NCBI GenBank assembly: GCA_945883425.1
Contig: CAMCXM010000001.1
Span: forward strand, 1 to 64,000
Origin: Spirosoma fluviale
Lineage (GTDB): Bacteria; Bacteroidota; Bacteroidia; Cytophagales; Flexibacteraceae
Length of the DNA: 64,000 nt
Direction of reading: 5' to 3'
Shown: one piece after another, positions 1 to 64,000 of the stretch
How the letters are laid out: each line of letters starts with the position of its first letter
How positions within the stretch are numbered: the first letter of the stretch is position 1
Translations under genes and position numbers: made by a program
The notes under the pieces: model-generated
The model's input: only the letters and a program-made list of their open reading frames with translations
Told to the model about the DNA's origin: nothing
The model's database searches: none

Positions 1-1476
1 GATTACGCCAAAAGATTGGACCTCAATCTTTTCTCAAGTCTGGAAATCATTCCGTTCATGGATAAACTCATGGAGCGCAATTTTATGCAGTACGATAACG
101 AGGGCTACCATGCTTCAGGCAGTATGTTGGTAAACAAGCAGGTAATCAAAGCCGTAAGCCGCAACGATGCTGGCCTTCTTCCAAAGAAGCAGGACATCAG
201 CAACTGGAAAAGCCTCGCGAAACAACTCCGAAGCACGTTCCGGGAAATCAGTCGTGCGAATGTTGGTACGGAAGATGCCATGAATTTTTTCCGCTTCGTG
301 CGGGTACGTTCGGAAAACTTCGGCTTCTGGAAAGCAATGGACGCTTACAATGCCGTCGACAAGCTCACGCTGCTTTTCTGCCTAAGAGAATATTTCTTCG
401 AAAGCAACCGCTTTCAGATTTTCCAACCAGAGAACGAGGTTCTTTTTCCAGAGGCTCCCTGCTTTGATACGGATGAAGCCAGAAACTTCGTAGAATGTCT
501 GGAAATCTACAGCGATGGTCTGATTGAAATCGTGGAGGATGAACTCATTCAAGACAACAGCGACAGCCTCATCATTGCACTCACCGAAAAAGGCAAGCAC
601 TTCTTCTTTGAAGACCAGGCCGTTTCGCCGGCATCCGTTCAAAACAGGAAAGAGCTCAACCTGTTGCAACCACGGAAAATAAAAGAGGTAAAGCTCTTTT
701 ATTCAGGGGAAGCCGAACGCGACATTACGGTTCTGGAGAAGCTCATGCAAAAAGAATCGCTTGAACACTTTTTCAGCAAAATGGAAAAGCGCAATCTGCC
801 CTCCTGTCTATCGATTCTCCTCTCAGGCGGTCCGGGTACCGGAAAAACGGAACTGGCCATGCAGCTCGCCCGCAAAACCAACCGGCAGATTCTGAAAGTT
901 GACCTTAGTGCAGTAAAGGACAAATTTGTTGGTGAGAGCGAAAAGAATGTGCGGGCCATTTTCAAGACCTACGAAGAAGCGGTGCGCAGCAGCAAACTCA
1001 CTCCGATACTCCTTCTCAATGAAGCCGATGGACTTCTCGGAAAGCGCAGGGAAGTGAACTCGTCGGTTGACCAGATGCTCAACACCATGCAGACCATCTT
1101 GCTGGAGCAGATGGAATCGATGAAAGGCATCATCATTGCCACCACCAACCTACGCTCGCATTTTGATGAGGCATTCGACCGCCGGTTTACCTTCAAACTG
1201 GAATTTGAAAATCCGGGTGAGAAAGCCCGACAGGAAATTCTGCGCAGCCTCCTGCCCGAAGTTGATGATCAGTGGCTTATTAAACTGGCAGCTGCCCATG
1301 AACTCACTGGCGGACAATGGCGGAATGTGGTGTACCGTGCTTTTATTGAGGAGGCCCTTGGGCATGAACTTAGTCTGGAAATGCTGCAAAAACTCGCCGC
1401 TTCTGAAGGAGGAGGAGGCAAAAAGAAAAACAGCCTGCCCATCGGATTTCATAATGGACTGCGACAGGTGGCCTAA
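1..1476 (+). CDS. AAA+ family ATPase, 5' truncated by window edge
   Basis: Walker A GGPGTGKTE, Walker B-like PILLLNEAD, sensor region IIIATTNL and FDRRF arginine-finger region; frame stays open to base 1 upstream of the listed TTG start. Confidence 0.88.
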   Translation, partial: DYAKRLDLNLFSSLEIIPFMDKLMERNFMQYDNEGYHASGSMLVNKQVIKAVSRNDAGLLPKKQDISNWKSLAKQLRSTFREISRANVGTEDAMNFFRFVRVRSENFGFWKAMDAYNAVDKLTLLFCLREYFFESNRFQIFQPENEVLFPEAPCFDTDEARNFVECLEIYSDGLIEIVEDELIQDNSDSLIIALTEKGKHFFFEDQAVSPASVQNRKELNLLQPRKIKEVKLFYSGEAERDITVLEKLMQKESLEHFFSKMEKRNLPSCLSILLSGGPGTGKTELAMQLARKTNRQILKVDLSAVKDKFVGESEKNVRAIFKTYEEAVRSSKLTPILLLNEADGLLGKRREVNSSVDQMLNTMQTILLEQMESMKGIIIATTNLRSHFDEAFDRRFTFKLEFENPGEKARQEILRSLLPEVDDQWLIKLAAAHELTGGQWRNVVYRAFIEEALGHELSLEMLQKLAASEGGGGKKKNSLPIGFHNGLRQVA

Positions 1477-1498
1477 TAAAAAATATTACGACTAAAAT

Positions 1499-1741
1499 AT
1501 GAATTCCTTTATCAAACAAAACTGGTTCCGCCTCCTCACCGGTACCTCCATGCTGCTCTTTTCAGCAGGCTTCTTTATTCGTTCGGTCATCCCGGCCCAG
1601 GCACTTCCTGATTTGCGGACAGGGGCCGGACAAAACTCCGGAAAATACACCTACTGGGTGGTAGCTTCGGAAGGATACGCCTATATTTTCCAGGCATACG
1701 ACGGAGCAAGCCCGACCTATCAGCGAAAAACCAAATTGTAA
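1499..1741 (+). CDS. Small hypothetical protein with N-terminal hydrophobic segment
   Basis: 80 aa ORF 22 bp after the AAA gene; hydrophobic LLTGTSMLLFSAGFFIRSVI. Confidence 0.55.
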   Translation: MNSFIKQNWFRLLTGTSMLLFSAGFFIRSVIPAQALPDLRTGAGQNSGKYTYWVVASEGYAYIFQAYDGASPTYQRKTKL

Positions 1742-1760
1742 ACGTTCCGCTTATCGTGTC

Positions 1761-2339
1761 ATGTCGCTGAAGACCTATTTCATTGAAAATTTTCTTGTGG
1801 ATGCGGAAAGGCTGCAATACGAGCCGGTCAACCATCTGCTTTTGTCTGGCAGAAGAAAACGACTGGTCGATGCAAACACCTATTTCTTCGGAGGGAAAGA
1901 TTGGAAAAACTGTCACAAGGACCTGCTTTTCGTGGAGCAAAAAGCCGCTTTTGTTTCCTGCGCATTTGCAGCCATCTGCACCGATCTCAATATGAAAATG
2001 ACCTACCCCGATGAATACCGGCCATGGCGATCAGGGGTGTATATACCCTGTTTCGGCTGGCAGGAATTCCGGCCCTGTTTTGAGTCACCTGAAAAACTAC
2101 TTTCGGTTCCGGTGCAGCTGGGCCTTATCCGAATGGAAGATCTGGACGCGGAAGAACTGGCCCAAACCTGGTTCGAGAGGCTGAAAAAGTACTTTGAGAT
2201 TTTTATCATCTATGTGGAGTACCCCGATTTTCTGCAGACCACATTCCGAAAAACCATTTTTAAGGAGGAGCATCCCGTACTTGGCGATTTTCTGATCCGC
2301 CTTCGGATGGAAATGGAACGGCTGGCAACTACCCTTTAA
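1761..2339 (+). CDS. Hypothetical protein (192 aa)
   Basis: Codirectional ORF close behind 1499-1741; balanced composition. Confidence 0.7.
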   Translation: MSLKTYFIENFLVDAERLQYEPVNHLLLSGRRKRLVDANTYFFGGKDWKNCHKDLLFVEQKAAFVSCAFAAICTDLNMKMTYPDEYRPWRSGVYIPCFGWQEFRPCFESPEKLLSVPVQLGLIRMEDLDAEELAQTWFERLKKYFEIFIIYVEYPDFLQTTFRKTIFKEEHPVLGDFLIRLRMEMERLATTL

Positions 2340-2349
2340 GGTTTTAGCA

Positions 2350-3369
2350 TCACACGGGCATTTCGATGCCTTTATCGGGATAAATCCATTCGGTAAATTG
2401 GCCGATGAGCAGATTCCAGCTGCTGATTGAAAAAGCCGGATGTGTCAATGCTGTATCATCCAAAATAACAGGTAGACGGTCACGCTGACTACCAGCTGAC
2501 AAACCAGTGGATTCTACGGTTTGCATGACACGAATAAAAGCAGCTTTTTCTTCCACCTCTCCCGAATCGTCGAACGTCCGATGCTGGTAGCGTGGTTGAT
2601 CAATGGGCATAAAGAGCTTGACAACCGATTTCCATACTTGCGGGAACGATCTTTTTGCTTCCCTAAAACTTCGCAGATTCATCAGTTCGGCCATTGGGGT
2701 GCCGTTATTTCTTGCTATGAAAATGAGAAACAGCAGTACCTGCGACTCATAGCTGCTCAGATACAGTTCGGGATCGGATTGCCAGGCATTTCCCTGTTTT
2801 TCCCTCAGCTCGAAGCGGAAACAATTCCGGAAGCTGCAGAGCCGCAGTCGGAATTCACGCTTTTTCACCTCAATGTCATGCAGACTCGGTCTTTCTAAAA
2901 TCCGGATGTCATCGAAAACCTGGTCTGCCATCCAGAGGCTCCCGAAAAAATTCATGTCCGCCGGATCGTCTGGTTGCCCATAAAACTGCCGGAGACCCAA
3001 TAATTTTCCATCATAATCGGGCAGTAATTCCCGGCAGGCAAGGCGAAATTGTAAGTCGGGTTGAAAAAAGCAACGCGGTAGATTCCGGATGGCGAGCAGA
3101 TCAAGGCGGCTTTCGGTATCTGGTAATAGGATGAGGTTCCGAAGCATACCGCAAAAGCGGAATTCGCTGAAATCCTTTGTGGACGGAATGGGCATAATCA
3201 GACCGGCCTGCCTTTGTTCAAACATAGCCGGACGAAGGCTGAAGGCCTCCAACATTTCCAGTAGCTTTTCTCGCTCCCTGAAACCGGCAAAGTAGAGGTA
3301 GCGGAAGGGTTTGAGCATACCAGCAAGCGGCTGTGGAAAAGAGACGGCTTTACCGGAATGAATTTTCAT
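2350..3369 (-). CDS. Hypothetical protein (339 aa)
   Basis: Long ORF convergent with 1761-2339; no recognised domain. Confidence 0.75.
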   Translation of the reverse strand: MKIHSGKAVSFPQPLAGMLKPFRYLYFAGFREREKLLEMLEAFSLRPAMFEQRQAGLIMPIPSTKDFSEFRFCGMLRNLILLPDTESRLDLLAIRNLPRCFFQPDLQFRLACRELLPDYDGKLLGLRQFYGQPDDPADMNFFGSLWMADQVFDDIRILERPSLHDIEVKKREFRLRLCSFRNCFRFELREKQGNAWQSDPELYLSSYESQVLLFLIFIARNNGTPMAELMNLRSFREAKRSFPQVWKSVVKLFMPIDQPRYQHRTFDDSGEVEEKAAFIRVMQTVESTGLSAGSQRDRLPVILDDTALTHPAFSISSWNLLIGQFTEWIYPDKGIEMPV

Positions 3370-3697
3370 GGTTTGGAGACCTGGATTTGTAGGATCGGTT
3401 ATTTTTATTCAAACATAATCAGATGCCAGCAAACCCTCTCAAGGCGGTGGAATGTTATTTTTCTTTTATTCACGGACAGTTTTTACCTCCCACAGACCGC
3501 ACATAATTTCGGGTTGGTGTGAGTTCAAAGCAGCAAGTTCAAAATTCAAAGAATTAATAGGTTTGATCTACCCCTCCGGCCGCTTTTTTTTCAAAGCCAG
3601 ACTCGGAATTCGGGTGGTTCGTCAACACACAGACGAAGTAAACACTCTTTGCCCAACAATGCGACTGGTTTCCGGGTTTTATGATTTCAGGAAAGGT

Positions 3698-3982
3698 TCA
3701 AAATTCCTTTTTGCTATGGTGGATGGTGACAATCTCAATGTTTTGAAAATCAGAACGTATGGAATAAACAATCCGATACGAACCTTCAATAAGTTCTCTA
3801 ATGTGTTCCAATTGAAATTCTGGAACTACACGGCCCAAATACGGTGTGTTCGCCAGGGTTTGGGGCCTGTGGAACAACTTTTAGACTACAATTTTTGCAT
3901 ACCGGACAGAATCATTTGAAATGTAGTCCCCTATTTGTTCAAGGTCTTTGATGGCACGTTCAGACCAGATTATTTCAGCCAT
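3698..3982 (-). pseudogene. ParE/RelE-family toxin pseudogene with one in-frame TAA at 3881-3883
   Basis: Read-through translation MAEIIWSERAIKDLEQIGDYISNDSVRYAKIVV*KLFHRPQTLANTPYLGRVVPEFQLEHIRELIEGSYRIVYSIRSDFQNIEIVTIHHSKKEF aligns along its length with the intact toxin at 20495-20800; no frameshift (285 nt). Confidence 0.82.
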
Positions 3983-4152
3983 TTTGCTAACCTTTCTTTG
4001 GCCTCATCCTCCTTCAGCACCCGACCAGCCTTAATATCTTCCAGTCCTTCTTCAACCTTGTTTAAAAAAATAAGCCGATCTAAAAGTTCATCCAACGTAA
4101 ATTGGCTGGACAGTTGATTGACAGTGAATAAGACTTTTGCTTTGTCTAACAT
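3970..4152 (-). CDS. Antitoxin-like protein partnered with ParE/RelE pseudogene
   Basis: MLDKAKVLFTVNQLSSQFTLDELLDRLIFLNKVEEGLEDIKAGRVLKEDEAKERLAKWLK resembles antitoxin 20325-20507; its stop overlaps the toxin start. Confidence 0.75.
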   Translation of the reverse strand: MLDKAKVLFTVNQLSSQFTLDELLDRLIFLNKVEEGLEDIKAGRVLKEDEAKERLAKWLK

Positions 4153-4461
4153 CGTTTTCGTTTTAGCAAAAATAAGAAATGTGAATGAACAACAAAAAAG
4201 GTAGACTTCCACTTTTGCTTCTCGTGTTTCGCACAGCCATCCGAAATTGAAATAAACAGCAGGTTTACAACAAAGGTATGGGTCTCGCTACAACAGCACA
4301 ACCAAGCCGCCAAATCCCTGAATCAATGCGAACCCATAATCAATTTCTTTACCCCCATTCAAACTCTCACCCAGCAGTTCGTTTTTTGACTGGATTCAAG
4401 ACCCGAATCACAAATCGGAATTCGGCATTCCCATTCATAATTTATAACTCATCGTTCATCA

Positions 4462-5712
4462 TTACTTACTCCTAATCGCCTCCACCGGATTCATGTGCGC
4501 TGCACTGATGGCTGGAGCAATCCCTGCAATAAGCCCAATACCCACACTCAGAAGGAGTCCGGTCGTGACGTTTTTGGCCGTGATCACGATGTCGAACATG
4601 TCGGATGGAATGAAGGTAAGCAATGAAACCAGCAGCAGACCGGCAATACCACCGATCAAACTAAGGAAAACGGCTTCGAACAAAAACTGGTTGAGAATAA
4701 AGGAATTCCGGGCGCCCAGCGATTTCTGAATCCCGATCTGGTTGGTGCGTTCTTTTACGGAAACGAACATGATGTTGGCAATTCCGAAGCCGCCCACCAG
4801 AATGGAAAAGCTACCAATGATGGCACCGGCAATGCTCACGGCATCGAAAATATTGGTAATCGCACTGGCGATGAGTTCGGGACGGTTCACCGCAAAATTG
4901 TCTTCTTCAAACGATTTAAGTCCCCGCCGGCTGCGCATCAGTCCCCGCACTTCGCCTTCAAGCCACTGCAGTTTGGGATCGGTGGCCTTTCCTTTGATGG
5001 CAATCACCGGTTCCACCCAGCCGTTTTTGATTTTGTACAATTCTGTAAAGGTGCTGTACGGAATCATGCAGGTAACATCATTGCTGGGCATCCCGATCAG
5101 GTTGGCACCCTGGTGAATCATCACGCCCACGACGGTGAGCTTCTTGCCTTTCACCGATACCGTCTTTCCGATCGGACTCTGACCTGGAAACAGCGTTTGG
5201 GCCATATCGTCGCCAATGAGAGCCGTCTGACTGTTGCCATCCAGTTCGCGGGGCGTAAAGTACCGTCCTTCAGCCAGTCGTACATCGTTGACCAGATTGA
5301 AGGAATAGGTAATGCCCATCACATTAATTCCCTCGATGGAGTTGTTTTCGTGTTTTACAAGACGGTCTCCTTTGGAAGCATAAAGGGCTACGGCTTCGGC
5401 ATTCTGGAGATTCTTTTCCAGAAACCGAAAGTCGTTGACTGAGGAAACAGGACGGTTGACGTATTTGTACCAGGGGTAACTCTTCTCAAAAATCCAGGGC
5501 CATTTCTGCACATAAATCACCCGGTCTCCAAAAAACGACATGCTTTGGCGGATGTTGAGTTCAAGGGAATCGACGAGCGTAAAAACGGCAATGATGGCAA
5601 AAATACCCACCGTTACACCCAGCAGGGAAAGCAGTGTCCGGAGCAGATTGGCCCGAAGGGCACCGAGCGCAAAGGCGGTGCTTTCAAAGAAGAGGATGAA
5701 TATCTTTCTCAA
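4462..5712 (-). CDS. ABC transporter permease, MacB/FtsX family
   Basis: N-terminal TM followed by MacB periplasmic core-like domain and three C-terminal TMs; ends in NPVEAIRSK. Confidence 0.9.
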   Translation of the reverse strand: MRKIFILFFESTAFALGALRANLLRTLLSLLGVTVGIFAIIAVFTLVDSLELNIRQSMSFFGDRVIYVQKWPWIFEKSYPWYKYVNRPVSSVNDFRFLEKNLQNAEAVALYASKGDRLVKHENNSIEGINVMGITYSFNLVNDVRLAEGRYFTPRELDGNSQTALIGDDMAQTLFPGQSPIGKTVSVKGKKLTVVGVMIHQGANLIGMPSNDVTCMIPYSTFTELYKIKNGWVEPVIAIKGKATDPKLQWLEGEVRGLMRSRRGLKSFEEDNFAVNRPELIASAITNIFDAVSIAGAIIGSFSILVGGFGIANIMFVSVKERTNQIGIQKSLGARNSFILNQFLFEAVFLSLIGGIAGLLLVSLLTFIPSDMFDIVITAKNVTTGLLLSVGIGLIAGIAPAISAAHMNPVEAIRSK

Positions 5713-5887
5713 CCGATGGAGTAAAAATCAAATCTACACCGACCCGTTTCAAATTCACAAGAAAGGTGGAAAAAGAACCGCAATCCATTACTGAAAGGCA
5801 TGATTTGAGGATAAAAGATTGATTTGAAGTTGGATGGTATTGTCCGACATTACCGAAATCAGAATTCCTGTATTTACTTGCAGCGAA

Positions 5888-6913
5888 ATGGCACAATCTC
5901 CGCAGAACATTCTCGACGAACTGGCGAAAGGTATTCTCCGCCCACTGTATTTTTTGCAGGGGGAAGAGCCATACTACATCGACCGGATCATCGATTATCT
6001 GGAAGAAAATGCACTGGAACCTTCAGAGCGTGGTTTCAATCAGCTCATTATCTACGGGAAAGACACCACCATGGGCAATGTGATTGTGCAGGCCCGGCGT
6101 TTCCCGATGATGGCCCAACGACAACTGGTTCTTGTGAAAGAAGCCCAGGAAATCGGCGACCTCAATCGCAAAGAAGGACAGGAACTTCTTGAAAAATATG
6201 CTGCCAATCCGGTGCCGAGTACAATTCTGGTGTTTGGATACAAATACAAAAAACTGGATGGCCGCAAATCGCTTTCAGGTGTGCTCGACAAAAAAGCCAT
6301 TCTGGTGAATTCGGATAAGTTTCCGGACTACAAGCTCAACGACTGGATTACGAGTCATTTGAAATCCGTCGGGATTCCGTCCTCTTCATCCGCTGTTCAG
6401 ATGCTGGCCGACCACATCGGCAACGATTTATCCCGCATTGCCAATGAGCTGGAAAAAGTGAAGCTCAGTCTGGGGCCAGGTACTGAACTGACGAAGGAGA
6501 TCATCCATCAAAAAATCGGGATCAGTAAGGAGTTCAACGGATTTGAATTTCAGAATGCCCTGGCAAGCCGGAATCTGGCCAAGGCACTTCAGATTGCGGA
6601 GTATTTTGTGGCCAATCCCAAGTCCACCAGCCTGATTCAGATTACGGCTTTGTTGTTTACCTATTTCACGAAAGTGCTGCAGACGCATGTGCATTCGAAC
6701 ATGACCGACAAAGATCTGGCTTCCCTACTTGGTGTGAATCCGTTTTTTGTGAAGGACTACAAAATCGCCAAAAGCCGGTTTACCACACAGCAGATTCTGC
6801 ACATTCTCCACCAGATTCGTCTCGCAGACGGGTACGCCAAAGGCATCGATGCAGGAGATCGGGAGGAAATCTCCATTTACCAGGATCTGATTTTGCAGAT
6901 TGTGAAGTGTTGA
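5888..6913 (+). CDS. holA: DNA polymerase III subunit delta
   Basis: LYFLQGEEPYYIDRIIDYLEE start and overall HolA-like sequence; start chosen at MAQSPQNILDE. Confidence 0.9.
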   Translation: MAQSPQNILDELAKGILRPLYFLQGEEPYYIDRIIDYLEENALEPSERGFNQLIIYGKDTTMGNVIVQARRFPMMAQRQLVLVKEAQEIGDLNRKEGQELLEKYAANPVPSTILVFGYKYKKLDGRKSLSGVLDKKAILVNSDKFPDYKLNDWITSHLKSVGIPSSSSAVQMLADHIGNDLSRIANELEKVKLSLGPGTELTKEIIHQKIGISKEFNGFEFQNALASRNLAKALQIAEYFVANPKSTSLIQITALLFTYFTKVLQTHVHSNMTDKDLASLLGVNPFFVKDYKIAKSRFTTQQILHILHQIRLADGYAKGIDAGDREEISIYQDLILQIVKC

Positions 6914-7185
6914 TGCAATTGCTTTAATCGCAATCCGCCCATTCAATATTTCGTACTGAACTGCCTTCAGGTGTTTATATCTTCAATGTTTAAAAAAGTG
7001 CCTAAAATTTACATCAGAACCTGTCTGTACTATTTCTCTGTGAAAGCCCAGCGTGTTTGAGAAGTAAGGGTAGCGAAGTGACTCATTTTCAAACTACCTC
7101 TGAATTTCTTGGATAGAAACTCAACGCCAAATTGAGCAGGATTCTTTTTATCAAATATGCTTAATATGCACAGGTCGTCAGTCTG

Positions 7186-7368
7186 TTAAGGTCGTAACGG
7201 ATGAATTTTGGCATCAGGTTGAGCTCTTCGATTCGAATTTGCCGAAGTAGGCTTACGTTCCAATTTACGTTGTTTGAAAAAATCACTCAATGCTTTTTCT
7301 TCTGTCGCTGTCAAGCCAACCTGGTCACCAATGAAGTCAACGTCCAATTCTATTTTTTTTGTTTTCAT
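7186..7368 (-). CDS. Small hypothetical protein
   Basis: 60 aa ORF MKTKKIELDVDFIGDQVGLTATEEKALSDFFKQRKL; coding-like composition; 1 nt after an upstream truncated frame. Confidence 0.5.
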   Translation of the reverse strand: MKTKKIELDVDFIGDQVGLTATEEKALSDFFKQRKLERKPTSANSNRRAQPDAKIHPLRP

Positions 7369-7515
7369 ACTATTGGTTGGGAAAATATCGATTGATAAGT
7401 CTTAAGGCTGATTGTGTTTCGATAATCATAAGTCGTCCACCAAAATGATAGGCCCCCAATGTTTTTTCGTAGTGCTCAATCAGCTGTGTTTTAGAAATAG
7501 TTTCCGTCGCATAGA

Positions 7516-8613
7516 TTACCCGATGAGTTCCCTGAACTGACGGAACAGATAGCGGGAATCGTGTGGACCGGGATTGGCTTCCGGATGGTACTGAACCGAA
7601 AAGCCCTGTCCATTTTTGAGTTGGATGCCTTCTACCGTCTGGTCATTGAGGTTTTGGTGCGACAGGATCAGGTCAGGATGCTGCATCAGTTTTTCCATAT
7701 CCACCGCAAAGCCATGGTTCTGACTCGTGATTTCGCAATGGCCCGTAATCAGGTTTTTCACCGGATGATTGAGACCGCGGTGCCCGTTTTTCATTTTGTA
7801 GGTGGAAAGTCCAAACGCTCTGGCCAGCAGCTGGTGTCCCAGACAGATGCCAAACACGGGTTTTCCGGTTGCCAGTATTTTCTGGATGGTCTCCACCGCA
7901 TCGTTCATACTGGCTGGGTCGCCGGGGCCGTTTGAAAGAAAATAGGCTTCGGGCTCAAAGGCGGCGATTTCGTCCATCGGACTGTTTCCTGGCAGAACCA
8001 GACAGTTGAGATCCTGCTCTGCGAGTTGCCGGACGATGTTGAGCTTGATGCCGAAATCCAGAACTGCCACACGCCGTCCGTCTTCCGGCCCCATTTTCCA
8101 TGGTTTACTTGTCATCACCTGCGAGGCCAGCTCGAGCGATTCCATGTCGGGAAGTTCGGCCAGTTTCTGGTTCAGCTCCAGGCCAGCGGTAAATTCAGAT
8201 GAAATGACGGCGTTCATGGCGCCTTTATCGCGAATGTGCCGTACCAGTTTCCGGGTGTCGATTTCAGCAATTCCGACAATTCCATTTTCCGCCAGGTATG
8301 TATCGAGATTGTCATCAGCCCCACCTCTGGAATAAATGGTGGAAAACCCATCGCAGATCATCCCCGAAATTTTGACAGAATCAGATTCTACTTCATCCTT
8401 TTTCACACCATAATTCCCAATATGGGCCATGGTGTGGATCACAATCTGCCCGAAATAGGACGGGTCTGTGTAAATCTCCTGGTAACCGGTCATGCCGGTA
8501 TTGAAGCAAAGTTCACCACCAGAGGTTCCCTTTTTGCCCAACGCTTTGCCATGAAAAATCGTCCCGTCTGCCAATAGAAGAATGGCATCGGGTCGTTGGG
8601 AGATTCGTATCAT
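7516..8613 (-). CDS. carA: Carbamoyl-phosphate synthase small subunit
   Basis: ADGTIFHGKALGKKGTSGGELCFNTGMTGYQEIYTDPSY; GATase motif FGICLGHQLLARA. Confidence 0.97.
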   Translation of the reverse strand: MIRISQRPDAILLLADGTIFHGKALGKKGTSGGELCFNTGMTGYQEIYTDPSYFGQIVIHTMAHIGNYGVKKDEVESDSVKISGMICDGFSTIYSRGGADDNLDTYLAENGIVGIAEIDTRKLVRHIRDKGAMNAVISSEFTAGLELNQKLAELPDMESLELASQVMTSKPWKMGPEDGRRVAVLDFGIKLNIVRQLAEQDLNCLVLPGNSPMDEIAAFEPEAYFLSNGPGDPASMNDAVETIQKILATGKPVFGICLGHQLLARAFGLSTYKMKNGHRGLNHPVKNLITGHCEITSQNHGFAVDMEKLMQHPDLILSHQNLNDQTVEGIQLKNGQGFSVQYHPEANPGPHDSRYLFRQFRELIG

Positions 8614-8628
8614 ATCGGATGTAAAGAG

Positions 8629-9084
8629 TTAGGTGTTAAAAGGTTCCGGATGTGCCGACTGTTGAGCCTGGTACGCCAGAGCATAAAACTTCATTTGTTT
8701 GACCATCGAAAGAAGGCCATTGGAGCGGGTCTGAGCCAGATGGCGGGTCATGCCGATTTTCTCAATAAAGAATAAATCAGCCGACGAAATTTCCTGTGGG
8801 GTGTGTCCGGAAAGTACGCGGATCAGAAGGCTGACCAGCCCTTTCACTATGATGGCATCGCTGTCACCATAAAAAATAACCTGTCCGTTTTCAATTTTCG
8901 AAACCAGCCAAACCTGCGACTGGCAACCTTTGATCAGGTTGGATTCGAGCTTGTCGGTGTCAGGAAGTCCGGGATTTTTTTTGCCCAGGTCGATGATGTA
9001 TTCGTACCGGTCGGTCCAGTCATCAAATAATTCAAACTCTTCTACGATTTCGTGCTGAATATCTTCGATGGAGTTTGTGGACAT
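8629..9084 (-). CDS. sufE: SufE family Fe-S cluster assembly protein
   Basis: IKGCQSQVWLVSKIENGQVIFYGDSDAIIVKGLVSLLIRVLSG SufE signature. Confidence 0.93.
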   Translation of the reverse strand: MSTNSIEDIQHEIVEEFELFDDWTDRYEYIIDLGKKNPGLPDTDKLESNLIKGCQSQVWLVSKIENGQVIFYGDSDAIIVKGLVSLLIRVLSGHTPQEISSADLFFIEKIGMTRHLAQTRSNGLLSMVKQMKFYALAYQAQQSAHPEPFNT

Positions 9085-9169
9085 GGTGGTGCAAAAAAAC
9101 CAGTCCGGCCTCAGTTCACCAAACTTTTCGGAAGGAAAATTGGAAATAGATTTCGAACAGGTCCGGAAC

Positions 9170-9889
9170 CTAGCGATTCTTCTCCAACTGATGAATCAAC
9201 GCAGCCATATCTTTGGGATACGGAGCTTCCACCTGCTGGCGTTCATCGTTCATCAATCCAAAGTTTAATGCTCTGGCATGCAGTGCGACACGTGAAATCA
9301 ATGGAAGTTCTTCGGTGTCTTTCGCCAGATTGAATTTCCGTTTGATGTCAGACAAAAAAATCTTTTCTCCACCATACAATTCATCCATAACTATCGACGC
9401 CTTCAGGCATTGGAGATGAATCCGGATCTGGTGCATCCGACCTGTGAACGGCATGCACTCAATCAGGGTGTGCGACTTGTACACATCGAGTGTGTTGAAA
9501 ACAGTTTCGGCCTCTTTTCCTTCCGCTTTGTCTATCCTGACGACCCCGGTTTTCAAAGGAAAAATGGGCAGATTGACCAGGACACCTTCAAAATCGTGAA
9601 TGCCGGACGAAACCGCGTGGTATATTTTGGTGACCTGCCGATGCTCGAACTGCATGGAAATATGACGGTATGCCGCCGGGTGTTTGGCAAAAATGAGAAC
9701 GCCGGACGTTTCTTTATCCAGACGGTGACCAACCTGAGCATCGGGCCAGTAGGCCTTGGCCTGACGAAGCATGCTGTCGCCTTTATCGTCGTGCCGTTCG
9801 TCGAGAGTGGCGGTATGAGGAGGTTTGTTGATGAGAAAGAAATCGTCGTTCTCGAACAGAATCAGATCTGTAAATGCCTGTTTTTTCAA
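9170..9889 (-). CDS. RluA-family pseudouridine synthase
   Basis: GHRLDKETSGVLIFAK catalytic motif and FTGRMHQIRIHL. Confidence 0.93.
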   Translation of the reverse strand: MKKQAFTDLILFENDDFFLINKPPHTATLDERHDDKGDSMLRQAKAYWPDAQVGHRLDKETSGVLIFAKHPAAYRHISMQFEHRQVTKIYHAVSSGIHDFEGVLVNLPIFPLKTGVVRIDKAEGKEAETVFNTLDVYKSHTLIECMPFTGRMHQIRIHLQCLKASIVMDELYGGEKIFLSDIKRKFNLAKDTEELPLISRVALHARALNFGLMNDERQQVEAPYPKDMAALIHQLEKNR

Positions 9890-9984
9890 TCGGAAGTGTG
9901 TCCGGAATCACCCTTCCGGAACGGGCGCAAATCTACACCCGCTTTTGGACCGGACCGAATTTGATTTTTTCCTGAAAGGAAGAA

Positions 9985-10686
9985 CTATTTCTCTTTGCGG
10001 AGCTTTTCTACTTCGTTCCAGTTGATGAGCTGGTAAAATGCGGCCACATAGTCGGCCCGCTTATTGAAGTATTTGAGGTAATAGGCATGTTCCCAAACGT
10101 CTATTCCAGCGAGGGGCTTTCCTTGAACGATTCCGTCAATTTTCATGAGGGGATTGTCCTGATTGGCAGTTGATGTGATAAACAACCTGCCATCGGGTGC
10201 TTTGCACAGCCATGCCCAGCCGGAACCAAAACGATCAACGGCCGTTTTCTGAAAATTCACCATAAAGCCTTCCACTGAATCGAAATAGGTGATGATCTCA
10301 ATCTCCAGTTCCGGTGGCATTTTGGATGTTCCCGGTTTGGTGAGAGTTTTCCACATCAGGCTGTGGTTGAAATGACCGCCACCATTGTTCCGGATGGTTT
10401 TGTTTTCACCGGCATACTTGGCCAGAAGGTCTTCCAGATTCTTGTACTCAAACTTTCCCTTCGCCAATTCCGCATTCAGTTTTTCCACATAGGCCGCATG
10501 GTGTTTCGAATAGTGAATCTCCATCGTCCTTGCATCAATCATCGGCTCCAGATCGGAATAGGCATAGGGCAGTTTGGGAAGAACAAAGGGTTCAACAGCA
10601 GCCAATGTCTGAATCGATTGAGCGGGATTGATCAGACTAAGGCCCGCAAGGCCAAGTCCGGATTTGAGGAAGTCACGTTTTTTCAT
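9985..10686 (-). CDS. Fe/Mn superoxide dismutase with exported N-terminus
   Basis: HYSKHHAAYVEKLN, NNGGGHFNHSLMW, DVWEHAYYLKYFNKRADY; N-terminus MKKRDFLKSGLGLAGLSLI. Confidence 0.94.
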   Translation of the reverse strand: MKKRDFLKSGLGLAGLSLINPAQSIQTLAAVEPFVLPKLPYAYSDLEPMIDARTMEIHYSKHHAAYVEKLNAELAKGKFEYKNLEDLLAKYAGENKTIRNNGGGHFNHSLMWKTLTKPGTSKMPPELEIEIITYFDSVEGFMVNFQKTAVDRFGSGWAWLCKAPDGRLFITSTANQDNPLMKIDGIVQGKPLAGIDVWEHAYYLKYFNKRADYVAAFYQLINWNEVEKLRKEK

Positions 10687-10797
10687 CTGGAAAGGATAAG
10701 TGAAGCCGTAAAAGTAGGAAAGCAGACGGATCAACCCACTTTGATGAAATATTTTTGTAAAAATGGTAAGGATTTCTGCCGCCAAAAGTGCATTTGG

Positions 10798-12192
10798 CTA
10801 TTCTCCCAAAGAAAGAAACACCTCCTGGCCCTCCTCTGATGAGCAAATAATCAGACAAGGAATTCCGGAAGAAAACGGCATCTGTATTTCCCCGGGCGGC
10901 ATGTCGAAGAACGGTATCATTTCTTTACCGGCCAGGTCGCTGATCCGGATCCGGAGGGGACTTTGGCTGGGCGAAATCCTTTCGATGCGGAGACTTTGAC
11001 CCGCCCTTCCGACCCGGAGCTGCGGGTTTTGACCGGACTTTTTTTTTACAGCGGTGGTTGTCCCGAACAACCATTTGATACCGTCCTTCACCTGGGCACT
11101 CCAGAATCCTTCGCTGTGGGTTCCGCCGGTGACCACTTTTTTGAACATCTGAGAGGAAGGCATTCCGTCATTGAGCAGATCCTGGTAACAGGCATTCATA
11201 TCCGGTACCATATCGGGATCGCCTTCGTTGGTTCCACAGACCCAATAGATGCGACTGTTTACAGGCTGTGGCTGAGCAAGACAAAACTGACGGAGACTGT
11301 CAGAAAACCAAAGAGAAGGACTAAAAATCAGGGCTTTTGAAAAGATGTTCGGATACGCGTAGGCCATGAACAGACTTTCCACACCACCGAGCGAACTTCC
11401 CCCGATTCCGGTATTGGCCACATCGGACAGTGTGCGAAAACGTGAGTCGATCAGAGGTTTGACGGTTTCGACAACGGCCTGGGCATAATTTTCGCCGGTT
11501 CCTCCGCCATAGGTTGGGTGCCGGAAAGGCGTGAGTTCCGTGAGCCGGTCTCCGCCGCCGTTGTCAATACCGACCGCAATGATGGGTTGCCATCCGGCCA
11601 GTTGTTCGAGTTGCAAAAGGGCTTCGTCCACTTTCCATTCGCCGGCAAATGATGTGGCGGCATCGAATACGTTCTGTCCGTCGTGCATGTACAAAACGGG
11701 GTAGCGTTCGGATCCGTTGGGATCGTACTGTGATGGCAGGCAGACCCAGATGCGACGGTATCGTTTGAGGGCTTTGAGCCAGACCTGCGACGACAATATC
11801 TGAACGCCGGCAGTTCCGGTGTGGGTGCCTTTGGTGTCGGCCCAGTCGGCCACCTGAATGGTGACTTCACTGCCTGCTGTATTGGAACTGGTGCGGTTGG
11901 CGATGTCGAGTCCGGAAGCGGAAACTTCTACGGAGGCCCAGTTGCCACGGGTTACTTTGTATTGAAGTTCGGCGAGGGAGGTTTGAATGCGTGCCTGCCA
12001 TTGTCCGCCTGCATTTTTGCGAAAACGGAAAGCGGTGTCTCTGGGATTCCAGTTGTTGAAATTTCCTGCGAGGAAAATTGTGTCGAGTTCGGGTGTGTAT
12101 TTGGCCGGAAGGGATTGGAGAGAGATCAAAACCTGTGAACTTCCCTTCAGGGAGAAAAGACAGATAAGAAAACAGGTAAGGAATATCCGCAT
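10798..12192 (-). CDS. Secreted esterase-D-like alpha/beta hydrolase with N-terminal starch-binding-like domain and T9SS-like tail
   Basis: IFLAGNFNNWNPRD (CBM20/48-like), RRIWVCLPSQYDPNGSERYPVLYMHDGQNVFD, GIGGSSLGGVES; signal peptide at MRIFLTCFLICLFS. Confidence 0.85.
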   Translation of the reverse strand: MRIFLTCFLICLFSLKGSSQVLISLQSLPAKYTPELDTIFLAGNFNNWNPRDTAFRFRKNAGGQWQARIQTSLAELQYKVTRGNWASVEVSASGLDIANRTSSNTAGSEVTIQVADWADTKGTHTGTAGVQILSSQVWLKALKRYRRIWVCLPSQYDPNGSERYPVLYMHDGQNVFDAATSFAGEWKVDEALLQLEQLAGWQPIIAVGIDNGGGDRLTELTPFRHPTYGGGTGENYAQAVVETVKPLIDSRFRTLSDVANTGIGGSSLGGVESLFMAYAYPNIFSKALIFSPSLWFSDSLRQFCLAQPQPVNSRIYWVCGTNEGDPDMVPDMNACYQDLLNDGMPSSQMFKKVVTGGTHSEGFWSAQVKDGIKWLFGTTTAVKKKSGQNPQLRVGRAGQSLRIERISPSQSPLRIRISDLAGKEMIPFFDMPPGEIQMPFSSGIPCLIICSSEEGQEVFLSLGE

Positions 12193-12327
12193 ACAGTCCG
12201 ATGGTTGAAACGGTGGTAAAGGTACCCACCCGCCGGAAATGAAAAAACTCCCGTGAGAGGGAGTTTGCAGAATCTGACAGGAACCTGAGCCTGAAACCAA
12301 AATGGTTTCAAGGTCTTTTGTATCCGA

Positions 12328-12504
12328 TTAGTGTTGTTTCAGAATAACCGGCTTCAAAAACTTTAGTGCCGAATAGGCCCAAACGACCGTTTTCGAACCT
12401 GTTTTCTGCGCCATTGGTTGATCTTCCTGTGTGAATGATCCATAGACCAACACCGTACAGCAGGTGGCCAGAACCAGGATCAGAAGGAAAAGGAACTTTT
12501 TCAT
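12328..12504 (-). CDS. Small secreted/membrane peptide
   Basis: MKKFLFLLILVLATCCTVLVYGSFTQ... signal-like N-terminus. Confidence 0.5.
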   Translation of the reverse strand: MKKFLFLLILVLATCCTVLVYGSFTQEDQPMAQKTGSKTVVWAYSALKFLKPVILKQH

Positions 12505-12737
12505 GTGAGCGATCATAGTGCAGCAAAGTAGAAATTTTTAGCGACACCGTCCTTGTAAAAGGTTGCCGGACCGTCGGATTTTTCCCTTGAGATGCGCTTA
12601 CACGGAAGTGAACTGCAAAAGGTTTCGGAGGATTATGGATTTTTTACGAAAATTCTGATTTGTCATCCACCGGTCATTTCCTTTGACTTTTTAGTTTTCA
12701 CTTCCTCCTTTTTCTGATCTCTCCGACCTGCACTCAT

Positions 12738-12765
12738 CTGCGAATATAAAATCCCATATTCGCAG
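12738..12765. promoter_or_regulatory. 28-bp palindrome 1 (candidate operator)
   Basis: CTGCGAATATAAAATCCCATATTCGCAG, perfect 10-bp arms. Confidence 0.75.
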
Positions 12766-12777
12766 GAAATCGATTTG

Positions 12778-12805
12778 CTGCGAATATAAATTTTTATATT
12801 TGCAG
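12778..12805 (+). promoter_or_regulatory. 28-bp palindrome 2 overlapping a Bacteroidota promoter
   Basis: CTGCGAATATAAATTTTTATATTTGCAG; TTTG (12774-12777) - 17 nt - TATATTTG (12795-12802) fits the TTTG/TAnnTTTG consensus. Confidence 0.75.
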
Positions 12806-12832
12806 CAATGATGGAATTCTGAATACTTCAAA

Positions 12833-13966
12833 ATGGATATACGAAGCTTTAAATCAGGCGTTTTCAGAAAACAATATGAGTATAGAAGCTTTACTCCGGA
12901 GCTGATTGATCATCAATGGATCATCAGTGAGCCAAAAGTGAATCAGTTGTTAAGTCAGGCCGACCGGAAGTTGGGAGAACTGAATGCATTTTCCTTTCTG
13001 ATACCGGATGTTGATTTTTTCATCAAAATGCACATCGCCAAAGAAGCGACGCTGAGCAGCCGAATTGAAGGGACCCAAACCAGCTTTGATGAGGCCATCC
13101 AAAAAGAAGATTATATCAACCCGGAGAAAAAAGATGATTGGCAGGAAGTTCACAATTACATCGATGCCATGAACTTTGCGATTCAACAATTGGATTCCCT
13201 TCCATTGAGTAATCGTTTGCTAAAAGATACACACCGGAAGTTGCTCTCTGGAGTTCGTGGAACACATAAACAACCGGGTGATTTCCGGCTGAGTCAAAAC
13301 TGGATTGGAGGTGCATCTCTCAAAGATGCTGCTTTTATTCCTCCCCATTTCTCTGAAATTCCGGACCTGATGAGTGATCTGGAAAAATTCCTGAACAACG
13401 AAGATTTATATGTACCTCCACTTATTAAGGTAGCGCTCGCACATTACCAGTTCGAAACCATCCACCCTTTTTTGGATGGGAATGGTCGACTGGGCAGGCT
13501 TCTGATCACCTTATATCTGGTGAGCAACCAAATCCTAAGCAAGCCCACCTTGTATCTATCCGATTTTTTCGAACGAAACCGAAATCTGTACTATGACAAT
13601 CTGATGTTGGTAAGAACACGTGATGATTTGACTCAATGGATCACCTTTTTCCTCGTTGGAGTTTTGGAGACCGCTCAGAATTCAATCAATACATTTCATT
13701 CTATCCTTGCTTTACGAAAAGCAGTAGAAGAAGGCAAAATCATCACTCTGGGTAAAAGAGCTCCTCTTGCGATGAAACTATTGAAGTATCTGTACACAAA
13801 ACCGATCGTCGATGCCAATGAAGTGTCGGAATACCTGGAGGTAACCATCTCAACTTCGCATCGGCTGATTCAAGACTTACAACGACTGGAAATCCTTCAG
13901 GAGCAGACAGGCTTTAAGCGAAACCGGATTTTCATTTTTGAAGACTACCTTAAGCTATTCAGATAA
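12833..13966 (+). CDS. Fic family protein, class II, with C-terminal winged helix-like region
   Basis: HPFLDGNGRLGR Fic motif; SSRIEGTQ inhibitory-helix motif N-terminal to it; C-terminal ANEVSEYLEVTISTSHRLIQDLQRLEIL wHTH-like. Confidence 0.95.
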   Translation: MDIRSFKSGVFRKQYEYRSFTPELIDHQWIISEPKVNQLLSQADRKLGELNAFSFLIPDVDFFIKMHIAKEATLSSRIEGTQTSFDEAIQKEDYINPEKKDDWQEVHNYIDAMNFAIQQLDSLPLSNRLLKDTHRKLLSGVRGTHKQPGDFRLSQNWIGGASLKDAAFIPPHFSEIPDLMSDLEKFLNNEDLYVPPLIKVALAHYQFETIHPFLDGNGRLGRLLITLYLVSNQILSKPTLYLSDFFERNRNLYYDNLMLVRTRDDLTQWITFFLVGVLETAQNSINTFHSILALRKAVEEGKIITLGKRAPLAMKLLKYLYTKPIVDANEVSEYLEVTISTSHRLIQDLQRLEILQEQTGFKRNRIFIFEDYLKLFR

Positions 13967-13985
13967 TCTTCCGGCAAGCGGATCA

Positions 13986-14087
13986 CCTTTTTCTGATCTC
14001 CCCAAACCTGCACTCATCTGCGAATATAAAATCCCATATTCGCAGGAAATCGATTTGCTGCGAATATAAATTTTTATGTTCGCAGCA
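13986..14087 (+). repeat. Downstream copy of ~100-bp direct repeat flanking the Fic gene
   Basis: Same two 28-bp palindromes at 14018-14045 and 14058-14085; -7 box changed to TATGTTCG. Confidence 0.95.
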
Positions 14088-14304
14088 AAACCCCAATTCT
14101 GAGCCAGAATCGTACTTTCCGAAAAACCCACTTTATCCGGAATGATCCGAAAACCAGCAAGCCACCCCAACCCAAAAATCATCCCTTTGAACGTCGAACC
14201 TTCAACTTTACACCACCTCCCATTATTTTTCTTCCAAACCTTCGGATTCGGTCCGGCCCTTCCTATTTTTGCCGGTTCGTCGTCGTATTAACAAACACCG
14301 GTCC

Positions 14305-16542
14305 ATGAAATCGTACTTAGATCAACTGAATGAGGTCCAGAGAAAAGCCGTAACCCACAGCCAGGGTCCCATTATGATCATTGCCGGAGCCGGTTCCGGT
14401 AAAACAAGGGTTCTTACGTACCGGATTGCTCACCTGCTTTCGCTTGGTGTGGAGCCGTACAACGTGCTGGCCCTCACCTTTACCAACAAAGCCGCCAAAG
14501 AAATGCGCAACCGGATCGAGGCCCTCGTCGGTTCGCAGGCCCGGAGTTTATGGATGGGAACATTCCACTCGGTGTTTGCCAAAATCCTGCGGTCCGAAGC
14601 CCCGAAAATCAACTACCCTTCCAACTTCACCATTTACGACAGCGACGATTCCAAGTCCCTCATCCGTGGCATTCTCAAGGAGATGGGGCTGGATGACAAA
14701 ACCTACAAACCCAACCAGATTCTGGCCCGGATTTCGTCCGCCAAAAACCGACTGATCGGCTGGGAACAATATTCCAAAGACGCCGAACTGGTGCTCGAAG
14801 ACGAAGCCAGCGGCCGGCCGCAGACCGCCAAAATCTACCAGATGTACCAGACCCGGGCCTTCCGTTCCGGTGCGATGGATTTTGATGATCTGTTGTTCAA
14901 CACCAATGTGCTCTTTCGTGACCACATCGATGTGCTCAACAAGTATCAACAGAAGTTCCATTATGTGCTGGTGGATGAGTATCAGGATACCAACCTTTCG
15001 CAGTACCTCATTGCCCGAAAACTGGCAGCGGTTCGTCGCAACATCTGCGTGGTGGGCGATGATGCGCAGAGTATTTACGCCTTCCGGGGCGCCGACATTC
15101 AGAACATCCTCAATTTTGAAAAGGATTACCCCGATGTGGAGATTTTCCGCCTCGAGCAAAACTACCGCTCCACCGGAAACATTGTGGAAGTAGCCAACTC
15201 GGTGATCCGCCACAACAAGGCCCAGCTGAAGAAAAATGTGTGGACTTCCAACGTAACCGGCGAGCCGATCGACCTGCTCAAAGCCGAAAGCGACAACGAA
15301 GAAGCCCGCATGGTGGCCTCGTCTATTTTTGAGGAAAAAGTTTCCAACAGTTTAAAGAACAAGGACTTCGCCATTCTATACCGGACCAACGCCCAGTCCC
15401 GTCCGCTGGAAGAGGCCTTACGAAAACTGAACCTCCGCTACCGGATCATCGGTGGGTTGTCGTTTTACGAGCGGAAGGAAGTGAAAGATCTGATGGCCTA
15501 TCTCCGGTTGGCGGTGAACCCCAACGACGAGGAGGCATTCAAGCGGGTAATCAACTATCCCAAGCGTGGAATCGGCGATACCACACTGGCCAAGATCATG
15601 GTGATTGCCAATGAAAATGGCGTGCCTGTCTGGGATGTGGTGTCGAACATCAAGCACGCGTTGCAGGGAAAAATCGTAGGTGAAATTGAATCGTTCGCCA
15701 ACCTGATCAAGAGTTTTTCACTTCTGGCGACGGCGAAAAATGCCTTTGAAGTGGTGGACCATGTGGCCAAAGCATCGGGCATTGTGAGGGAACTGACGGC
15801 GGACAAAACCATCGAAGGCATTGGCCGCTACGAAAACATCCAGAGTTTGCTGTCGGGCGTGCAGCAGTTTGTAAACGACCCGGAAGTGGAGGACAAAAGT
15901 CTGGCTTTGTACCTGCAGGATGTAGCCTTGCTGACAGACGAAGACCGGAATAAAAACGACGACGATTCCATCACCCTGATGACCATACACGGAAGCAAAG
16001 GGCTGGAGTTTAAGAACGTGTTCATTGTAGGGCTGGAAGAAGAATTGTTTCCATCGATGATGATGACCGGAAGCCGGGAAGACCTGGAAGAAGAGCGCCG
16101 TCTGTTTTATGTGGCAGTAACCCGGGCCGAGAAAAAACTGACCTTATCGTATGCCGTGAGCCGGTTCCGATTCGGGACGGTGCGGATGATGGAGCCCAGC
16201 CGGTTTATCAACGAAGTGGACCCGAAATACCTCAATGTGGCCAGCAAGTTTAAGGTGGAAGAGCAGCCCAACTTCAAGTTTGCTGACCAGTTTAAGCGGC
16301 CAACGGCGAAGAACGCACCGCCTGTTCCTCAGATTGTGAGCCATACGCCTTCGCCCGATTTTAAGGCCACCGATGTATCGCAGCTCCGTCAGGGCCAACG
16401 GGTGGAGCACCAGAAATTCGGCTTTGGCACGATTGCGGAACTGGACATTGCGAGTCCGGATAAAAAGGCCCGGATTCAGTTCGACAAAAACGGGGAGAAA
16501 ACGCTGATCCTCAGTTTTGCCAAGCTGATGGTGCTGAATTAG
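14305..16542 (+). CDS. UvrD/PcrA-type ATP-dependent DNA helicase
   Basis: LNEVQRKAVTHSQGPIMIIAGAGSGKTRVLTYRIAHL; VDEYQDTN; TIHGSKGLEF; VAVTRAEKKL. Confidence 0.97.
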   Translation: MKSYLDQLNEVQRKAVTHSQGPIMIIAGAGSGKTRVLTYRIAHLLSLGVEPYNVLALTFTNKAAKEMRNRIEALVGSQARSLWMGTFHSVFAKILRSEAPKINYPSNFTIYDSDDSKSLIRGILKEMGLDDKTYKPNQILARISSAKNRLIGWEQYSKDAELVLEDEASGRPQTAKIYQMYQTRAFRSGAMDFDDLLFNTNVLFRDHIDVLNKYQQKFHYVLVDEYQDTNLSQYLIARKLAAVRRNICVVGDDAQSIYAFRGADIQNILNFEKDYPDVEIFRLEQNYRSTGNIVEVANSVIRHNKAQLKKNVWTSNVTGEPIDLLKAESDNEEARMVASSIFEEKVSNSLKNKDFAILYRTNAQSRPLEEALRKLNLRYRIIGGLSFYERKEVKDLMAYLRLAVNPNDEEAFKRVINYPKRGIGDTTLAKIMVIANENGVPVWDVVSNIKHALQGKIVGEIESFANLIKSFSLLATAKNAFEVVDHVAKASGIVRELTADKTIEGIGRYENIQSLLSGVQQFVNDPEVEDKSLALYLQDVALLTDEDRNKNDDDSITLMTIHGSKGLEFKNVFIVGLEEELFPSMMMTGSREDLEEERRLFYVAVTRAEKKLTLSYAVSRFRFGTVRMMEPSRFINEVDPKYLNVASKFKVEEQPNFKFADQFKRPTAKNAPPVPQIVSHTPSPDFKATDVSQLRQGQRVEHQKFGFGTIAELDIASPDKKARIQFDKNGEKTLILSFAKLMVLN

Positions 16543-16767
16543 AACCGGCATTCTTCTTTCGTTTCTTTTCCATCCGCGGAAACAGCCTACACAATCTTCA
16601 ACCAAAACAGCGACAGCCTACATTCGCAGGTGGCATGTTTGGGATCAGTAGAAAAACCTGGGAATTGGATTCTATTGGTGCCTGAGCAGGAATCCAACTA
16701 CATAACTTGAAATATCCGGATAAGGTAGTTGCTGGTTTTGCGAACGAACATCGTTTCAAATAATTTT

Positions 16768-17020
16768 TACCCCAGCGGGGTATCATGTCAATAGAGCAGA
16801 CCAACCGCACAATCATCGGCTCCAGTGGAGCCATATGTTTTATTTCCCAATTCAAATGGTCAATACCTATTCCCAACTCTATCACCATTTGGTTTTTGCG
16901 GCAGATGGAAACCAATGCCTTATTCAAACCAGAATATTTGTTTGAACCTGTAACATGACGCACCTACGGAGCTTGTTATCTTGTTTTTATTCTCTACTGA
17001 CATTGGGCACCGCTGGTGCC
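16768..17020. mobile_element. IS200/REP-like remnant bounded by inverted hairpins
   Basis: Inverted 30-bp ends (rc of 16768-16797 resembles 16991-17020: CTCTAYTGACAT...CCGCTGG...); hairpins TACCCC-AGC-GGGGTA, GGCTCC-AGT-GGAGCC, GGCACC-GCT-GGTGCC; internal stub MVNTYSQLYHHLVFAADGNQCLIQTRIFV* resembles a Y1 transposase N-terminus. Confidence 0.65.
16856..16945 (+). pseudogene. N-terminal remnant of IS200/REP-type (Y1) transposase
   Basis: MVNTYSQLYHHLVFA... matches the usual MANTYTQLYIHLVFAV-type start; stops after 29 codons. Confidence 0.6.
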
Positions 17021-17091
17021 AAAAAAGTAAATCAATTCTCTTCCATCCCCAGAAAAATCTTGTGACCCCATGTTTGCAGGATTTGCATGAG

Positions 17092-17185
17092 GGACAGCAG
17101 CGGTAGCCCGGACGGAGCGCAGCGACGGAGGACTACAAGCGAATGGCCCGACGGCGACGACAGGAGCCGGCATGCCCGACGACTC
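17092..17185. other. GC-rich intergenic segment, candidate structured RNA or repeat
   Basis: GGGACAGCAGCGGTAGCCCGGACGGAGCGCAGCGACGGAGGACTACAAGCGAATGGCCCGACGGCGACGACAGGAGCCGGCATGCCCGAC in an otherwise AT-rich intergenic gap with no ORF. Confidence 0.4.
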
Positions 17186-17261
17186 TTTACCTGGCGCTGA
17201 AGACGACAGGCATTTAGCCCCTGCCTGGCCGGATTTTCAACAAGTTTTGGATGGTTCCGCT

Positions 17262-17316
17262 GAATTCTGAATTCCTAATTCCTAATTCCTAATTTTTAAT
17301 TCTTAATTCTTAATTC
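17262..17316. repeat. TTCCTAATT/TTCTTAATT short tandem repeats overlapping purD stop
   Basis: Degenerate 8-9 bp tandem copies; purD stop codon lies inside. Confidence 0.8.
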
Positions 17317-18596
17317 CCCCAAACGTCTTTTCCCACATCCCTCCGATACTGCATTCCCCGGAAACGGACGGCCTCCACGAGCGCATAGGCCTGAGACAGC
17401 GCTTCTTCCGGACGGGCACCCATTCCGGTACAAGACGCTACCCGACCGCCGGATGTCACCAGGATTCCGTCCTTTTGAACGGCGCCGGCGAGGTAGATTT
17501 TTCCGTTGGCGGCTGATTCGGAGATTTCCATCGCATCGCCTTTGGCTGGCGTGTCTGGATAATGTTCGGCACACAATACGATGGTGGCCACCGCCATATT
17601 TTTTACCTGAATGGGATGCTGATCCAGGGTTTGGTCACGGACAGAAAGAAAGGCGGGAACCAGATCGCCTTCGATTCTATTGAGAATGGTCTGCGTTTCC
17701 GGATCGCCGAGGCGTGCATTGAATTCGATCACGAAGGGTTCATCGCCCACCTTCATCAATCCCACAAACAAAAAGCCTTTGTAGTGCAATCCTCTTTTCT
17801 GTAAGGTTTGAAACAAGGGTTTCAGCACCCGGTCTTCCACCTTTTGCCGGAACACATTGTCCACAAACGGAACCGGTGAAACGGAACCCATTCCACCCGT
17901 ATTCGGACCCTTGTCGCCATCAAAAATACGTTTATAGTCTTTCGCTTCGGGCAGCAACTGGTAGTGGATGCCATCGCACAGCGCAAACATCGACACCTCG
18001 ATTCCGTCGAGAAACTCTTCCACCAGCACCGACGAATTTTGGTCGCCAAATACACTGTCCTTCAACACCGAAGCCGAAAAATCAATCGCTTCCTGGTGCG
18101 AGGTGCACACGGCCACGCCTTTTCCGGCCGCCAGTCCATCGGCTTTGATCACCACCGGCAAGGCATGCTGCTGAATATAGTGTTCCAGTTCTTCCCAATC
18201 TGCAACAGTAAAAACCCTCGCTCCGGCTGTGGGAATGCCGGCTTCCTGCATGATCTGCTTGCTGAAATCCTTGCTTCCTTCCAGTGCTGCACAGGCCTGA
18301 TCGGGTCCGATCACGTGCACCGTCCGGAAAAACGGATCGGCATGGTGCTGCAGAAAATCCACAAATCCATCCACCAGTGGCTGTTCCGGACCCACCACCA
18401 CCAGCTCCAGATTTCGTTCGAGGATGTTGCTGGCCAGTGTTTCAAAGTCGGACAGAGAAATGGGCAGATTCTCAAATTCGCGTTCGGTGCCACCGTTGCC
18501 CGGAGCGACAAACAGCTTCGAGATCAGTGGACTTTCAGACAGTTTATGGGCCAGGGCATGTTCACGTGCGCCGGAACCCAGAATGAGTGCGTTCAA
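17310..18596 (-). CDS. purD: Phosphoribosylamine--glycine ligase
   Basis: MNALILGSGAREHALAHKLSESP; VVIKADGLAAGKGVAVC; FNARLGDPETQ. Confidence 0.97.
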   Translation of the reverse strand: MNALILGSGAREHALAHKLSESPLISKLFVAPGNGGTEREFENLPISLSDFETLASNILERNLELVVVGPEQPLVDGFVDFLQHHADPFFRTVHVIGPDQACAALEGSKDFSKQIMQEAGIPTAGARVFTVADWEELEHYIQQHALPVVIKADGLAAGKGVAVCTSHQEAIDFSASVLKDSVFGDQNSSVLVEEFLDGIEVSMFALCDGIHYQLLPEAKDYKRIFDGDKGPNTGGMGSVSPVPFVDNVFRQKVEDRVLKPLFQTLQKRGLHYKGFLFVGLMKVGDEPFVIEFNARLGDPETQTILNRIEGDLVPAFLSVRDQTLDQHPIQVKNMAVATIVLCAEHYPDTPAKGDAMEISESAANGKIYLAGAVQKDGILVTSGGRVASCTGMGARPEEALSQAYALVEAVRFRGMQYRRDVGKDVWGN

Positions 18597-18608
18597 AAGG
18601 AAGGGATC

Positions 18609-20084
18609 TTATCGGTGAGAACTGTAATTCGGCGCTTCCCGCATAATCACCACATCGTGCGGGTGACTTTCACGCACACCAGCCGAAGTGATTTTCACAA
18701 ACCGGGCTTTGAGCAGATCGGGAATGGTTGCGGTTCCGCAATAGCCCATCCCGGCTTTGAGTCCGCCCACCAGCTGAAAGATCACTTCGGATACCTTGCC
18801 CTTAAACGGAACGCGTCCCACAATGCCTTCGGGCACCAGCTTTTTGGCGTCTTCTTCGCCCGCCTGAAAATACCGGTCTTTGGAACCGGTCTCCATGGCT
18901 TCGAGGCTGCCCATTCCACGGTAGGTTTTGAATTTTCGTCCTTCGGCAATCACCATTTCACCCGGGGCCTCTTCGGTTCCGGCAAACATGGAGCCGATCA
19001 TCACCGACTGTGCACCGGCGGCCAGGGCCTTGGTGATGTCACCCGAAAACCGGATACCACCATCGGCAATAATGGGCACACCGTATTTCCGGGCCCCTTC
19101 GGCTGCTTCCATCACAGCGGAGAGCTGTGGCACGCCAATTCCGGCAATCACCCTTGTGGTGCAGATACTTCCCGGCCCGACACCGACTTTAATTCCATCG
19201 GCTCCGGCCTGGGCCAGGGCTTCGGCGGCTTCACGTGTCGCTATGTTTCCGGCCACCACCTGAAGGTCCGGCCAGATGTTCTTTATGAGACGGACGGCAT
19301 CGAGCACGCCTTTGGAATGTCCGTGAGCGGTATCTACCCCGATCACATCCACATTGGCTTTGTACAGCGCTTCGATTCGTTCCATGAAATCGTAGGTCAC
19401 GCCCACGGCAGCTCCCACCCGAAGTCGACCGAAGGCATCTTTGCAGGCATTGGGCCGGAACTTCCGTTTGATAATATCTTTAAAGGTAATGAGCCCCACC
19501 AGCCGGTTGTCTTTGTCCAGAATGGGGAGTTTTTCGATTTTGTATTCCTTGAGCACCTGCTCGGCCTCTTCCATCGAGATTCCTTCCCGGGCGGTGATGA
19601 GGTTTTCCCGGGTCATAGTGGCCGTAACCGATTTGGTGTAGTCTTTCTCAAAACGCATATCCCGGTTGGTGATGATGCCTTTGAGAATCTGGTTTCCGTC
19701 GACCACCGGCACACCGCCGATGCCCAGATCTACCATGATTTTGTTCACATCACCCAGATTCGCACTTTCGGAAACGGTGATCGGGTCGATGATCATGCCA
19801 CTTTCGGAACGCTTCACTTTGCGCACCTGCTCGGCCTGCTGCTCGATGGTCATGTTTTTGTGGATGAACCCGATGCCGCCTTCCTGCGCAATGGCGATGG
19901 CCAGTTCATATTCCGTCACCGTATCCATGGCTGAGGCAACCAATGGAATGTTGAGGATGATGGACTTCGTAAGTAGTGTTTGCGTGCTGGTTTCTTTCGG
20001 AAGGACCTCAGAATATCCCGGAAGAAGAAGGACATCGTCGTAGGTAAGAGCTTCAAAAGCGAAGCGGTCCTGGAGAGTGCTCAT
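18609..20084 (-). CDS. guaB: Inosine-5'-monophosphate dehydrogenase
   Basis: [20 protein letters not shown] pair; [39 protein letters not shown]. Confidence 0.98.
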
Positions 20085-20324
20085 GTGCAAATGACGGAAC
20101 GTTATTTGCCGGGCAATATTACGGCAATTCTCCGGAACGGGAGGGGGAAAGTTTCGGGGTGTGGGTTACGGAAATGTTATTTATGCATCTTCAGAGACAG
20201 TTCAATAAACTGAGTCAAAGAAATAAATTGGCACCGTGAAAAAAGGGACATTTGTTTTTAGGAAATATTCATCAAATTGCTACCTGAACCGACAAGCCGA
20301 ATCCGGCTACTTTTTATCAAGACC

Positions 20325-20507
20325 ATGATTACAAAAGAAAAGTTGATCGAAACGATTCAACATTTACCAACCAATTTTTCTATGGAAGAAGTGTATGAGA
20401 GTCTTCTGCTTCTGGAGAAAATAGAAAAAGGGCTCCAGGATAGTGCCGAGGGTAAAGTGATTGCAGAGATCGAATTGGACTCACATTTACCGGCATGGTT
20501 GGTATAA
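20325..20507 (+). CDS. Antitoxin-like protein (type II TA)
   Basis: 60 aa; similar to 3970-4152; overlaps toxin start. Confidence 0.78.
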   Translation: MITKEKLIETIQHLPTNFSMEEVYESLLLLEKIEKGLQDSAEGKVIAEIELDSHLPAWLV

Positions 20508-20800
20508 ATTGGACGGAGAACGCAAAGAATGACCTGATATCAATCGCTGAGTTCATTGCAAAAGACTCAATAAAATTTGCCCGCATCACGGTCAGAGAAA
20601 TCAGACTGGCTACCCATAATTTAAAAAACCTGCCAAACCTGGGCAGGATTGTTCCGGAGGTAAACGATCAACGCATCAGGGAGATAATCCATAAAAATTA
20701 CCGGATCATTTATTGGGTCAAAAATGCGGAAACGATTGAGATTCTGACCGTTCACCATTCCGCTAAAATCCTATTCACCGAAACCTTTCGCAAATTCTGA
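20495..20800 (+). CDS. ParE/RelE-family toxin
   Basis: INWTENAKNDLISIAEFIAKDS...NLPNLGRIVPEVNDQRIREIIHKNYRIIYWV typical RelE/ParE pattern. Confidence 0.88.
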   Translation: MVGINWTENAKNDLISIAEFIAKDSIKFARITVREIRLATHNLKNLPNLGRIVPEVNDQRIREIIHKNYRIIYWVKNAETIEILTVHHSAKILFTETFRKF

Positions 20801-20886
20801 AAAAGGTGGAGAAAGCAATAACAGGAACAGAATCACCCTTGTTCGTTGTGTTCCGAAGGGTCACTACGAACTTATTGTAAAAAGTA

Positions 20887-21106
20887 GGGACTCCATGCCT
20901 TCGGCTTAGCATGCCGTCCCGGTAGGCCCAGAGCAAAGTCGAAAGTCGATTACAACTTCCAAATAATGGAAATGTTGATCAATTCGTTCTGGTTATCCCT
21001 GTACTCGCTAGCCAATCAAAGAAATTGTAAACAAAGGCAAATCCGGTTTTGATGCAACATTCTATTCAACTTGTAACAGTGTATTCCTCTACCGGGACGG
21101 AGTCCC
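20887..21106. mobile_element. Second hairpin-bounded IS200/REP-like remnant
   Basis: Inverted ends share GGGACTCC...GTCCCGGTAG; left copy has a 21-nt insertion that builds a larger hairpin; TTCAACTTGTAACA resembles TTGAACCTGTAACA in the 16768-17020 element. Confidence 0.45.
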
Positions 21107-21393
21107 ATGCCGATGGCTTGGTTTACAACCTACAGTTTATTCTCAGTTCGTAGTCTCGCTTTGCTAAGACTCCTAATAAGATACACAAGATATTCAGGAA
21201 CAACCTCCTTACCTTGATACGATTCGTTAAATCTTCAACTAAAAAAAAGCTTCAGGTCCCGTCTCACCGGTTTCATCAAAATCGGGAATCCCTCATCTCC
21301 ATATCTTCTCAATAGCCAGTTTCACTTTCCCTCCCGATTTCTCACTAGTCCTTCTATTTTTGCCACCCTTACCATCTGAACAACATTTCATTT

Positions 21394-22464
21394 ATGGATC
21401 AGCAGGCCCGCGATTTTCTCTACCAGTACATCAATAATTTTTCTCCCACCGGCTTCGAAGAAAGTGGTCAGCGCATCTGGCTCGACTACATGAAGCCGTA
21501 TATCGACACCTACATTTCGGATACCTACGGAACCGTCGTTGGTGTGATCAATCCCGATGCGCCCTACAAAGTGGTGATCGAGGCACACGCCGATGAGATC
21601 TCCTGGTTTGTAAACTACATTTCAGAGGACGGCTACATTTACGTCCGCCGCAATGGTGGCTCCGATGCCCTCATTGCCCCATCGAAACGGGTGAATCTGT
21701 TTGGCGACAAGGGCATTGTGAAAGGTGTGTTCGGCTGGCCGGCCATCCACGTCCGCGAACTCGAAAAAGACGAAGCGCCAAAACTGAAAAACATCTTCAT
21801 CGACATCGGAGCCTCCAGCAAAAAGGAAGTCCTCGAAATGGGCGTCCATGTGGGTACTGTCGCCACGTTTGACGATGAAGCCTTCGACCTCAATACCAAA
21901 TACCTCGTGGGCCGTGCGCTCGATAACCGCATCGGAGGGTTCATGATCGCCCAGGTGGCCCGTCGCCTGAAAGAGGCCGGAACCAAATTGCCCTTCGGAT
22001 TGTATGTGGTAAACGCGGTTCAGGAAGAAATCGGGTTGCGGGGAGCCGAAATGATGGCCCGCCGCCTGCAACCGGATGTGGCCATCATCACCGATGTGTG
22101 CCACGACACGCAGTCACCGATGTACAAAAAAGTGGAACAGGGCGACCAGCGATTGGGTGAAGGTCCGGTGCTGACCTACGGACCGGCTGTGCAGAACAAT
22201 CTCCTCAATTTCATCATCGATGTGGCCACGAAAAACGAAATCAAATTCCAGCGGGCTTCGGCCAGTCGTGCGACCGGAACCGATACCGATGCCTTCGCCT
22301 ATTCCGGTGTGGGATCGGCTTCGGCACTCATTTCGCTGCCGCTGAAATACATGCACACCACGGTGGAAACCATCAGCTATTCCGACATCGAATCGGTGAT
22401 TCAGCTGATCCACCAATCGGTACTGGCTTTAGAAAACGGACAGGACTTCCGGTATATCAAGTAG
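21394..22464 (+). CDS. M42 family metallopeptidase
   Basis: VIEAHADEISWFVNYI; LDNRIGGFM; VQEEIGLRGAEMM; TDTDAFAYSG. Confidence 0.94.
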   Translation: MDQQARDFLYQYINNFSPTGFEESGQRIWLDYMKPYIDTYISDTYGTVVGVINPDAPYKVVIEAHADEISWFVNYISEDGYIYVRRNGGSDALIAPSKRVNLFGDKGIVKGVFGWPAIHVRELEKDEAPKLKNIFIDIGASSKKEVLEMGVHVGTVATFDDEAFDLNTKYLVGRALDNRIGGFMIAQVARRLKEAGTKLPFGLYVVNAVQEEIGLRGAEMMARRLQPDVAIITDVCHDTQSPMYKKVEQGDQRLGEGPVLTYGPAVQNNLLNFIIDVATKNEIKFQRASASRATGTDTDAFAYSGVGSASALISLPLKYMHTTVETISYSDIESVIQLIHQSVLALENGQDFRYIK

Positions 22465-22504
22465 TTCGGCCTTACAAGTCACGTAGAAATTTAACAACAC
22501 AGAA

Positions 22505-22537
22505 AAAACGGATGGCATGTACACCATCCGTTTTTTT
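22505..22537 (+). terminator. Rho-independent terminator
   Basis: AACGGATGG-CATGTACA-CCATCCGTT followed by T run. Confidence 0.85.
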
Positions 22538-22671
22538 ATGCCCAAACCCGGATTCGTGATACGAATCAGATGCGTGCGAAACAGGATAAATTGTTTAGAT
22601 GAATATAAAACATAGCGGTAAGCGGGTGGACGGTTTTTTTAGGAAGGCTTTTTTTCTTTCTTGCAACAGAA

Positions 22672-23193
22672 ATGAATCACTGGCAATTCTCACAGGCGCT
22701 GAACTGGCATGGCAAAGGTTTTACCCTTCACTGGAATTTTCCGGATGCCTGGCTGGTGCTGGTTCATTACCACAACGGTGAACAAAAAGCCTGGTACCGC
22801 AGTACAGAAAGAGGATACCGGTTTCGGCGCTGGTTCCTGAAAAAAGGAAAAGATCAGTTTCAAAACCTGGCCCATTTCAGTCGGCGGGAACTATTTCTTT
22901 TCGTTTTCAAAGGCTTTTCTCCTTTTCCGGAAAAGATCCGCATTCCCATGGATGTCCGCATTCTCCGCGTTCAGGAACCGGAGGCGGTGATGTACAGACC
23001 ATGGGCAAAGCCTCTTGCAAAGCCGGCGCACATAAAATTGCCGGAATTCAACAAGTCGCTTCCTTCTTCCATCAGCACCCTTCCGGAATTGCGCCTTCGG
23101 GAATCCGGCATTCAACTAAAACCCGGAATATCAGATTTGCTGGCATCCGGTTTTCAATCGTACCAAGAACAACAAAAGAATTTCCAAACCTAA
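22672..23193 (+). CDS. Hypothetical protein, first gene of DUF4407 cluster
   Basis: 173 aa, 3 bp upstream of the DUF4407 gene. Confidence 0.75.
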   Translation: MNHWQFSQALNWHGKGFTLHWNFPDAWLVLVHYHNGEQKAWYRSTERGYRFRRWFLKKGKDQFQNLAHFSRRELFLFVFKGFSPFPEKIRIPMDVRILRVQEPEAVMYRPWAKPLAKPAHIKLPEFNKSLPSSISTLPELRLRESGIQLKPGISDLLASGFQSYQEQQKNFQT

Positions 23194-23196
23194 GAT

Positions 23197-24435
23197 ATGG
23201 CAACAATTCAAAAACCCGCAGCATCGGTTCATTTTTTTACCCGCTTTCTCTGGTGGTGTGCCGGTGCAGATCAGCGATTCTTATTGCTTTCTCCACATCA
23301 GGACCGGGTAAAATATGCCGGCATTGGCGGTATTGTTTTCAGTACCGGATTACTCGCAGCCTTCGCCGGCGGTTTTGCTTTTAGTACCGCTTTCGGACCC
23401 AAAACCATGGCAGGCGATGATGTGCATACCACAGCCTGGCAGCTGGTTTCCATCGCCTTCGGCATTTGTTGGGGCCTGCTCATTTTCAACCTCGATCGCT
23501 TCATCGTTTCTTCTACCGGTAAAGGCGACGGAACCGACAACATTACCCTGAAAGAATTCGGACAGTCCATTCCCAGGCTCCTCATTGCCTTAATTCTGGG
23601 ACTTACCATTTCCAAGCCACTGGAATTGAAAATCATTGAAACGGAAATCAATGTAGAACTGAGGAAAAAGCAGCAGGAAAAGCTGGACCTTTTCAATAAA
23701 AACACATACGCCAAGTTCAAGGACCAGATTGCCCTGGTTGATGCAGACATCAAAAAACTGGAAACCGACCGGGAAAAACTGAACGAAGAACTGATCAATT
23801 CTGAGCAGGAATTCCGAAACCAGATGGAAGGCCGGGGAGGAACCGGTGCAGGATACGGACCATTGGCCAAAAAGCTCGAATCCAAGGCACTGGAAAAGAA
23901 AAAGAACCTGGCCGATTTCGATGCGCAGCACCAGACAGAACTTACCGGGCTCAAATCGAGCCGGGAAAAGAAGCTGAAAGAACAGGAAAACGAACTCAAC
24001 GTGGTGAACAAAAGGCAGGCGGAAAATCTGGATGGCCTTCTGGAGCGCATCAGCATTGCACATGATATTGGTTTCTGGCTGGGCATTGCCCTCACGTTCA
24101 TTTTCCTTTCCATCGAAATGGGACCCATCTTTTTCAAGATGATGATGAATAAGGGACCCTACGATTACATGGTGGAGAACTACAACTATCGCATGTATGT
24201 ACAAAACGGCATTGTGAAAGAGGAATATATATTTGAAGGCCGCGACGGCATGAAGCTGATGGAAAAAGTAAACTTCCTCGAAGTAGAAAACGACAGGAAG
24301 GAGAAAATTGAGCAGCTCAAAGCCCAGGAGGTGCTGAGCAAACAAATCATCGGTGCCTGGTCTGGAATCAAGCAAAAGGAGATTGATTCCAATCCGGAAA
24401 ACTATTTCGAAGAAGGCAGCAGCGGCAAATCTTAA
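23197..24435 (+). CDS. DUF4407 domain membrane protein
   Basis: HFFTRFLWWCAGADQRFLLLSPHQDRVKYAGIGGIVFSTGLLAAFAGGFAFSTAF...WGLLIFNLDRFIVSS; long coiled coil; C-terminal TM. Confidence 0.9.
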   Translation: MATIQKPAASVHFFTRFLWWCAGADQRFLLLSPHQDRVKYAGIGGIVFSTGLLAAFAGGFAFSTAFGPKTMAGDDVHTTAWQLVSIAFGICWGLLIFNLDRFIVSSTGKGDGTDNITLKEFGQSIPRLLIALILGLTISKPLELKIIETEINVELRKKQQEKLDLFNKNTYAKFKDQIALVDADIKKLETDREKLNEELINSEQEFRNQMEGRGGTGAGYGPLAKKLESKALEKKKNLADFDAQHQTELTGLKSSREKKLKEQENELNVVNKRQAENLDGLLERISIAHDIGFWLGIALTFIFLSIEMGPIFFKMMMNKGPYDYMVENYNYRMYVQNGIVKEEYIFEGRDGMKLMEKVNFLEVENDRKEKIEQLKAQEVLSKQIIGAWSGIKQKEIDSNPENYFEEGSSGKS

Positions 24436-24441
24436 TCATTC

Positions 24442-25287
24442 ATGCTGCAAACACTTTTGGGTTTCGATTCGGATATTCTGGCCAAAACCAGTCTGAAAGA
24501 GCAAGCGGGATACCGGCTGGCTGGTTGGCTTTTTGCCCTGGTTTCTTTCACTATGGTGCTGGCCGATGCCTGGTTTGGTCACCTTTTTTACGCAGGCTGG
24601 GCCGGAATTCTGCTTTCTGGTCTTTTTCTGGGCTACATCCATTTTGCGGTTTACCGCCTGGCCATGATTACCCTCACTACAAGGCCGCTGAAGGAAAAAG
24701 AAATCGCCCCGGTTTCAGGCACTTTTGCCCGGGTAAAATCGTGGATCAAACCGGATGCCGCGTCTCTTTTCAGGTTGCTTTTTGTTGGTTTGATTGCCCT
24801 GGCGGTTTCTTTTCCGGGTGCATCTCTTGTTTACTACCGGCAGGCAGAACAAATCCAGACAGCGCAAAGAGAATTGCTGAGATCTGAAATGGACGGCGGA
24901 ATCGGGCAGAAACTGTATAACCCGGAGGCCAGGTTTCCATTTCTGGTATTCAAAACACTCTGGCAAAGTCCGGGCTACCGACTTCTGACGCTCTGTTGGG
25001 TGGTCTGGATTTTCACGCCTCTTTTTATCCTCTCACGCCTTCGGCATGGATTGGATATGCAATACAGTCGACAGGTAGCATTGCTCCATCGCGAAATGGC
25101 AGAACGGGATTTTTACAGCAATCTTCTGGAAGCACAGCAGGAAATGGATGACCGCTTTCAGGGAAAAGTAATTCTGAAAGATCTGATCCGCTACAATGAC
25201 CCTCCTTTCAATACAGAATTCAGAAACCGGAAAAACAGGCAGTTCGGTGATCACCGTGATTTTGCGGCCCATTTAAATTCGCTTTAA
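24442..25287 (+). CDS. Membrane protein, topology like a shortened DUF4407 protein
   Basis: Two N-terminal TMs, third TM, short amphipathic stretch, fourth TM, C-terminal cytoplasmic tail. Confidence 0.75.
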   Translation: MLQTLLGFDSDILAKTSLKEQAGYRLAGWLFALVSFTMVLADAWFGHLFYAGWAGILLSGLFLGYIHFAVYRLAMITLTTRPLKEKEIAPVSGTFARVKSWIKPDAASLFRLLFVGLIALAVSFPGASLVYYRQAEQIQTAQRELLRSEMDGGIGQKLYNPEARFPFLVFKTLWQSPGYRLLTLCWVVWIFTPLFILSRLRHGLDMQYSRQVALLHREMAERDFYSNLLEAQQEMDDRFQGKVILKDLIRYNDPPFNTEFRNRKNRQFGDHRDFAAHLNSL

Positions 25288-25291
25288 AGAG

Positions 25292-26488
25292 ATGAACGAA
25301 GTGCGGTTCCGGTATTTCAAAGGCAGGCTTACTTCCCAGTTTCTGGTCGAAAATGTGAAGGATGGCAAGGGGCACCGTTTCGGAAATCTAACACTTCAGC
25401 CAAGGCATTATCTGGCCGGATTTATTGAGGTCGGGGAAGAGGAATATTCAACTGCACTGGCGTCCCGACTTTCGGAAGATTCCCTTTCCTGGCAGCGGCG
25501 GTTTCTGCTTGCCGATGAAAAAAGTGCCGATTCTCCGCTTCAGATTCATCCCCACATTTTGCAGAAAGGTGAAACGGTGGTGGAATTTGAAGCCCCGGGA
25601 CAGGTCCCATTCGCGGAGCTGGTCAATGAAATTTATGCTGAATTCCCGGAGGCAAGTCCGGATACCGGCTACCAGGGTTGGGAATTCATCGCAGGAAAAG
25701 ACGGAAAATACCATGGCAGGATCAGCGGCCATGCGTATTGCCGGGTATTGGAACTGGGTCCGGAAGAAAAACAACAAAAACTTCAGGCCCTTTCAAGAAA
25801 GGAAAATTTCTTTACCGGAAATGGAAACAAGGGCTGCCTTCCCACGCTGATTCCGTCTGCCGGAGGGCTGAATCCGATTTCCCTATTCACAGGTGGGGGT
25901 TGTCTGAACGGAGGTTGTTCGCAGATGGGTTGCGGACTCCTTTCCTTACTGGCCTTGCTGGCTGGAATTTTGTCTCTGTTTCGTTCCTGCACAAAAGACG
26001 CAGTACAAAACAGCTCTCCAAGGGTGGTGCACGATACCGTTTATATTAAAGATGGGATGCAGGTGAAAGAATTCGTTGATTCCACCCTCGTAAATAAAAC
26101 CGACGCCATCCTGCTCCCCAATGTACAGTTTTACAGCAACTCAGCCCGACTTCTCCCCTATTCCATCCGGCCCATTCAGGAGCTGGCGGCTTACCTCGAT
26201 TCACATCCGCAACTGAATGCCGTAATCAAAGGCTACACCGATGATGTTGGAGAGGAAGAAGCGAACCTTCAATTGTCGCAGGCACGAGCGGAGGCAGTGC
26301 GAGCTGTACTGATTTCCCTTGGCATCAGTCCAGACAGAGTGAAAGCCATTGGTTACGGAGAATCAATGCCGAAGGTACGTGGTCAGTCGGTGGAAGCCCG
26401 GGCACTCAACCGTAGGGTAGAAGTGGAATTATTCAATACCGAAACGGCGGAAACCCGGCTAACGGAAAAACAAAAGGCAAAACCATGA
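25292..26488 (+). CDS. Internal-TM protein with C-terminal OmpA-like peptidoglycan-binding domain
   Basis: NVQFYSNSARLLPYSIRPIQELAAYLDSHPQLNAVIKGYTDDVGEEEANLQLSQARAEAVRAVLISLGISPDRVKAIGYGES. Confidence 0.9.
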   Translation: MNEVRFRYFKGRLTSQFLVENVKDGKGHRFGNLTLQPRHYLAGFIEVGEEEYSTALASRLSEDSLSWQRRFLLADEKSADSPLQIHPHILQKGETVVEFEAPGQVPFAELVNEIYAEFPEASPDTGYQGWEFIAGKDGKYHGRISGHAYCRVLELGPEEKQQKLQALSRKENFFTGNGNKGCLPTLIPSAGGLNPISLFTGGGCLNGGCSQMGCGLLSLLALLAGILSLFRSCTKDAVQNSSPRVVHDTVYIKDGMQVKEFVDSTLVNKTDAILLPNVQFYSNSARLLPYSIRPIQELAAYLDSHPQLNAVIKGYTDDVGEEEANLQLSQARAEAVRAVLISLGISPDRVKAIGYGESMPKVRGQSVEARALNRRVEVELFNTETAETRLTEKQKAKP

Positions 26489-27957
26489 CCGAATTCCGCC
26501 ACTTTACCGGAGAATACAGGGCCTGGTTTAAAATCAGTGCGGCTCAGTTAGTGCATACCCATTCCTTTCAGGGTTTGCAGCTGGATGCTCTGGAAATCCG
26601 AAATCTGCGTCCGGTAGAAAACAGGCTGGTGGAAACAGAAAGAGCAGGAGATTATCTGTACTTTCCTATAATCCGGGCAAAGAAAAAGTCTTCTGTTGCC
26701 CGCCTTTTTCAAAGCGAAGCTGTTGACATTGTCATCATTGCCGATGAAAGTCTCGCTTTTTCTGAAGATCTGGAACAGGTGATCCTGCGATCCCACAGCG
26801 GCGAGCGAAAAAATGCCGGAAGCCAGATCCGGGAGGCACGCTTTGGGCGGATCTCCCCGGATTTTATCCAAATGGAAGGAAGCATTTCCTTTACAGTTCC
26901 CGCAGAACCCTTGACGGTAGCCGCCAGCACGGTAAATCCGGTGATCGAATCTCCGGTTCCAGTTGTCCTCAATGAAAATCCGGGAGGGGGGATCATTAAA
27001 ATTCCAGACATGGTTTTAAACCAGATAACAGAGCCAATCCGTACGATTCCACAACAGGCCGGAGGTTGTTTTATGCAGCTTTTCAGCCTCGCAAAATGGG
27101 CCATCTACATGATTTTATTTCTGGCCTTTCTCGGCTGGATTGGCAGCTGGCTGAAAGACAGCGGCAGTACAGAGCGAAGCGATGGTGGAGAAGGAAAGGT
27201 GGAAGCAGATAAGCCAAGACTCAATCCGAAGCAGGACACCCTGGCACCCATGCCCTGGGATTATCTCACCGATCATAGGATTGGCTGGAATGATTTTATT
27301 GAGCATTCCTATTTAGCCCGGTATTCCACATCATCCAAACAATTCGAAGACTCCAGAAGCATGCATCCCGCTTTTGCGAACCCTCAGGTTTCAGAAGCCA
27401 TGCAATACTGGAATGCCGTATACACAGAATTTGCCCATCGCGATGCTCCCAAGCTGGATTCCCTTCTGCTGTATTTTCAGAATGAGCAAAAAGAGAAGAA
27501 CCTCAACCCAGTGCAAACGGCCGAAATGGTGGTGACCTTCATTCAGGAAATTCCCTATTGCCTCGTGCATGAGGGAAGCTGCCTGGAAGCCAGCAAGCAA
27601 GCTGGCTTTATCGGCGACTACCACCGCTCCGGTAAAATCTGCCTGCCGGACATCATCGGCGGGGTTCAGTCGCCCTATGAATTTCTCCACAACCTCAAAG
27701 GCGACTGCGATACCCGCAGCCTTCTCGGTTTTTCGATACTCAGCCAGATGGGCATTCCGGCCAGCGTTTGGGTGAGTGAGGCTTACGGACATTCTGTTCT
27801 GGGAGTAGGACTGGGTTCAGGAGGATCGTACTACAAAATGGTGGGTGGCATTCGGCATTCGGCGGTAGAACTCACCGCAAAAGGTTTTCGTCTGGGGATG
27901 ATCAGTGCCGAACAAGGCGATATGAATAATTGGGAAATAGCACTTTATAAAAATTAA
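26485..27957 (+). CDS. Internal-TM protein with C-terminal transglutaminase-like domain
   Basis: LKGDCDTRSLLGFSILSQMGIPASVWVSEAYGHSVLGV gives Cys and His of a TGase-like fold; TM KWAIYMILFLAFLGWIGSWL. Confidence 0.72.
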   Translation: MTEFRHFTGEYRAWFKISAAQLVHTHSFQGLQLDALEIRNLRPVENRLVETERAGDYLYFPIIRAKKKSSVARLFQSEAVDIVIIADESLAFSEDLEQVILRSHSGERKNAGSQIREARFGRISPDFIQMEGSISFTVPAEPLTVAASTVNPVIESPVPVVLNENPGGGIIKIPDMVLNQITEPIRTIPQQAGGCFMQLFSLAKWAIYMILFLAFLGWIGSWLKDSGSTERSDGGEGKVEADKPRLNPKQDTLAPMPWDYLTDHRIGWNDFIEHSYLARYSTSSKQFEDSRSMHPAFANPQVSEAMQYWNAVYTEFAHRDAPKLDSLLLYFQNEQKEKNLNPVQTAEMVVTFIQEIPYCLVHEGSCLEASKQAGFIGDYHRSGKICLPDIIGGVQSPYEFLHNLKGDCDTRSLLGFSILSQMGIPASVWVSEAYGHSVLGVGLGSGGSYYKMVGGIRHSAVELTAKGFRLGMISAEQGDMNNWEIALYKN

Positions 27958-27963
27958 TTCAAT

Positions 27964-28467
27964 ATGGATAATCTGATTTTGATTCAATCGGCCGTGGCCT
28001 TCCTTACTGGAATTGTCAGCCTTTTTCTCATGTACCGTCTGCTTCATGCTTACCTGCAGCGGGTATTCAAACTGGAGACCATGAACACCGCCTACGCTAC
28101 TTTTAAGGCGGGAGTTTTGATCGCTACTTCCATGCTGATGGCCTCCGTAATCGGGCCAGGCATCAATGCCATCCGGTTTCTGAACCAGGCCGGTGTGAAT
28201 ACAAGCACGATCAGCAGTAGTGTGGGTTATGTGCTGATATTTATGCTCATCGGCATGCTTTTCTCCTTTATGGTGATTGCAGCCGGGATCGTGGTTTTAT
28301 TTCAGCTTACGCAGGTAAACGAGTGGGAGGAAATCCGGAAAAACAATGTGCCCACCGCCATTATTTCCGCTGCGCTTATACTCGGACTGGCCTTTATAAT
28401 GAAAGACCATGTGGCCAGCGTTTGTGAAATGCTGATTCCTTATCCTGCCCTGATGCAGATACGCTGA
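27964..28467 (+). CDS. DUF350-like four-TM membrane protein
   Basis: Paired TM repeats with FKAGVLIATSMLMASV and EIRKNNVPTAIISAALILGLAFIM. Confidence 0.6.
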   Translation: MDNLILIQSAVAFLTGIVSLFLMYRLLHAYLQRVFKLETMNTAYATFKAGVLIATSMLMASVIGPGINAIRFLNQAGVNTSTISSSVGYVLIFMLIGMLFSFMVIAAGIVVLFQLTQVNEWEEIRKNNVPTAIISAALILGLAFIMKDHVASVCEMLIPYPALMQIR

Positions 28468-28500
28468 TCTTTCCATAAGGGGCCGCTTTTTTCAAAGTTC

Positions 28501-28633
28501 AACCCGGATTATGTAATAGGAAATGAGAAGCATCTCAACGCCTGGATTCGGTTTCTTTTCGATCCTAAAAACCGAAAAGAATTTATTAATTGTGAACCAA
28601 GGCGCTTTAAACCAATTGAATAATCCAGATTTA
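28501..28633. repeat. MITE-like element E1
   Basis: Ends AACCCGGATTATGTAATAGG and (rc) AAATCTGGATTATTCAATTGG; internal CTTTTCG/CGAAAAG stem. Confidence 0.5.
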
Positions 28634-28643
28634 TGACTGACAA

Positions 28644-29435
28644 CTAGTCTTCCAGAATACCGCCGAGACCTCCAAGGTTTCCAAGGATTCCGCCCCGTTC
28701 TTTGCTGGCATTGGCACCACCGACACTCAGAGCCCCAATGAGTTTGCCAATCGGCATCGATTGCAACCAGACACGTCCGGTTCCTCTCAAAGTGGCGAGA
28801 AACAATCCTTCACCGCCAAATACCATGGATTTCAAACCACCCGCCCGCTGGATGTCGAAATCAATTGTGTTTTCGAATCCTACTACACAACCTGTATCAA
28901 CACGCAGCGTTTCATTGTTGAGTGTCCGCTCAATGAGGGTACCACCGGCATGAATAAAGGCCTTGCCGTCGCCTGAGATTTTCTGAAGAATAAAACCTTC
29001 GCCACCAAAAATACCCGCACCGAATTTCTTGTTGAAGTGCATGGCCAGTTTGGTTCCCAAAGCCGCACAGAGAAACGCATCTTTCTGAACGATGAGCTCG
29101 TTCCCTCTCATCGTGGCCAGATCCACCGGAATGATGGTGCCCGGATACGGAGCGGAAAATGCCACATGCCCTTTGCCATATCCATGATGCGTAAAGTGTG
29201 TCATAAAAAGCGACTCTCCGGTGAACACCCGGCTTCCGGCCGAAAGGAGCTTGTCAAAAAAACCAGCGTTGGGATTCGACCCATCGCCCATCTTGGTTTC
29301 AAACTGAATGCCTTCTTCCATGTACAACATGGCACCGGCTTCGGCAATCACGGTTTCACCTGGATCCAGTTCAATTTCTACGATCTGGATATCATCACCT
29401 ATAATTTTGTAATCGACTTCGTGAGATTTTATCAT
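28644..29435 (-). CDS. AIM24/TIGR00266 family protein
   Basis: [55 protein letters not shown]. Confidence 0.93.
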
Positions 29436-29497
29436 TTGTATTTCAACATTGTAAGCCCAAAGTCCCGGAAGAAATCATCCCCAAAACTCAAAGCCAA

Positions 29498-29536
29498 ATT
29501 TTAATTCTTAATTCCTAATTCTCAATTCCTAATTAT
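29498..29536. repeat. TTCTTAATTCCTAATT short tandem repeats 3' of PurF-like gene
   Basis: Same motif as at 17262-17316. Confidence 0.75.
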
Positions 29537-29538
29537 CC

Positions 29539-31431
29539 CTAATATGCTCGCACCAGTTTGTTTTCCATAAAATTGATAAACGCCTGATTCACCACCCTGT
29601 TTCCACCCGGTGTTGGATAGTTGCCTGTAAAGTACCAGTCACCCGTATGATTCGGACACGCAACGTGCAGTCCTTCGATGGTTTGGTAGACAACTGACAC
29701 TTCGGCCCGGGTGTTTTTTGGGGTGATGATCTCTGCAATTTTATTGGAAATCTGCGAGGCAGAAAACGGCTTGTACAGCAATTGCACAAAATTGGTTTCA
29801 CTGTCGGTGCCATTTGCTTTTGCGGCCAGGCATTTTTCGTAGACTTCGTCCAGCAGATTGTCCTGATGGGTATCCTGGATCAATCCTAAAACCGCCCTGA
29901 AGGCCACAAACTCTTTCATTTTACTCATGTCGATTCCATAGCAATCGGGATACCGGATTTGCGGAGCAGAAGAAACCACCACAATCTTTTTCGGTTCCAG
30001 CCGGTTTAACATGGTGATGATGCTTCGTTCCAGCGTGGTGCCCCGAACAATGGAATCGTCAATCACCACAACGGTATCGATTCCTTTCCGGATCACTTCG
30101 TAGGTGGTATCATACACATGACTCACCATTTCATCGCGGTGCTCATCATCGGTGATGAAGGTCCGAAGCTGTGCATCTTTGATCACCAGTTTTTCAACCC
30201 GAGGCCTGAAATTCAATGCCTTCCGTAATTCTTCTTTTGACCAGTTCTGGTTGTCAATTGTGGAAAGGCGGACGTCTGCCATGTATTCGTCAATACCGGC
30301 CATCAGTCCAAGAAATGAGGTTTCGGCAGTGTTGGGAATGTAGGAAAAAACCGTGTTTTCCAGATCATACCCAACCGATTCCAGTACCTGTTGGGTAAGA
30401 GATTCTCCTAATTTTTTTCGCTCCCGGTAGATTTCCGGATCGTTACCTCTCGAGAAATAAATGCGTTCGAACGAACAGGAAGTGCGCTTTAACGGTTCCA
30501 GAAACATTTTCTCTTCCACCGTGCAATCCTTCCGGATGATCAAAGCATGGCCAGGTTTGATCTCACGGATCTGGTCGTATTCGGCTTTGAAGGCAGTTTT
30601 GATGGCCGGTTTCTCCGAAGCCACCACAATCACCTCATCGTTTTCATAATAATAGGCAGGGCGGATTCCATTCGGGTCCCGGGCCACAAAGGCAGAACCA
30701 TTTCCGGTTAATCCAGCCATGGCATAGCCGCCGTCGAAATCTTTACAGGAACGTGCCAGCACTTTATGCAGATCCAGTTCATCCTCAATTTTAAGGCTGA
30801 TTTCCTGGTTATTGAATTCGGATTTATAATAATTGAAGAGCCGCTGCACTTCTTCATCCAGAAAGTGCCCGATCTTTTCCATCACGGTGACGGTGTCGGC
30901 TTTTTCGTAGGGATGCTGACCGAGGTCCACCAGCTTGTCAAAAAGCTGGTCCACATTGGTCATATTGAAATTTCCAGCCATCACCAGATTTCGGCTTCTC
31001 CAGTTGTTCTGGCGAATCATCGGGTGGCATTTTTCGATGGAATTTCCACCATGGGTACCGTACCGTAAATGCCCGAGCCATAGTTCTCCGGTCCAGTCGA
31101 CATTGTCTTTCAGCCATTTTTCATTGGTGAAGAGGGCCTTGTTGGCTTCCTGTGCCTTCCGGAATTTCTTTTCAATTTTTGAAAAAATGGAGGTAATGGG
31201 GTTCGGATCGATGGATCGCTGCCGGTGGATGTAAGGCTTTCCCGCCTCCATATCCAGTTTGATGTTGGCAACTCCGGCTCCGTCCTGACCACGGTTTCGT
31301 TGTTTCTCCATAAGCAGATACAACTTCTGCGCCGCCCAGGACGGGTTATTGTATGTGTCGATGTAATACTGAAGCGGCTTTTTGAGGCGGATTAACGCAA
31401 CACCGCATTCGTGTTTGATCGGATCACTCAT
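29539..31431 (-). CDS. Amidophosphoribosyltransferase-like protein (long form, ~630 aa)
   Basis: MSDPIKHECGVALIRL Ntn-type Cys region; VVVIDDSIVRGTTLERSIITMLNRLEPKKIVVVSSAPQIRYPDCYGIDM PRTase motif. Confidence 0.88.
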   Translation of the reverse strand: MSDPIKHECGVALIRLKKPLQYYIDTYNNPSWAAQKLYLLMEKQRNRGQDGAGVANIKLDMEAGKPYIHRQRSIDPNPITSIFSKIEKKFRKAQEANKALFTNEKWLKDNVDWTGELWLGHLRYGTHGGNSIEKCHPMIRQNNWRSRNLVMAGNFNMTNVDQLFDKLVDLGQHPYEKADTVTVMEKIGHFLDEEVQRLFNYYKSEFNNQEISLKIEDELDLHKVLARSCKDFDGGYAMAGLTGNGSAFVARDPNGIRPAYYYENDEVIVVASEKPAIKTAFKAEYDQIREIKPGHALIIRKDCTVEEKMFLEPLKRTSCSFERIYFSRGNDPEIYRERKKLGESLTQQVLESVGYDLENTVFSYIPNTAETSFLGLMAGIDEYMADVRLSTIDNQNWSKEELRKALNFRPRVEKLVIKDAQLRTFITDDEHRDEMVSHVYDTTYEVIRKGIDTVVVIDDSIVRGTTLERSIITMLNRLEPKKIVVVSSAPQIRYPDCYGIDMSKMKEFVAFRAVLGLIQDTHQDNLLDEVYEKCLAAKANGTDSETNFVQLLYKPFSASQISNKIAEIITPKNTRAEVSVVYQTIEGLHVACPNHTGDWYFTGNYPTPGGNRVVNQAFINFMENKLVRAY

Positions 31432-31556
31432 ATTCGTGTAATAACAGATTCCGTTTTGGTTCCAAACGGTGCACAAAAATAGGGGAAATGGGTCGTCGGA
31501 TACGAAAGAAATGTAAAGAATCGTAATCGGTTTGGCCGCACCGTAAACTGACGGTA

Positions 31557-32690
31557 TCAGAAAGGCTGAACCTGAATCTTCTGTGTTGGATAAGCCAGCC
31601 GTATTCCGAGTTCAGCCACAATCGTCAGAATTTCAAAATTGATTTCCTCTCTGATTTTCTGGAACTCATTGAAATCATTGGTGTCCACAAAATAGAGCAA
31701 CCGGATATTATATCCACTTTCACCAAATAAGAAGAAACGGACCAGACTTTCCTCACTCGTTCTTGGATTTTGCTCCAGCATAGCCTGAAGGCGGACAAGA
31801 AAAGTTTCCAGCTCATTTTTGCTTGTACCGTATTCCAGAGTAAGAATAAAATCAGCCCGCCGATGTGTCCGTAACGTATGGTTTTCCAGCGCATTGTCAA
31901 TCATCAGTTTGTTGGGAAGAGTAAGAAAACTCTTCTCCAGCGTGCGGATCCGGGTGCTTCGGAAGCCAACTTTTTCAATGGTCCCGGTGATGTTGTTTAC
32001 CGTTACCTGATCGCCCACCGCAAAGGGTTTGTCCAGAAAAATGGTGAAAGATGCAAAGAGGTTTTCCAGCGATTCTTTTGCCGCCAAAGCAAAGGCCAAC
32101 CCTCCTAAACCAAGACCGGCAATGATGTTGCCTACATTGAGTTCGAAGACAAAACCCAGTCCGAAAAAGAATGCGACAATGACAATGAAGATTTTGAGGA
32201 GTTCTTTCACGAAGGGCATGATCTGTTTATCGATCATATACTGTTTGCCTTTGTCTTCTCTTTCGATGAATTCGATGGCGAAAAAATCAAGAAGCCGCAG
32301 AATGAGGAAGGTAAACGCCCCGATCAGAGTTAGTTCGAACAATTTGGATAGTAACCGGAGGAGACCGGGCTTCTCCACCGAATCAAGATGCCATGCCGTT
32401 GGAATATCGAGCTGGGAAACGCTGAAGTACAGGACCAGCAGCGTGATGAGCCATTCCAGTGGTTTTGTCAGAAGATTTTCAAACGTCCGGACGGCTGAGA
32501 GCTCGGGCTTTTTACGAATGATTTTATAGATGAGGCGGGATACCAGAACAGAGATAAACCGCTTCAAAAACAATACACCCAACAGCACCAGTATTACAGT
32601 GAGGTACTCGCCTATGGAGTTTTCACCAAGTTCAAAATCCAGCCAATGGGCAGAGGGGGAGAAATTCATATCTAAAACGTGTTGCAACAT
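31557..32690 (-). CDS. MscS family mechanosensitive channel
   Basis: NIIAGLGLGGLAFALAAKESLENLFASFTIFLDKPFAVGDQVTVNNITGTIEKVGFRSTRIRTLEKSFLTLPNKLM. Confidence 0.96.
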   Translation of the reverse strand: MLQHVLDMNFSPSAHWLDFELGENSIGEYLTVILVLLGVLFLKRFISVLVSRLIYKIIRKKPELSAVRTFENLLTKPLEWLITLLVLYFSVSQLDIPTAWHLDSVEKPGLLRLLSKLFELTLIGAFTFLILRLLDFFAIEFIEREDKGKQYMIDKQIMPFVKELLKIFIVIVAFFFGLGFVFELNVGNIIAGLGLGGLAFALAAKESLENLFASFTIFLDKPFAVGDQVTVNNITGTIEKVGFRSTRIRTLEKSFLTLPNKLMIDNALENHTLRTHRRADFILTLEYGTSKNELETFLVRLQAMLEQNPRTSEESLVRFFLFGESGYNIRLLYFVDTNDFNEFQKIREEINFEILTIVAELGIRLAYPTQKIQVQPF

Positions 32691-32841
32691 TACAAGGCAT
32701 TTTTCACATTTTCAGAACTTGAAGCCAACTATCTGAAAATTCAACGATTAGAGTTGAATCCAATAAAAAAGCCAAAAAATTCAGTTTTAACAGGTTACAT
32801 GATTCTATTAATCTGTATTCATGTTCACAGAAGAAAAGACT

Positions 32842-33036
32842 ATGAAAGCCCGAACCTATACCGACAGCTCATTTTTCGCCAAAATGGTACTTCTTTTTGC
32901 CTTGGTTTACATGGGACATCCGGAGAAAAGAAATGGGCTTGAGGCGTATATGAAAAGTATCTTCGCAAAGGATACAAACACCATCGGGCAGGTACCTTCT
33001 GCTAAGGTGGCCGCGACTGCGCATTTGCCACGTTGA
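32842..33036 (+). CDS. Small hypothetical protein with hydrophobic segment
   Basis: MKARTYTDSSFFAKMVLLFALVYMG...; followed by a strong terminator. Confidence 0.45.
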   Translation: MKARTYTDSSFFAKMVLLFALVYMGHPEKRNGLEAYMKSIFAKDTNTIGQVPSAKVAATAHLPR

Positions 33037-33056
33037 TTCTTTATTAATGCAAATAC

Positions 33057-33088
33057 AAAAAAGGCACCTTTAAGAGGTGCCTTTTTTT
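33057..33088 (+). terminator. Rho-independent terminator (A-tract/T-tract, potentially bidirectional)
   Basis: AAAAAAGGCACCT-TTAAG-AGGTGCCTTTTTTT. Confidence 0.88.
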
Positions 33089-33114
33089 GTTATTCCGATG
33101 AATCAGGAAGTTTA

Positions 33115-33285
33115 TCCCAGAAAACGCATTAGAAAATCTATTCCGAGCCTAACCTGCTTCAAATCACAGGCTTCGCCGCCTTTTCTTCTGTATCCGTAGC
33201 TCTGCTACGAATTTCGAATAAAAGACGCTGATTTATTGCATGTTAGGCTCTCATAACGAAGTTCTAATGCATTATCTGGGTTTAT
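33115..33285. repeat. MITE-like element E2 with ~43-bp imperfect terminal inverted repeats
   Basis: CCCAGAAAACGCATTAGAAAATCTATTCCGAGCCTAACCTGC versus rc CCCAGATAATGCATTAGAACTTCGTTATGAGAGCCTAACATGC. Confidence 0.8.
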
Positions 33286-33623
33286 TTCATATTTGAGATA
33301 ATAGCTTCGATTTCACGCAATTTGCTCATGGGCAAATTCTTTAATTCCTCAGCAAAATCAAGCTTTTCTACCTTGCGGATGGAATACAAAGGATGATCGG
33401 GTCTATCTTCTGATTTGGTATCCGGAGTCCATTCAAACAGATCGTTCGGAACGCAATTAAGAAGAGAACAAAGCTTTTCTAAGTACTCCACCCGGAGGAA
33501 TTCTACATCTCCTTTTGCAAGCTTAGTAGCCGTGGTGGGAAGGAAGCCATTCTTGACAAGGAACTTGTAGGGTTTGGGGATACCTCTGGCAGCACAAACC
33601 CGGTCGATTGAAAATTGTAACAT
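33282..33623 (-). CDS. XRE/Cro-like helix-turn-helix protein
   Basis: FLPTTATKLAKGDVEFLRVEYLEKLCSLLNCVPNDLFEWTPD. Confidence 0.82.
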   Translation of the reverse strand: MLQFSIDRVCAARGIPKPYKFLVKNGFLPTTATKLAKGDVEFLRVEYLEKLCSLLNCVPNDLFEWTPDTKSEDRPDHPLYSIRKVEKLDFAEELKNLPMSKLREIEAIISNMK

Positions 33624-34119
33624 GTTTAAAATTATTAAATCGTTTCTCTGAATGAAAACAGTTGTTCAGCATCAACTATTTATTCGTCCGTCTGTCAATA
33701 AAATGAAAGTCGAAGGATTGGGTTGTTATGACCACTGTTTCTTCTGCAAAACTATAAGCAGGATGAATATTATTTCATTACAGGCGAAAATATATGTAAC
33801 AAATGTGAAAAAAAATTTGCTGAAGCTCTGGAAAAGGGATTTGACAGCGATCTGACGATTCTCATTCACCTATCGTGACCAAATCAAATTCCAGAGAATT
33901 CTTGTTGTCATTAAAATCATACCGATGTTTTATTTCAACAACGAACGAAATCCAGAATCCGGCTCAACCCGTAAAAAAAGGATATTGGAAGCAAACTTCA
34001 AATCAAATTGGGCACATGCTCAATTGATCTACTTCCATGACGAGCTGGACTAACGACACCAGCATAAGTACCCGAAGGCGTAAAGATGTGAGAAAGGACC
34101 AGATCAATATGGAAATGAT

Positions 34120-34556
34120 GATCGTGATATCATCAAAGAGATTTCCAGAACCACTGAGATAAAGGCAAAGATTGAATTTGGAGAACGCCTGCCTGTTATG
34201 GCAGACCTGTTTTTATTGAAACATGTAATGATGAACCTGTTATCCAACGCACTTAAATTTTCATCGTAAGAGGAACAGCCCCTTATGAAGATCAATTCCC
34301 ATAAAGAAAATGGTATGATAATATATTCCATAGAAGACAACGGTGTAGGTTTTAAAATGAACTATCAGCATAAATTATTCAACCTGTTCCAGAGGCTCCA
34401 TACGGTTGAAGAGTTTCCATGAACAGGTGTTGGTCTATCGATCGTTTAGCGGATCAAACACAAGCACAATGGAAAGGTATGAGGGGGGGTGGAAAAATAA
34501 ATGAAGGTGCTACTTTTTTCTTTTCTTTGCCTGACACAGAACTTTGCAACCCTTAA
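34120..34556 (+). pseudogene. Decayed histidine kinase (HATPase_c remnant)
   Basis: HVMMNLLSNALKFSS*...[54 protein letters not shown] then frameshift at a G7 run into GKINEGATFFFSLPDTELCNP*. Confidence 0.85.
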
Positions 34557-34561
34557 TTATT

Positions 34562-34984
34562 ATGAACGCTGACATTCAACTTGTTGAAGACAATTCGGGT
34601 GATGCAGAACTTACAATCAGGACGTTGCGAAAAAATGGTGCTGCCAACAAAATCACCCATCAGAAAGATGGAGCACAATTACTGGATTACCTGTTTGGTT
34701 TCAATCGGGAACCCGCTGGCCACCTCCTGTCTTTAATCCTTCTGGATATCAAAATGCCAAAAGTTGACGGACTTGAAGCTCTTGCCAGAATCCGGCAGGA
34801 AGCAAATACGAAAATGATTCCGGTCATCGTTTTTGGACCATCCGAAGATCATCCGGATATTGGCAAGGCACTGATCCTTAGAGCCAATTCGTATATCATC
34901 AAACCACTGGATTTATCCGGTTTTTTAAAGGCGTTGGAACGCCTTGATCAAAACTGGCTTTCATTCAGTGTGGTTAAGATTTAA
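34562..34984 (+). CDS. Response regulator, REC only (Rcp1-like)
   Basis: QLVEDNSGDAELTIRTLRKNG; LILLDIKMPKVDGLEAL; YIIKPLD. Confidence 0.9.
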   Translation: MNADIQLVEDNSGDAELTIRTLRKNGAANKITHQKDGAQLLDYLFGFNREPAGHLLSLILLDIKMPKVDGLEALARIRQEANTKMIPVIVFGPSEDHPDIGKALILRANSYIIKPLDLSGFLKALERLDQNWLSFSVVKI

Positions 34985-34996
34985 ACTCATAAAATT

Positions 34997-36157
34997 ATGT
35001 TACGGATACTTCATCTTGAAGACCTACAGCCCGATGCAGAACTGGTAGAGCGGGAACTCAAAAACGGAAACATCGAATGTGAGATCTTTGTGGCAAAAGG
35101 AAAACCCGATTTCCAGACAGCCCTCGATGAATTCAATCCGGATATAATATTGTCCGACCATTCGCTCCCGGCCTTTAATTCGGTGGAAGCGTTTGAAATG
35201 GTGAAAGCAAAGGATCCTGCCATTCCGTTTATCCTGGTGACGGCCACAGTTTCAGAGGAATTTGCTGTCGCATCCATGCGTTCAGGTGTGTACGATTATA
35301 TTCTGAAAGACCGCCTTAAGCGCCTTCCGCAATCGGTTATCAATGCTATTAACAAGCGGCGCACAGATATTCAGATGATGAAATATCTGGATGACCTCGC
35401 TGCCAGTGAAGCGACATTGAAAAATCTCAATTCATCACTTGAGGTGAAAGTTCGAAAACGAACTGCAGAGCTGGAAAAAGCGAATAAGGATCTGGAATCG
35501 TTCGGTTATTCAGTCTCACACGATTTAAAAACTCCGCTCACCGTTATACACACAGCGGCCTCCGTACTTGAATTCAAACTTTCGGGCAAACTTCGGGAAG
35601 ACGAAGAAAAGTTGATTAAGAACATTGTCCGGAATTCTGTTGCAATGGGAAAACTGATCGATGATCTGATGAGCCTTTCTCATTTTAGTAAAGCAATGAG
35701 GATTGAAAAGTTGGAGGTGGACAACCAAAAACTGGTGCTCAATATTGGAGAAGAATTGCGTTCCGATTACCCTAATGTGAAATTAACGATTGGCAACCTG
35801 TTGCCTGTAATGGGTAGCCCCGGTCTAATCCGGCAGGTGTGGGTTAATCTGCTCATCAATGCGATGAAGTTTTCCACCCGAAATCAGGACCCACAGGTGG
35901 GGATTACGTGTGAAAGGGACGAAAAATGGGTCACATTTTTGGTAAAAGACAATGGGCCGGGTTTCGATCTGGACGATACGAACAAATTGTTCGATGTGTT
36001 TTACCGGCACAACAAACATGAAGGTTTTAAAGGCCACGGTATTGGTCTGGCTATAGTAAAGCGGATCATTGACAACCATGATGGCAAAGTTTGGGCCGAA
36101 TGTAAACCGGGTGAAGGTGCTTCCTTTTATTTCCGGCTTCCTGCAATCTCAAGGTAA
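34997..36157 (+). CDS. REC-HisKA-HATPase hybrid histidine kinase
   Basis: ILSDHSLPAFNSVEAF receiver; FGYSVSHDLKTPLTVIH; VKDNGPGFD, GHGIGLAIVKRIIDNHDGKVW. Confidence 0.93.
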   Translation: MLRILHLEDLQPDAELVERELKNGNIECEIFVAKGKPDFQTALDEFNPDIILSDHSLPAFNSVEAFEMVKAKDPAIPFILVTATVSEEFAVASMRSGVYDYILKDRLKRLPQSVINAINKRRTDIQMMKYLDDLAASEATLKNLNSSLEVKVRKRTAELEKANKDLESFGYSVSHDLKTPLTVIHTAASVLEFKLSGKLREDEEKLIKNIVRNSVAMGKLIDDLMSLSHFSKAMRIEKLEVDNQKLVLNIGEELRSDYPNVKLTIGNLLPVMGSPGLIRQVWVNLLINAMKFSTRNQDPQVGITCERDEKWVTFLVKDNGPGFDLDDTNKLFDVFYRHNKHEGFKGHGIGLAIVKRIIDNHDGKVWAECKPGEGASFYFRLPAISR

Positions 36158-36257
36158 ACGACTGTTGGCACAATCAAAATCCTTCGTCCGGAAGACCTAC
36201 CCTGCGATGGCTAACTGGCGAAAAGGGAGACCCTCATTGAATAATTGTTAGAAGAAT

Positions 36258-36448
36258 TTAACCCAGATAATGAATTAGAAAAATCTTTGGGTTGATAAAT
36301 GATTGATGTTGCTAAAGCTCCAACTTCGTTTTTCACCTTACGTCTTCTACCTTGGTGGACCTGTCCCGAACTGGCTTCGGGAGCATTTAGGCGAGGTTAT
36401 TAAGCATAGAAAATCAATCATTTAAATCCTATTTCTTGTTCTGGATTA
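36258..36448. repeat. MITE-like element E3
   Basis: Ends TAACCCAGATAATGAATTAGAAAAA and (rc) TAATCCAGAACAAGAAATAGGATTT, followed on both sides by AAATGATTGAT. Confidence 0.6.
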
Positions 36449-37116
36449 ATTGATTCAGACTGTTTCAAACAGAGAATTACTTCCCCTACCGGCACCGGGT
36501 CTGGGTCGGTTTGAGTTTACCGTTTCTACAGATCGGTTTTGTAAAAAAGAGCGGGCTGTTCCATTTGAAACTTCTTTGAATCCAAAGAGATAGCTCAGTT
36601 TCTGTCCAACGAAAAGGCCAATCCAGCCCTTTCCAACTCCCTTAAACCGGACAGCACTCAGCACCGTAATCAACCTATCGACCAAACATCCAAAGCTGCA
36701 GGTCCAGATTTAGTGACAATTGTTTACTCCCTTACTGACATTTCGCAGATCACTTTTTAAAGACAACTTACTGGTTCACACATTCGAAAAAACAAGAGAT
36801 GTGATTTCTGCCTCTAATGGAAAACACCGAAACTCATTCTGGTCATCTCAAAGGCATATTTTCTCGTTTGGTACTGAAATTAGACATGTAAGAACAAGAC
36901 CAAAAAGCCATAATTCAGAACAAAAAAGTTAAAAACCCGGAAATTGGAAAAGAAGAACCAATAAGAAACGAGCTGACACTGTTGGGCAATTTTTTACTGC
37001 CACATTTGTTTTGCAAAGCGCAAAAGCCCATGGCAAAGCGGACCGTTCAACTCTTCTGACGCTGAACAGTACCGACCGACCATAGGCTTGAATCAGAAAG
37101 CAAACCTTTTTAGATA

Positions 37117-40100
37117 ATGAAACGAGCTATACTGTCGTTCATCCGGATTCTGCTGATTTCGTACTGTACCTTTTGGTTATTGTCAGATGCCAATGGTCAG
37201 GAAATCCAACAGTTGAAACATGTCCGAATCTCATTTACATCCACACGTAATTGTCCCGAAAACCTTCTGGACAAATCCCCTTCATACGGTAACCGCCGGT
37301 TTCTTATTTTAAAAACGGGGTCGTCCTTATCGGAAGTTTCAATGGCCGGAATCCGGTCTGCGGGTGTCGTGCTTGGAGGATCGATTTCTCCAGGTGTGTT
37401 TATTGCTTCTATTCCAACCAATTTCCCTTTGGCTCAACTTGAAACACTTGGTTTTCGGGAAGTGGCCCCTGTACATCCATCCTTACGAATGGACGTGGAA
37501 CTACAGAATTCAACAGCCAGACAATCCACAACTTCTTTCCGTGATTACAATATTCTACCAATGCCCGGCATTAAAGTGTCTGAATTGAAAGAAAGCTGGG
37601 ATGCATCCTGGGGAAAATTGAATACACTATGGGAAGGAGAAATTTCCCGTTTCACCGTGAGTGCAAATTCTGAACAACTCAACAGCCTGCTCTCCGCCGG
37701 CTGGGTACAATGGGTAGAACCTTCAGAAGGTGACATCATCCACTTAAATGGGGTTTCATCGGCGGCCGGCCGTGCAAACTGCATCAAAGCATCCGGCGCC
37801 GGAATTCTGAACGGACTGGATGGCAAAGGCGTTACCATTGCGGTTGGTGATGGTGGAATGGTGGAAAGTCATGGCGATCTCGAAAACCATCAGGAAAACC
37901 TGGTGTCGACAAAAGTCGCCTCATTCGGCAATCACCAGGACCATGTGACCGGAATCGTTGCTGGTAGCGGTTTGCTTTTCGCTGACAAAGAAGGAATGGC
38001 GCCTGGTGCAAACATCCTGAACACAACCACCTCATCGGTTATTTCAACCGGCGTTGATCTGCGGGTAAAACGAAATGTGCTTCTGACCAACAATTCCTAT
38101 GGTCTTACGTTGACCTGTAACCGGGCCGGCATCTATAATTCTACCTGTTCTTTTATCGACGACCAGCTCGTTAAATTTCCAGATTTACTCCACGTATTTG
38201 CAGCAGGAAACCAAGGGAATATCAATTGCGGAACCTACCCAACCGGTTACCGGACAATCTCCGAAGGCTATCCGGTATCGAAAAATGTGCTCACAGTAGG
38301 AGCCGTTCTCGAACAGGATCAGTTTGCCTGGTTCAGTTCGTCGGGGCCGGCTATGGATGGCAGGGTGAAACCTGAAATTGTGGCCAATGGAAACAATGTG
38401 GTTTCAACCGTTCCATTTGACGCGTACGATGTAAAAGGTGGCACCTCTCAGGCAGCCCCCATGGTCACAGGAACGCTGGCTCTTCTCATTCAGCGATACC
38501 GTCAGCTAAACGGTGGTACCAATCCGGAAAGCGCTTTACTCAAAGGCTTGGTTTGCAACACTGCCGATGATCTGGGACTCGCTAATGTGGATTTTACCTA
38601 TGGTTATGGCCGTATCAATGCCCGGAAAGCCAAGAAGGTACTGGACAACAACGGGTACAAATCCGGAACGGTGAATTCACTTGAAAGTAATGTCGAGTCG
38701 ATGGTGGTTCCGGCCAATGCGATTGGGCTGAAAATCATGCTGGCCTGGGTTGATCCTGCTGGTGTGGTTGGAACAACAAAAGCACTCGTCAACAATCTCG
38801 ATCTGAAAGTCCTCAATGGAGCAGGCCAGACTTTTTTGCCCTGGGTAATGAATTCGGCACCGTCCGGTGTTGGTTTAGCTGCTACCCGTAAGGTGGATAC
38901 CCTGAATAATATGGAACAGGTAACCCTCAATGTTACACCCGGTGAAAATCTGGAGGTGATGGTGAGTTCCGGCATGCTGGCGGGTGTAAGTCAGAAATAC
39001 TGGTTGGTGTACCAGTGGGTTTATCCGGAATTGGTAATGACCCAACCGCTGGAAGGTCAGTTGCGGAAATCGGGAACCAGAATGCCAGTGCGCTGGGATT
39101 TATCCGGAATGACACTCACATCCATGAAACTGGAAACAAGCCTGGATTCAGGAGCCACCTGGAGTCAGGCCATTGCCATTGCCAATCCGCTTTCTCAGTA
39201 TGGAGAATATACAGTGCCGGCCGGGGACTTTCAGAAACGCTGGTTTCGTCTGAGTGGTGTGAGCAATGGTGTTACCGTAACCAGTAGTCTTATAAAAACG
39301 CTGGTTTCTGTTCAGCCCGTTGTAACCGTACAAGCCTGTAACCAAACCCTGAGATTGAACTGGACCTATGCGACAGGTGTTTCAAGATACGAAGTAATGG
39401 TACTAAACCGTGAAATGGGCCGCTGGGATACACGGGGATTTGCTACCACAGGTACTTACTATTTAAATCAGCTGGATAACGGAAAAGTCACCATTGTTTC
39501 TGTGAAACCATGGAAAAACGGTTTGTCCGGACTTCGTTCGGATGCGGTGAAAGGAACGCCTATTGTGGGGACTTGTGCATGGACTCCCGACCTTGGGATC
39601 GTATCGCTGGAATCCCCAAAATCCGGCCGACGACTAACCGGATCGGATCCGGGAACCAACGCAACCGTTCAGGTTAGAATCCAGAATTTCGGAAATGTCA
39701 CCCTCACCAACCAGGCCGTCCGCATCAACATGAGTGCGCCCGACGGGACGGTTTCATTCAGCGACATCACCGTCTCCCTTGCTTCTCAGGCATCTCAGAT
39801 TGTGACCTTGCCTTCCACTCTTTCCATGCCTTCCGCTGGTGCGTATCCGGTAAAATTCTGGACAACCTATGTAGCCGACATCAACAAAGGAAATGATACT
39901 CTTTCCTCAACCGTCAATGTATATGCAAATCCAGCCGTTGGTTTTCCATGGCAATACCAGGCCGAAAATCTGGGTCCGGCCGGAACCAATTTTCTGCAAA
40001 CCACTACAGCAGCAAATCTCAGTTCCAGCTTCGGAATGGATTTCAACTCCACCAACGGAGCCCGTTTGTCAACAGAACTGGCAACTCGTCCTTCTTATTT

Positions 40101-42411
40101 TGGTTCAAAATGCATCGTGCTGGACAAAAGGAAAATCGACGGCACAACCGGAACCGGTGAACTGATTTTTACATTGAATCTGGCGGGTAATGCGCCAGGC
40201 AGTCCACTTTATCTTGACTTCGACTTTCTTCCTCTGGGATCTATGACTTCAGGAAACAGCGTATTTATGAGGCCCAATGATCAGTCAGCGTGGATTGAAG
40301 TAGTCAACTTTTTCACGGCCGGCAATGTGATTGGAACGGTGAGGAATTACAGGATGATCAATCTGATCCCTTTGATGGGTGGCCAGCCATTGTCTTCTTC
40401 TTTTCAGCTCCGGTTTACCCAATCCGGCACAAGACCGTCTACGGTTGCCAGCGGACATGGATACGCCATCGACAATGTGCTGATCAGCATGCCGGGAAAA
40501 GATTTCTCAATGAAAAAACTTGTAACGCCTTTGAACGAATGCCACGACAATCTGGTACGGAAAGTAAAAGTGCGGATTCAAAACCGCTCATTACAGACGG
40601 CCTCCAATATGAAAGTGGGTTACATGCTACCGGGACAAGCAGCAGTGGAAGAAACCATTGCCTCTGTTTCAGCTGCCGATTCAATGGAGTATGAGTTTTC
40701 GGCTCCCATTCCATTCAATTCAGTGGGTAGGCTGGACTTCAAAGTGTGGGTTTCTCTGGCGGCCGATGGATATCCGGGAAACGATACTCTCCGTAATCAA
40801 CTGGTTTTCATTGCTCCCAACGTTTCAACTCTTCCGTATTCAGAAGGTTTCGAATCAACCGATGGCAACTGGAGAGCCTATGGCACCAACTCAAGCTGGC
40901 AGTGGGGAACGCCCTCCAAAACCATGTCGGTGATCGACACCGCTGCCAATGGAACCCGCATCTGGACCAACGGAATGACTGGATTGTATGCAAACAGACA
41001 AGTATCCTATCTGGAATCTCCATGCTTCAACATGTCTGCTCAACCGGGCGATATCCAGTTCAGCTTCAACTCCAATTTCAGTACCGAACAAGACTATGAC
41101 CATGCCTGGCTTGAAATGTCTGTTGATGGCGTCAATTGGAGTAAGATCGGCGCCAAAGACAGCGGTACCAATTGGTACAACCATGCATCCAACAGCTGGA
41201 ATGGCGTCCGTGATCCATGGGTAGTGACCAGCATCCGGGTGGCCAAGGCCCGATTTGGAAGCAACACAAAAGTACGGTTCCGCTATGGATTCAGTTCCGA
41301 TGCGAGCATCAATTCCGAAGGATTTGGTTTGGATGATGTGCAGATCGAACCGGCATCCGACATTCTGAATGATACATTGTTTTCTCAGACACAACCGGAA
41401 GTAAGCGGCACCAGCTGGACAGATTTTGGTAATGTGCCCAATATGGTGGCTTCAGTGGAAAAGAAAAATATTGGTCCGGTTTTGCTTGAGATGAAGCGAC
41501 ATACCGGTGCCATCCGAACTGCCTGGGGCGTGCCCTACCTAAACCGCAGCTACCATATCCACCCCTCAACAGAGCCGACCGGAAAAGTGAAAGTCCGGCT
41601 TTACATCACCGATGCCGAAGTAAAACAACTATCCGCTGCTGATCCGAGCATCCGTTCGTTTCAGGAACTGGGCGTATACAAATATGATGGTTCCTTCCAG
41701 GATCTGAGCATTGACAACAACGATGATATTGCCGGCAACCACGAGTTTATTCCGGCCGCCAAAGTGCAAAAAACACCGACTTCGGGTGGTTATTTCCTGG
41801 AGTTTCTGGTGTCTGGATTTTCAGAATTCTATATCGCCGGACAATCGCTTGCCGGGCCCGATGAGCCGTTGGGTATTTCACTAACCGATTTTTCGGCCGA
41901 CAAAAAGGCACATGTGAATGAAGTGGAAGTGAACTGGACCACCGAATCAGAAGTGAACACAGACCGGTTTGTGTTGAGTTATTCCACTGACGGGAAAAAC
42001 TATGAAACGCTGCTCGTGGTAAAAGGTGAAGGAGAACCGGGAATCGGATATGAATATTCGTTCAAACACACTCCGAAAATCACGTCTGCTACCAGCTTCC
42101 GTTACCGGCTGCAGCAATACGATAATGGTGCTGAGAAACCTACTGTCTTTTATGCTTCCTGTATAAACGACGGTGCGAACAAAATTCAGATCTGGGTCAC
42201 CAATCCGATGGTGGACAATCTTGAAATCCACAATCTGCCGGGAGAAACCGAACTCAAATTGTTTGATTCCGGCGGCCGGGAGGTGTTGAACACCAAAACG
42301 ACAAATCCAGAATTGAAGTTGCCGGTTGGCATGTTACCGAATGGAAAGTACCATTTACATGCCATCACCGATTCGGAACGAAAAACCATTCCAGTGATTA
42401 AGGTTTGGTAA
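37117..42411 (+). CDS. S8 (subtilisin-like) serine peptidase with C-terminal T9SS sorting domain
   Basis: Triad regions GVTIAVGDGG, DHVTGIVAG, GGTSQAAPMVTGTLALL; C-terminal ELKLFDSGGREVLNTKTTNPELKLPVGMLPNGKYHLHAITDSERKTIPVIKVW. Confidence 0.92.
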   Translation: MKRAILSFIRILLISYCTFWLLSDANGQEIQQLKHVRISFTSTRNCPENLLDKSPSYGNRRFLILKTGSSLSEVSMAGIRSAGVVLGGSISPGVFIASIPTNFPLAQLETLGFREVAPVHPSLRMDVELQNSTARQSTTSFRDYNILPMPGIKVSELKESWDASWGKLNTLWEGEISRFTVSANSEQLNSLLSAGWVQWVEPSEGDIIHLNGVSSAAGRANCIKASGAGILNGLDGKGVTIAVGDGGMVESHGDLENHQENLVSTKVASFGNHQDHVTGIVAGSGLLFADKEGMAPGANILNTTTSSVISTGVDLRVKRNVLLTNNSYGLTLTCNRAGIYNSTCSFIDDQLVKFPDLLHVFAAGNQGNINCGTYPTGYRTISEGYPVSKNVLTVGAVLEQDQFAWFSSSGPAMDGRVKPEIVANGNNVVSTVPFDAYDVKGGTSQAAPMVTGTLALLIQRYRQLNGGTNPESALLKGLVCNTADDLGLANVDFTYGYGRINARKAKKVLDNNGYKSGTVNSLESNVESMVVPANAIGLKIMLAWVDPAGVVGTTKALVNNLDLKVLNGAGQTFLPWVMNSAPSGVGLAATRKVDTLNNMEQVTLNVTPGENLEVMVSSGMLAGVSQKYWLVYQWVYPELVMTQPLEGQLRKSGTRMPVRWDLSGMTLTSMKLETSLDSGATWSQAIAIANPLSQYGEYTVPAGDFQKRWFRLSGVSNGVTVTSSLIKTLVSVQPVVTVQACNQTLRLNWTYATGVSRYEVMVLNREMGRWDTRGFATTGTYYLNQLDNGKVTIVSVKPWKNGLSGLRSDAVKGTPIVGTCAWTPDLGIVSLESPKSGRRLTGSDPGTNATVQVRIQNFGNVTLTNQAVRINMSAPDGTVSFSDITVSLASQASQIVTLPSTLSMPSAGAYPVKFWTTYVADINKGNDTLSSTVNVYANPAVGFPWQYQAENLGPAGTNFLQTTTAANLSSSFGMDFNSTNGARLSTELATRPSYFGSKCIVLDKRKIDGTTGTGELIFTLNLAGNAPGSPLYLDFDFLPLGSMTSGNSVFMRPNDQSAWIEVVNFFTAGNVIGTVRNYRMINLIPLMGGQPLSSSFQLRFTQSGTRPSTVASGHGYAIDNVLISMPGKDFSMKKLVTPLNECHDNLVRKVKVRIQNRSLQTASNMKVGYMLPGQAAVEETIASVSAADSMEYEFSAPIPFNSVGRLDFKVWVSLAADGYPGNDTLRNQLVFIAPNVSTLPYSEGFESTDGNWRAYGTNSSWQWGTPSKTMSVIDTAANGTRIWTNGMTGLYANRQVSYLESPCFNMSAQPGDIQFSFNSNFSTEQDYDHAWLEMSVDGVNWSKIGAKDSGTNWYNHASNSWNGVRDPWVVTSIRVAKARFGSNTKVRFRYGFSSDASINSEGFGLDDVQIEPASDILNDTLFSQTQPEVSGTSWTDFGNVPNMVASVEKKNIGPVLLEMKRHTGAIRTAWGVPYLNRSYHIHPSTEPTGKVKVRLYITDAEVKQLSAADPSIRSFQELGVYKYDGSFQDLSIDNNDDIAGNHEFIPAAKVQKTPTSGGYFLEFLVSGFSEFYIAGQSLAGPDEPLGISLTDFSADKKAHVNEVEVNWTTESEVNTDRFVLSYSTDGKNYETLLVVKGEGEPGIGYEYSFKHTPKITSATSFRYRLQQYDNGAEKPTVFYASCINDGANKIQIWVTNPMVDNLEIHNLPGETELKLFDSGGREVLNTKTTNPELKLPVGMLPNGKYHLHAITDSERKTIPVIKVW

Positions 42412-42506
42412 TGAAAAACTGGCAGATATAAAGAGAAGTGAAAAAATGAGGCAAGCAAAATCCGTTGAAAAGATTGCGTATTCACCCAACAACGGGTTCT
42501 GTTTCC

Positions 42507-43481
42507 TTATTGCTTTCCTCCCAAAACCCGAATAAGTGATTCGGTGGCAGTTCCGGCCATTTGCGCCAGTTCTTCCCTGGTAAAATAGGTACTTACCCCA
42601 TCGAGGTTATTTTGGTCGAGACGGGTTTCGAGATCTTTGATCAGATGTTCGACCCGGTCACGCATCGGAGTATACGCCATATCAAGAAGCTGGGCCTGCT
42701 TTTGCATGATTTCATTTCCCAGAAAATGAACCACCATGTCTGCCTCTTTTGGATATTGTTTGAAGTATTCTTCCAGATCATTCTGAGAAACCACTGCCAG
42801 TTCGGCATCCGTTACAGCCTCGGATGAGGTCGTGTAGGTTTGGTTCACCAATAAATCGGACAAGCCAATGATGTCGCCTTTGAAGTGAAGTTCGGTTATC
42901 AGGACTTTGCTCAGGTTGTGAACGCAGGACGATTTCACGATTCCTTTCTCCACCAGTACCAGCTGCTGGGCGAGATTTCCTTCCTGACTGATGGTGCTTT
43001 TTTTCTTTACAGAGAACCGTTTCACCTGAGGAATGGCAAACAGATTGCGGATCCATTCTTTCTTTTCTTTGTCTCCGATTTTTCGGGAAAAAGTTCCCTT
43101 TGCATGAGCGTTCGCTACTTTAGTGAGCCGGGTTTCCACCGCCGAAAGCAACTCTGTGATTTCAAAAGGCTTGCTCAGAAAATCATCGGCTCCCATTTCC
43201 ATTCCTTTTCGCTGATCGGCACGGTCGGATTTAGCTGTAAGAAAAATGAAGGGAATGTTCTGAAAGCGGGGATCTTTCTGCAGCATGTGAAGCATTCCGA
43301 ATCCATCGAGAACCGGCATCATCACATCACATACAATCAGATCGGGCATTGCTCTCCTGGCTTCGTCGATTCCATCCATTCCGTTTTCGGCTGTGTACAC
43401 TTCGTAACCGGCCATTTGCAGAATGCTGGCCGTATTTTCTCGAATATCAGGATGGTCTTCGACTAGAAGGATTTTTTTCAT
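42507..43481 (-). CDS. Response regulator with Crp/Fnr cyclic-nucleotide and HTH domains
   Basis: MKKILLVEDHPDIRENTASILQ REC; central cNMP-binding region; C-terminal LAQMAGTATESLIRVLG HTH. Confidence 0.9.
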   Translation of the reverse strand: MKKILLVEDHPDIRENTASILQMAGYEVYTAENGMDGIDEARRAMPDLIVCDVMMPVLDGFGMLHMLQKDPRFQNIPFIFLTAKSDRADQRKGMEMGADDFLSKPFEITELLSAVETRLTKVANAHAKGTFSRKIGDKEKKEWIRNLFAIPQVKRFSVKKKSTISQEGNLAQQLVLVEKGIVKSSCVHNLSKVLITELHFKGDIIGLSDLLVNQTYTTSSEAVTDAELAVVSQNDLEEYFKQYPKEADMVVHFLGNEIMQKQAQLLDMAYTPMRDRVEHLIKDLETRLDQNNLDGVSTYFTREELAQMAGTATESLIRVLGGKQ

Positions 43482-43602
43482 TTTGGCTTTTAACTAAAAG
43501 GCGAATATAACCAATAGACCAACCCTATAGCCATGATATATTCCGGTGGTGCTGTTGATGATGGTAAGGTTTGGATGATAAAAAAGCCGAAACGAATACG
43601 AT

Positions 43603-45015
43603 TTAATTGTTCCTCAATTCCAGCAGGGCCACATTTTCCACATGGTGGGTATGCGGAAACATATCCACCGGCTGGATTTCCTTCACTTCATACACCTCCG
43701 TCATCAGGGCCAGATCGCGGGCCTGCGTGGCCGGATTGCAACTCACATACACTATCCGCTGCGGCCTCATTTTGAGGATCGATTCCACCACATCGGGATG
43801 CATCCCCGCTCTTGGAGGATCGGTTATGAGCACATCCGGAACCCCGTTTTCTTCCACAAACTTTTCGTTGAGCACTTTGGCCATATCGCCGGCGAAAAAC
43901 AAAGTATTCGTCAAACCATTCATTTCGGCGTTTACACGGGCATCTTCGACTGCGGCCTCCACATATTCGATACCGACCACAAAGCCGGCTTTGCGGGCCA
44001 GAAACTGCGCAATGGTTCCGGTTCCGGTGTATAAATCGTAAACCAGATCGTTTTCACGAATTCCCGCCAGTTTGTCCACCAGTTGATATAAAACCAAGGC
44101 CTGGTCGGCATTGGTCTGATAGAAGGAAGTTGGCCCTACGCGAAATTTCAGGTCTTCCATTACCTCCATCACCACATCGGTTCCCGAAAAAACGCGGGCC
44201 TTCAGATCGGAATAGGCATCGTTGCGCTTCTGATTGAGAATGGTTTGGAGAGAAGTGATCTGTGGAAAGGCTTCCTGCATCGCTGTGAGCATGGCCTTTA
44301 GTTCTTCGGGATGGTTTTCAGCGATCAGAAGTAGAACCATCAGTTCGCCGGAAGCCGTCGTCCGGATCATCAGGTTGCGCAGCATCCCCGTTTGTGCCCG
44401 GAGATTGAAAAAGCTGAGCTTGTGTTTTTCGGCGTAGGCTTTGGTCCACAAACGGATGGCATTGCTGGGTTCGGGTTGCAGAAAGCACTCTTTTACGTCC
44501 AGAATTTTGTCGAAACGCTTGGGAATATGGAAGCCCAGACCATTCAGATCGGGACGGTTTTCACGGTCCATGTCCGATTCGTCGAGCCACCGCTGGTCGG
44601 AGAAGGTGTACTCAAGTTTGTTGCGGTAGTAGGTGGTTTTGGAAGAAGCCACGATCGGATGCCAGTTGCCTTCCCTGATTTTGCCGATCCGTTCGAAGGC
44701 ATCTTTTACCTGCTTGGTTTTGAGCTCCAGCTGTTTGTTGTAGTCGAGGTTCTGCCATTTACAACCGCCGCACACACCGAAGTGGGAGCAAAAGGCTTCC
44801 TGACGGTCGGGAGACGGTTCTTTCATCCGGTACACCCGGGCTTCGGCATAGGATTTTTTATCCTTTTCCACCAGAATATCCACCAGGTCGCCGGGCACTC
44901 CGCCTTCTACGAAATAGACTTTATCCTCAATCCGGGCGACGCATTTTCCTTCGGCGGCGATGTCCAGAAGGCGTACATTTTCCTTGACCTTGTTGCGTGG
45001 TTTTCTGTTTTTCAT
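43603..45015 (-). CDS. rlmD: 23S rRNA (uracil-5)-methyltransferase, RumA/RlmD family
   Basis: CGGCKWQNLDY Fe-S cysteines; LYTGTGTIAQFLA; DPPRAGMHPDV; IVYVSCNPATQARDL. Confidence 0.93.
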   Translation of the reverse strand: MKNRKPRNKVKENVRLLDIAAEGKCVARIEDKVYFVEGGVPGDLVDILVEKDKKSYAEARVYRMKEPSPDRQEAFCSHFGVCGGCKWQNLDYNKQLELKTKQVKDAFERIGKIREGNWHPIVASSKTTYYRNKLEYTFSDQRWLDESDMDRENRPDLNGLGFHIPKRFDKILDVKECFLQPEPSNAIRLWTKAYAEKHKLSFFNLRAQTGMLRNLMIRTTASGELMVLLLIAENHPEELKAMLTAMQEAFPQITSLQTILNQKRNDAYSDLKARVFSGTDVVMEVMEDLKFRVGPTSFYQTNADQALVLYQLVDKLAGIRENDLVYDLYTGTGTIAQFLARKAGFVVGIEYVEAAVEDARVNAEMNGLTNTLFFAGDMAKVLNEKFVEENGVPDVLITDPPRAGMHPDVVESILKMRPQRIVYVSCNPATQARDLALMTEVYEVKEIQPVDMFPHTHHVENVALLELRNN

Positions 45016-45242
45016 GGAAGGGCAAAACTAGGGTGTTTTTTCTGAACGGAAATGGGGCAGTCTGATTGACCTTCCTGGAGCGCCGCCGGGATTCGTGTGT
45101 CGCCAAGGCTGCTGATGGAGAAAAATATTCTATTTATCATTTGGCGCTGTTGGCACCACTGAAAACATCACGAATCATTCATGATTGAATGGTCAGCTAT
45201 TCCCCAAAACGCCGTCCTCAAATTACATAAATCCTGTCCTTC

Positions 45243-46541
45243 TTACGGTTTTGTATACGTTCGGATCAAATCCCAGGTGGAACGATCGCCTTCATAAATG
45301 CTGTTCAGTCCTTGTTCTTCCACACCCGGGTCGCCGCGAAAAGGTTCGCCGGATTTCCACAGGCTACCGTCCTTTGGAAAGGCAGTAAATCCTCCGAACG
45401 TCCAGAACGCCAGACCACCGAATTGCGGATGCTCATTCTTTTTCCAAATGTCCATCGCCCAGTTGTAGTACTGGTCCCGGCTGGTCGTGGTGCTTTCGGC
45501 TGTGTAAAGATGACCATCACGGGGAAGGCCAAATTCTTCCAGAACGAGGGGCTTTTTCAATTCTTTGGCTACCTCCAGATGCCGGTTGAGCATCGCTCCT
45601 GACTTCTCCAGCACCTTGTACATGTTGGCCGAAATGCTGGTGTCGGGAAACCACTTCCAGTTTTTGGGCCAGATGTGGAGAGTAAGGTAATCAACCGTGG
45701 AATTGCGGTGCGCTTTTTTATACTCGCTCATGTCAAAATCATAGGCCACATCGCCTTCGATACCGGTTGCCACCATGTGGTTCTGGTCCAGTTTTTTGAT
45801 CAGGAGTGAGGTTTCCTGTACCCATTTCTGGTAGGCTTCGTTGGCGGCAGGTCTCATCGGACGGGGTTCATTGGCCAGTTCCCAGGAAAAAATCGCAGGA
45901 TCAGACTTATAGGGCTTTCCCGTAATGGAATTGACCCGTGTAACGACTTTTGAGATCAGTTCATTTACCTGATGGATGCAGTCTTTACAGGTGTAAAATT
46001 GGGAAATGTAATCGCGGTACCCGTCCCAGGTCCAGCCTTCACTTTTTGGAAGAGGCGTCTTTCCGGTGCCATTCCATTCCAGATACTGACCAAAACCGCC
46101 GCTCCATTCCCAGTTGTTGGTGAAGAACAAAACGAGTTTGAGGTCACGCTTTCCACATTCCACCAAAAGAAAATCGAGGCCCTTCAGCACGTCTTCATTG
46201 AACATTCCTTTCTGTGGTTGATAAGAAGGCGAAACCCGAAGTGGAAACGAACTGTCTCCTTCCGACGAAACAAGAACGCGAATGTTGCGAACGCCTTGTT
46301 CCTTCAGAAAATCCAGCTCCTTCAACAACCGGGCCTGATCTCCGGGACCGGATTTCATGCCCAGATGCGCTGCCGGCCAATAGTTGACACCAATAAATTT
46401 GTATGGCCTTTTGTCCATTTCAAACCGACCGTTTTTTACTTTTACGATGCCTCTTTTTCCTCCCTGATCAGAGGAAGCGATTGCAGGCATAAAGACCAGT
46501 AAGAAGAAACAGAATGATGTGAAATGAATGGAAAATCGCAT
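45243..46541 (-). CDS. Secreted GH5-like glycoside hydrolase (beta-mannanase-like)
   Basis: FIGVNYWPAAHLG; FSWELANEPRPMRP; KPLVLEEFGLPRDG; signal peptide MRFSIHFTSFCFFLLVFMPAIA. Confidence 0.87.
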   Translation of the reverse strand: MRFSIHFTSFCFFLLVFMPAIASSDQGGKRGIVKVKNGRFEMDKRPYKFIGVNYWPAAHLGMKSGPGDQARLLKELDFLKEQGVRNIRVLVSSEGDSSFPLRVSPSYQPQKGMFNEDVLKGLDFLLVECGKRDLKLVLFFTNNWEWSGGFGQYLEWNGTGKTPLPKSEGWTWDGYRDYISQFYTCKDCIHQVNELISKVVTRVNSITGKPYKSDPAIFSWELANEPRPMRPAANEAYQKWVQETSLLIKKLDQNHMVATGIEGDVAYDFDMSEYKKAHRNSTVDYLTLHIWPKNWKWFPDTSISANMYKVLEKSGAMLNRHLEVAKELKKPLVLEEFGLPRDGHLYTAESTTTSRDQYYNWAMDIWKKNEHPQFGGLAFWTFGGFTAFPKDGSLWKSGEPFRGDPGVEEQGLNSIYEGDRSTWDLIRTYTKP

Positions 46542-46618
46542 GGATGACTGGTTTAACAACTGGAACCTATAGAAAAATAAAGGTAAAAGGAAGAAGTCAA
46601 AAGTCAAATGAGGATTCA

Positions 46619-46669
46619 GGATTCAGTAATCAGGATTCAGTAACCAGGATTCAGTAACCAGGATTCAGG
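46619..46669. repeat. 14-bp tandem repeat, 3.6 copies
   Basis: GGATTCAGTAATCA/GGATTCAGTAACCA/GGATTCAGTAACCA/GGATTCAGG. Confidence 0.9.
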
Positions 46670-46863
46670 TGAAGAATTCAAACCCCAAAGGCACCACAAC
46701 CACGAACTAAAAACTACTCAACCCGGTAAGCGGGCTGTCCACATATCGGGCTACCTGCATTCTATTTATAATTCATCCTTCATAACTCATAATTCCCCAG
46801 TCAGCTAACCGAAAAAAGCCCCCCAACCAATAACCACAAACCACTAATCATTAACCCCTCGCC

Positions 46864-48186
46864 CTATTCGTATCTCAGACTTTCAATCGGATTGGCGCCT
46901 GCCGCTTTGCGGGCTGGGAAAATGCCGAACACAAGACCCACCGTGATGGCGACGCCGAAGGACAGCACCACCGAAAAGCCGGTGATGAAGGTTTGGATGC
47001 CGGCCAGTTTTTCCACACTGAAACAGATTACAATGCCCAGCACGATGCCCGCCAGGCCGCCCGAAAAACTGATGGCCACCGCCTCGGCGATGAACTGCCA
47101 CACGATGTCTTTCTTCTGAGCGCCAATCGCCAGACGGAGTCCGATTTCTTTCACCCGCTCCATCACCGAGGCCAGCATGATGTTCATAATCCCGATTCCA
47201 CCCACCAGCAGCGAAATGGAGGCAATCACACCCAGCACAATATTGAACAGCTTTTTGGTTTTCTGCTCCTGCTTGAGCAACAGTTCGGGCACCACAATTT
47301 CCACATCTTCCACCCCGTTGTGCCGCCGGTTGAGGATTTTACTGATCAGGTCCACCGACGATTCCATGTGCTCACTTTCCTTGATGTTGACCACCAGCCG
47401 GTCGATCTGGTGGTAGTTTTCGGTGTTCTTTTTCTTGTCGTCGTTGTCTTCCCAGGGCCGGCGTTTCATGCTCGAAGGCGTGGTGAGGCCCCGGTTGTTG
47501 TACCGCAAAAGCACGGTTTTAATGGGGGTATAAATATCGGAATTGTAGTTCCGGATGGAGAGCTTCTCAATGTTTTTGTCGCTCAGCAGTCCGCCTTCGA
47601 GCACGCCCACCACCTGAAGCCAGACGTTGCCGCACTTAATAAACTGCCCGATGGGATTGATTTTGGAGAAATACGTGGCCTTGATCTGGCGGCCAATGAT
47701 GCAGACGGCATCGGCGTTGTCGAGTTGTTTGGGTGAGAAATATTTGCCTTCGCCCACATTCACACCGGCCATCTGAAAATAGGCATTGCTCACGCCGATT
47801 AACCGGCCAGGCTGGCGGATACCGTCCCGCATAAACGGTGTTTTGATCTCAATTTCGGGACTGATCGCACCGGCATGTTCAACAGTGGCCAGGATGTTTT
47901 CGGCGTCTTTGAGGTTGAGTCCGGGCGAAAATTTGGGCTTGTCTTTGTTGTCTTTTTCTTCCTGCTTTTTCGCCGGATCAGGAGGAAGGGCTTTGATGAT
48001 GAGGTTATTCGATCCCACCAGACGGATTTGTTCGAGAATTTCCCGTTCGGCCCCGGCCCCAATCGCCAGCATGGCAATCACGGCCGCCACACCAAAAATG
48101 ATGCCCAGCGAAGTAAGAAAGGCCCGGAACCGGTTGGTCGCCAGGGCTTCCAGACCCATTTTAAAATTCATCAGTAACCGCTCCAT
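46864..48186 (-). CDS. ABC transporter permease, MacB family
   Basis: RFRAFLTSLGIIFGVAAVIAMLAIGAGAEREILEQI; C-terminal GIGIMNIMLASVMERVKEIGLR. Confidence 0.94.
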   Translation of the reverse strand: MERLLMNFKMGLEALATNRFRAFLTSLGIIFGVAAVIAMLAIGAGAEREILEQIRLVGSNNLIIKALPPDPAKKQEEKDNKDKPKFSPGLNLKDAENILATVEHAGAISPEIEIKTPFMRDGIRQPGRLIGVSNAYFQMAGVNVGEGKYFSPKQLDNADAVCIIGRQIKATYFSKINPIGQFIKCGNVWLQVVGVLEGGLLSDKNIEKLSIRNYNSDIYTPIKTVLLRYNNRGLTTPSSMKRRPWEDNDDKKKNTENYHQIDRLVVNIKESEHMESSVDLISKILNRRHNGVEDVEIVVPELLLKQEQKTKKLFNIVLGVIASISLLVGGIGIMNIMLASVMERVKEIGLRLAIGAQKKDIVWQFIAEAVAISFSGGLAGIVLGIVICFSVEKLAGIQTFITGFSVVLSFGVAITVGLVFGIFPARKAAGANPIESLRYE

Positions 48187-48201
48187 TTCCTTTATCCGGA
48201 A

Positions 48202-49581
48202 TTATTTGCCTTCAGTGGCTATGGCGGGCTTAAATTCTGATTTCGGTGCCTGGTGCAGACTCTGGAAATCGGCCCAGCGTTTTTTCCAGGTGGCGTTTTC
48301 ACTCTGAACCGGCGCCAGTGGCTTTTGAACCAGTTTTTTAAACTCCAGCCCCGATGTGTCCGTCGGAGTAGAAAGCAGAATCCGATCTTCTTTTTTCAAC
48401 CCTCCGTAGATAATGCCATGGGTTTCGTTCACCGCTCCCACCAGAACCTGCTGGCGAACCAGACTTGTTCCATCTTTTTTGTAGACAAATGAGTGCCCGT
48501 TTGTATTGTTGAGGGCCTCGAGAGGAATGCTCAACACGTTGGTATACAGACCGGCGTGGATTTTACAACTGGTGGTCATGGCAGGGCGCAGCGACGGATC
48601 CTGTGTAAGTACATCAATCAGTACCTCAAATACTTTGGCATCGGAATTGGGTTTCTGCTCACCCACATTGGCCACCTGCACCACGCCCCCTTCCAGCTTT
48701 TTACCCGGTTCGGCATCGAGTCCGATTTCAACATACTGGCCTACTTTTACTTTCTGAATATCCACTTCATTGATGTAGGTAATCACCTGCATCTGGGTAA
48801 GATCGGGAAGCGTGGCCACACTTGGATCCCAGCTGTTTACGGTGGATCCCACTATTTTTTTGGCCCCGTTCCAGTTGCGGCTGTAGATCACCATCCCGGC
48901 TTTGGGTGCCATAATGGTGAGTTTGCCAATGAGGTCGCTCAGGCGTTTTTGCTTGCTTTGGGCCAGACTCAGATCCGACTGAATGATCTGTACTTTGGTG
49001 ACGGCCTGCTTTACCTTGGTTATATAGTTTTCGGTTTTAACGGTGAAGCTTTTCATCGCCTTCTCCAGCTCGATTTCTTTCTGGCGGATGGCGGCAGGTG
49101 CCTCAAACCGGCTCTGTTCTTTTTCGAGTCTTGCCTGTTCGACGGCATATTTCTGGTTGTAGAGATCATCACGGGCTTCACGCAAAGTGAGAGTGGTATC
49201 GAGGCGGGCCTGGTTGAATTCGGATGTTTTTTTGTCTACCTCCAGATTGGCATCGCCCAGTTTACTGAGGATCGGATTTTTTTCGATGGAGGCTACATAG
49301 TCGCCTGCTTTCACCACGGTTCCTTCCTGAATGAGGTCTTCAATTTTCAATTCAGAATAAATCCCGGATTGCTGGAGTTCGGGACCGGGAGCCATAATTT
49401 CAGTCTGGTTTTTTGCCTTGAGTTCGCCGGTGGAGGTGACAAAAATCTCAAAAGGACCTTTTCGAACCGTCGCTTCGAGCACCACACTTGCCTCTCCTTT
49501 GGCAGGATTGTACATAAAATAAGCCAGTGCGCCAGCAACTACGGCGATGATAAGTCCGATCAGCAGGTTTTTAAATTTCAT
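48202..49581 (-). CDS. HlyD/MFP family periplasmic adaptor
   Basis: N-terminal TM, biotinyl-lipoyl-like and coiled-coil regions; partner of the MacB permease. Confidence 0.9.
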   Translation of the reverse strand: MKFKNLLIGLIIAVVAGALAYFMYNPAKGEASVVLEATVRKGPFEIFVTSTGELKAKNQTEIMAPGPELQQSGIYSELKIEDLIQEGTVVKAGDYVASIEKNPILSKLGDANLEVDKKTSEFNQARLDTTLTLREARDDLYNQKYAVEQARLEKEQSRFEAPAAIRQKEIELEKAMKSFTVKTENYITKVKQAVTKVQIIQSDLSLAQSKQKRLSDLIGKLTIMAPKAGMVIYSRNWNGAKKIVGSTVNSWDPSVATLPDLTQMQVITYINEVDIQKVKVGQYVEIGLDAEPGKKLEGGVVQVANVGEQKPNSDAKVFEVLIDVLTQDPSLRPAMTTSCKIHAGLYTNVLSIPLEALNNTNGHSFVYKKDGTSLVRQQVLVGAVNETHGIIYGGLKKEDRILLSTPTDTSGLEFKKLVQKPLAPVQSENATWKKRWADFQSLHQAPKSEFKPAIATEGK

Positions 49582-49688
49582 TCAATGGTTGATCTGAATG
49601 CCAAAACTTAGAAATTCCATCAGTCCATCCAATTTTTTGGGATGAATGGTTCAATTCGATGCCCAGCAAAACGGAGAAGAATGGGAAT

Positions 49689-51488
49689 TTATTTCGGATC
49701 TCCTGTTTTTTGAAACAGTTGGTTATGGATCAGACCTTGTCGGTAATACTGCACCCGGCTGATGAGAACCGTCCGTAACCCTGTCGGTTTGGGTCTGTTA
49801 TTTACCGCCTGCCAGAGCCAGCCTTCTACCGGGTCGATTGCGCTCCAGCTCAGGTTTCCGTCGGGATGAAACAAATGGTATTTCTGATCCTGAAATACGA
49901 TCGGATAGCCGGGATTCGTTGCCCGCAAAGAATTACCCAGTTTGTTTTCATACAATGACTTCGATCCAACCAGATCGGAGATACCGGGCGCCAGATCGAG
50001 ATGCTGCACCCAACGACTGGTATCGGCCTTCAGTTGAACGGAAGGCGAAAAGAGCACCAGTGGAACATCGTAAGAACCAACCAGTCCGGCATAGTTTGGA
50101 TCGATGCTGGCCTGTGTATGATCGGCCGTGAGGACAAACAAGGTGTTGGCAAACCAGGGTTTGGTCCGGGCAGTTTCAAAAAACCGGCGGAGGGCAAAAT
50201 CGGAATAGGAAATAGCTTCGTGCACCGGAAGCGGACCTTTTTTGAACCGTCCTTTATACCGATCGGGAATGGTATAGGGCTGGTGCGAGCTGAGGGTAAA
50301 AATGCCGGCGGCAAAGGGTTGTTTGAAACCATCCAGCCGGTTGGAAACAAACTGAAGGAAAGGCTCATCAAAAATGCCCCAGTTGCCATCGAAATCCTTC
50401 TGATCGGGATATTCGTTCATCCCGTAATAGGCATCAAAACCAGCCACTTTACTGAACAGATCAAAGGCCATGGTGCCGTTTTTTCCGCCGTGGAAAAAGG
50501 CTGTCTGGTATCCGTCCTTTTTCAAACGGGTTCCTAAACCTTCCATCCGGATGGAGAGATAGGGCGAGGTGGCAAAGGCTTCGTCCATCCAGGCAGGAAC
50601 GGATGCGAGAATGGAAGGCAGAGCATCTCTCGACGTCCTGCCATTGGCAAAATGATGGGGAAAGTAAATTCCAGTCCGTGCCAGAGAATCGAGGAAGGGT
50701 GTGTAGCTGGTGACGTTTCCTTCGAGCCCGGTGTATTCGGTGGCAAAACTTTCGAGGATGATGAGCACCACATTGTGTCCTTTCAGCGGAGCCGTACCCG
50801 GTTGATTTTGTGGAAACAAAGAGGCACTCTCCGATTCGCTCAACCACTTCTGATCCGGAAGGGGTTTGAATTCCGTCGATTTAAAAAGAAGAAAAGGCGT
50901 AGTGAGAACGGCATGACCTGCTTCGGATTGGGGAAGTGTAAATGCTTCGCCCGGAAGCATAGGTTTTACCTGGAACGAATTCCGGATCATCATTACCCCT
51001 AAACCAACGCAGACCAGAACCTGAAAAAAGGCGGTCAAAGGTTTTGAATGTTCTCCGGAAGGACGGGACGGAAAGGAGCGGTACAATCCAAAAATCATCA
51101 GCCCGAAAACCGGAACCATGGGCCAGTAATGCACCATCAGTTGCGGAAGTTGCCGAAGCGAATCGGCCAGTAGAAACTCGAGTGTGGTGTAGGAAGTCCG
51201 CCGGTTGTTGAATGCAAAAAACGGCACGTCAATGGCATTGAGGAGAAGGAACAAGCTGTTGGCAACCACAAATATCCATTTCAGAATTCCGTACACATTC
51301 CGGTGAAAGTGGAACGGAAGCAGGAGGATCACCCAAAAAACTAAATCGATGCTGGCAATGGTGGAGGCATCAAAACGAAGCGACAGAATGACGAATGAAA
51401 ACCAGTCTGATACAGTCAGCTTTGCGAACATTTCGGGGTACATCACCACAAACGCCACCCGGCAAAGCCAGTAGAATACCAGCACCAT
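49689..51488 (-). CDS. LTA synthase/alkaline phosphatase-like sulfatase family membrane protein
   Basis: NVVLIILESFATEYTGLEGN; HFANGRTSRDALPSILASVP; TADHTQ; start placed at MVLVFYW because the listed longer ORF overlaps the divergent GT2 gene. Confidence 0.88.
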   Translation of the reverse strand: MVLVFYWLCRVAFVVMYPEMFAKLTVSDWFSFVILSLRFDASTIASIDLVFWVILLLPFHFHRNVYGILKWIFVVANSLFLLLNAIDVPFFAFNNRRTSYTTLEFLLADSLRQLPQLMVHYWPMVPVFGLMIFGLYRSFPSRPSGEHSKPLTAFFQVLVCVGLGVMMIRNSFQVKPMLPGEAFTLPQSEAGHAVLTTPFLLFKSTEFKPLPDQKWLSESESASLFPQNQPGTAPLKGHNVVLIILESFATEYTGLEGNVTSYTPFLDSLARTGIYFPHHFANGRTSRDALPSILASVPAWMDEAFATSPYLSIRMEGLGTRLKKDGYQTAFFHGGKNGTMAFDLFSKVAGFDAYYGMNEYPDQKDFDGNWGIFDEPFLQFVSNRLDGFKQPFAAGIFTLSSHQPYTIPDRYKGRFKKGPLPVHEAISYSDFALRRFFETARTKPWFANTLFVLTADHTQASIDPNYAGLVGSYDVPLVLFSPSVQLKADTSRWVQHLDLAPGISDLVGSKSLYENKLGNSLRATNPGYPIVFQDQKYHLFHPDGNLSWSAIDPVEGWLWQAVNNRPKPTGLRTVLISRVQYYRQGLIHNQLFQKTGDPK

Positions 51489-51551
51489 GATGGTTGGAAG
51501 GCCGATCCAACGTAGGTTTGCAGGAAATATCCAGTGAGGTAGCAATCCGGT

Positions 51552-52586
51552 ATGCAGAATGAAGCCGCAAAAATGGGGGAAAATGTTGGGGAATGGCCCT
51601 TCGTATCTGTTTTTGTCGCCGCCCGCAACGAAGAACACAACCTCGAAGCCTGTCTGCGTTCCCTCCAAACCCAGCAATACCCCGGAAATTTTGAAGTCTG
51701 GATCGGAGACGATCATTCAACGGACGGAACCGCATTGATTGGAAATGCGTTTTCTCAGCGAGACAGCCGGTTTCATTTTCTTTCGGTCCCCGACCCAAAC
51801 AGCCATGTAAAGGGCAAAGCTTTGGCACTGGCCTGCATGGCGAAAGAAGCGAAAGGCGAAATCTTTCTGGTCTGTGATGCCGATATGACCATGCCTCCGA
51901 CCTGGATGCAGGCCATGATTTCGGGAATGCAGCGGGAAAATGTGGACATGGTAAACGGCACCACGGCCACAAAAGGCGACACCATTTTTTCGGCTCTACA
52001 GGCCATCGACTGGCTCATTCCCCAGGCGACGTTTTCCTGGCTGAGCCGGTTTGACATCACTTACACGGCGATGGGCAACAACATGGGCATCACCCTGAAA
52101 GCCTATGAAGCCACGGGAGGATACTTCGAACTGCCCTTTTCCCTGACGGAAGATTTCGAGTTGTTCCAGAAGGCCCGGTCGCTGGGTTTCCGGCTCCGTC
52201 ATTTGTACCGCACCGACGTGTTCGGCATCTCGGCTCCCCAGAAAAAACCATCCGACTGGCTGCAGCAACACGTCCGCTGGATGGTGGGTTTCGACCAGCT
52301 TCCCTTCCGGCAACAGTGGGTTTTTTATGCCCAGCTGCTGTTTTATCCCGTTTTGATACTGTCCTTTTTTATGGGGCTTCCGGTGTTAAGAGACAGCCTG
52401 ATGCTGATGTGGTTGGGTAAATTTTTGTACAATGGTTACCTGCTGGTGGGCATCCGTCAGTTTCATTTACTGACCTGGCTTCCGTTGTATGAAATTCTGT
52501 TTTGGCCTGCCTATATATCCTGTTGGGTGAAGTATCGGTTTTCAAAAGAAATTCATTGGAAAGGACGGAGCTGGAAATCCGGTTAA
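51552..52586 (+). CDS. Family 2 glycosyltransferase
   Basis: VSVFVAARNEEHNLEACLRSL; VCDADMTMPPTWMQAM; QQHVRWMVG; C-terminal TMs. Confidence 0.93.
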   Translation: MQNEAAKMGENVGEWPFVSVFVAARNEEHNLEACLRSLQTQQYPGNFEVWIGDDHSTDGTALIGNAFSQRDSRFHFLSVPDPNSHVKGKALALACMAKEAKGEIFLVCDADMTMPPTWMQAMISGMQRENVDMVNGTTATKGDTIFSALQAIDWLIPQATFSWLSRFDITYTAMGNNMGITLKAYEATGGYFELPFSLTEDFELFQKARSLGFRLRHLYRTDVFGISAPQKKPSDWLQQHVRWMVGFDQLPFRQQWVFYAQLLFYPVLILSFFMGLPVLRDSLMLMWLGKFLYNGYLLVGIRQFHLLTWLPLYEILFWPAYISCWVKYRFSKEIHWKGRSWKSG

Positions 52587-52698
52587 AGAAATCCGGATGG
52601 TAGGGAGATGTCCTTGAAAGTATTGTTTGGTTCCTGTATGTTTGTATCCTGTGAATCCGCCAGCACATCCAACCTTCGCTGCGGATCACAATCCTGAT

Positions 52699-53577
52699 AT
52701 GATGCACCAATTCCGTTCTGCCCGCTGGCTGGCCGTACTATTTTTTGCTTGTCTGATTCATTTGTGTGATACGCAATCCGTGCAGGCCCAGTATGGCAAG
52801 AAAAAAGCAAGTGGCAAAAAGAAACCAGCAGGCAAATCGGCGCCCAAAACATCGAAACCGGCAGCCAAAACAGAGGCTGCTTCAACGCCTGCCCCTTCCG
52901 GTCAAGCGATGAAATTCATTTACGGCGATGTGTTTGTGGGTCCATCCATGAACTTCGCCAGTGGTGACTACATCGATTATCAGAAACTCTACTACGGCAC
53001 CGCCAATCCAAATTTTTCGATCACCGGGACATTCAAAAACCAAACTTTTTTTACAGCCGGAGCTCAGGCCCGAATCTTTCCGTTTCGTAAACCGGAATCA
53101 GCTTTATCCGCTTTATCGTTTACTGCCGGGTTGTCTTTTCTGCAAAAAGGATTCACCCACGATGTTTTGCTGGTGAATAAAAGTCTGGATTATCTGGATG
53201 AAACACGTTTGAAGGAAGAATTCAACGCATCTTTCCTTGCAAGCCATTTGATGGTTCGGTATGGAAAACGATTGTATGCCGAAGCCGGAATTTCCATTGA
53301 CTGGTTTTTAAGCGGTGTCCGGAATCAGGAATTGCTGCGAAAATCATCGGGTGCCAATGCCTTTGAAGGTGCATTTGAAACCACTGCCAATGTAGACTAT
53401 AATCTCACCACCAAAACGATGAACAGCCAAAGTTTAAGCTGGGTTTTCGGAGTGGGGTATCAGATCACGGATATGTTTGGAGTCCGGTTTTTCAATAACC
53501 TCAATACCGGATTCTTTAAAGATTCCAAACTTCAGAATTATCAGCCCTCTCTTCAGGTCACCGTTTCATTTCCATAA
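52699..53577 (+). CDS. Outer-membrane beta-barrel protein with Lys/Ala-rich linker
   Basis: Signal-like N-terminus, KKKASGKKKPAGKSAPKTSKPAAK linker, repeated beta-strand-like segments, terminal Phe-containing strand. Confidence 0.75.
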   Translation: MMHQFRSARWLAVLFFACLIHLCDTQSVQAQYGKKKASGKKKPAGKSAPKTSKPAAKTEAASTPAPSGQAMKFIYGDVFVGPSMNFASGDYIDYQKLYYGTANPNFSITGTFKNQTFFTAGAQARIFPFRKPESALSALSFTAGLSFLQKGFTHDVLLVNKSLDYLDETRLKEEFNASFLASHLMVRYGKRLYAEAGISIDWFLSGVRNQELLRKSSGANAFEGAFETTANVDYNLTTKTMNSQSLSWVFGVGYQITDMFGVRFFNNLNTGFFKDSKLQNYQPSLQVTVSFP

Positions 53578-53585
53578 TACCAGCT

Positions 53586-54437
53586 ATGAAAAATTATATT
53601 TGGATTCTCCTGATTGTGTTGTTCTCTTGCAAAAAGGGAAGTGTGGAAATGGAATCAGCCGACATTGGCATTGATCCGGTTGGAAACATCAACGCTTTAA
53701 ACCGGGCACTTCAATTGAAAGGCCATTTTGAGGAAGGCACCTTCCCAACCCAAACCGTGGGTGCTCCGGTGCAGATAAAGCTGGTCGCCTCTCAGGATAC
53801 CATTGAAATTGGAAATGAAACCCGGGCGTTTATCCCACTTTCCATTCCGGATCAGGACCGCCGACTTAAGTTATGTGGAATGAATATGAAAGTGTCAGGC
53901 TCAACTGGTTTCTGGAGTGTCGCCACTGTGAATGATTCCGTTTCTTCCGACTATTTTGTTGAAGTCACCATTCCAAGCCTGATTAAGTCAGGAACAATCC
54001 GTGTGGTGTTCAGTGCGAAACTTTGCTTCAACGGACAAAGCATTGTAACAGACACCGCATCCGTGGTTTTGAGTATCCGTCCTTCTTTACCCTGTGGCTC
54101 AGAAATTAAAGGCCGGAATGGTCTCACCATCCGGAAATTTGACATGGGTGAAAAAAAGGGGAAAGTAAAAATCGGACTCATCACCTACACCATTGGCGAC
54201 AGGCTCGATGTCAAATACAACGGTGAATATGTGATCAGCACATGCTATTCTCCGAAGAAAGGATCGTATCCGAAATGCAACAGTCCGGCAGAATGCTTTC
54301 CGATCACCGCCCAGGAGAAAAGGTATTTTTACATGAATTACGATCCGGCGATTAGTCGGTTTATTGAAGTGTATGTTCTGGGATATTGTGAACTTCCGGA
54401 TACCAAATGGATTGTGGATGTCGGTTGCCCGGAATAA
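53586..54437 (+). CDS. Putative lipoprotein
   Basis: MKNYIWILLIVLFSCKKG lipobox. Confidence 0.75.
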   Translation: MKNYIWILLIVLFSCKKGSVEMESADIGIDPVGNINALNRALQLKGHFEEGTFPTQTVGAPVQIKLVASQDTIEIGNETRAFIPLSIPDQDRRLKLCGMNMKVSGSTGFWSVATVNDSVSSDYFVEVTIPSLIKSGTIRVVFSAKLCFNGQSIVTDTASVVLSIRPSLPCGSEIKGRNGLTIRKFDMGEKKGKVKIGLITYTIGDRLDVKYNGEYVISTCYSPKKGSYPKCNSPAECFPITAQEKRYFYMNYDPAISRFIEVYVLGYCELPDTKWIVDVGCPE

Positions 54438-54549
54438 ATTCTGCATCTGAATCCCCAACAATCCTAAACGATTGTTAATCCTTTTTCTTTAATTCACCAA
54501 TCAACGGTTCACTTTGCCGTTGTTTGCAGCACTACTTATTGTCTTTCCT

Positions 54550-57500
54550 ATGGCAAAAAATCGTTTCACACTTCCGGTCCTCATTTCCTCGCTCACTTTC
54601 TTTCTCGTCTTCTTTCTGTGGATGGATTCCTCGTTTTCCATCACCCGGGTTTTTCAGATCCGGCAGAAAGACAGCCTTCGTCAGAAATACGCCGCCTGGC
54701 ATAAAACATGGCCCATGGAACGGCTTTTCCTTCAGACCGACAAGCCTTTGTATAACCCAGGCGAAACCATCTGGTTCTCGGTTTTCATGGCCGAAGAATC
54801 AAAGTTGAGCAAACCCTCGCTCAGCGATATTGTCTATGTGGAAATCCTCAATCCGAAAGGAAGCATTGAGAAAACGTTCACCCTCATTGGAAAAGGTGGA
54901 AAGGCCAACGGCGATTTTCAGCTGTCTGCCGATGCACCCGGTGGCGTTTACAAACTGAAAACCCACACCCGATACATGCAGAATGCCGGACGGGAAACCA
55001 TCCGGGAAATTCAGGTACAGGAAACGGTTCTTCCCCAACTCAAACTCACACTCGAACTCGACCGGCAGGCATACAAAGCCGGAGATCCGGTGTCGGCCGT
55101 CTTCACGGGTTCATCTCTCGACAACAAACCAATGGCTGGTTCGGATATCGACATCAGCATCGTAGCCGGTTCTCAAACCCTTTTCAATCAGCAGGCTCAA
55201 ACCGATGCTGAAGGTAAATTCAAAATTCTGTGTGCTTCTCTTCCGGCTTTTCCGGCAGGCAGCAGTCCGGTTCTCAATGTGTTGATTCAATTCAACGGAG
55301 AAACCGAATCCATCACCAAAACCATTCCGACGGTTGACAAAGACCTGCTCGTCTATTTCTTCCCGGAAGGCGGAGATTTTGTGCAGAACCAACCCGGCCG
55401 GATTGCCTTCAAAGTCCTCAAACCCGATTCCACCTCTGCCGATGCGGAAGGTTGGCTCGTTAATCAGAAGGGAGAAAAACTGAAATCTGTCAAGACCCTG
55501 CACCGTGGAATGGGCAGCTTTGAAATCACACCAAAAGCGGGCGAACAATACCGAATCGAATGGACGAGTCCGCTTGCCTACACTTCCGCACTGCCGGAAG
55601 CACTGGAAAAAGGATACAGTTTGTCGGCCAGAGCGGAGAAAGATGCCGTCCGTTTATCGGCGGGCGCACCCGTATCGGACAACCTTTTACTGGTAGCCGA
55701 AATGAGAGGTCGCTGGCTCTGGGACCAAACATTGAAATCCGTAACCCGTCCGGAAGATGTGCGGATTCTGGTCGATAAATGGCCGGCCGGTGTGGTCAAA
55801 TTCAGTCTTTTCGACGGACGGGGCCTTCTTCGTTGCGAACGAATGGTATTTGTGAATGCCGATAAGCAGTTAAAAATCAGCGTAAAAACCGATAAAGAGC
55901 GATACCAGACACGGGATAAAGTGACGGTCAATGTCCGGGCTTCCGACCAGAGAGGAATTCCGGTACCGGGACAGATTTCACTTTCGGTTGTGAGCGATGC
56001 GCTGTTGGGCTATGCCGATGATAAACAGGGAAATCTGGTTTCAGGCATGTTGCTGGAACAGGATCTCAACACCAAACTCGAACATCCGACGTTCTATTTT
56101 TCCAAAGATGTGAAAGCCAATGCGGCTTTAGATCTTGTGATGATGACCTACGGCTGGCGGGGACTTTCCTGGAAACGCATCATCGAAGATCCATTGGAGA
56201 AACCCGGGATGCAGCCCGAAAAAGCGGTGATTTCCGGAACGCTGATGAACAGCATGGAAAACAAAGCATTGAGAGGGGCAAAAATGGAAATCGGGAAAAC
56301 CGTGGTGTACACCGATTCCAATGGTGCCTTCCGTTTTCCGTTTATCGATCTCACCAAACCGGTTACGGTCAAAATTTCAAAAGGCAAGGAAGGAGTGGAT
56401 GAGCAGTTCATCAGCCGCTACAGCGATCAGATGGTGTTGTATTACAATCCCTATCCTGTTGTATACGACCGCATGGTTCCGATGGCAGCCATGGCCGATA
56501 ACAATGTGATGGAGGGGGCCGTCCTTGAAAAAGGTGGTGAAAGAGTAATGCGACGAAACCCGGTTCCGGGAAAACCAAAAGGCAATGCGGCCAAAGCGAA
56601 AGCAGAAGAAGTGGCCGTCAGAAAAGACATGAAAGGCTTTGCTATGGATGCTGAAGCTGCACCTCCAATGCGGGAGCCCCAATTGAAAAGACGTCCCGGT
56701 AGAATGGCTCCAGTTCCGCCACCGGTTGAAGAATCGCCTTACCATCTGGTCCGGAATTTCCCGAATCTTCCTCCCGCCAAAACCACCGAACGAACCGATT
56801 TCAAAACCACCTTGTACTGGTCAGGAATTGTGGACCTTGATCCCAACGGACGGGGCAGCTATTCGTTTTACACCGGAGGCGACATTACGTCCTACAAAGC
56901 ATTGGTTCAGGGCATGGGTCCGGATGGATTGCTGGGAACTGGCCAGACGCTTTTCTACACCGAACTGCCGTTTTCCATTTCCACCAAAATTCCGGTGGAA
57001 CTTTCCATTGGCGATCAGGCAAATCTTCCGGTGATGGTGAAAAACAAAACCAACCAGACACGCACTTTTACTCTTCAGGCTGAAATGGGTTCAGGAATCA
57101 AAGCAGGGCAAACACTTCCTGCTTCCGTTTCCTTGAAGCCCGGAGAATCCAGAGAACTTCCATTTCCGGTTTCAGCTGTGAAAGCGATGGATTCCTGCAA
57201 AGTACGCCTGGCGATTTCGTCCGGAGAAGATGTGGATACCTGGGAAAAACACATCCGGATTGTGCCGAAAGGATACCCGGTTTCGGTGTCGGTTTCCGGA
57301 AGGGAAATGACCAAATACTTCAATGCTGAAGTCCGGAATCTGGTACCGGGAAGTCTGGATGTTCACGTTACCGCTTTCCCGGATGTAACCAGCGATCTGC
57401 TCAAAGGTGTGGAAAGTATCCTCTCTGAACCCTTCGGCTGTTTCGAACAAACCAGTATGACAAGCTATCCCAACGTACTGGTTCTGAACTATCTCAAACA

Positions 57501-58854
57501 ATCGTCCAATCCCAATCCTGCCCTTGTCAGTAATGCAGAAGTGTTGTTGGAAAAAGGATACAAACGCCTCACCAGTTTCGAAACCAAACAAAAAGGTTAT
57601 GAATGGTTTGGGGGAACTCCGGCCCACGAGGCACTAACCGCCTATGGTCTGATGCAGTTCAAGGAAATGCAGAAAATAGCGCCGTATGTGGATGGAAGCA
57701 TGATCGACCGCACGGCAGCCTGGCTCATGAGTCGCCGGGATGGAAAAGGCGGATTTATGCGATCGTCTCAGGCACTCGACAATTTCGGACGGGCCAGCGA
57801 CGACATCACCAATGCCTACATTGTGTACAGTCTGGCCGAAGCCGGATCTCAGCAATTGGATCTGGAAATAAAGAAAACTACACAGGTGGCACTGGAGAAG
57901 AAAGATCCTTACCTACTCGCACTGTCAGCCAACACGTTGTGGCTCCTTAAGCAACCGGAAAAGGCAAGGGAAGTAACCAAAGTCCTGCTCAGTCTCCAGA
58001 CAAACGACGGCAGCTGGACCGGACTCACCCATTCCATCACCTATTCCACCGGGCAAGCACTAACCGTGGAGACAACCGGTTTTTCGATTCTGGCCTTAAT
58101 ACGATCCGAGGAAGCCGACAAAGCCATCATAGACAAAGCCGTTCAGTTCCTGTGTTCGCAGCGGGCCGGCAGCGGTGGTTTTGGAAACAGCCAGGCCACG
58201 ATTGTGGCGCTGAAAGCGCTGACTGCCTATGTTGTTTTCTCAAAACGAGCTGTCGAGGACGGTGCCTTTACACTAATGGTCAACGAGAAAGAAGCGGCCA
58301 AAGCCGACTGGAAAGCGGGTGTTCAGAAATCAATTTCCGTGAAGGGCTGGGAGAACACACTGAAAGAAGGACAAAACAAACTCGAGTTTACGTACTCAGT
58401 TTTGAAAGACCCCCTTCCGTTTACAGTTGGCATCGATTATTTCACATCTCTCCCTCCTTCTGATGCGAATTGCAAAGTATCGCTGACTACCAAGCTGACA
58501 GCCTCGAAAGTGGCCGTTGGAAAACCGGTTCAGATGGAAATTCAGCTGAAGAATAATACGAAGGACGGACTTCCGATGACCATGGCCTGTGTGTCGGTTC
58601 CGGGAGGCTGCGTGGTTTCACCGGTTCAGTTCCGTGAACTGATGGATGCGAAAAAGGTGGATTTCTACGAAGTGAAAGGCAACAAAGTCTTTTTGTACTA
58701 CCGCCAGATGATACCGTCAGAAATTAAAAACATTGTCCTGACGCTGACTCCGGTGATCAAAGGAACGTACGAATCCTCTGCTTCTTCCGCCTATTTGTAC
58801 TACACGGCTGAGCACAAAATCTGGTCAGCCGGATTGCCGCTTGTGATTGAGTAA
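54550..58854 (+). CDS. Alpha-2-macroglobulin family protein
   Basis: MG2-like RLFLQTDKPLYNPGETIWFSVF; thioester motif GCFEQTSM; downstream terpenoid-cyclase-like repeats. Confidence 0.93.
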   Translation: MAKNRFTLPVLISSLTFFLVFFLWMDSSFSITRVFQIRQKDSLRQKYAAWHKTWPMERLFLQTDKPLYNPGETIWFSVFMAEESKLSKPSLSDIVYVEILNPKGSIEKTFTLIGKGGKANGDFQLSADAPGGVYKLKTHTRYMQNAGRETIREIQVQETVLPQLKLTLELDRQAYKAGDPVSAVFTGSSLDNKPMAGSDIDISIVAGSQTLFNQQAQTDAEGKFKILCASLPAFPAGSSPVLNVLIQFNGETESITKTIPTVDKDLLVYFFPEGGDFVQNQPGRIAFKVLKPDSTSADAEGWLVNQKGEKLKSVKTLHRGMGSFEITPKAGEQYRIEWTSPLAYTSALPEALEKGYSLSARAEKDAVRLSAGAPVSDNLLLVAEMRGRWLWDQTLKSVTRPEDVRILVDKWPAGVVKFSLFDGRGLLRCERMVFVNADKQLKISVKTDKERYQTRDKVTVNVRASDQRGIPVPGQISLSVVSDALLGYADDKQGNLVSGMLLEQDLNTKLEHPTFYFSKDVKANAALDLVMMTYGWRGLSWKRIIEDPLEKPGMQPEKAVISGTLMNSMENKALRGAKMEIGKTVVYTDSNGAFRFPFIDLTKPVTVKISKGKEGVDEQFISRYSDQMVLYYNPYPVVYDRMVPMAAMADNNVMEGAVLEKGGERVMRRNPVPGKPKGNAAKAKAEEVAVRKDMKGFAMDAEAAPPMREPQLKRRPGRMAPVPPPVEESPYHLVRNFPNLPPAKTTERTDFKTTLYWSGIVDLDPNGRGSYSFYTGGDITSYKALVQGMGPDGLLGTGQTLFYTELPFSISTKIPVELSIGDQANLPVMVKNKTNQTRTFTLQAEMGSGIKAGQTLPASVSLKPGESRELPFPVSAVKAMDSCKVRLAISSGEDVDTWEKHIRIVPKGYPVSVSVSGREMTKYFNAEVRNLVPGSLDVHVTAFPDVTSDLLKGVESILSEPFGCFEQTSMTSYPNVLVLNYLKQSSNPNPALVSNAEVLLEKGYKRLTSFETKQKGYEWFGGTPAHEALTAYGLMQFKEMQKIAPYVDGSMIDRTAAWLMSRRDGKGGFMRSSQALDNFGRASDDITNAYIVYSLAEAGSQQLDLEIKKTTQVALEKKDPYLLALSANTLWLLKQPEKAREVTKVLLSLQTNDGSWTGLTHSITYSTGQALTVETTGFSILALIRSEEADKAIIDKAVQFLCSQRAGSGGFGNSQATIVALKALTAYVVFSKRAVEDGAFTLMVNEKEAAKADWKAGVQKSISVKGWENTLKEGQNKLEFTYSVLKDPLPFTVGIDYFTSLPPSDANCKVSLTTKLTASKVAVGKPVQMEIQLKNNTKDGLPMTMACVSVPGGCVVSPVQFRELMDAKKVDFYEVKGNKVFLYYRQMIPSEIKNIVLTLTPVIKGTYESSASSAYLYYTAEHKIWSAGLPLVIE

Positions 58855-58881
58855 AAGGAAGGAAAGGTTGGTTTGCCTGGA

Positions 58882-60159
58882 TTAATCTTTCAGACAGCGA
58901 ACGGTATAACCCACTCCGCTGGTGGCAGAACCAGAAAACGCTTCATCATCAAAATTTGTCATCTTGATGGCAAAAGGAGATGCTGATTTCATCCACCAAT
59001 AACCCAGGTTATCAGACTGCAGAACCACTCCGGCTTCATTTTTATATCCGGAAGGATCGGCATTAAAAGAGCTGGTTCCCTGAGTTTCAATGGTGCTTCC
59101 CCAGCTGTTTTTAGCTTTCAGTTTCAGGCCGGCTACCTGCCAGCCACCCAATCGGTTAAAAAGGCTGTCCCATTCCGTACGGTTGGGAATGTGCCAGCCA
59201 GCCGGACAAAGATTACGGGACTCTGTAATGGCATAGTGATTGTAAAATTTTCCAAGGGCAGAATTTGTGGCTGATACCTGAGCAAATGAGGCATTTGTGG
59301 TTGTATCCCAATCCAGATTCGAATTAGTGGCTTTAAGGCTTTCACCGTTGGAAAAACGGCTGGTGTTCAGATTCTGCTGCATCCAGAGCTGATTACCAAT
59401 TTTGATGGTGGTGTATAAGTATTGCTCGGAATCCCGGAAAGAAGTAGAATAGGCATAATTTTCACCATACGCTGTGTCGGCTCCATTCACGGCAAAGGCT
59501 CTGAAATAATAAATGGTCGCTGGTAAAAGTCCGGTTGCCGCCCCGCTGAAACCCGTAGTATCAGCAGATCCACCTAAAACAAAACGGGTGCCCGATGGAA
59601 CCGGATTGACACTCGTTCCCCAGCACACACCTTTTGAAAGGACGGAAGTCAGACCTGAAATGGTGTTGAGTTTTAGTCCTTGCCAATTGAAGACCAGAGA
59701 ATCTGTATTTCTGGGACTTGCAGAAAGGGCTTTCATGGCATGAAGTCCGTAGAACCTAATCTGAGTACCATATGACGTATCCACTTTATTCTCTCCGCTT
59801 CGGGATATTGCAAAGGCCCGGATGAACCAGATTTTTTTATACTGAAGTGCGGGGATATTGGTCGTGAAGGTTCCGAATGCCGTACCGGAAAGAATGACGG
59901 AATCCTTTGTAATGACTGGAAATGTGGTGGTTCCGTAACAGATACCCTTCGAAATGAGGGTAAAATTGTCCTTTGTGGTCACCGATCCAGATACCTGAAG
60001 GTTTCCATTTTCATATTTCAGACTGGTTGCATCTGTTTTTAATTCTAAAACAAAGCTGTTTCCGGTCGGAGTAGGGTCTGTGCCTTTGGAACCGCAACCG
60101 GCTCCCAGCAGCAACAGGAAAAAGTAAGGGCAGATTTGGTGGAGAATCGTGTTTTTCAT
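58882..60159 (-). CDS. FISUMP-domain lipoprotein
   Basis: TIKIGNQLWMQQNLNTSRFSNG; ESRNLCPAGWHIPNRTEWDSL; lipobox LLLLGAGC. Confidence 0.9.
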   Translation of the reverse strand: MKNTILHQICPYFFLLLLGAGCGSKGTDPTPTGNSFVLELKTDATSLKYENGNLQVSGSVTTKDNFTLISKGICYGTTTFPVITKDSVILSGTAFGTFTTNIPALQYKKIWFIRAFAISRSGENKVDTSYGTQIRFYGLHAMKALSASPRNTDSLVFNWQGLKLNTISGLTSVLSKGVCWGTSVNPVPSGTRFVLGGSADTTGFSGAATGLLPATIYYFRAFAVNGADTAYGENYAYSTSFRDSEQYLYTTIKIGNQLWMQQNLNTSRFSNGESLKATNSNLDWDTTTNASFAQVSATNSALGKFYNHYAITESRNLCPAGWHIPNRTEWDSLFNRLGGWQVAGLKLKAKNSWGSTIETQGTSSFNADPSGYKNEAGVVLQSDNLGYWWMKSASPFAIKMTNFDDEAFSGSATSGVGYTVRCLKD

Positions 60160-60200
60160 TCAGAATCGTTTCCGGAATTGTACTTCACCCTACGGCAGCA

Positions 60201-61571
60201 TCAAATGGGATAGTAATAGATTTTAAGCTTCACGTTTCCTTTTGGAATCTGAAGCCGGTTTACAGTTGTTCCCCATTGTGCCGAATACAGAACAAAGGTT
60301 GCGCTGGTGCGGGCTCCATCCAGAATATCCTGAATGTGGCTGGTGATGTTGCACCGGTAGTTGTCGTTGGCTGTTGAATACTGGAAAACCTGAGCCGATG
60401 TCTGTGATTTGGCTGTTGCCTTGGTCATTGAAAAATTCGATTGGATAAGGGTCAGAATCCCTTCATCGTTGTACACCACCGTTGCAAAATCATCTTCATT
60501 TGGGATGTGGTAATCGTTCCGGCAACTGATCCGAAGATAATCCGGTAAAGGATAGTCTACCGAAAGTTTCGGTGTCACAATAAGTTCTGCTTTGAAAACC
60601 TTGATTTTCCGCGTTTGCTTTTGTTTCCAGTTGAGCAACCCTGGCATTTTCACCACCGATGCCAGACCTCCCAGACCCTGAATGGCAGTAAAGCCAGACG
60701 CCTGATCCGAAGAAATACCGGATCCGGGAACAATGCTCTTCCATGGTTCTTTGTAATCTGGTGAAAAACGGTAATACTGAACGGTGGATGTATTGGTTCT
60801 GAATTTCAGGGTCCGAAGTTCTCCCAAAGAAGATGAACTGGTTTTTACCCGGTATGAAATCTGGAGAAAGGCCGGGGCCGCATCTGTATTGTACTGAAGA
60901 TCAAAACGGGTTACCTGTGGATTGGCATTCAGTGATTTGATGGCAAAACCTTTGAAACAGCTGTCGAGAAAGGTGCGGTCATTGCGAAACGTCTTCATCT
61001 TTTTCCATTTCTGAATGATGAAATTACCCAGCTCATTGGCATCAATCCGGATGATGTTGTCTGTCCGCGATGCATTGAGGGAAGTGAGAAGTGGAGTATC
61101 GCTGTAAGAAGGTGCGGCTTCAGATCCGAAATGAGTACGGTCGCCATCCAGTATCTGGGTCAACGGATAAAGGCCATACTGGTCGGTTCCTGTCGGGCCA
61201 TAGACTTTATCGTACTGAAGAGTCAGGGTTGCCTTGGTGTATTGATCAAGAATGGTATCCGGGCAGGTGCCATACGATTCGGGAAGAAACTGGAAGTAGC
61301 TTTCTGTATTTAGTTTGCCCAGAATGATATCATCGTAGGAACCAGCGAAAACATATTCACGGTTGCTGGTTGCCAGTGAATCGAACTTATAGGTTTCAGC
61401 GGTAATCGGGAACTCAGCAGTAGAAAAGGAATCGGAGTCTATGTATTGAGTGTTGGCAATCGCCAGATCAGGCGGTGCTTCAAATGACTCTCCGGTGTTC
61501 TTTATGCACCCCCCAAAAAAAAGGGCTGACACGATCAGTGCCAGCCAGATAATACCCTGAAAATGTTTCAA
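60201..61571 (-). CDS. DUF4270-like lipoprotein
   Basis: Lipobox ALFFGGC, overall DUF4270-like composition and position next to glycogen synthase-like gene. Confidence 0.75.
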   Translation of the reverse strand: MKHFQGIIWLALIVSALFFGGCIKNTGESFEAPPDLAIANTQYIDSDSFSTAEFPITAETYKFDSLATSNREYVFAGSYDDIILGKLNTESYFQFLPESYGTCPDTILDQYTKATLTLQYDKVYGPTGTDQYGLYPLTQILDGDRTHFGSEAAPSYSDTPLLTSLNASRTDNIIRIDANELGNFIIQKWKKMKTFRNDRTFLDSCFKGFAIKSLNANPQVTRFDLQYNTDAAPAFLQISYRVKTSSSSLGELRTLKFRTNTSTVQYYRFSPDYKEPWKSIVPGSGISSDQASGFTAIQGLGGLASVVKMPGLLNWKQKQTRKIKVFKAELIVTPKLSVDYPLPDYLRISCRNDYHIPNEDDFATVVYNDEGILTLIQSNFSMTKATAKSQTSAQVFQYSTANDNYRCNITSHIQDILDGARTSATFVLYSAQWGTTVNRLQIPKGNVKLKIYYYPI

Positions 61572-61572
61572 T

Positions 61573-62397
61573 TTATCCGACCAGATCCTGGTAAATCGAC
61601 ATATAATTTTCTACCCAATCTTCGTTTTCGTGGTTGATTTCAGCCAGCCGTTTGTTGTCTTCATTGGGAATGGTGGCCAGAAGTTCGTTCAGTGTCTCAC
61701 TGTACGGCTCCGATCTTTTCAATACCACATCGGCATATTCAACCGCGATTTTCATCAATCCGTCAAAGTCAGCCGACTGAAGATTACCCAACATACTGTC
61801 TTCAATATCCAGCATTTTCACTTTTTCCATCATCGTGGTGCGATCGAATTTGTGTTCGAAAGCATTGTTATAAATGGAGAAAATGGCTTTTGCATTTTTG
61901 AACATCGGGTCGTTCTTGTACGTGGTTTTCATGTACATTGGTATGAGGCTGGTCATCCAGTCATTGCAATGAACGATGTCCGGAGCCCATCCCAGTTTAC
62001 GGACGGTTTCCAGAACGCCTTTGCAGAAAAAGATTGCTCTCTCGTCGTTATCAGCGTGAAATTTATTGTCTGCATCCACAAAAACAGACTTTCTGTGGAA
62101 ATAATCCTCATTGTCAATAAAATAAACCTGCAATTTGGCATTCGGAATCGAAGCCACTTTGATCACCAGAGGTTTCTCCTCATCACCAACCGAAATATTG
62201 ATTCCTGAAAGCCGAACTACTTCATGCAATCTGTTTTTCCTTTCGTTGATGGTTCCGAAACGGGGAACCAGAATCCGGATTTCCATTCCTCTTTCCTGCA
62301 TCACCTGCGGAATCCGCCGGATAAAATCGGCTACTTCAGAGGTTTGGAGAAAAGGATTAATTTCACTAGCAGCATACAGAATTCGGAGTTTCGACAT
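61573..62397 (-). CDS. Glycogen/starch synthase-like protein, GT5 N-terminal domain only
   Basis: MSKLRILYAASEINPFLQTSEVADFIRRIPQVMQERGMEIRILVPRFG; IVHCNDWMTSLIPMY. Confidence 0.87.
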   Translation of the reverse strand: MSKLRILYAASEINPFLQTSEVADFIRRIPQVMQERGMEIRILVPRFGTINERKNRLHEVVRLSGINISVGDEEKPLVIKVASIPNAKLQVYFIDNEDYFHRKSVFVDADNKFHADNDERAIFFCKGVLETVRKLGWAPDIVHCNDWMTSLIPMYMKTTYKNDPMFKNAKAIFSIYNNAFEHKFDRTTMMEKVKMLDIEDSMLGNLQSADFDGLMKIAVEYADVVLKRSEPYSETLNELLATIPNEDNKRLAEINHENEDWVENYMSIYQDLVG

Positions 62398-62570
62398 ATA
62401 AGGATTGTGATGTTCTGTTAAAAGGTGATTTAAACAATGATGCAAAATTATACAAATTTTAGGCAGAATTCAATAAAGGATATAGCATTGCTGCCTGAAA
62501 GCACCTGTAACAGGGCCATAATCAGGCACTCAAACAAGGCCTTAACTAACTGAATTATAAATCAAACAAG

Positions 62571-63416
62571 GTGGAAATTGCACTACAAAAAGAATTTTTA
62601 AAATCATGGGTGCTTTCGGTTCACTCGGAGGGTAAAACGATTGGTTTTGTTCCAACAATGGGCGCTTTGCACGATGGCCACCTCGATCTGGTACGAAAAG
62701 CAAGGACCGAATGCGATGTGGTGATCGTCAGTATTTTTGTGAATCCCCTTCAATTCAACAACGCAGGCGACCTCGAAAAATACCCGAGGCCCATTTCGGA
62801 AGATCAGAAACTGCTTGAGGCAGAAGGTGTCGATCTTCTTTATTCACCGACGGCCGATGATTTTTACTCCTCTCCGTCCCGGCTTACGCTTGACTTTGGT
62901 TCCGTTGCCTCCGGACTGGAAGGCGCTATGAGGCCTGGTCATTTTTCAGGGGTTGGGATTGTGGTGGCCCGTCTGTTTCATCTGGTGTCTCCCGACAAGG
63001 CTTACTTTGGGGCGAAAGATCTGCAGCAGGTGGCGGTGATTCGTGCCTTAGTACGCGATCTGGATTTTAACGTGGAAGTCATTCGGTGTCCAACCCGGCG
63101 GGAAGAAAGCGGACTGGCCATGTCGTCACGAAATCTACGGTTAACATCCGAAGGACGGAAAACGGCTTCTCACCTTTTCAAAGCGCTCAAACTGGCTTCC
63201 GGAATTGAGGACCCTGTTTCAGGAAAGCAAGAAGCAGTCCGGTACTTATCACAGTATGCCGGCATAGAAGTGGAATATCTGGAATGGGTGAACGCTGAAA
63301 CAATGGAAGTGTGGAACGGAAGTAGCCCGGCTCCGCACGAAACCGCCATTTGCATCGCTGCCTGGATCGAAGGTGTGAGACTGATCGACAATATTGTGCT
63401 GAACGATTTTGAGTAA
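62571..63416 (+). CDS. panC: Pantoate--beta-alanine ligase
   Basis: GFVPTMGALHDGHLDLVRKA; SIFVNPLQFN; PGHFSGVGIVVARLF; YFGAKDLQQ. Confidence 0.97.
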   Translation: MEIALQKEFLKSWVLSVHSEGKTIGFVPTMGALHDGHLDLVRKARTECDVVIVSIFVNPLQFNNAGDLEKYPRPISEDQKLLEAEGVDLLYSPTADDFYSSPSRLTLDFGSVASGLEGAMRPGHFSGVGIVVARLFHLVSPDKAYFGAKDLQQVAVIRALVRDLDFNVEVIRCPTRREESGLAMSSRNLRLTSEGRKTASHLFKALKLASGIEDPVSGKQEAVRYLSQYAGIEVEYLEWVNAETMEVWNGSSPAPHETAICIAAWIEGVRLIDNIVLNDFE

Positions 63417-63591
63417 AATCCGTCAAAAGAAGGACCGTTCCTCTCTCATTATCCACCAAATCCCCGAAATTGAAAAGTATTTCCGCATTCTCTCCACGGG
63501 CAATGCAATCCATTTTGTAAACTTGCCGCTCTTTAGGACGGAGCCGGAATCCATCGGGCAACTGTTTCGGCCCATTGTTTCTTCGGAATGA
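63409..63591 (+). CDS. Small ORF translationally coupled between panC and PBP1A gene
   Basis: 60 aa; TTG start overlaps panC end, TGA stop overlaps downstream ATG (ATGA). Confidence 0.4.
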   Translation: MSKIRQKKDRSSLIIHQIPEIEKYFRILSTGNAIHFVNLPLFRTEPESIGQLFRPIVSSE

Positions 63592-64000
63592 AAGAACGAA
63601 TCCTCAATTTCCTTCTCACCCTGTACGGGATTTTGCTCATGGGCCTGATGGTGCTGGGTGAAACCATACGTTGGATATTATTCTTTCTCTATATTCCCAA
63701 ACCCAATCCTGCCCCTCCAGTTTACTATGTAAAAGTGATGTGGCGGAATTTCGGACTCGCCATCTTTTTTATCTGGTTTTATTTTCAGGCAGTCGATCTC
63801 AATCTCTTCTGGTTATTCGGCAAAAGCCCCAGTCTCGCTGAACTTGAAAAGCCAAAACTGGCCGTAGCATCGGAAGTTTATTCTGCTGACGGTGTGCTTC
63901 TGGGAAAATACTACCGTGAAAACCGCAGTCCAACAGAGTACAAAGAAATTTCGCCCTTCGTTGTCAAATCTTTGCTGGCCACCGAAGACATCACCTTTAC
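63588..64000 (+). CDS. Penicillin-binding protein 1A-type transglycosylase, 3' truncated by window
   Basis: MKERILNFLLTLYGILLMG... TM then VASEVYSADGVLLGKYYRENRSPTEYKEISPFVVKSLLATEDITF. Confidence 0.88.
   Translation, partial: MKERILNFLLTLYGILLMGLMVLGETIRWILFFLYIPKPNPAPPVYYVKVMWRNFGLAIFFIWFYFQAVDLNLFWLFGKSPSLAELEKPKLAVASEVYSADGVLLGKYYRENRSPTEYKEISPFVVKSLLATEDITF

What the first reader, a model, noticed from the sequence alone, without database searches (positions are those of the whole stretch)
12707..14087. Fic gene bracketed by ~100-bp direct repeats, each holding two 28-bp palindromes
Sequence shows a 67-nt identical core (12731-12797 = 14011-14077) on both sides of a complete class II Fic gene. 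Each copy has CTGCGAATATAAAATCCCATATTCGCAG and a second CTGCGAATAT... palindrome 40 bp on. Fic proteins of this class often carry a C-terminal winged helix, as this one appears to. Inference: the palindromes are operators for the Fic protein itself, and the direct repeats mark a mobile or recombination-prone cassette, or a site that loops DNA across the gene.
Basis: partly seen in the sequence, partly recalled or inferred. Interest (0 to 1): 0.72.

Follow-up and report, generated by a model that had tools for sequence, protein, structure and literature searches.

The report
Self-repressing Fic gene, a mobile single-gene cassette
A toxin-like bacterial enzyme gene (Fic) sits between two copies of what look like its own DNA on/off switches, and relatives show that this gene with its switch hops between genomes as one gene-sized unit that can insert at the ends of housekeeping genes.

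Summary
In detail: a 97-nt direct repeat (92%; identical core 72 nt) brackets a complete 377-aa class II Fic gene, and each copy holds two palindromes 40 bp apart. The motif occurs only at these four places in the 3.7-Mb genome. The operator reading is strongly supported by computation. Many orthologs across phyla carry the same palindrome geometry upstream, with bases that differ by clade. The recognition helix of the Fic winged helix (S340, R344) tracks those bases better than any other part of the protein. Where a Bacteroidota-type -7 box is found, the operator usually covers or abuts it. CccR (Yersinia) is an experimental precedent for such autorepression. The mobility reading holds for the family: about 20% of orthologs, against 2.6% of ordinary genes, are bracketed by direct repeats. 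Two empty sites (lepA, pyrC) show insertion of operator+fic with target duplication of about 47 and 100 bp. In the window, a same-genus genome has the locus with neither fic nor palindrome. Here, however, the repeat is the operator pair itself, not a duplicated target. The downstream copy lacks the promoter box. It is probably a second operator left by cassette duplication or fic-next-to-fic insertion; looping is possible but untested.

The parts
12707..12822 (+). upstream copy of the direct repeat (operator/promoter region of fic)
12738..12765 (.). operator palindrome 1, CTGCGAATATAAAATCCCATATTCGCAG
   Evidence: ortholog geometry
12774..12777 (+). putative -33 element TTTG (Bacteroidota type)
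   Evidence: sequence
12778..12805 (.). operator palindrome 2, CTGCGAATATAAATTTTTATATTTGCAG
12795..12802 (+). putative -7 box TATATTTG, inside the gene-proximal operator half-site
   Evidence: (same offset in 16 loci)
12833..13966 (+). fic: class II Fic (N-terminal inhibitory motif, Fic domain) with C-terminal winged helix-turn-helix
13847..13885 (+). codons of the recognition helix, residues 339-351 (S340 and R344 covary with operator bases)
13986..14102 (+). downstream copy of the direct repeat
14018..14045 (.). operator palindrome 3 (identical to palindrome 1)
14058..14085 (.). operator palindrome 4; gene-proximal half-site reads TATGTTCG, so no -7 box

Best explanation
This is a self-contained, autorepressed Fic cassette. 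A dimer of the Fic AMP-transferase uses its C-terminal winged helix to bind paired palindromes (10-nt half-sites, 6-nt spacer, two palindromes 40 bp apart) that cover its own promoter, and so keeps its own expression low (binding inferred from covariation and precedent). The unit operator+fic moves horizontally as one gene-sized piece and arrived here between a small ORF and pcrA (shown: absent at this locus in a same-genus genome). The second operator pair behind the gene is a duplicate of the first, most likely from cassette tandem duplication or fic-next-to-fic insertion followed by loss of the other gene (inferred). It can probably still bind Fic but lacks the promoter box.
For: Motif private to fic. 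Same geometry upstream of orthologs in many phyla, with clade-specific bases. S340 and R344 are the top 2 of 270 variable columns. R344 goes with G at half-site position 9 in 28 of 29 loci, against 1 of 31 without Arg. In a partial Mantel test the recognition-helix windows (residues 336-346) are the best of 369, r 0.46 against at most 0.33 outside the winged helix, 0 of 2000 permutations. The model places these residues at helix 339-351 of a winged HTH. The -7 box lies in or next to the operator in most operator loci that have one. CccR and CbFic2 precedents. Mobility: flank repeats 20/102 versus 8/311 ORFs, two empty sites, locus without fic in G001. L152 is target-operator-fic-operator-target. 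Fic C-terminal remnants lie upstream of fic in L149 and L016.
Against: Few independent changes on the tree (about 4), so the tree-corrected pair test has no power. No binding data for this clade. No fic remnant behind the second operator of the window, no outer target duplication, and no genome with a solo repeat, so the origin of the second copy is not shown.
Confidence: 0.72

Rival explanations
1. The two operator pairs are a functional two-ended arrangement: Fic bound at both ends loops the 1.28-kb DNA and tightens repression or insulates pcrA.
For: Operator-type arrays occur on both sides in at least three other orthologs, with diverged but still palindromic copies (L067, L152, L163), and in distant Fic clades (L096, L103). 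In L067 the downstream array lies between convergent genes, so it serves no other promoter.
Against: Most operator loci have the array on one side only. In the window the second copy is 92% identical including non-palindromic flanks, as expected of a recent duplication without selection for looping.
Confidence: 0.3
2. The direct repeats are a target-site duplication of the fic insertion itself.
For: Such duplications exist around fic elsewhere: lepA 47 bp and pyrC about 100 bp with empty sites, and L169 172 bp.
Against: In those loci the duplicated DNA is host sequence outside the operator; here it is the operator, which has the clade motif of fic relatives at other loci (L006, L148, L149) and is absent from the fic-free locus in G001.
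Confidence: 0.1
3. The palindromes bind a host regulator, or act as recombination sites (attC/REP-like), not as Fic operators.
For: Perfect palindromes bracketing a gene resemble cassette ends.
Against: The motif is private to fic and changes with the Fic recognition helix. The eight neighbouring genes scanned are housekeeping plus a ParE toxin, with no recombinase. The operator geometry lies upstream only in most loci.
Confidence: 0.06
4. The downstream operator controls pcrA.
For: It lies between fic and pcrA. In L041 and L073 (restriction-modification-like gene clusters) the operator lies downstream of fic only, and in L052/L053 palindromes of another sequence class lie between fic and hsdR.
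Against: A putative pcrA -7 box (TATTTTTG, about 14268) is some 180 bp away, and same-genus pcrA genes have no such site.
Confidence: 0.1

Closest known systems
CccR of Yersinia pseudotuberculosis (PMC9755527)
   Same: Class II Fic with C-terminal HTH; represses its own promoter through an inverted-repeat operator near the -35/-10 boxes; needs the dimer.
   Different: Half-sites AGATAATCAT 26 bp apart, one pair; here 10-nt half-sites 6 bp apart in two palindromes 40 bp apart, plus a second set behind the gene. Among solved structures SoFic is closer by sequence and fold.
SoFic of Shewanella oneidensis (3EQX/3ZCN) and CbFic2 of Coxiella (8CIL)
   Same: SoFic is the closest solved fold; both have the same domain order, with the C-terminal winged HTH.
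   Different: About 29% and 20% identity; for SoFic DNA binding had not been shown, and for CbFic2 no specific site was known (PMC10628234).
Insertion with long target duplication, described for restriction-modification genes in Helicobacter (own knowledge: Nobusato et al. 2000; the phrase appears in papers listed)
   Same: Gene-sized insertion without a recombinase, flanked by long direct repeats of target DNA; single target copy in the empty site.
   Different: Unit is operator + fic; several targets are gene 3' ends with the duplication ending at or within 15 nt of the stop codon.

Membership tests
Class II Fic protein with C-terminal winged HTH | Fic_N and Fic domains | tested here: met
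   PF13784 and PF02661 well above cut-off
Class II Fic protein with C-terminal winged HTH | Fic motif HPFx[D/E]GN[G/K]R and N-terminal inhibitory (S/T)xxxE(G/N) | tested here: met
   HPFLDGNGRLGR and SSRIEG in the ORF; key columns invariant or nearly so in 30 orthologs
Class II Fic protein with C-terminal winged HTH | winged HTH at the C-terminus | tested here: met
   model helices 303-322, 328-335, 339-351 and wing strands 356-359/365-368, mean pLDDT 89; SoFic best fold match
Autorepressing Fic regulator (CccR-like) | palindromic operator overlapping its own promoter | tested here: met
   (sequence level)
Autorepressing Fic regulator (CccR-like) | binding of the operator by the protein | tested here: inconclusive
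   covariation only
Autorepressing Fic regulator (CccR-like) | repression in vivo | not testable with these tools
   needs a reporter assay
Insertion with long target duplication (fic family) | single target copy in an empty site of a relative | tested here: met
   lepA L178 vs L181; pyrC L183 vs L187
Insertion with long target duplication (this window) | direct repeat is target DNA present once in the empty site | tested here: not met
   G001 locus has no copy; no outer repeat
Transposon or integron cassette | recombinase nearby, or conserved terminal sequences/attC | tested here: not met
   no recombinase among the eight neighbouring genes scanned; junctions of several inserted loci share no terminal motif by eye

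The most novel reading that the evidence does not exclude
Fic-winged-helix genes are minimal single-gene mobile elements whose own protein-operator system takes part in their spread, with the operator arrays at both ends acting as element ends.
Probability: 0.07. Interest if true: 0.85.

Novelty: new variant of a known kind. Interest (0 to 1): 0.56.

Why it matters
It gives a readable protein-DNA specificity code (S340 and R344 against half-site bases) for a widespread, mostly unstudied group of AMP-transferases. It predicts that they autoregulate like toxin-antitoxin or restriction-control genes. It also documents single-gene insertion with long target duplication, with empty sites, outside restriction-modification genes. 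Both claims can be tested directly in laboratory strains.

Tried and rejected
Simple target-site duplication for the window (G001 empty locus has no palindrome). Outer target duplication around both operators (best outer repeat 20 nt with 4 mismatches). Fic remnant behind the second operator (none). Solo palindromes in other genomes (three weak single matches, none near fic). Tree-corrected pair test of R344 and G9 (too few independent changes). Other Pedobacter genomes for L067 empty sites could not be drawn, and G520, the only other genome held in the family of L169's host, has just a 36%-identical homologue of the target gene, so it gave no usable empty site.

Full report
What is there. The repeat is real and private to this locus. 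12726-12822 and 14006-14102 match at 92% over 97 nt, with a 72-nt identical core, and are extended left to 12707/13986 over a 1-nt indel. Each copy contains two palindromes, centre to centre 40 bp. Four matches were found in the window against 0.04 expected. The own genome holds these four and one poor match. 398 Bacteroidota genomes yielded three unrelated single matches. The gene between is an intact 377-aa class II Fic, predicted with high confidence to end in a winged HTH whose recognition helix is 339-351. SoFic is the nearest solved fold.

The palindromes look like Fic operators. Eighty orthologs of 54-75% identity were fetched from many phyla, and 36 more from searches of related genomes. 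Many have palindromes just upstream with the same layout: about 10-nt half-sites, a 6-nt spacer, and a second palindrome 40-41 bp away. The bases differ by clade: TGCRAATATA, TTTAACTATA, GTAAAATAAG, CTAAACTAAG and others. If the protein reads its own site, the recognition helix should change with the bases, and it does. Of 270 variable columns, S340 and R344, one helix turn apart in the recognition helix, are the two most associated with half-site bases. Arg344 goes with G at half-site position 9 in 28 of 29 loci, against 1 of 31 without Arg. Controlling for whole-protein distance, the best of 369 nine-residue windows starts at residue 337 (r 0.46; best window outside the winged helix 0.33; 0 of 2000 permutations). 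Clade structure limits this: only about four changes of each trait occur on the tree, and the independent-pair test has no power.

Link to the promoter. The Bacteroidota -7 box TAnnTTTG lies within 75 nt upstream of the start in 31 of 52 operator loci, against a background of 0.027 per 65 bp. In 16 it sits at exactly +7 from the operator centre, and in nine at +13 to +15. In the window it is TATATTTG at 12795-12802, inside the gene-proximal half-site. The same position in the downstream copy reads TATGTTCG, so that copy is operator without promoter. Repression by occlusion follows. CccR of Yersinia, also a class II Fic with a C-terminal HTH, was shown to repress itself through an inverted-repeat operator near the promoter boxes (PMC9755527); CbFic2 binds DNA through its winged HTH (PMC10628234).

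Mobility of the family. Direct repeats bracket fic in 20 of 102 orthologous loci, against 2 of 130 random segments and 8 of 311 ordinary ORFs (Fisher p 8e-8 against ORFs). A few of the 20 are the operator-type repeats discussed below. In several loci the repeat is the 3' end of the upstream gene, and in seven it ends at or within 15 nt of the stop codon: L169, L166 (pyrC), L164, L157/L158 (lepA), L087 and L050; older, diverged cases include L065 (hsdM), L023 and L076 (groEL). Same-genus genomes supply empty sites. The lepA end is single in G526 and doubled around fic in G637 (about 47 bp); the pyrC end is single in G830 and doubled in G791 (about 100 bp). Between the repeats there is operator plus fic and little else, and no shared terminal motif was seen by eye. 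In distant Fic clades 6 of 21 loci also show flank repeats. A mechanism is not shown. In the gene-end cases the duplication leaves the target gene whole, so selection for insertions that keep it intact is a sufficient reason for the stop-codon edge; L152, where the duplicated DNA holds a gene 5' end, fits that.

The window itself. In same-genus G001 the esterase and pcrA genes are adjacent with neither fic nor palindrome, and no palindrome lies in the 1.5 kb upstream of pcrA in G002 and G003, so gain in this lineage is the simplest reading. The repeat here is the operator pair, not host DNA, and no outer duplication is seen. Operator-type arrays on both sides also occur in L067, L152 and L163 and in the distant clades L096 and L103. 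L152 is target-operator-fic-operator-target, so a two-ended cassette can be the inserted unit. Fic C-terminal remnants upstream of fic in L149 and L016 show that fic next to fic occurs, including in a close relative of the window gene. I therefore favour duplication of the cassette or insertion beside an older fic, with one gene lost, and leave a looping role open.

Limits. Most genomes are draft MAGs. The repeat controls are ordinary genes, not other mobile single genes. Operator function and repression are inferred. No paper on fic cassettes with long target duplication was found in the library searched, which is not proof of absence.

Noticed in passing
L157/L158, L166, L169, L164, L087, L050, L065, L023, L076: fic inserted at 3' ends of lepA, pyrC, hsdM, groEL, a relaxase, a reverse-transcriptase gene and others, with duplication of the gene end; empty sites found for lepA and pyrC.
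   Followed up: yes
L052, L053 (also L041, L073): In restriction-modification operons palindromes lie behind fic; in L052/L053 they precede hsdR, suggesting that Fic may control the restriction gene.
   Followed up: partly
L149:1248-1352, L016:2355-2423: C-terminal fic remnants upstream of an intact fic gene.
   Followed up: partly
L096 and L103, both flanks of a distant fic: Long palindromic arrays on both sides of fic; in L103 they include TTATCCACA, which resembles a DnaA box.
   Followed up: no
window 20495-20800: ParE toxin gene (PF05016) among housekeeping genes (guaB, purD).
   Followed up: no
L152 both flanks: target duplication holds the 5' end of a gene read from the minus strand (begins MTNTICPYPGLRPF), so gene 5' ends are also hit.
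   Followed up: partly
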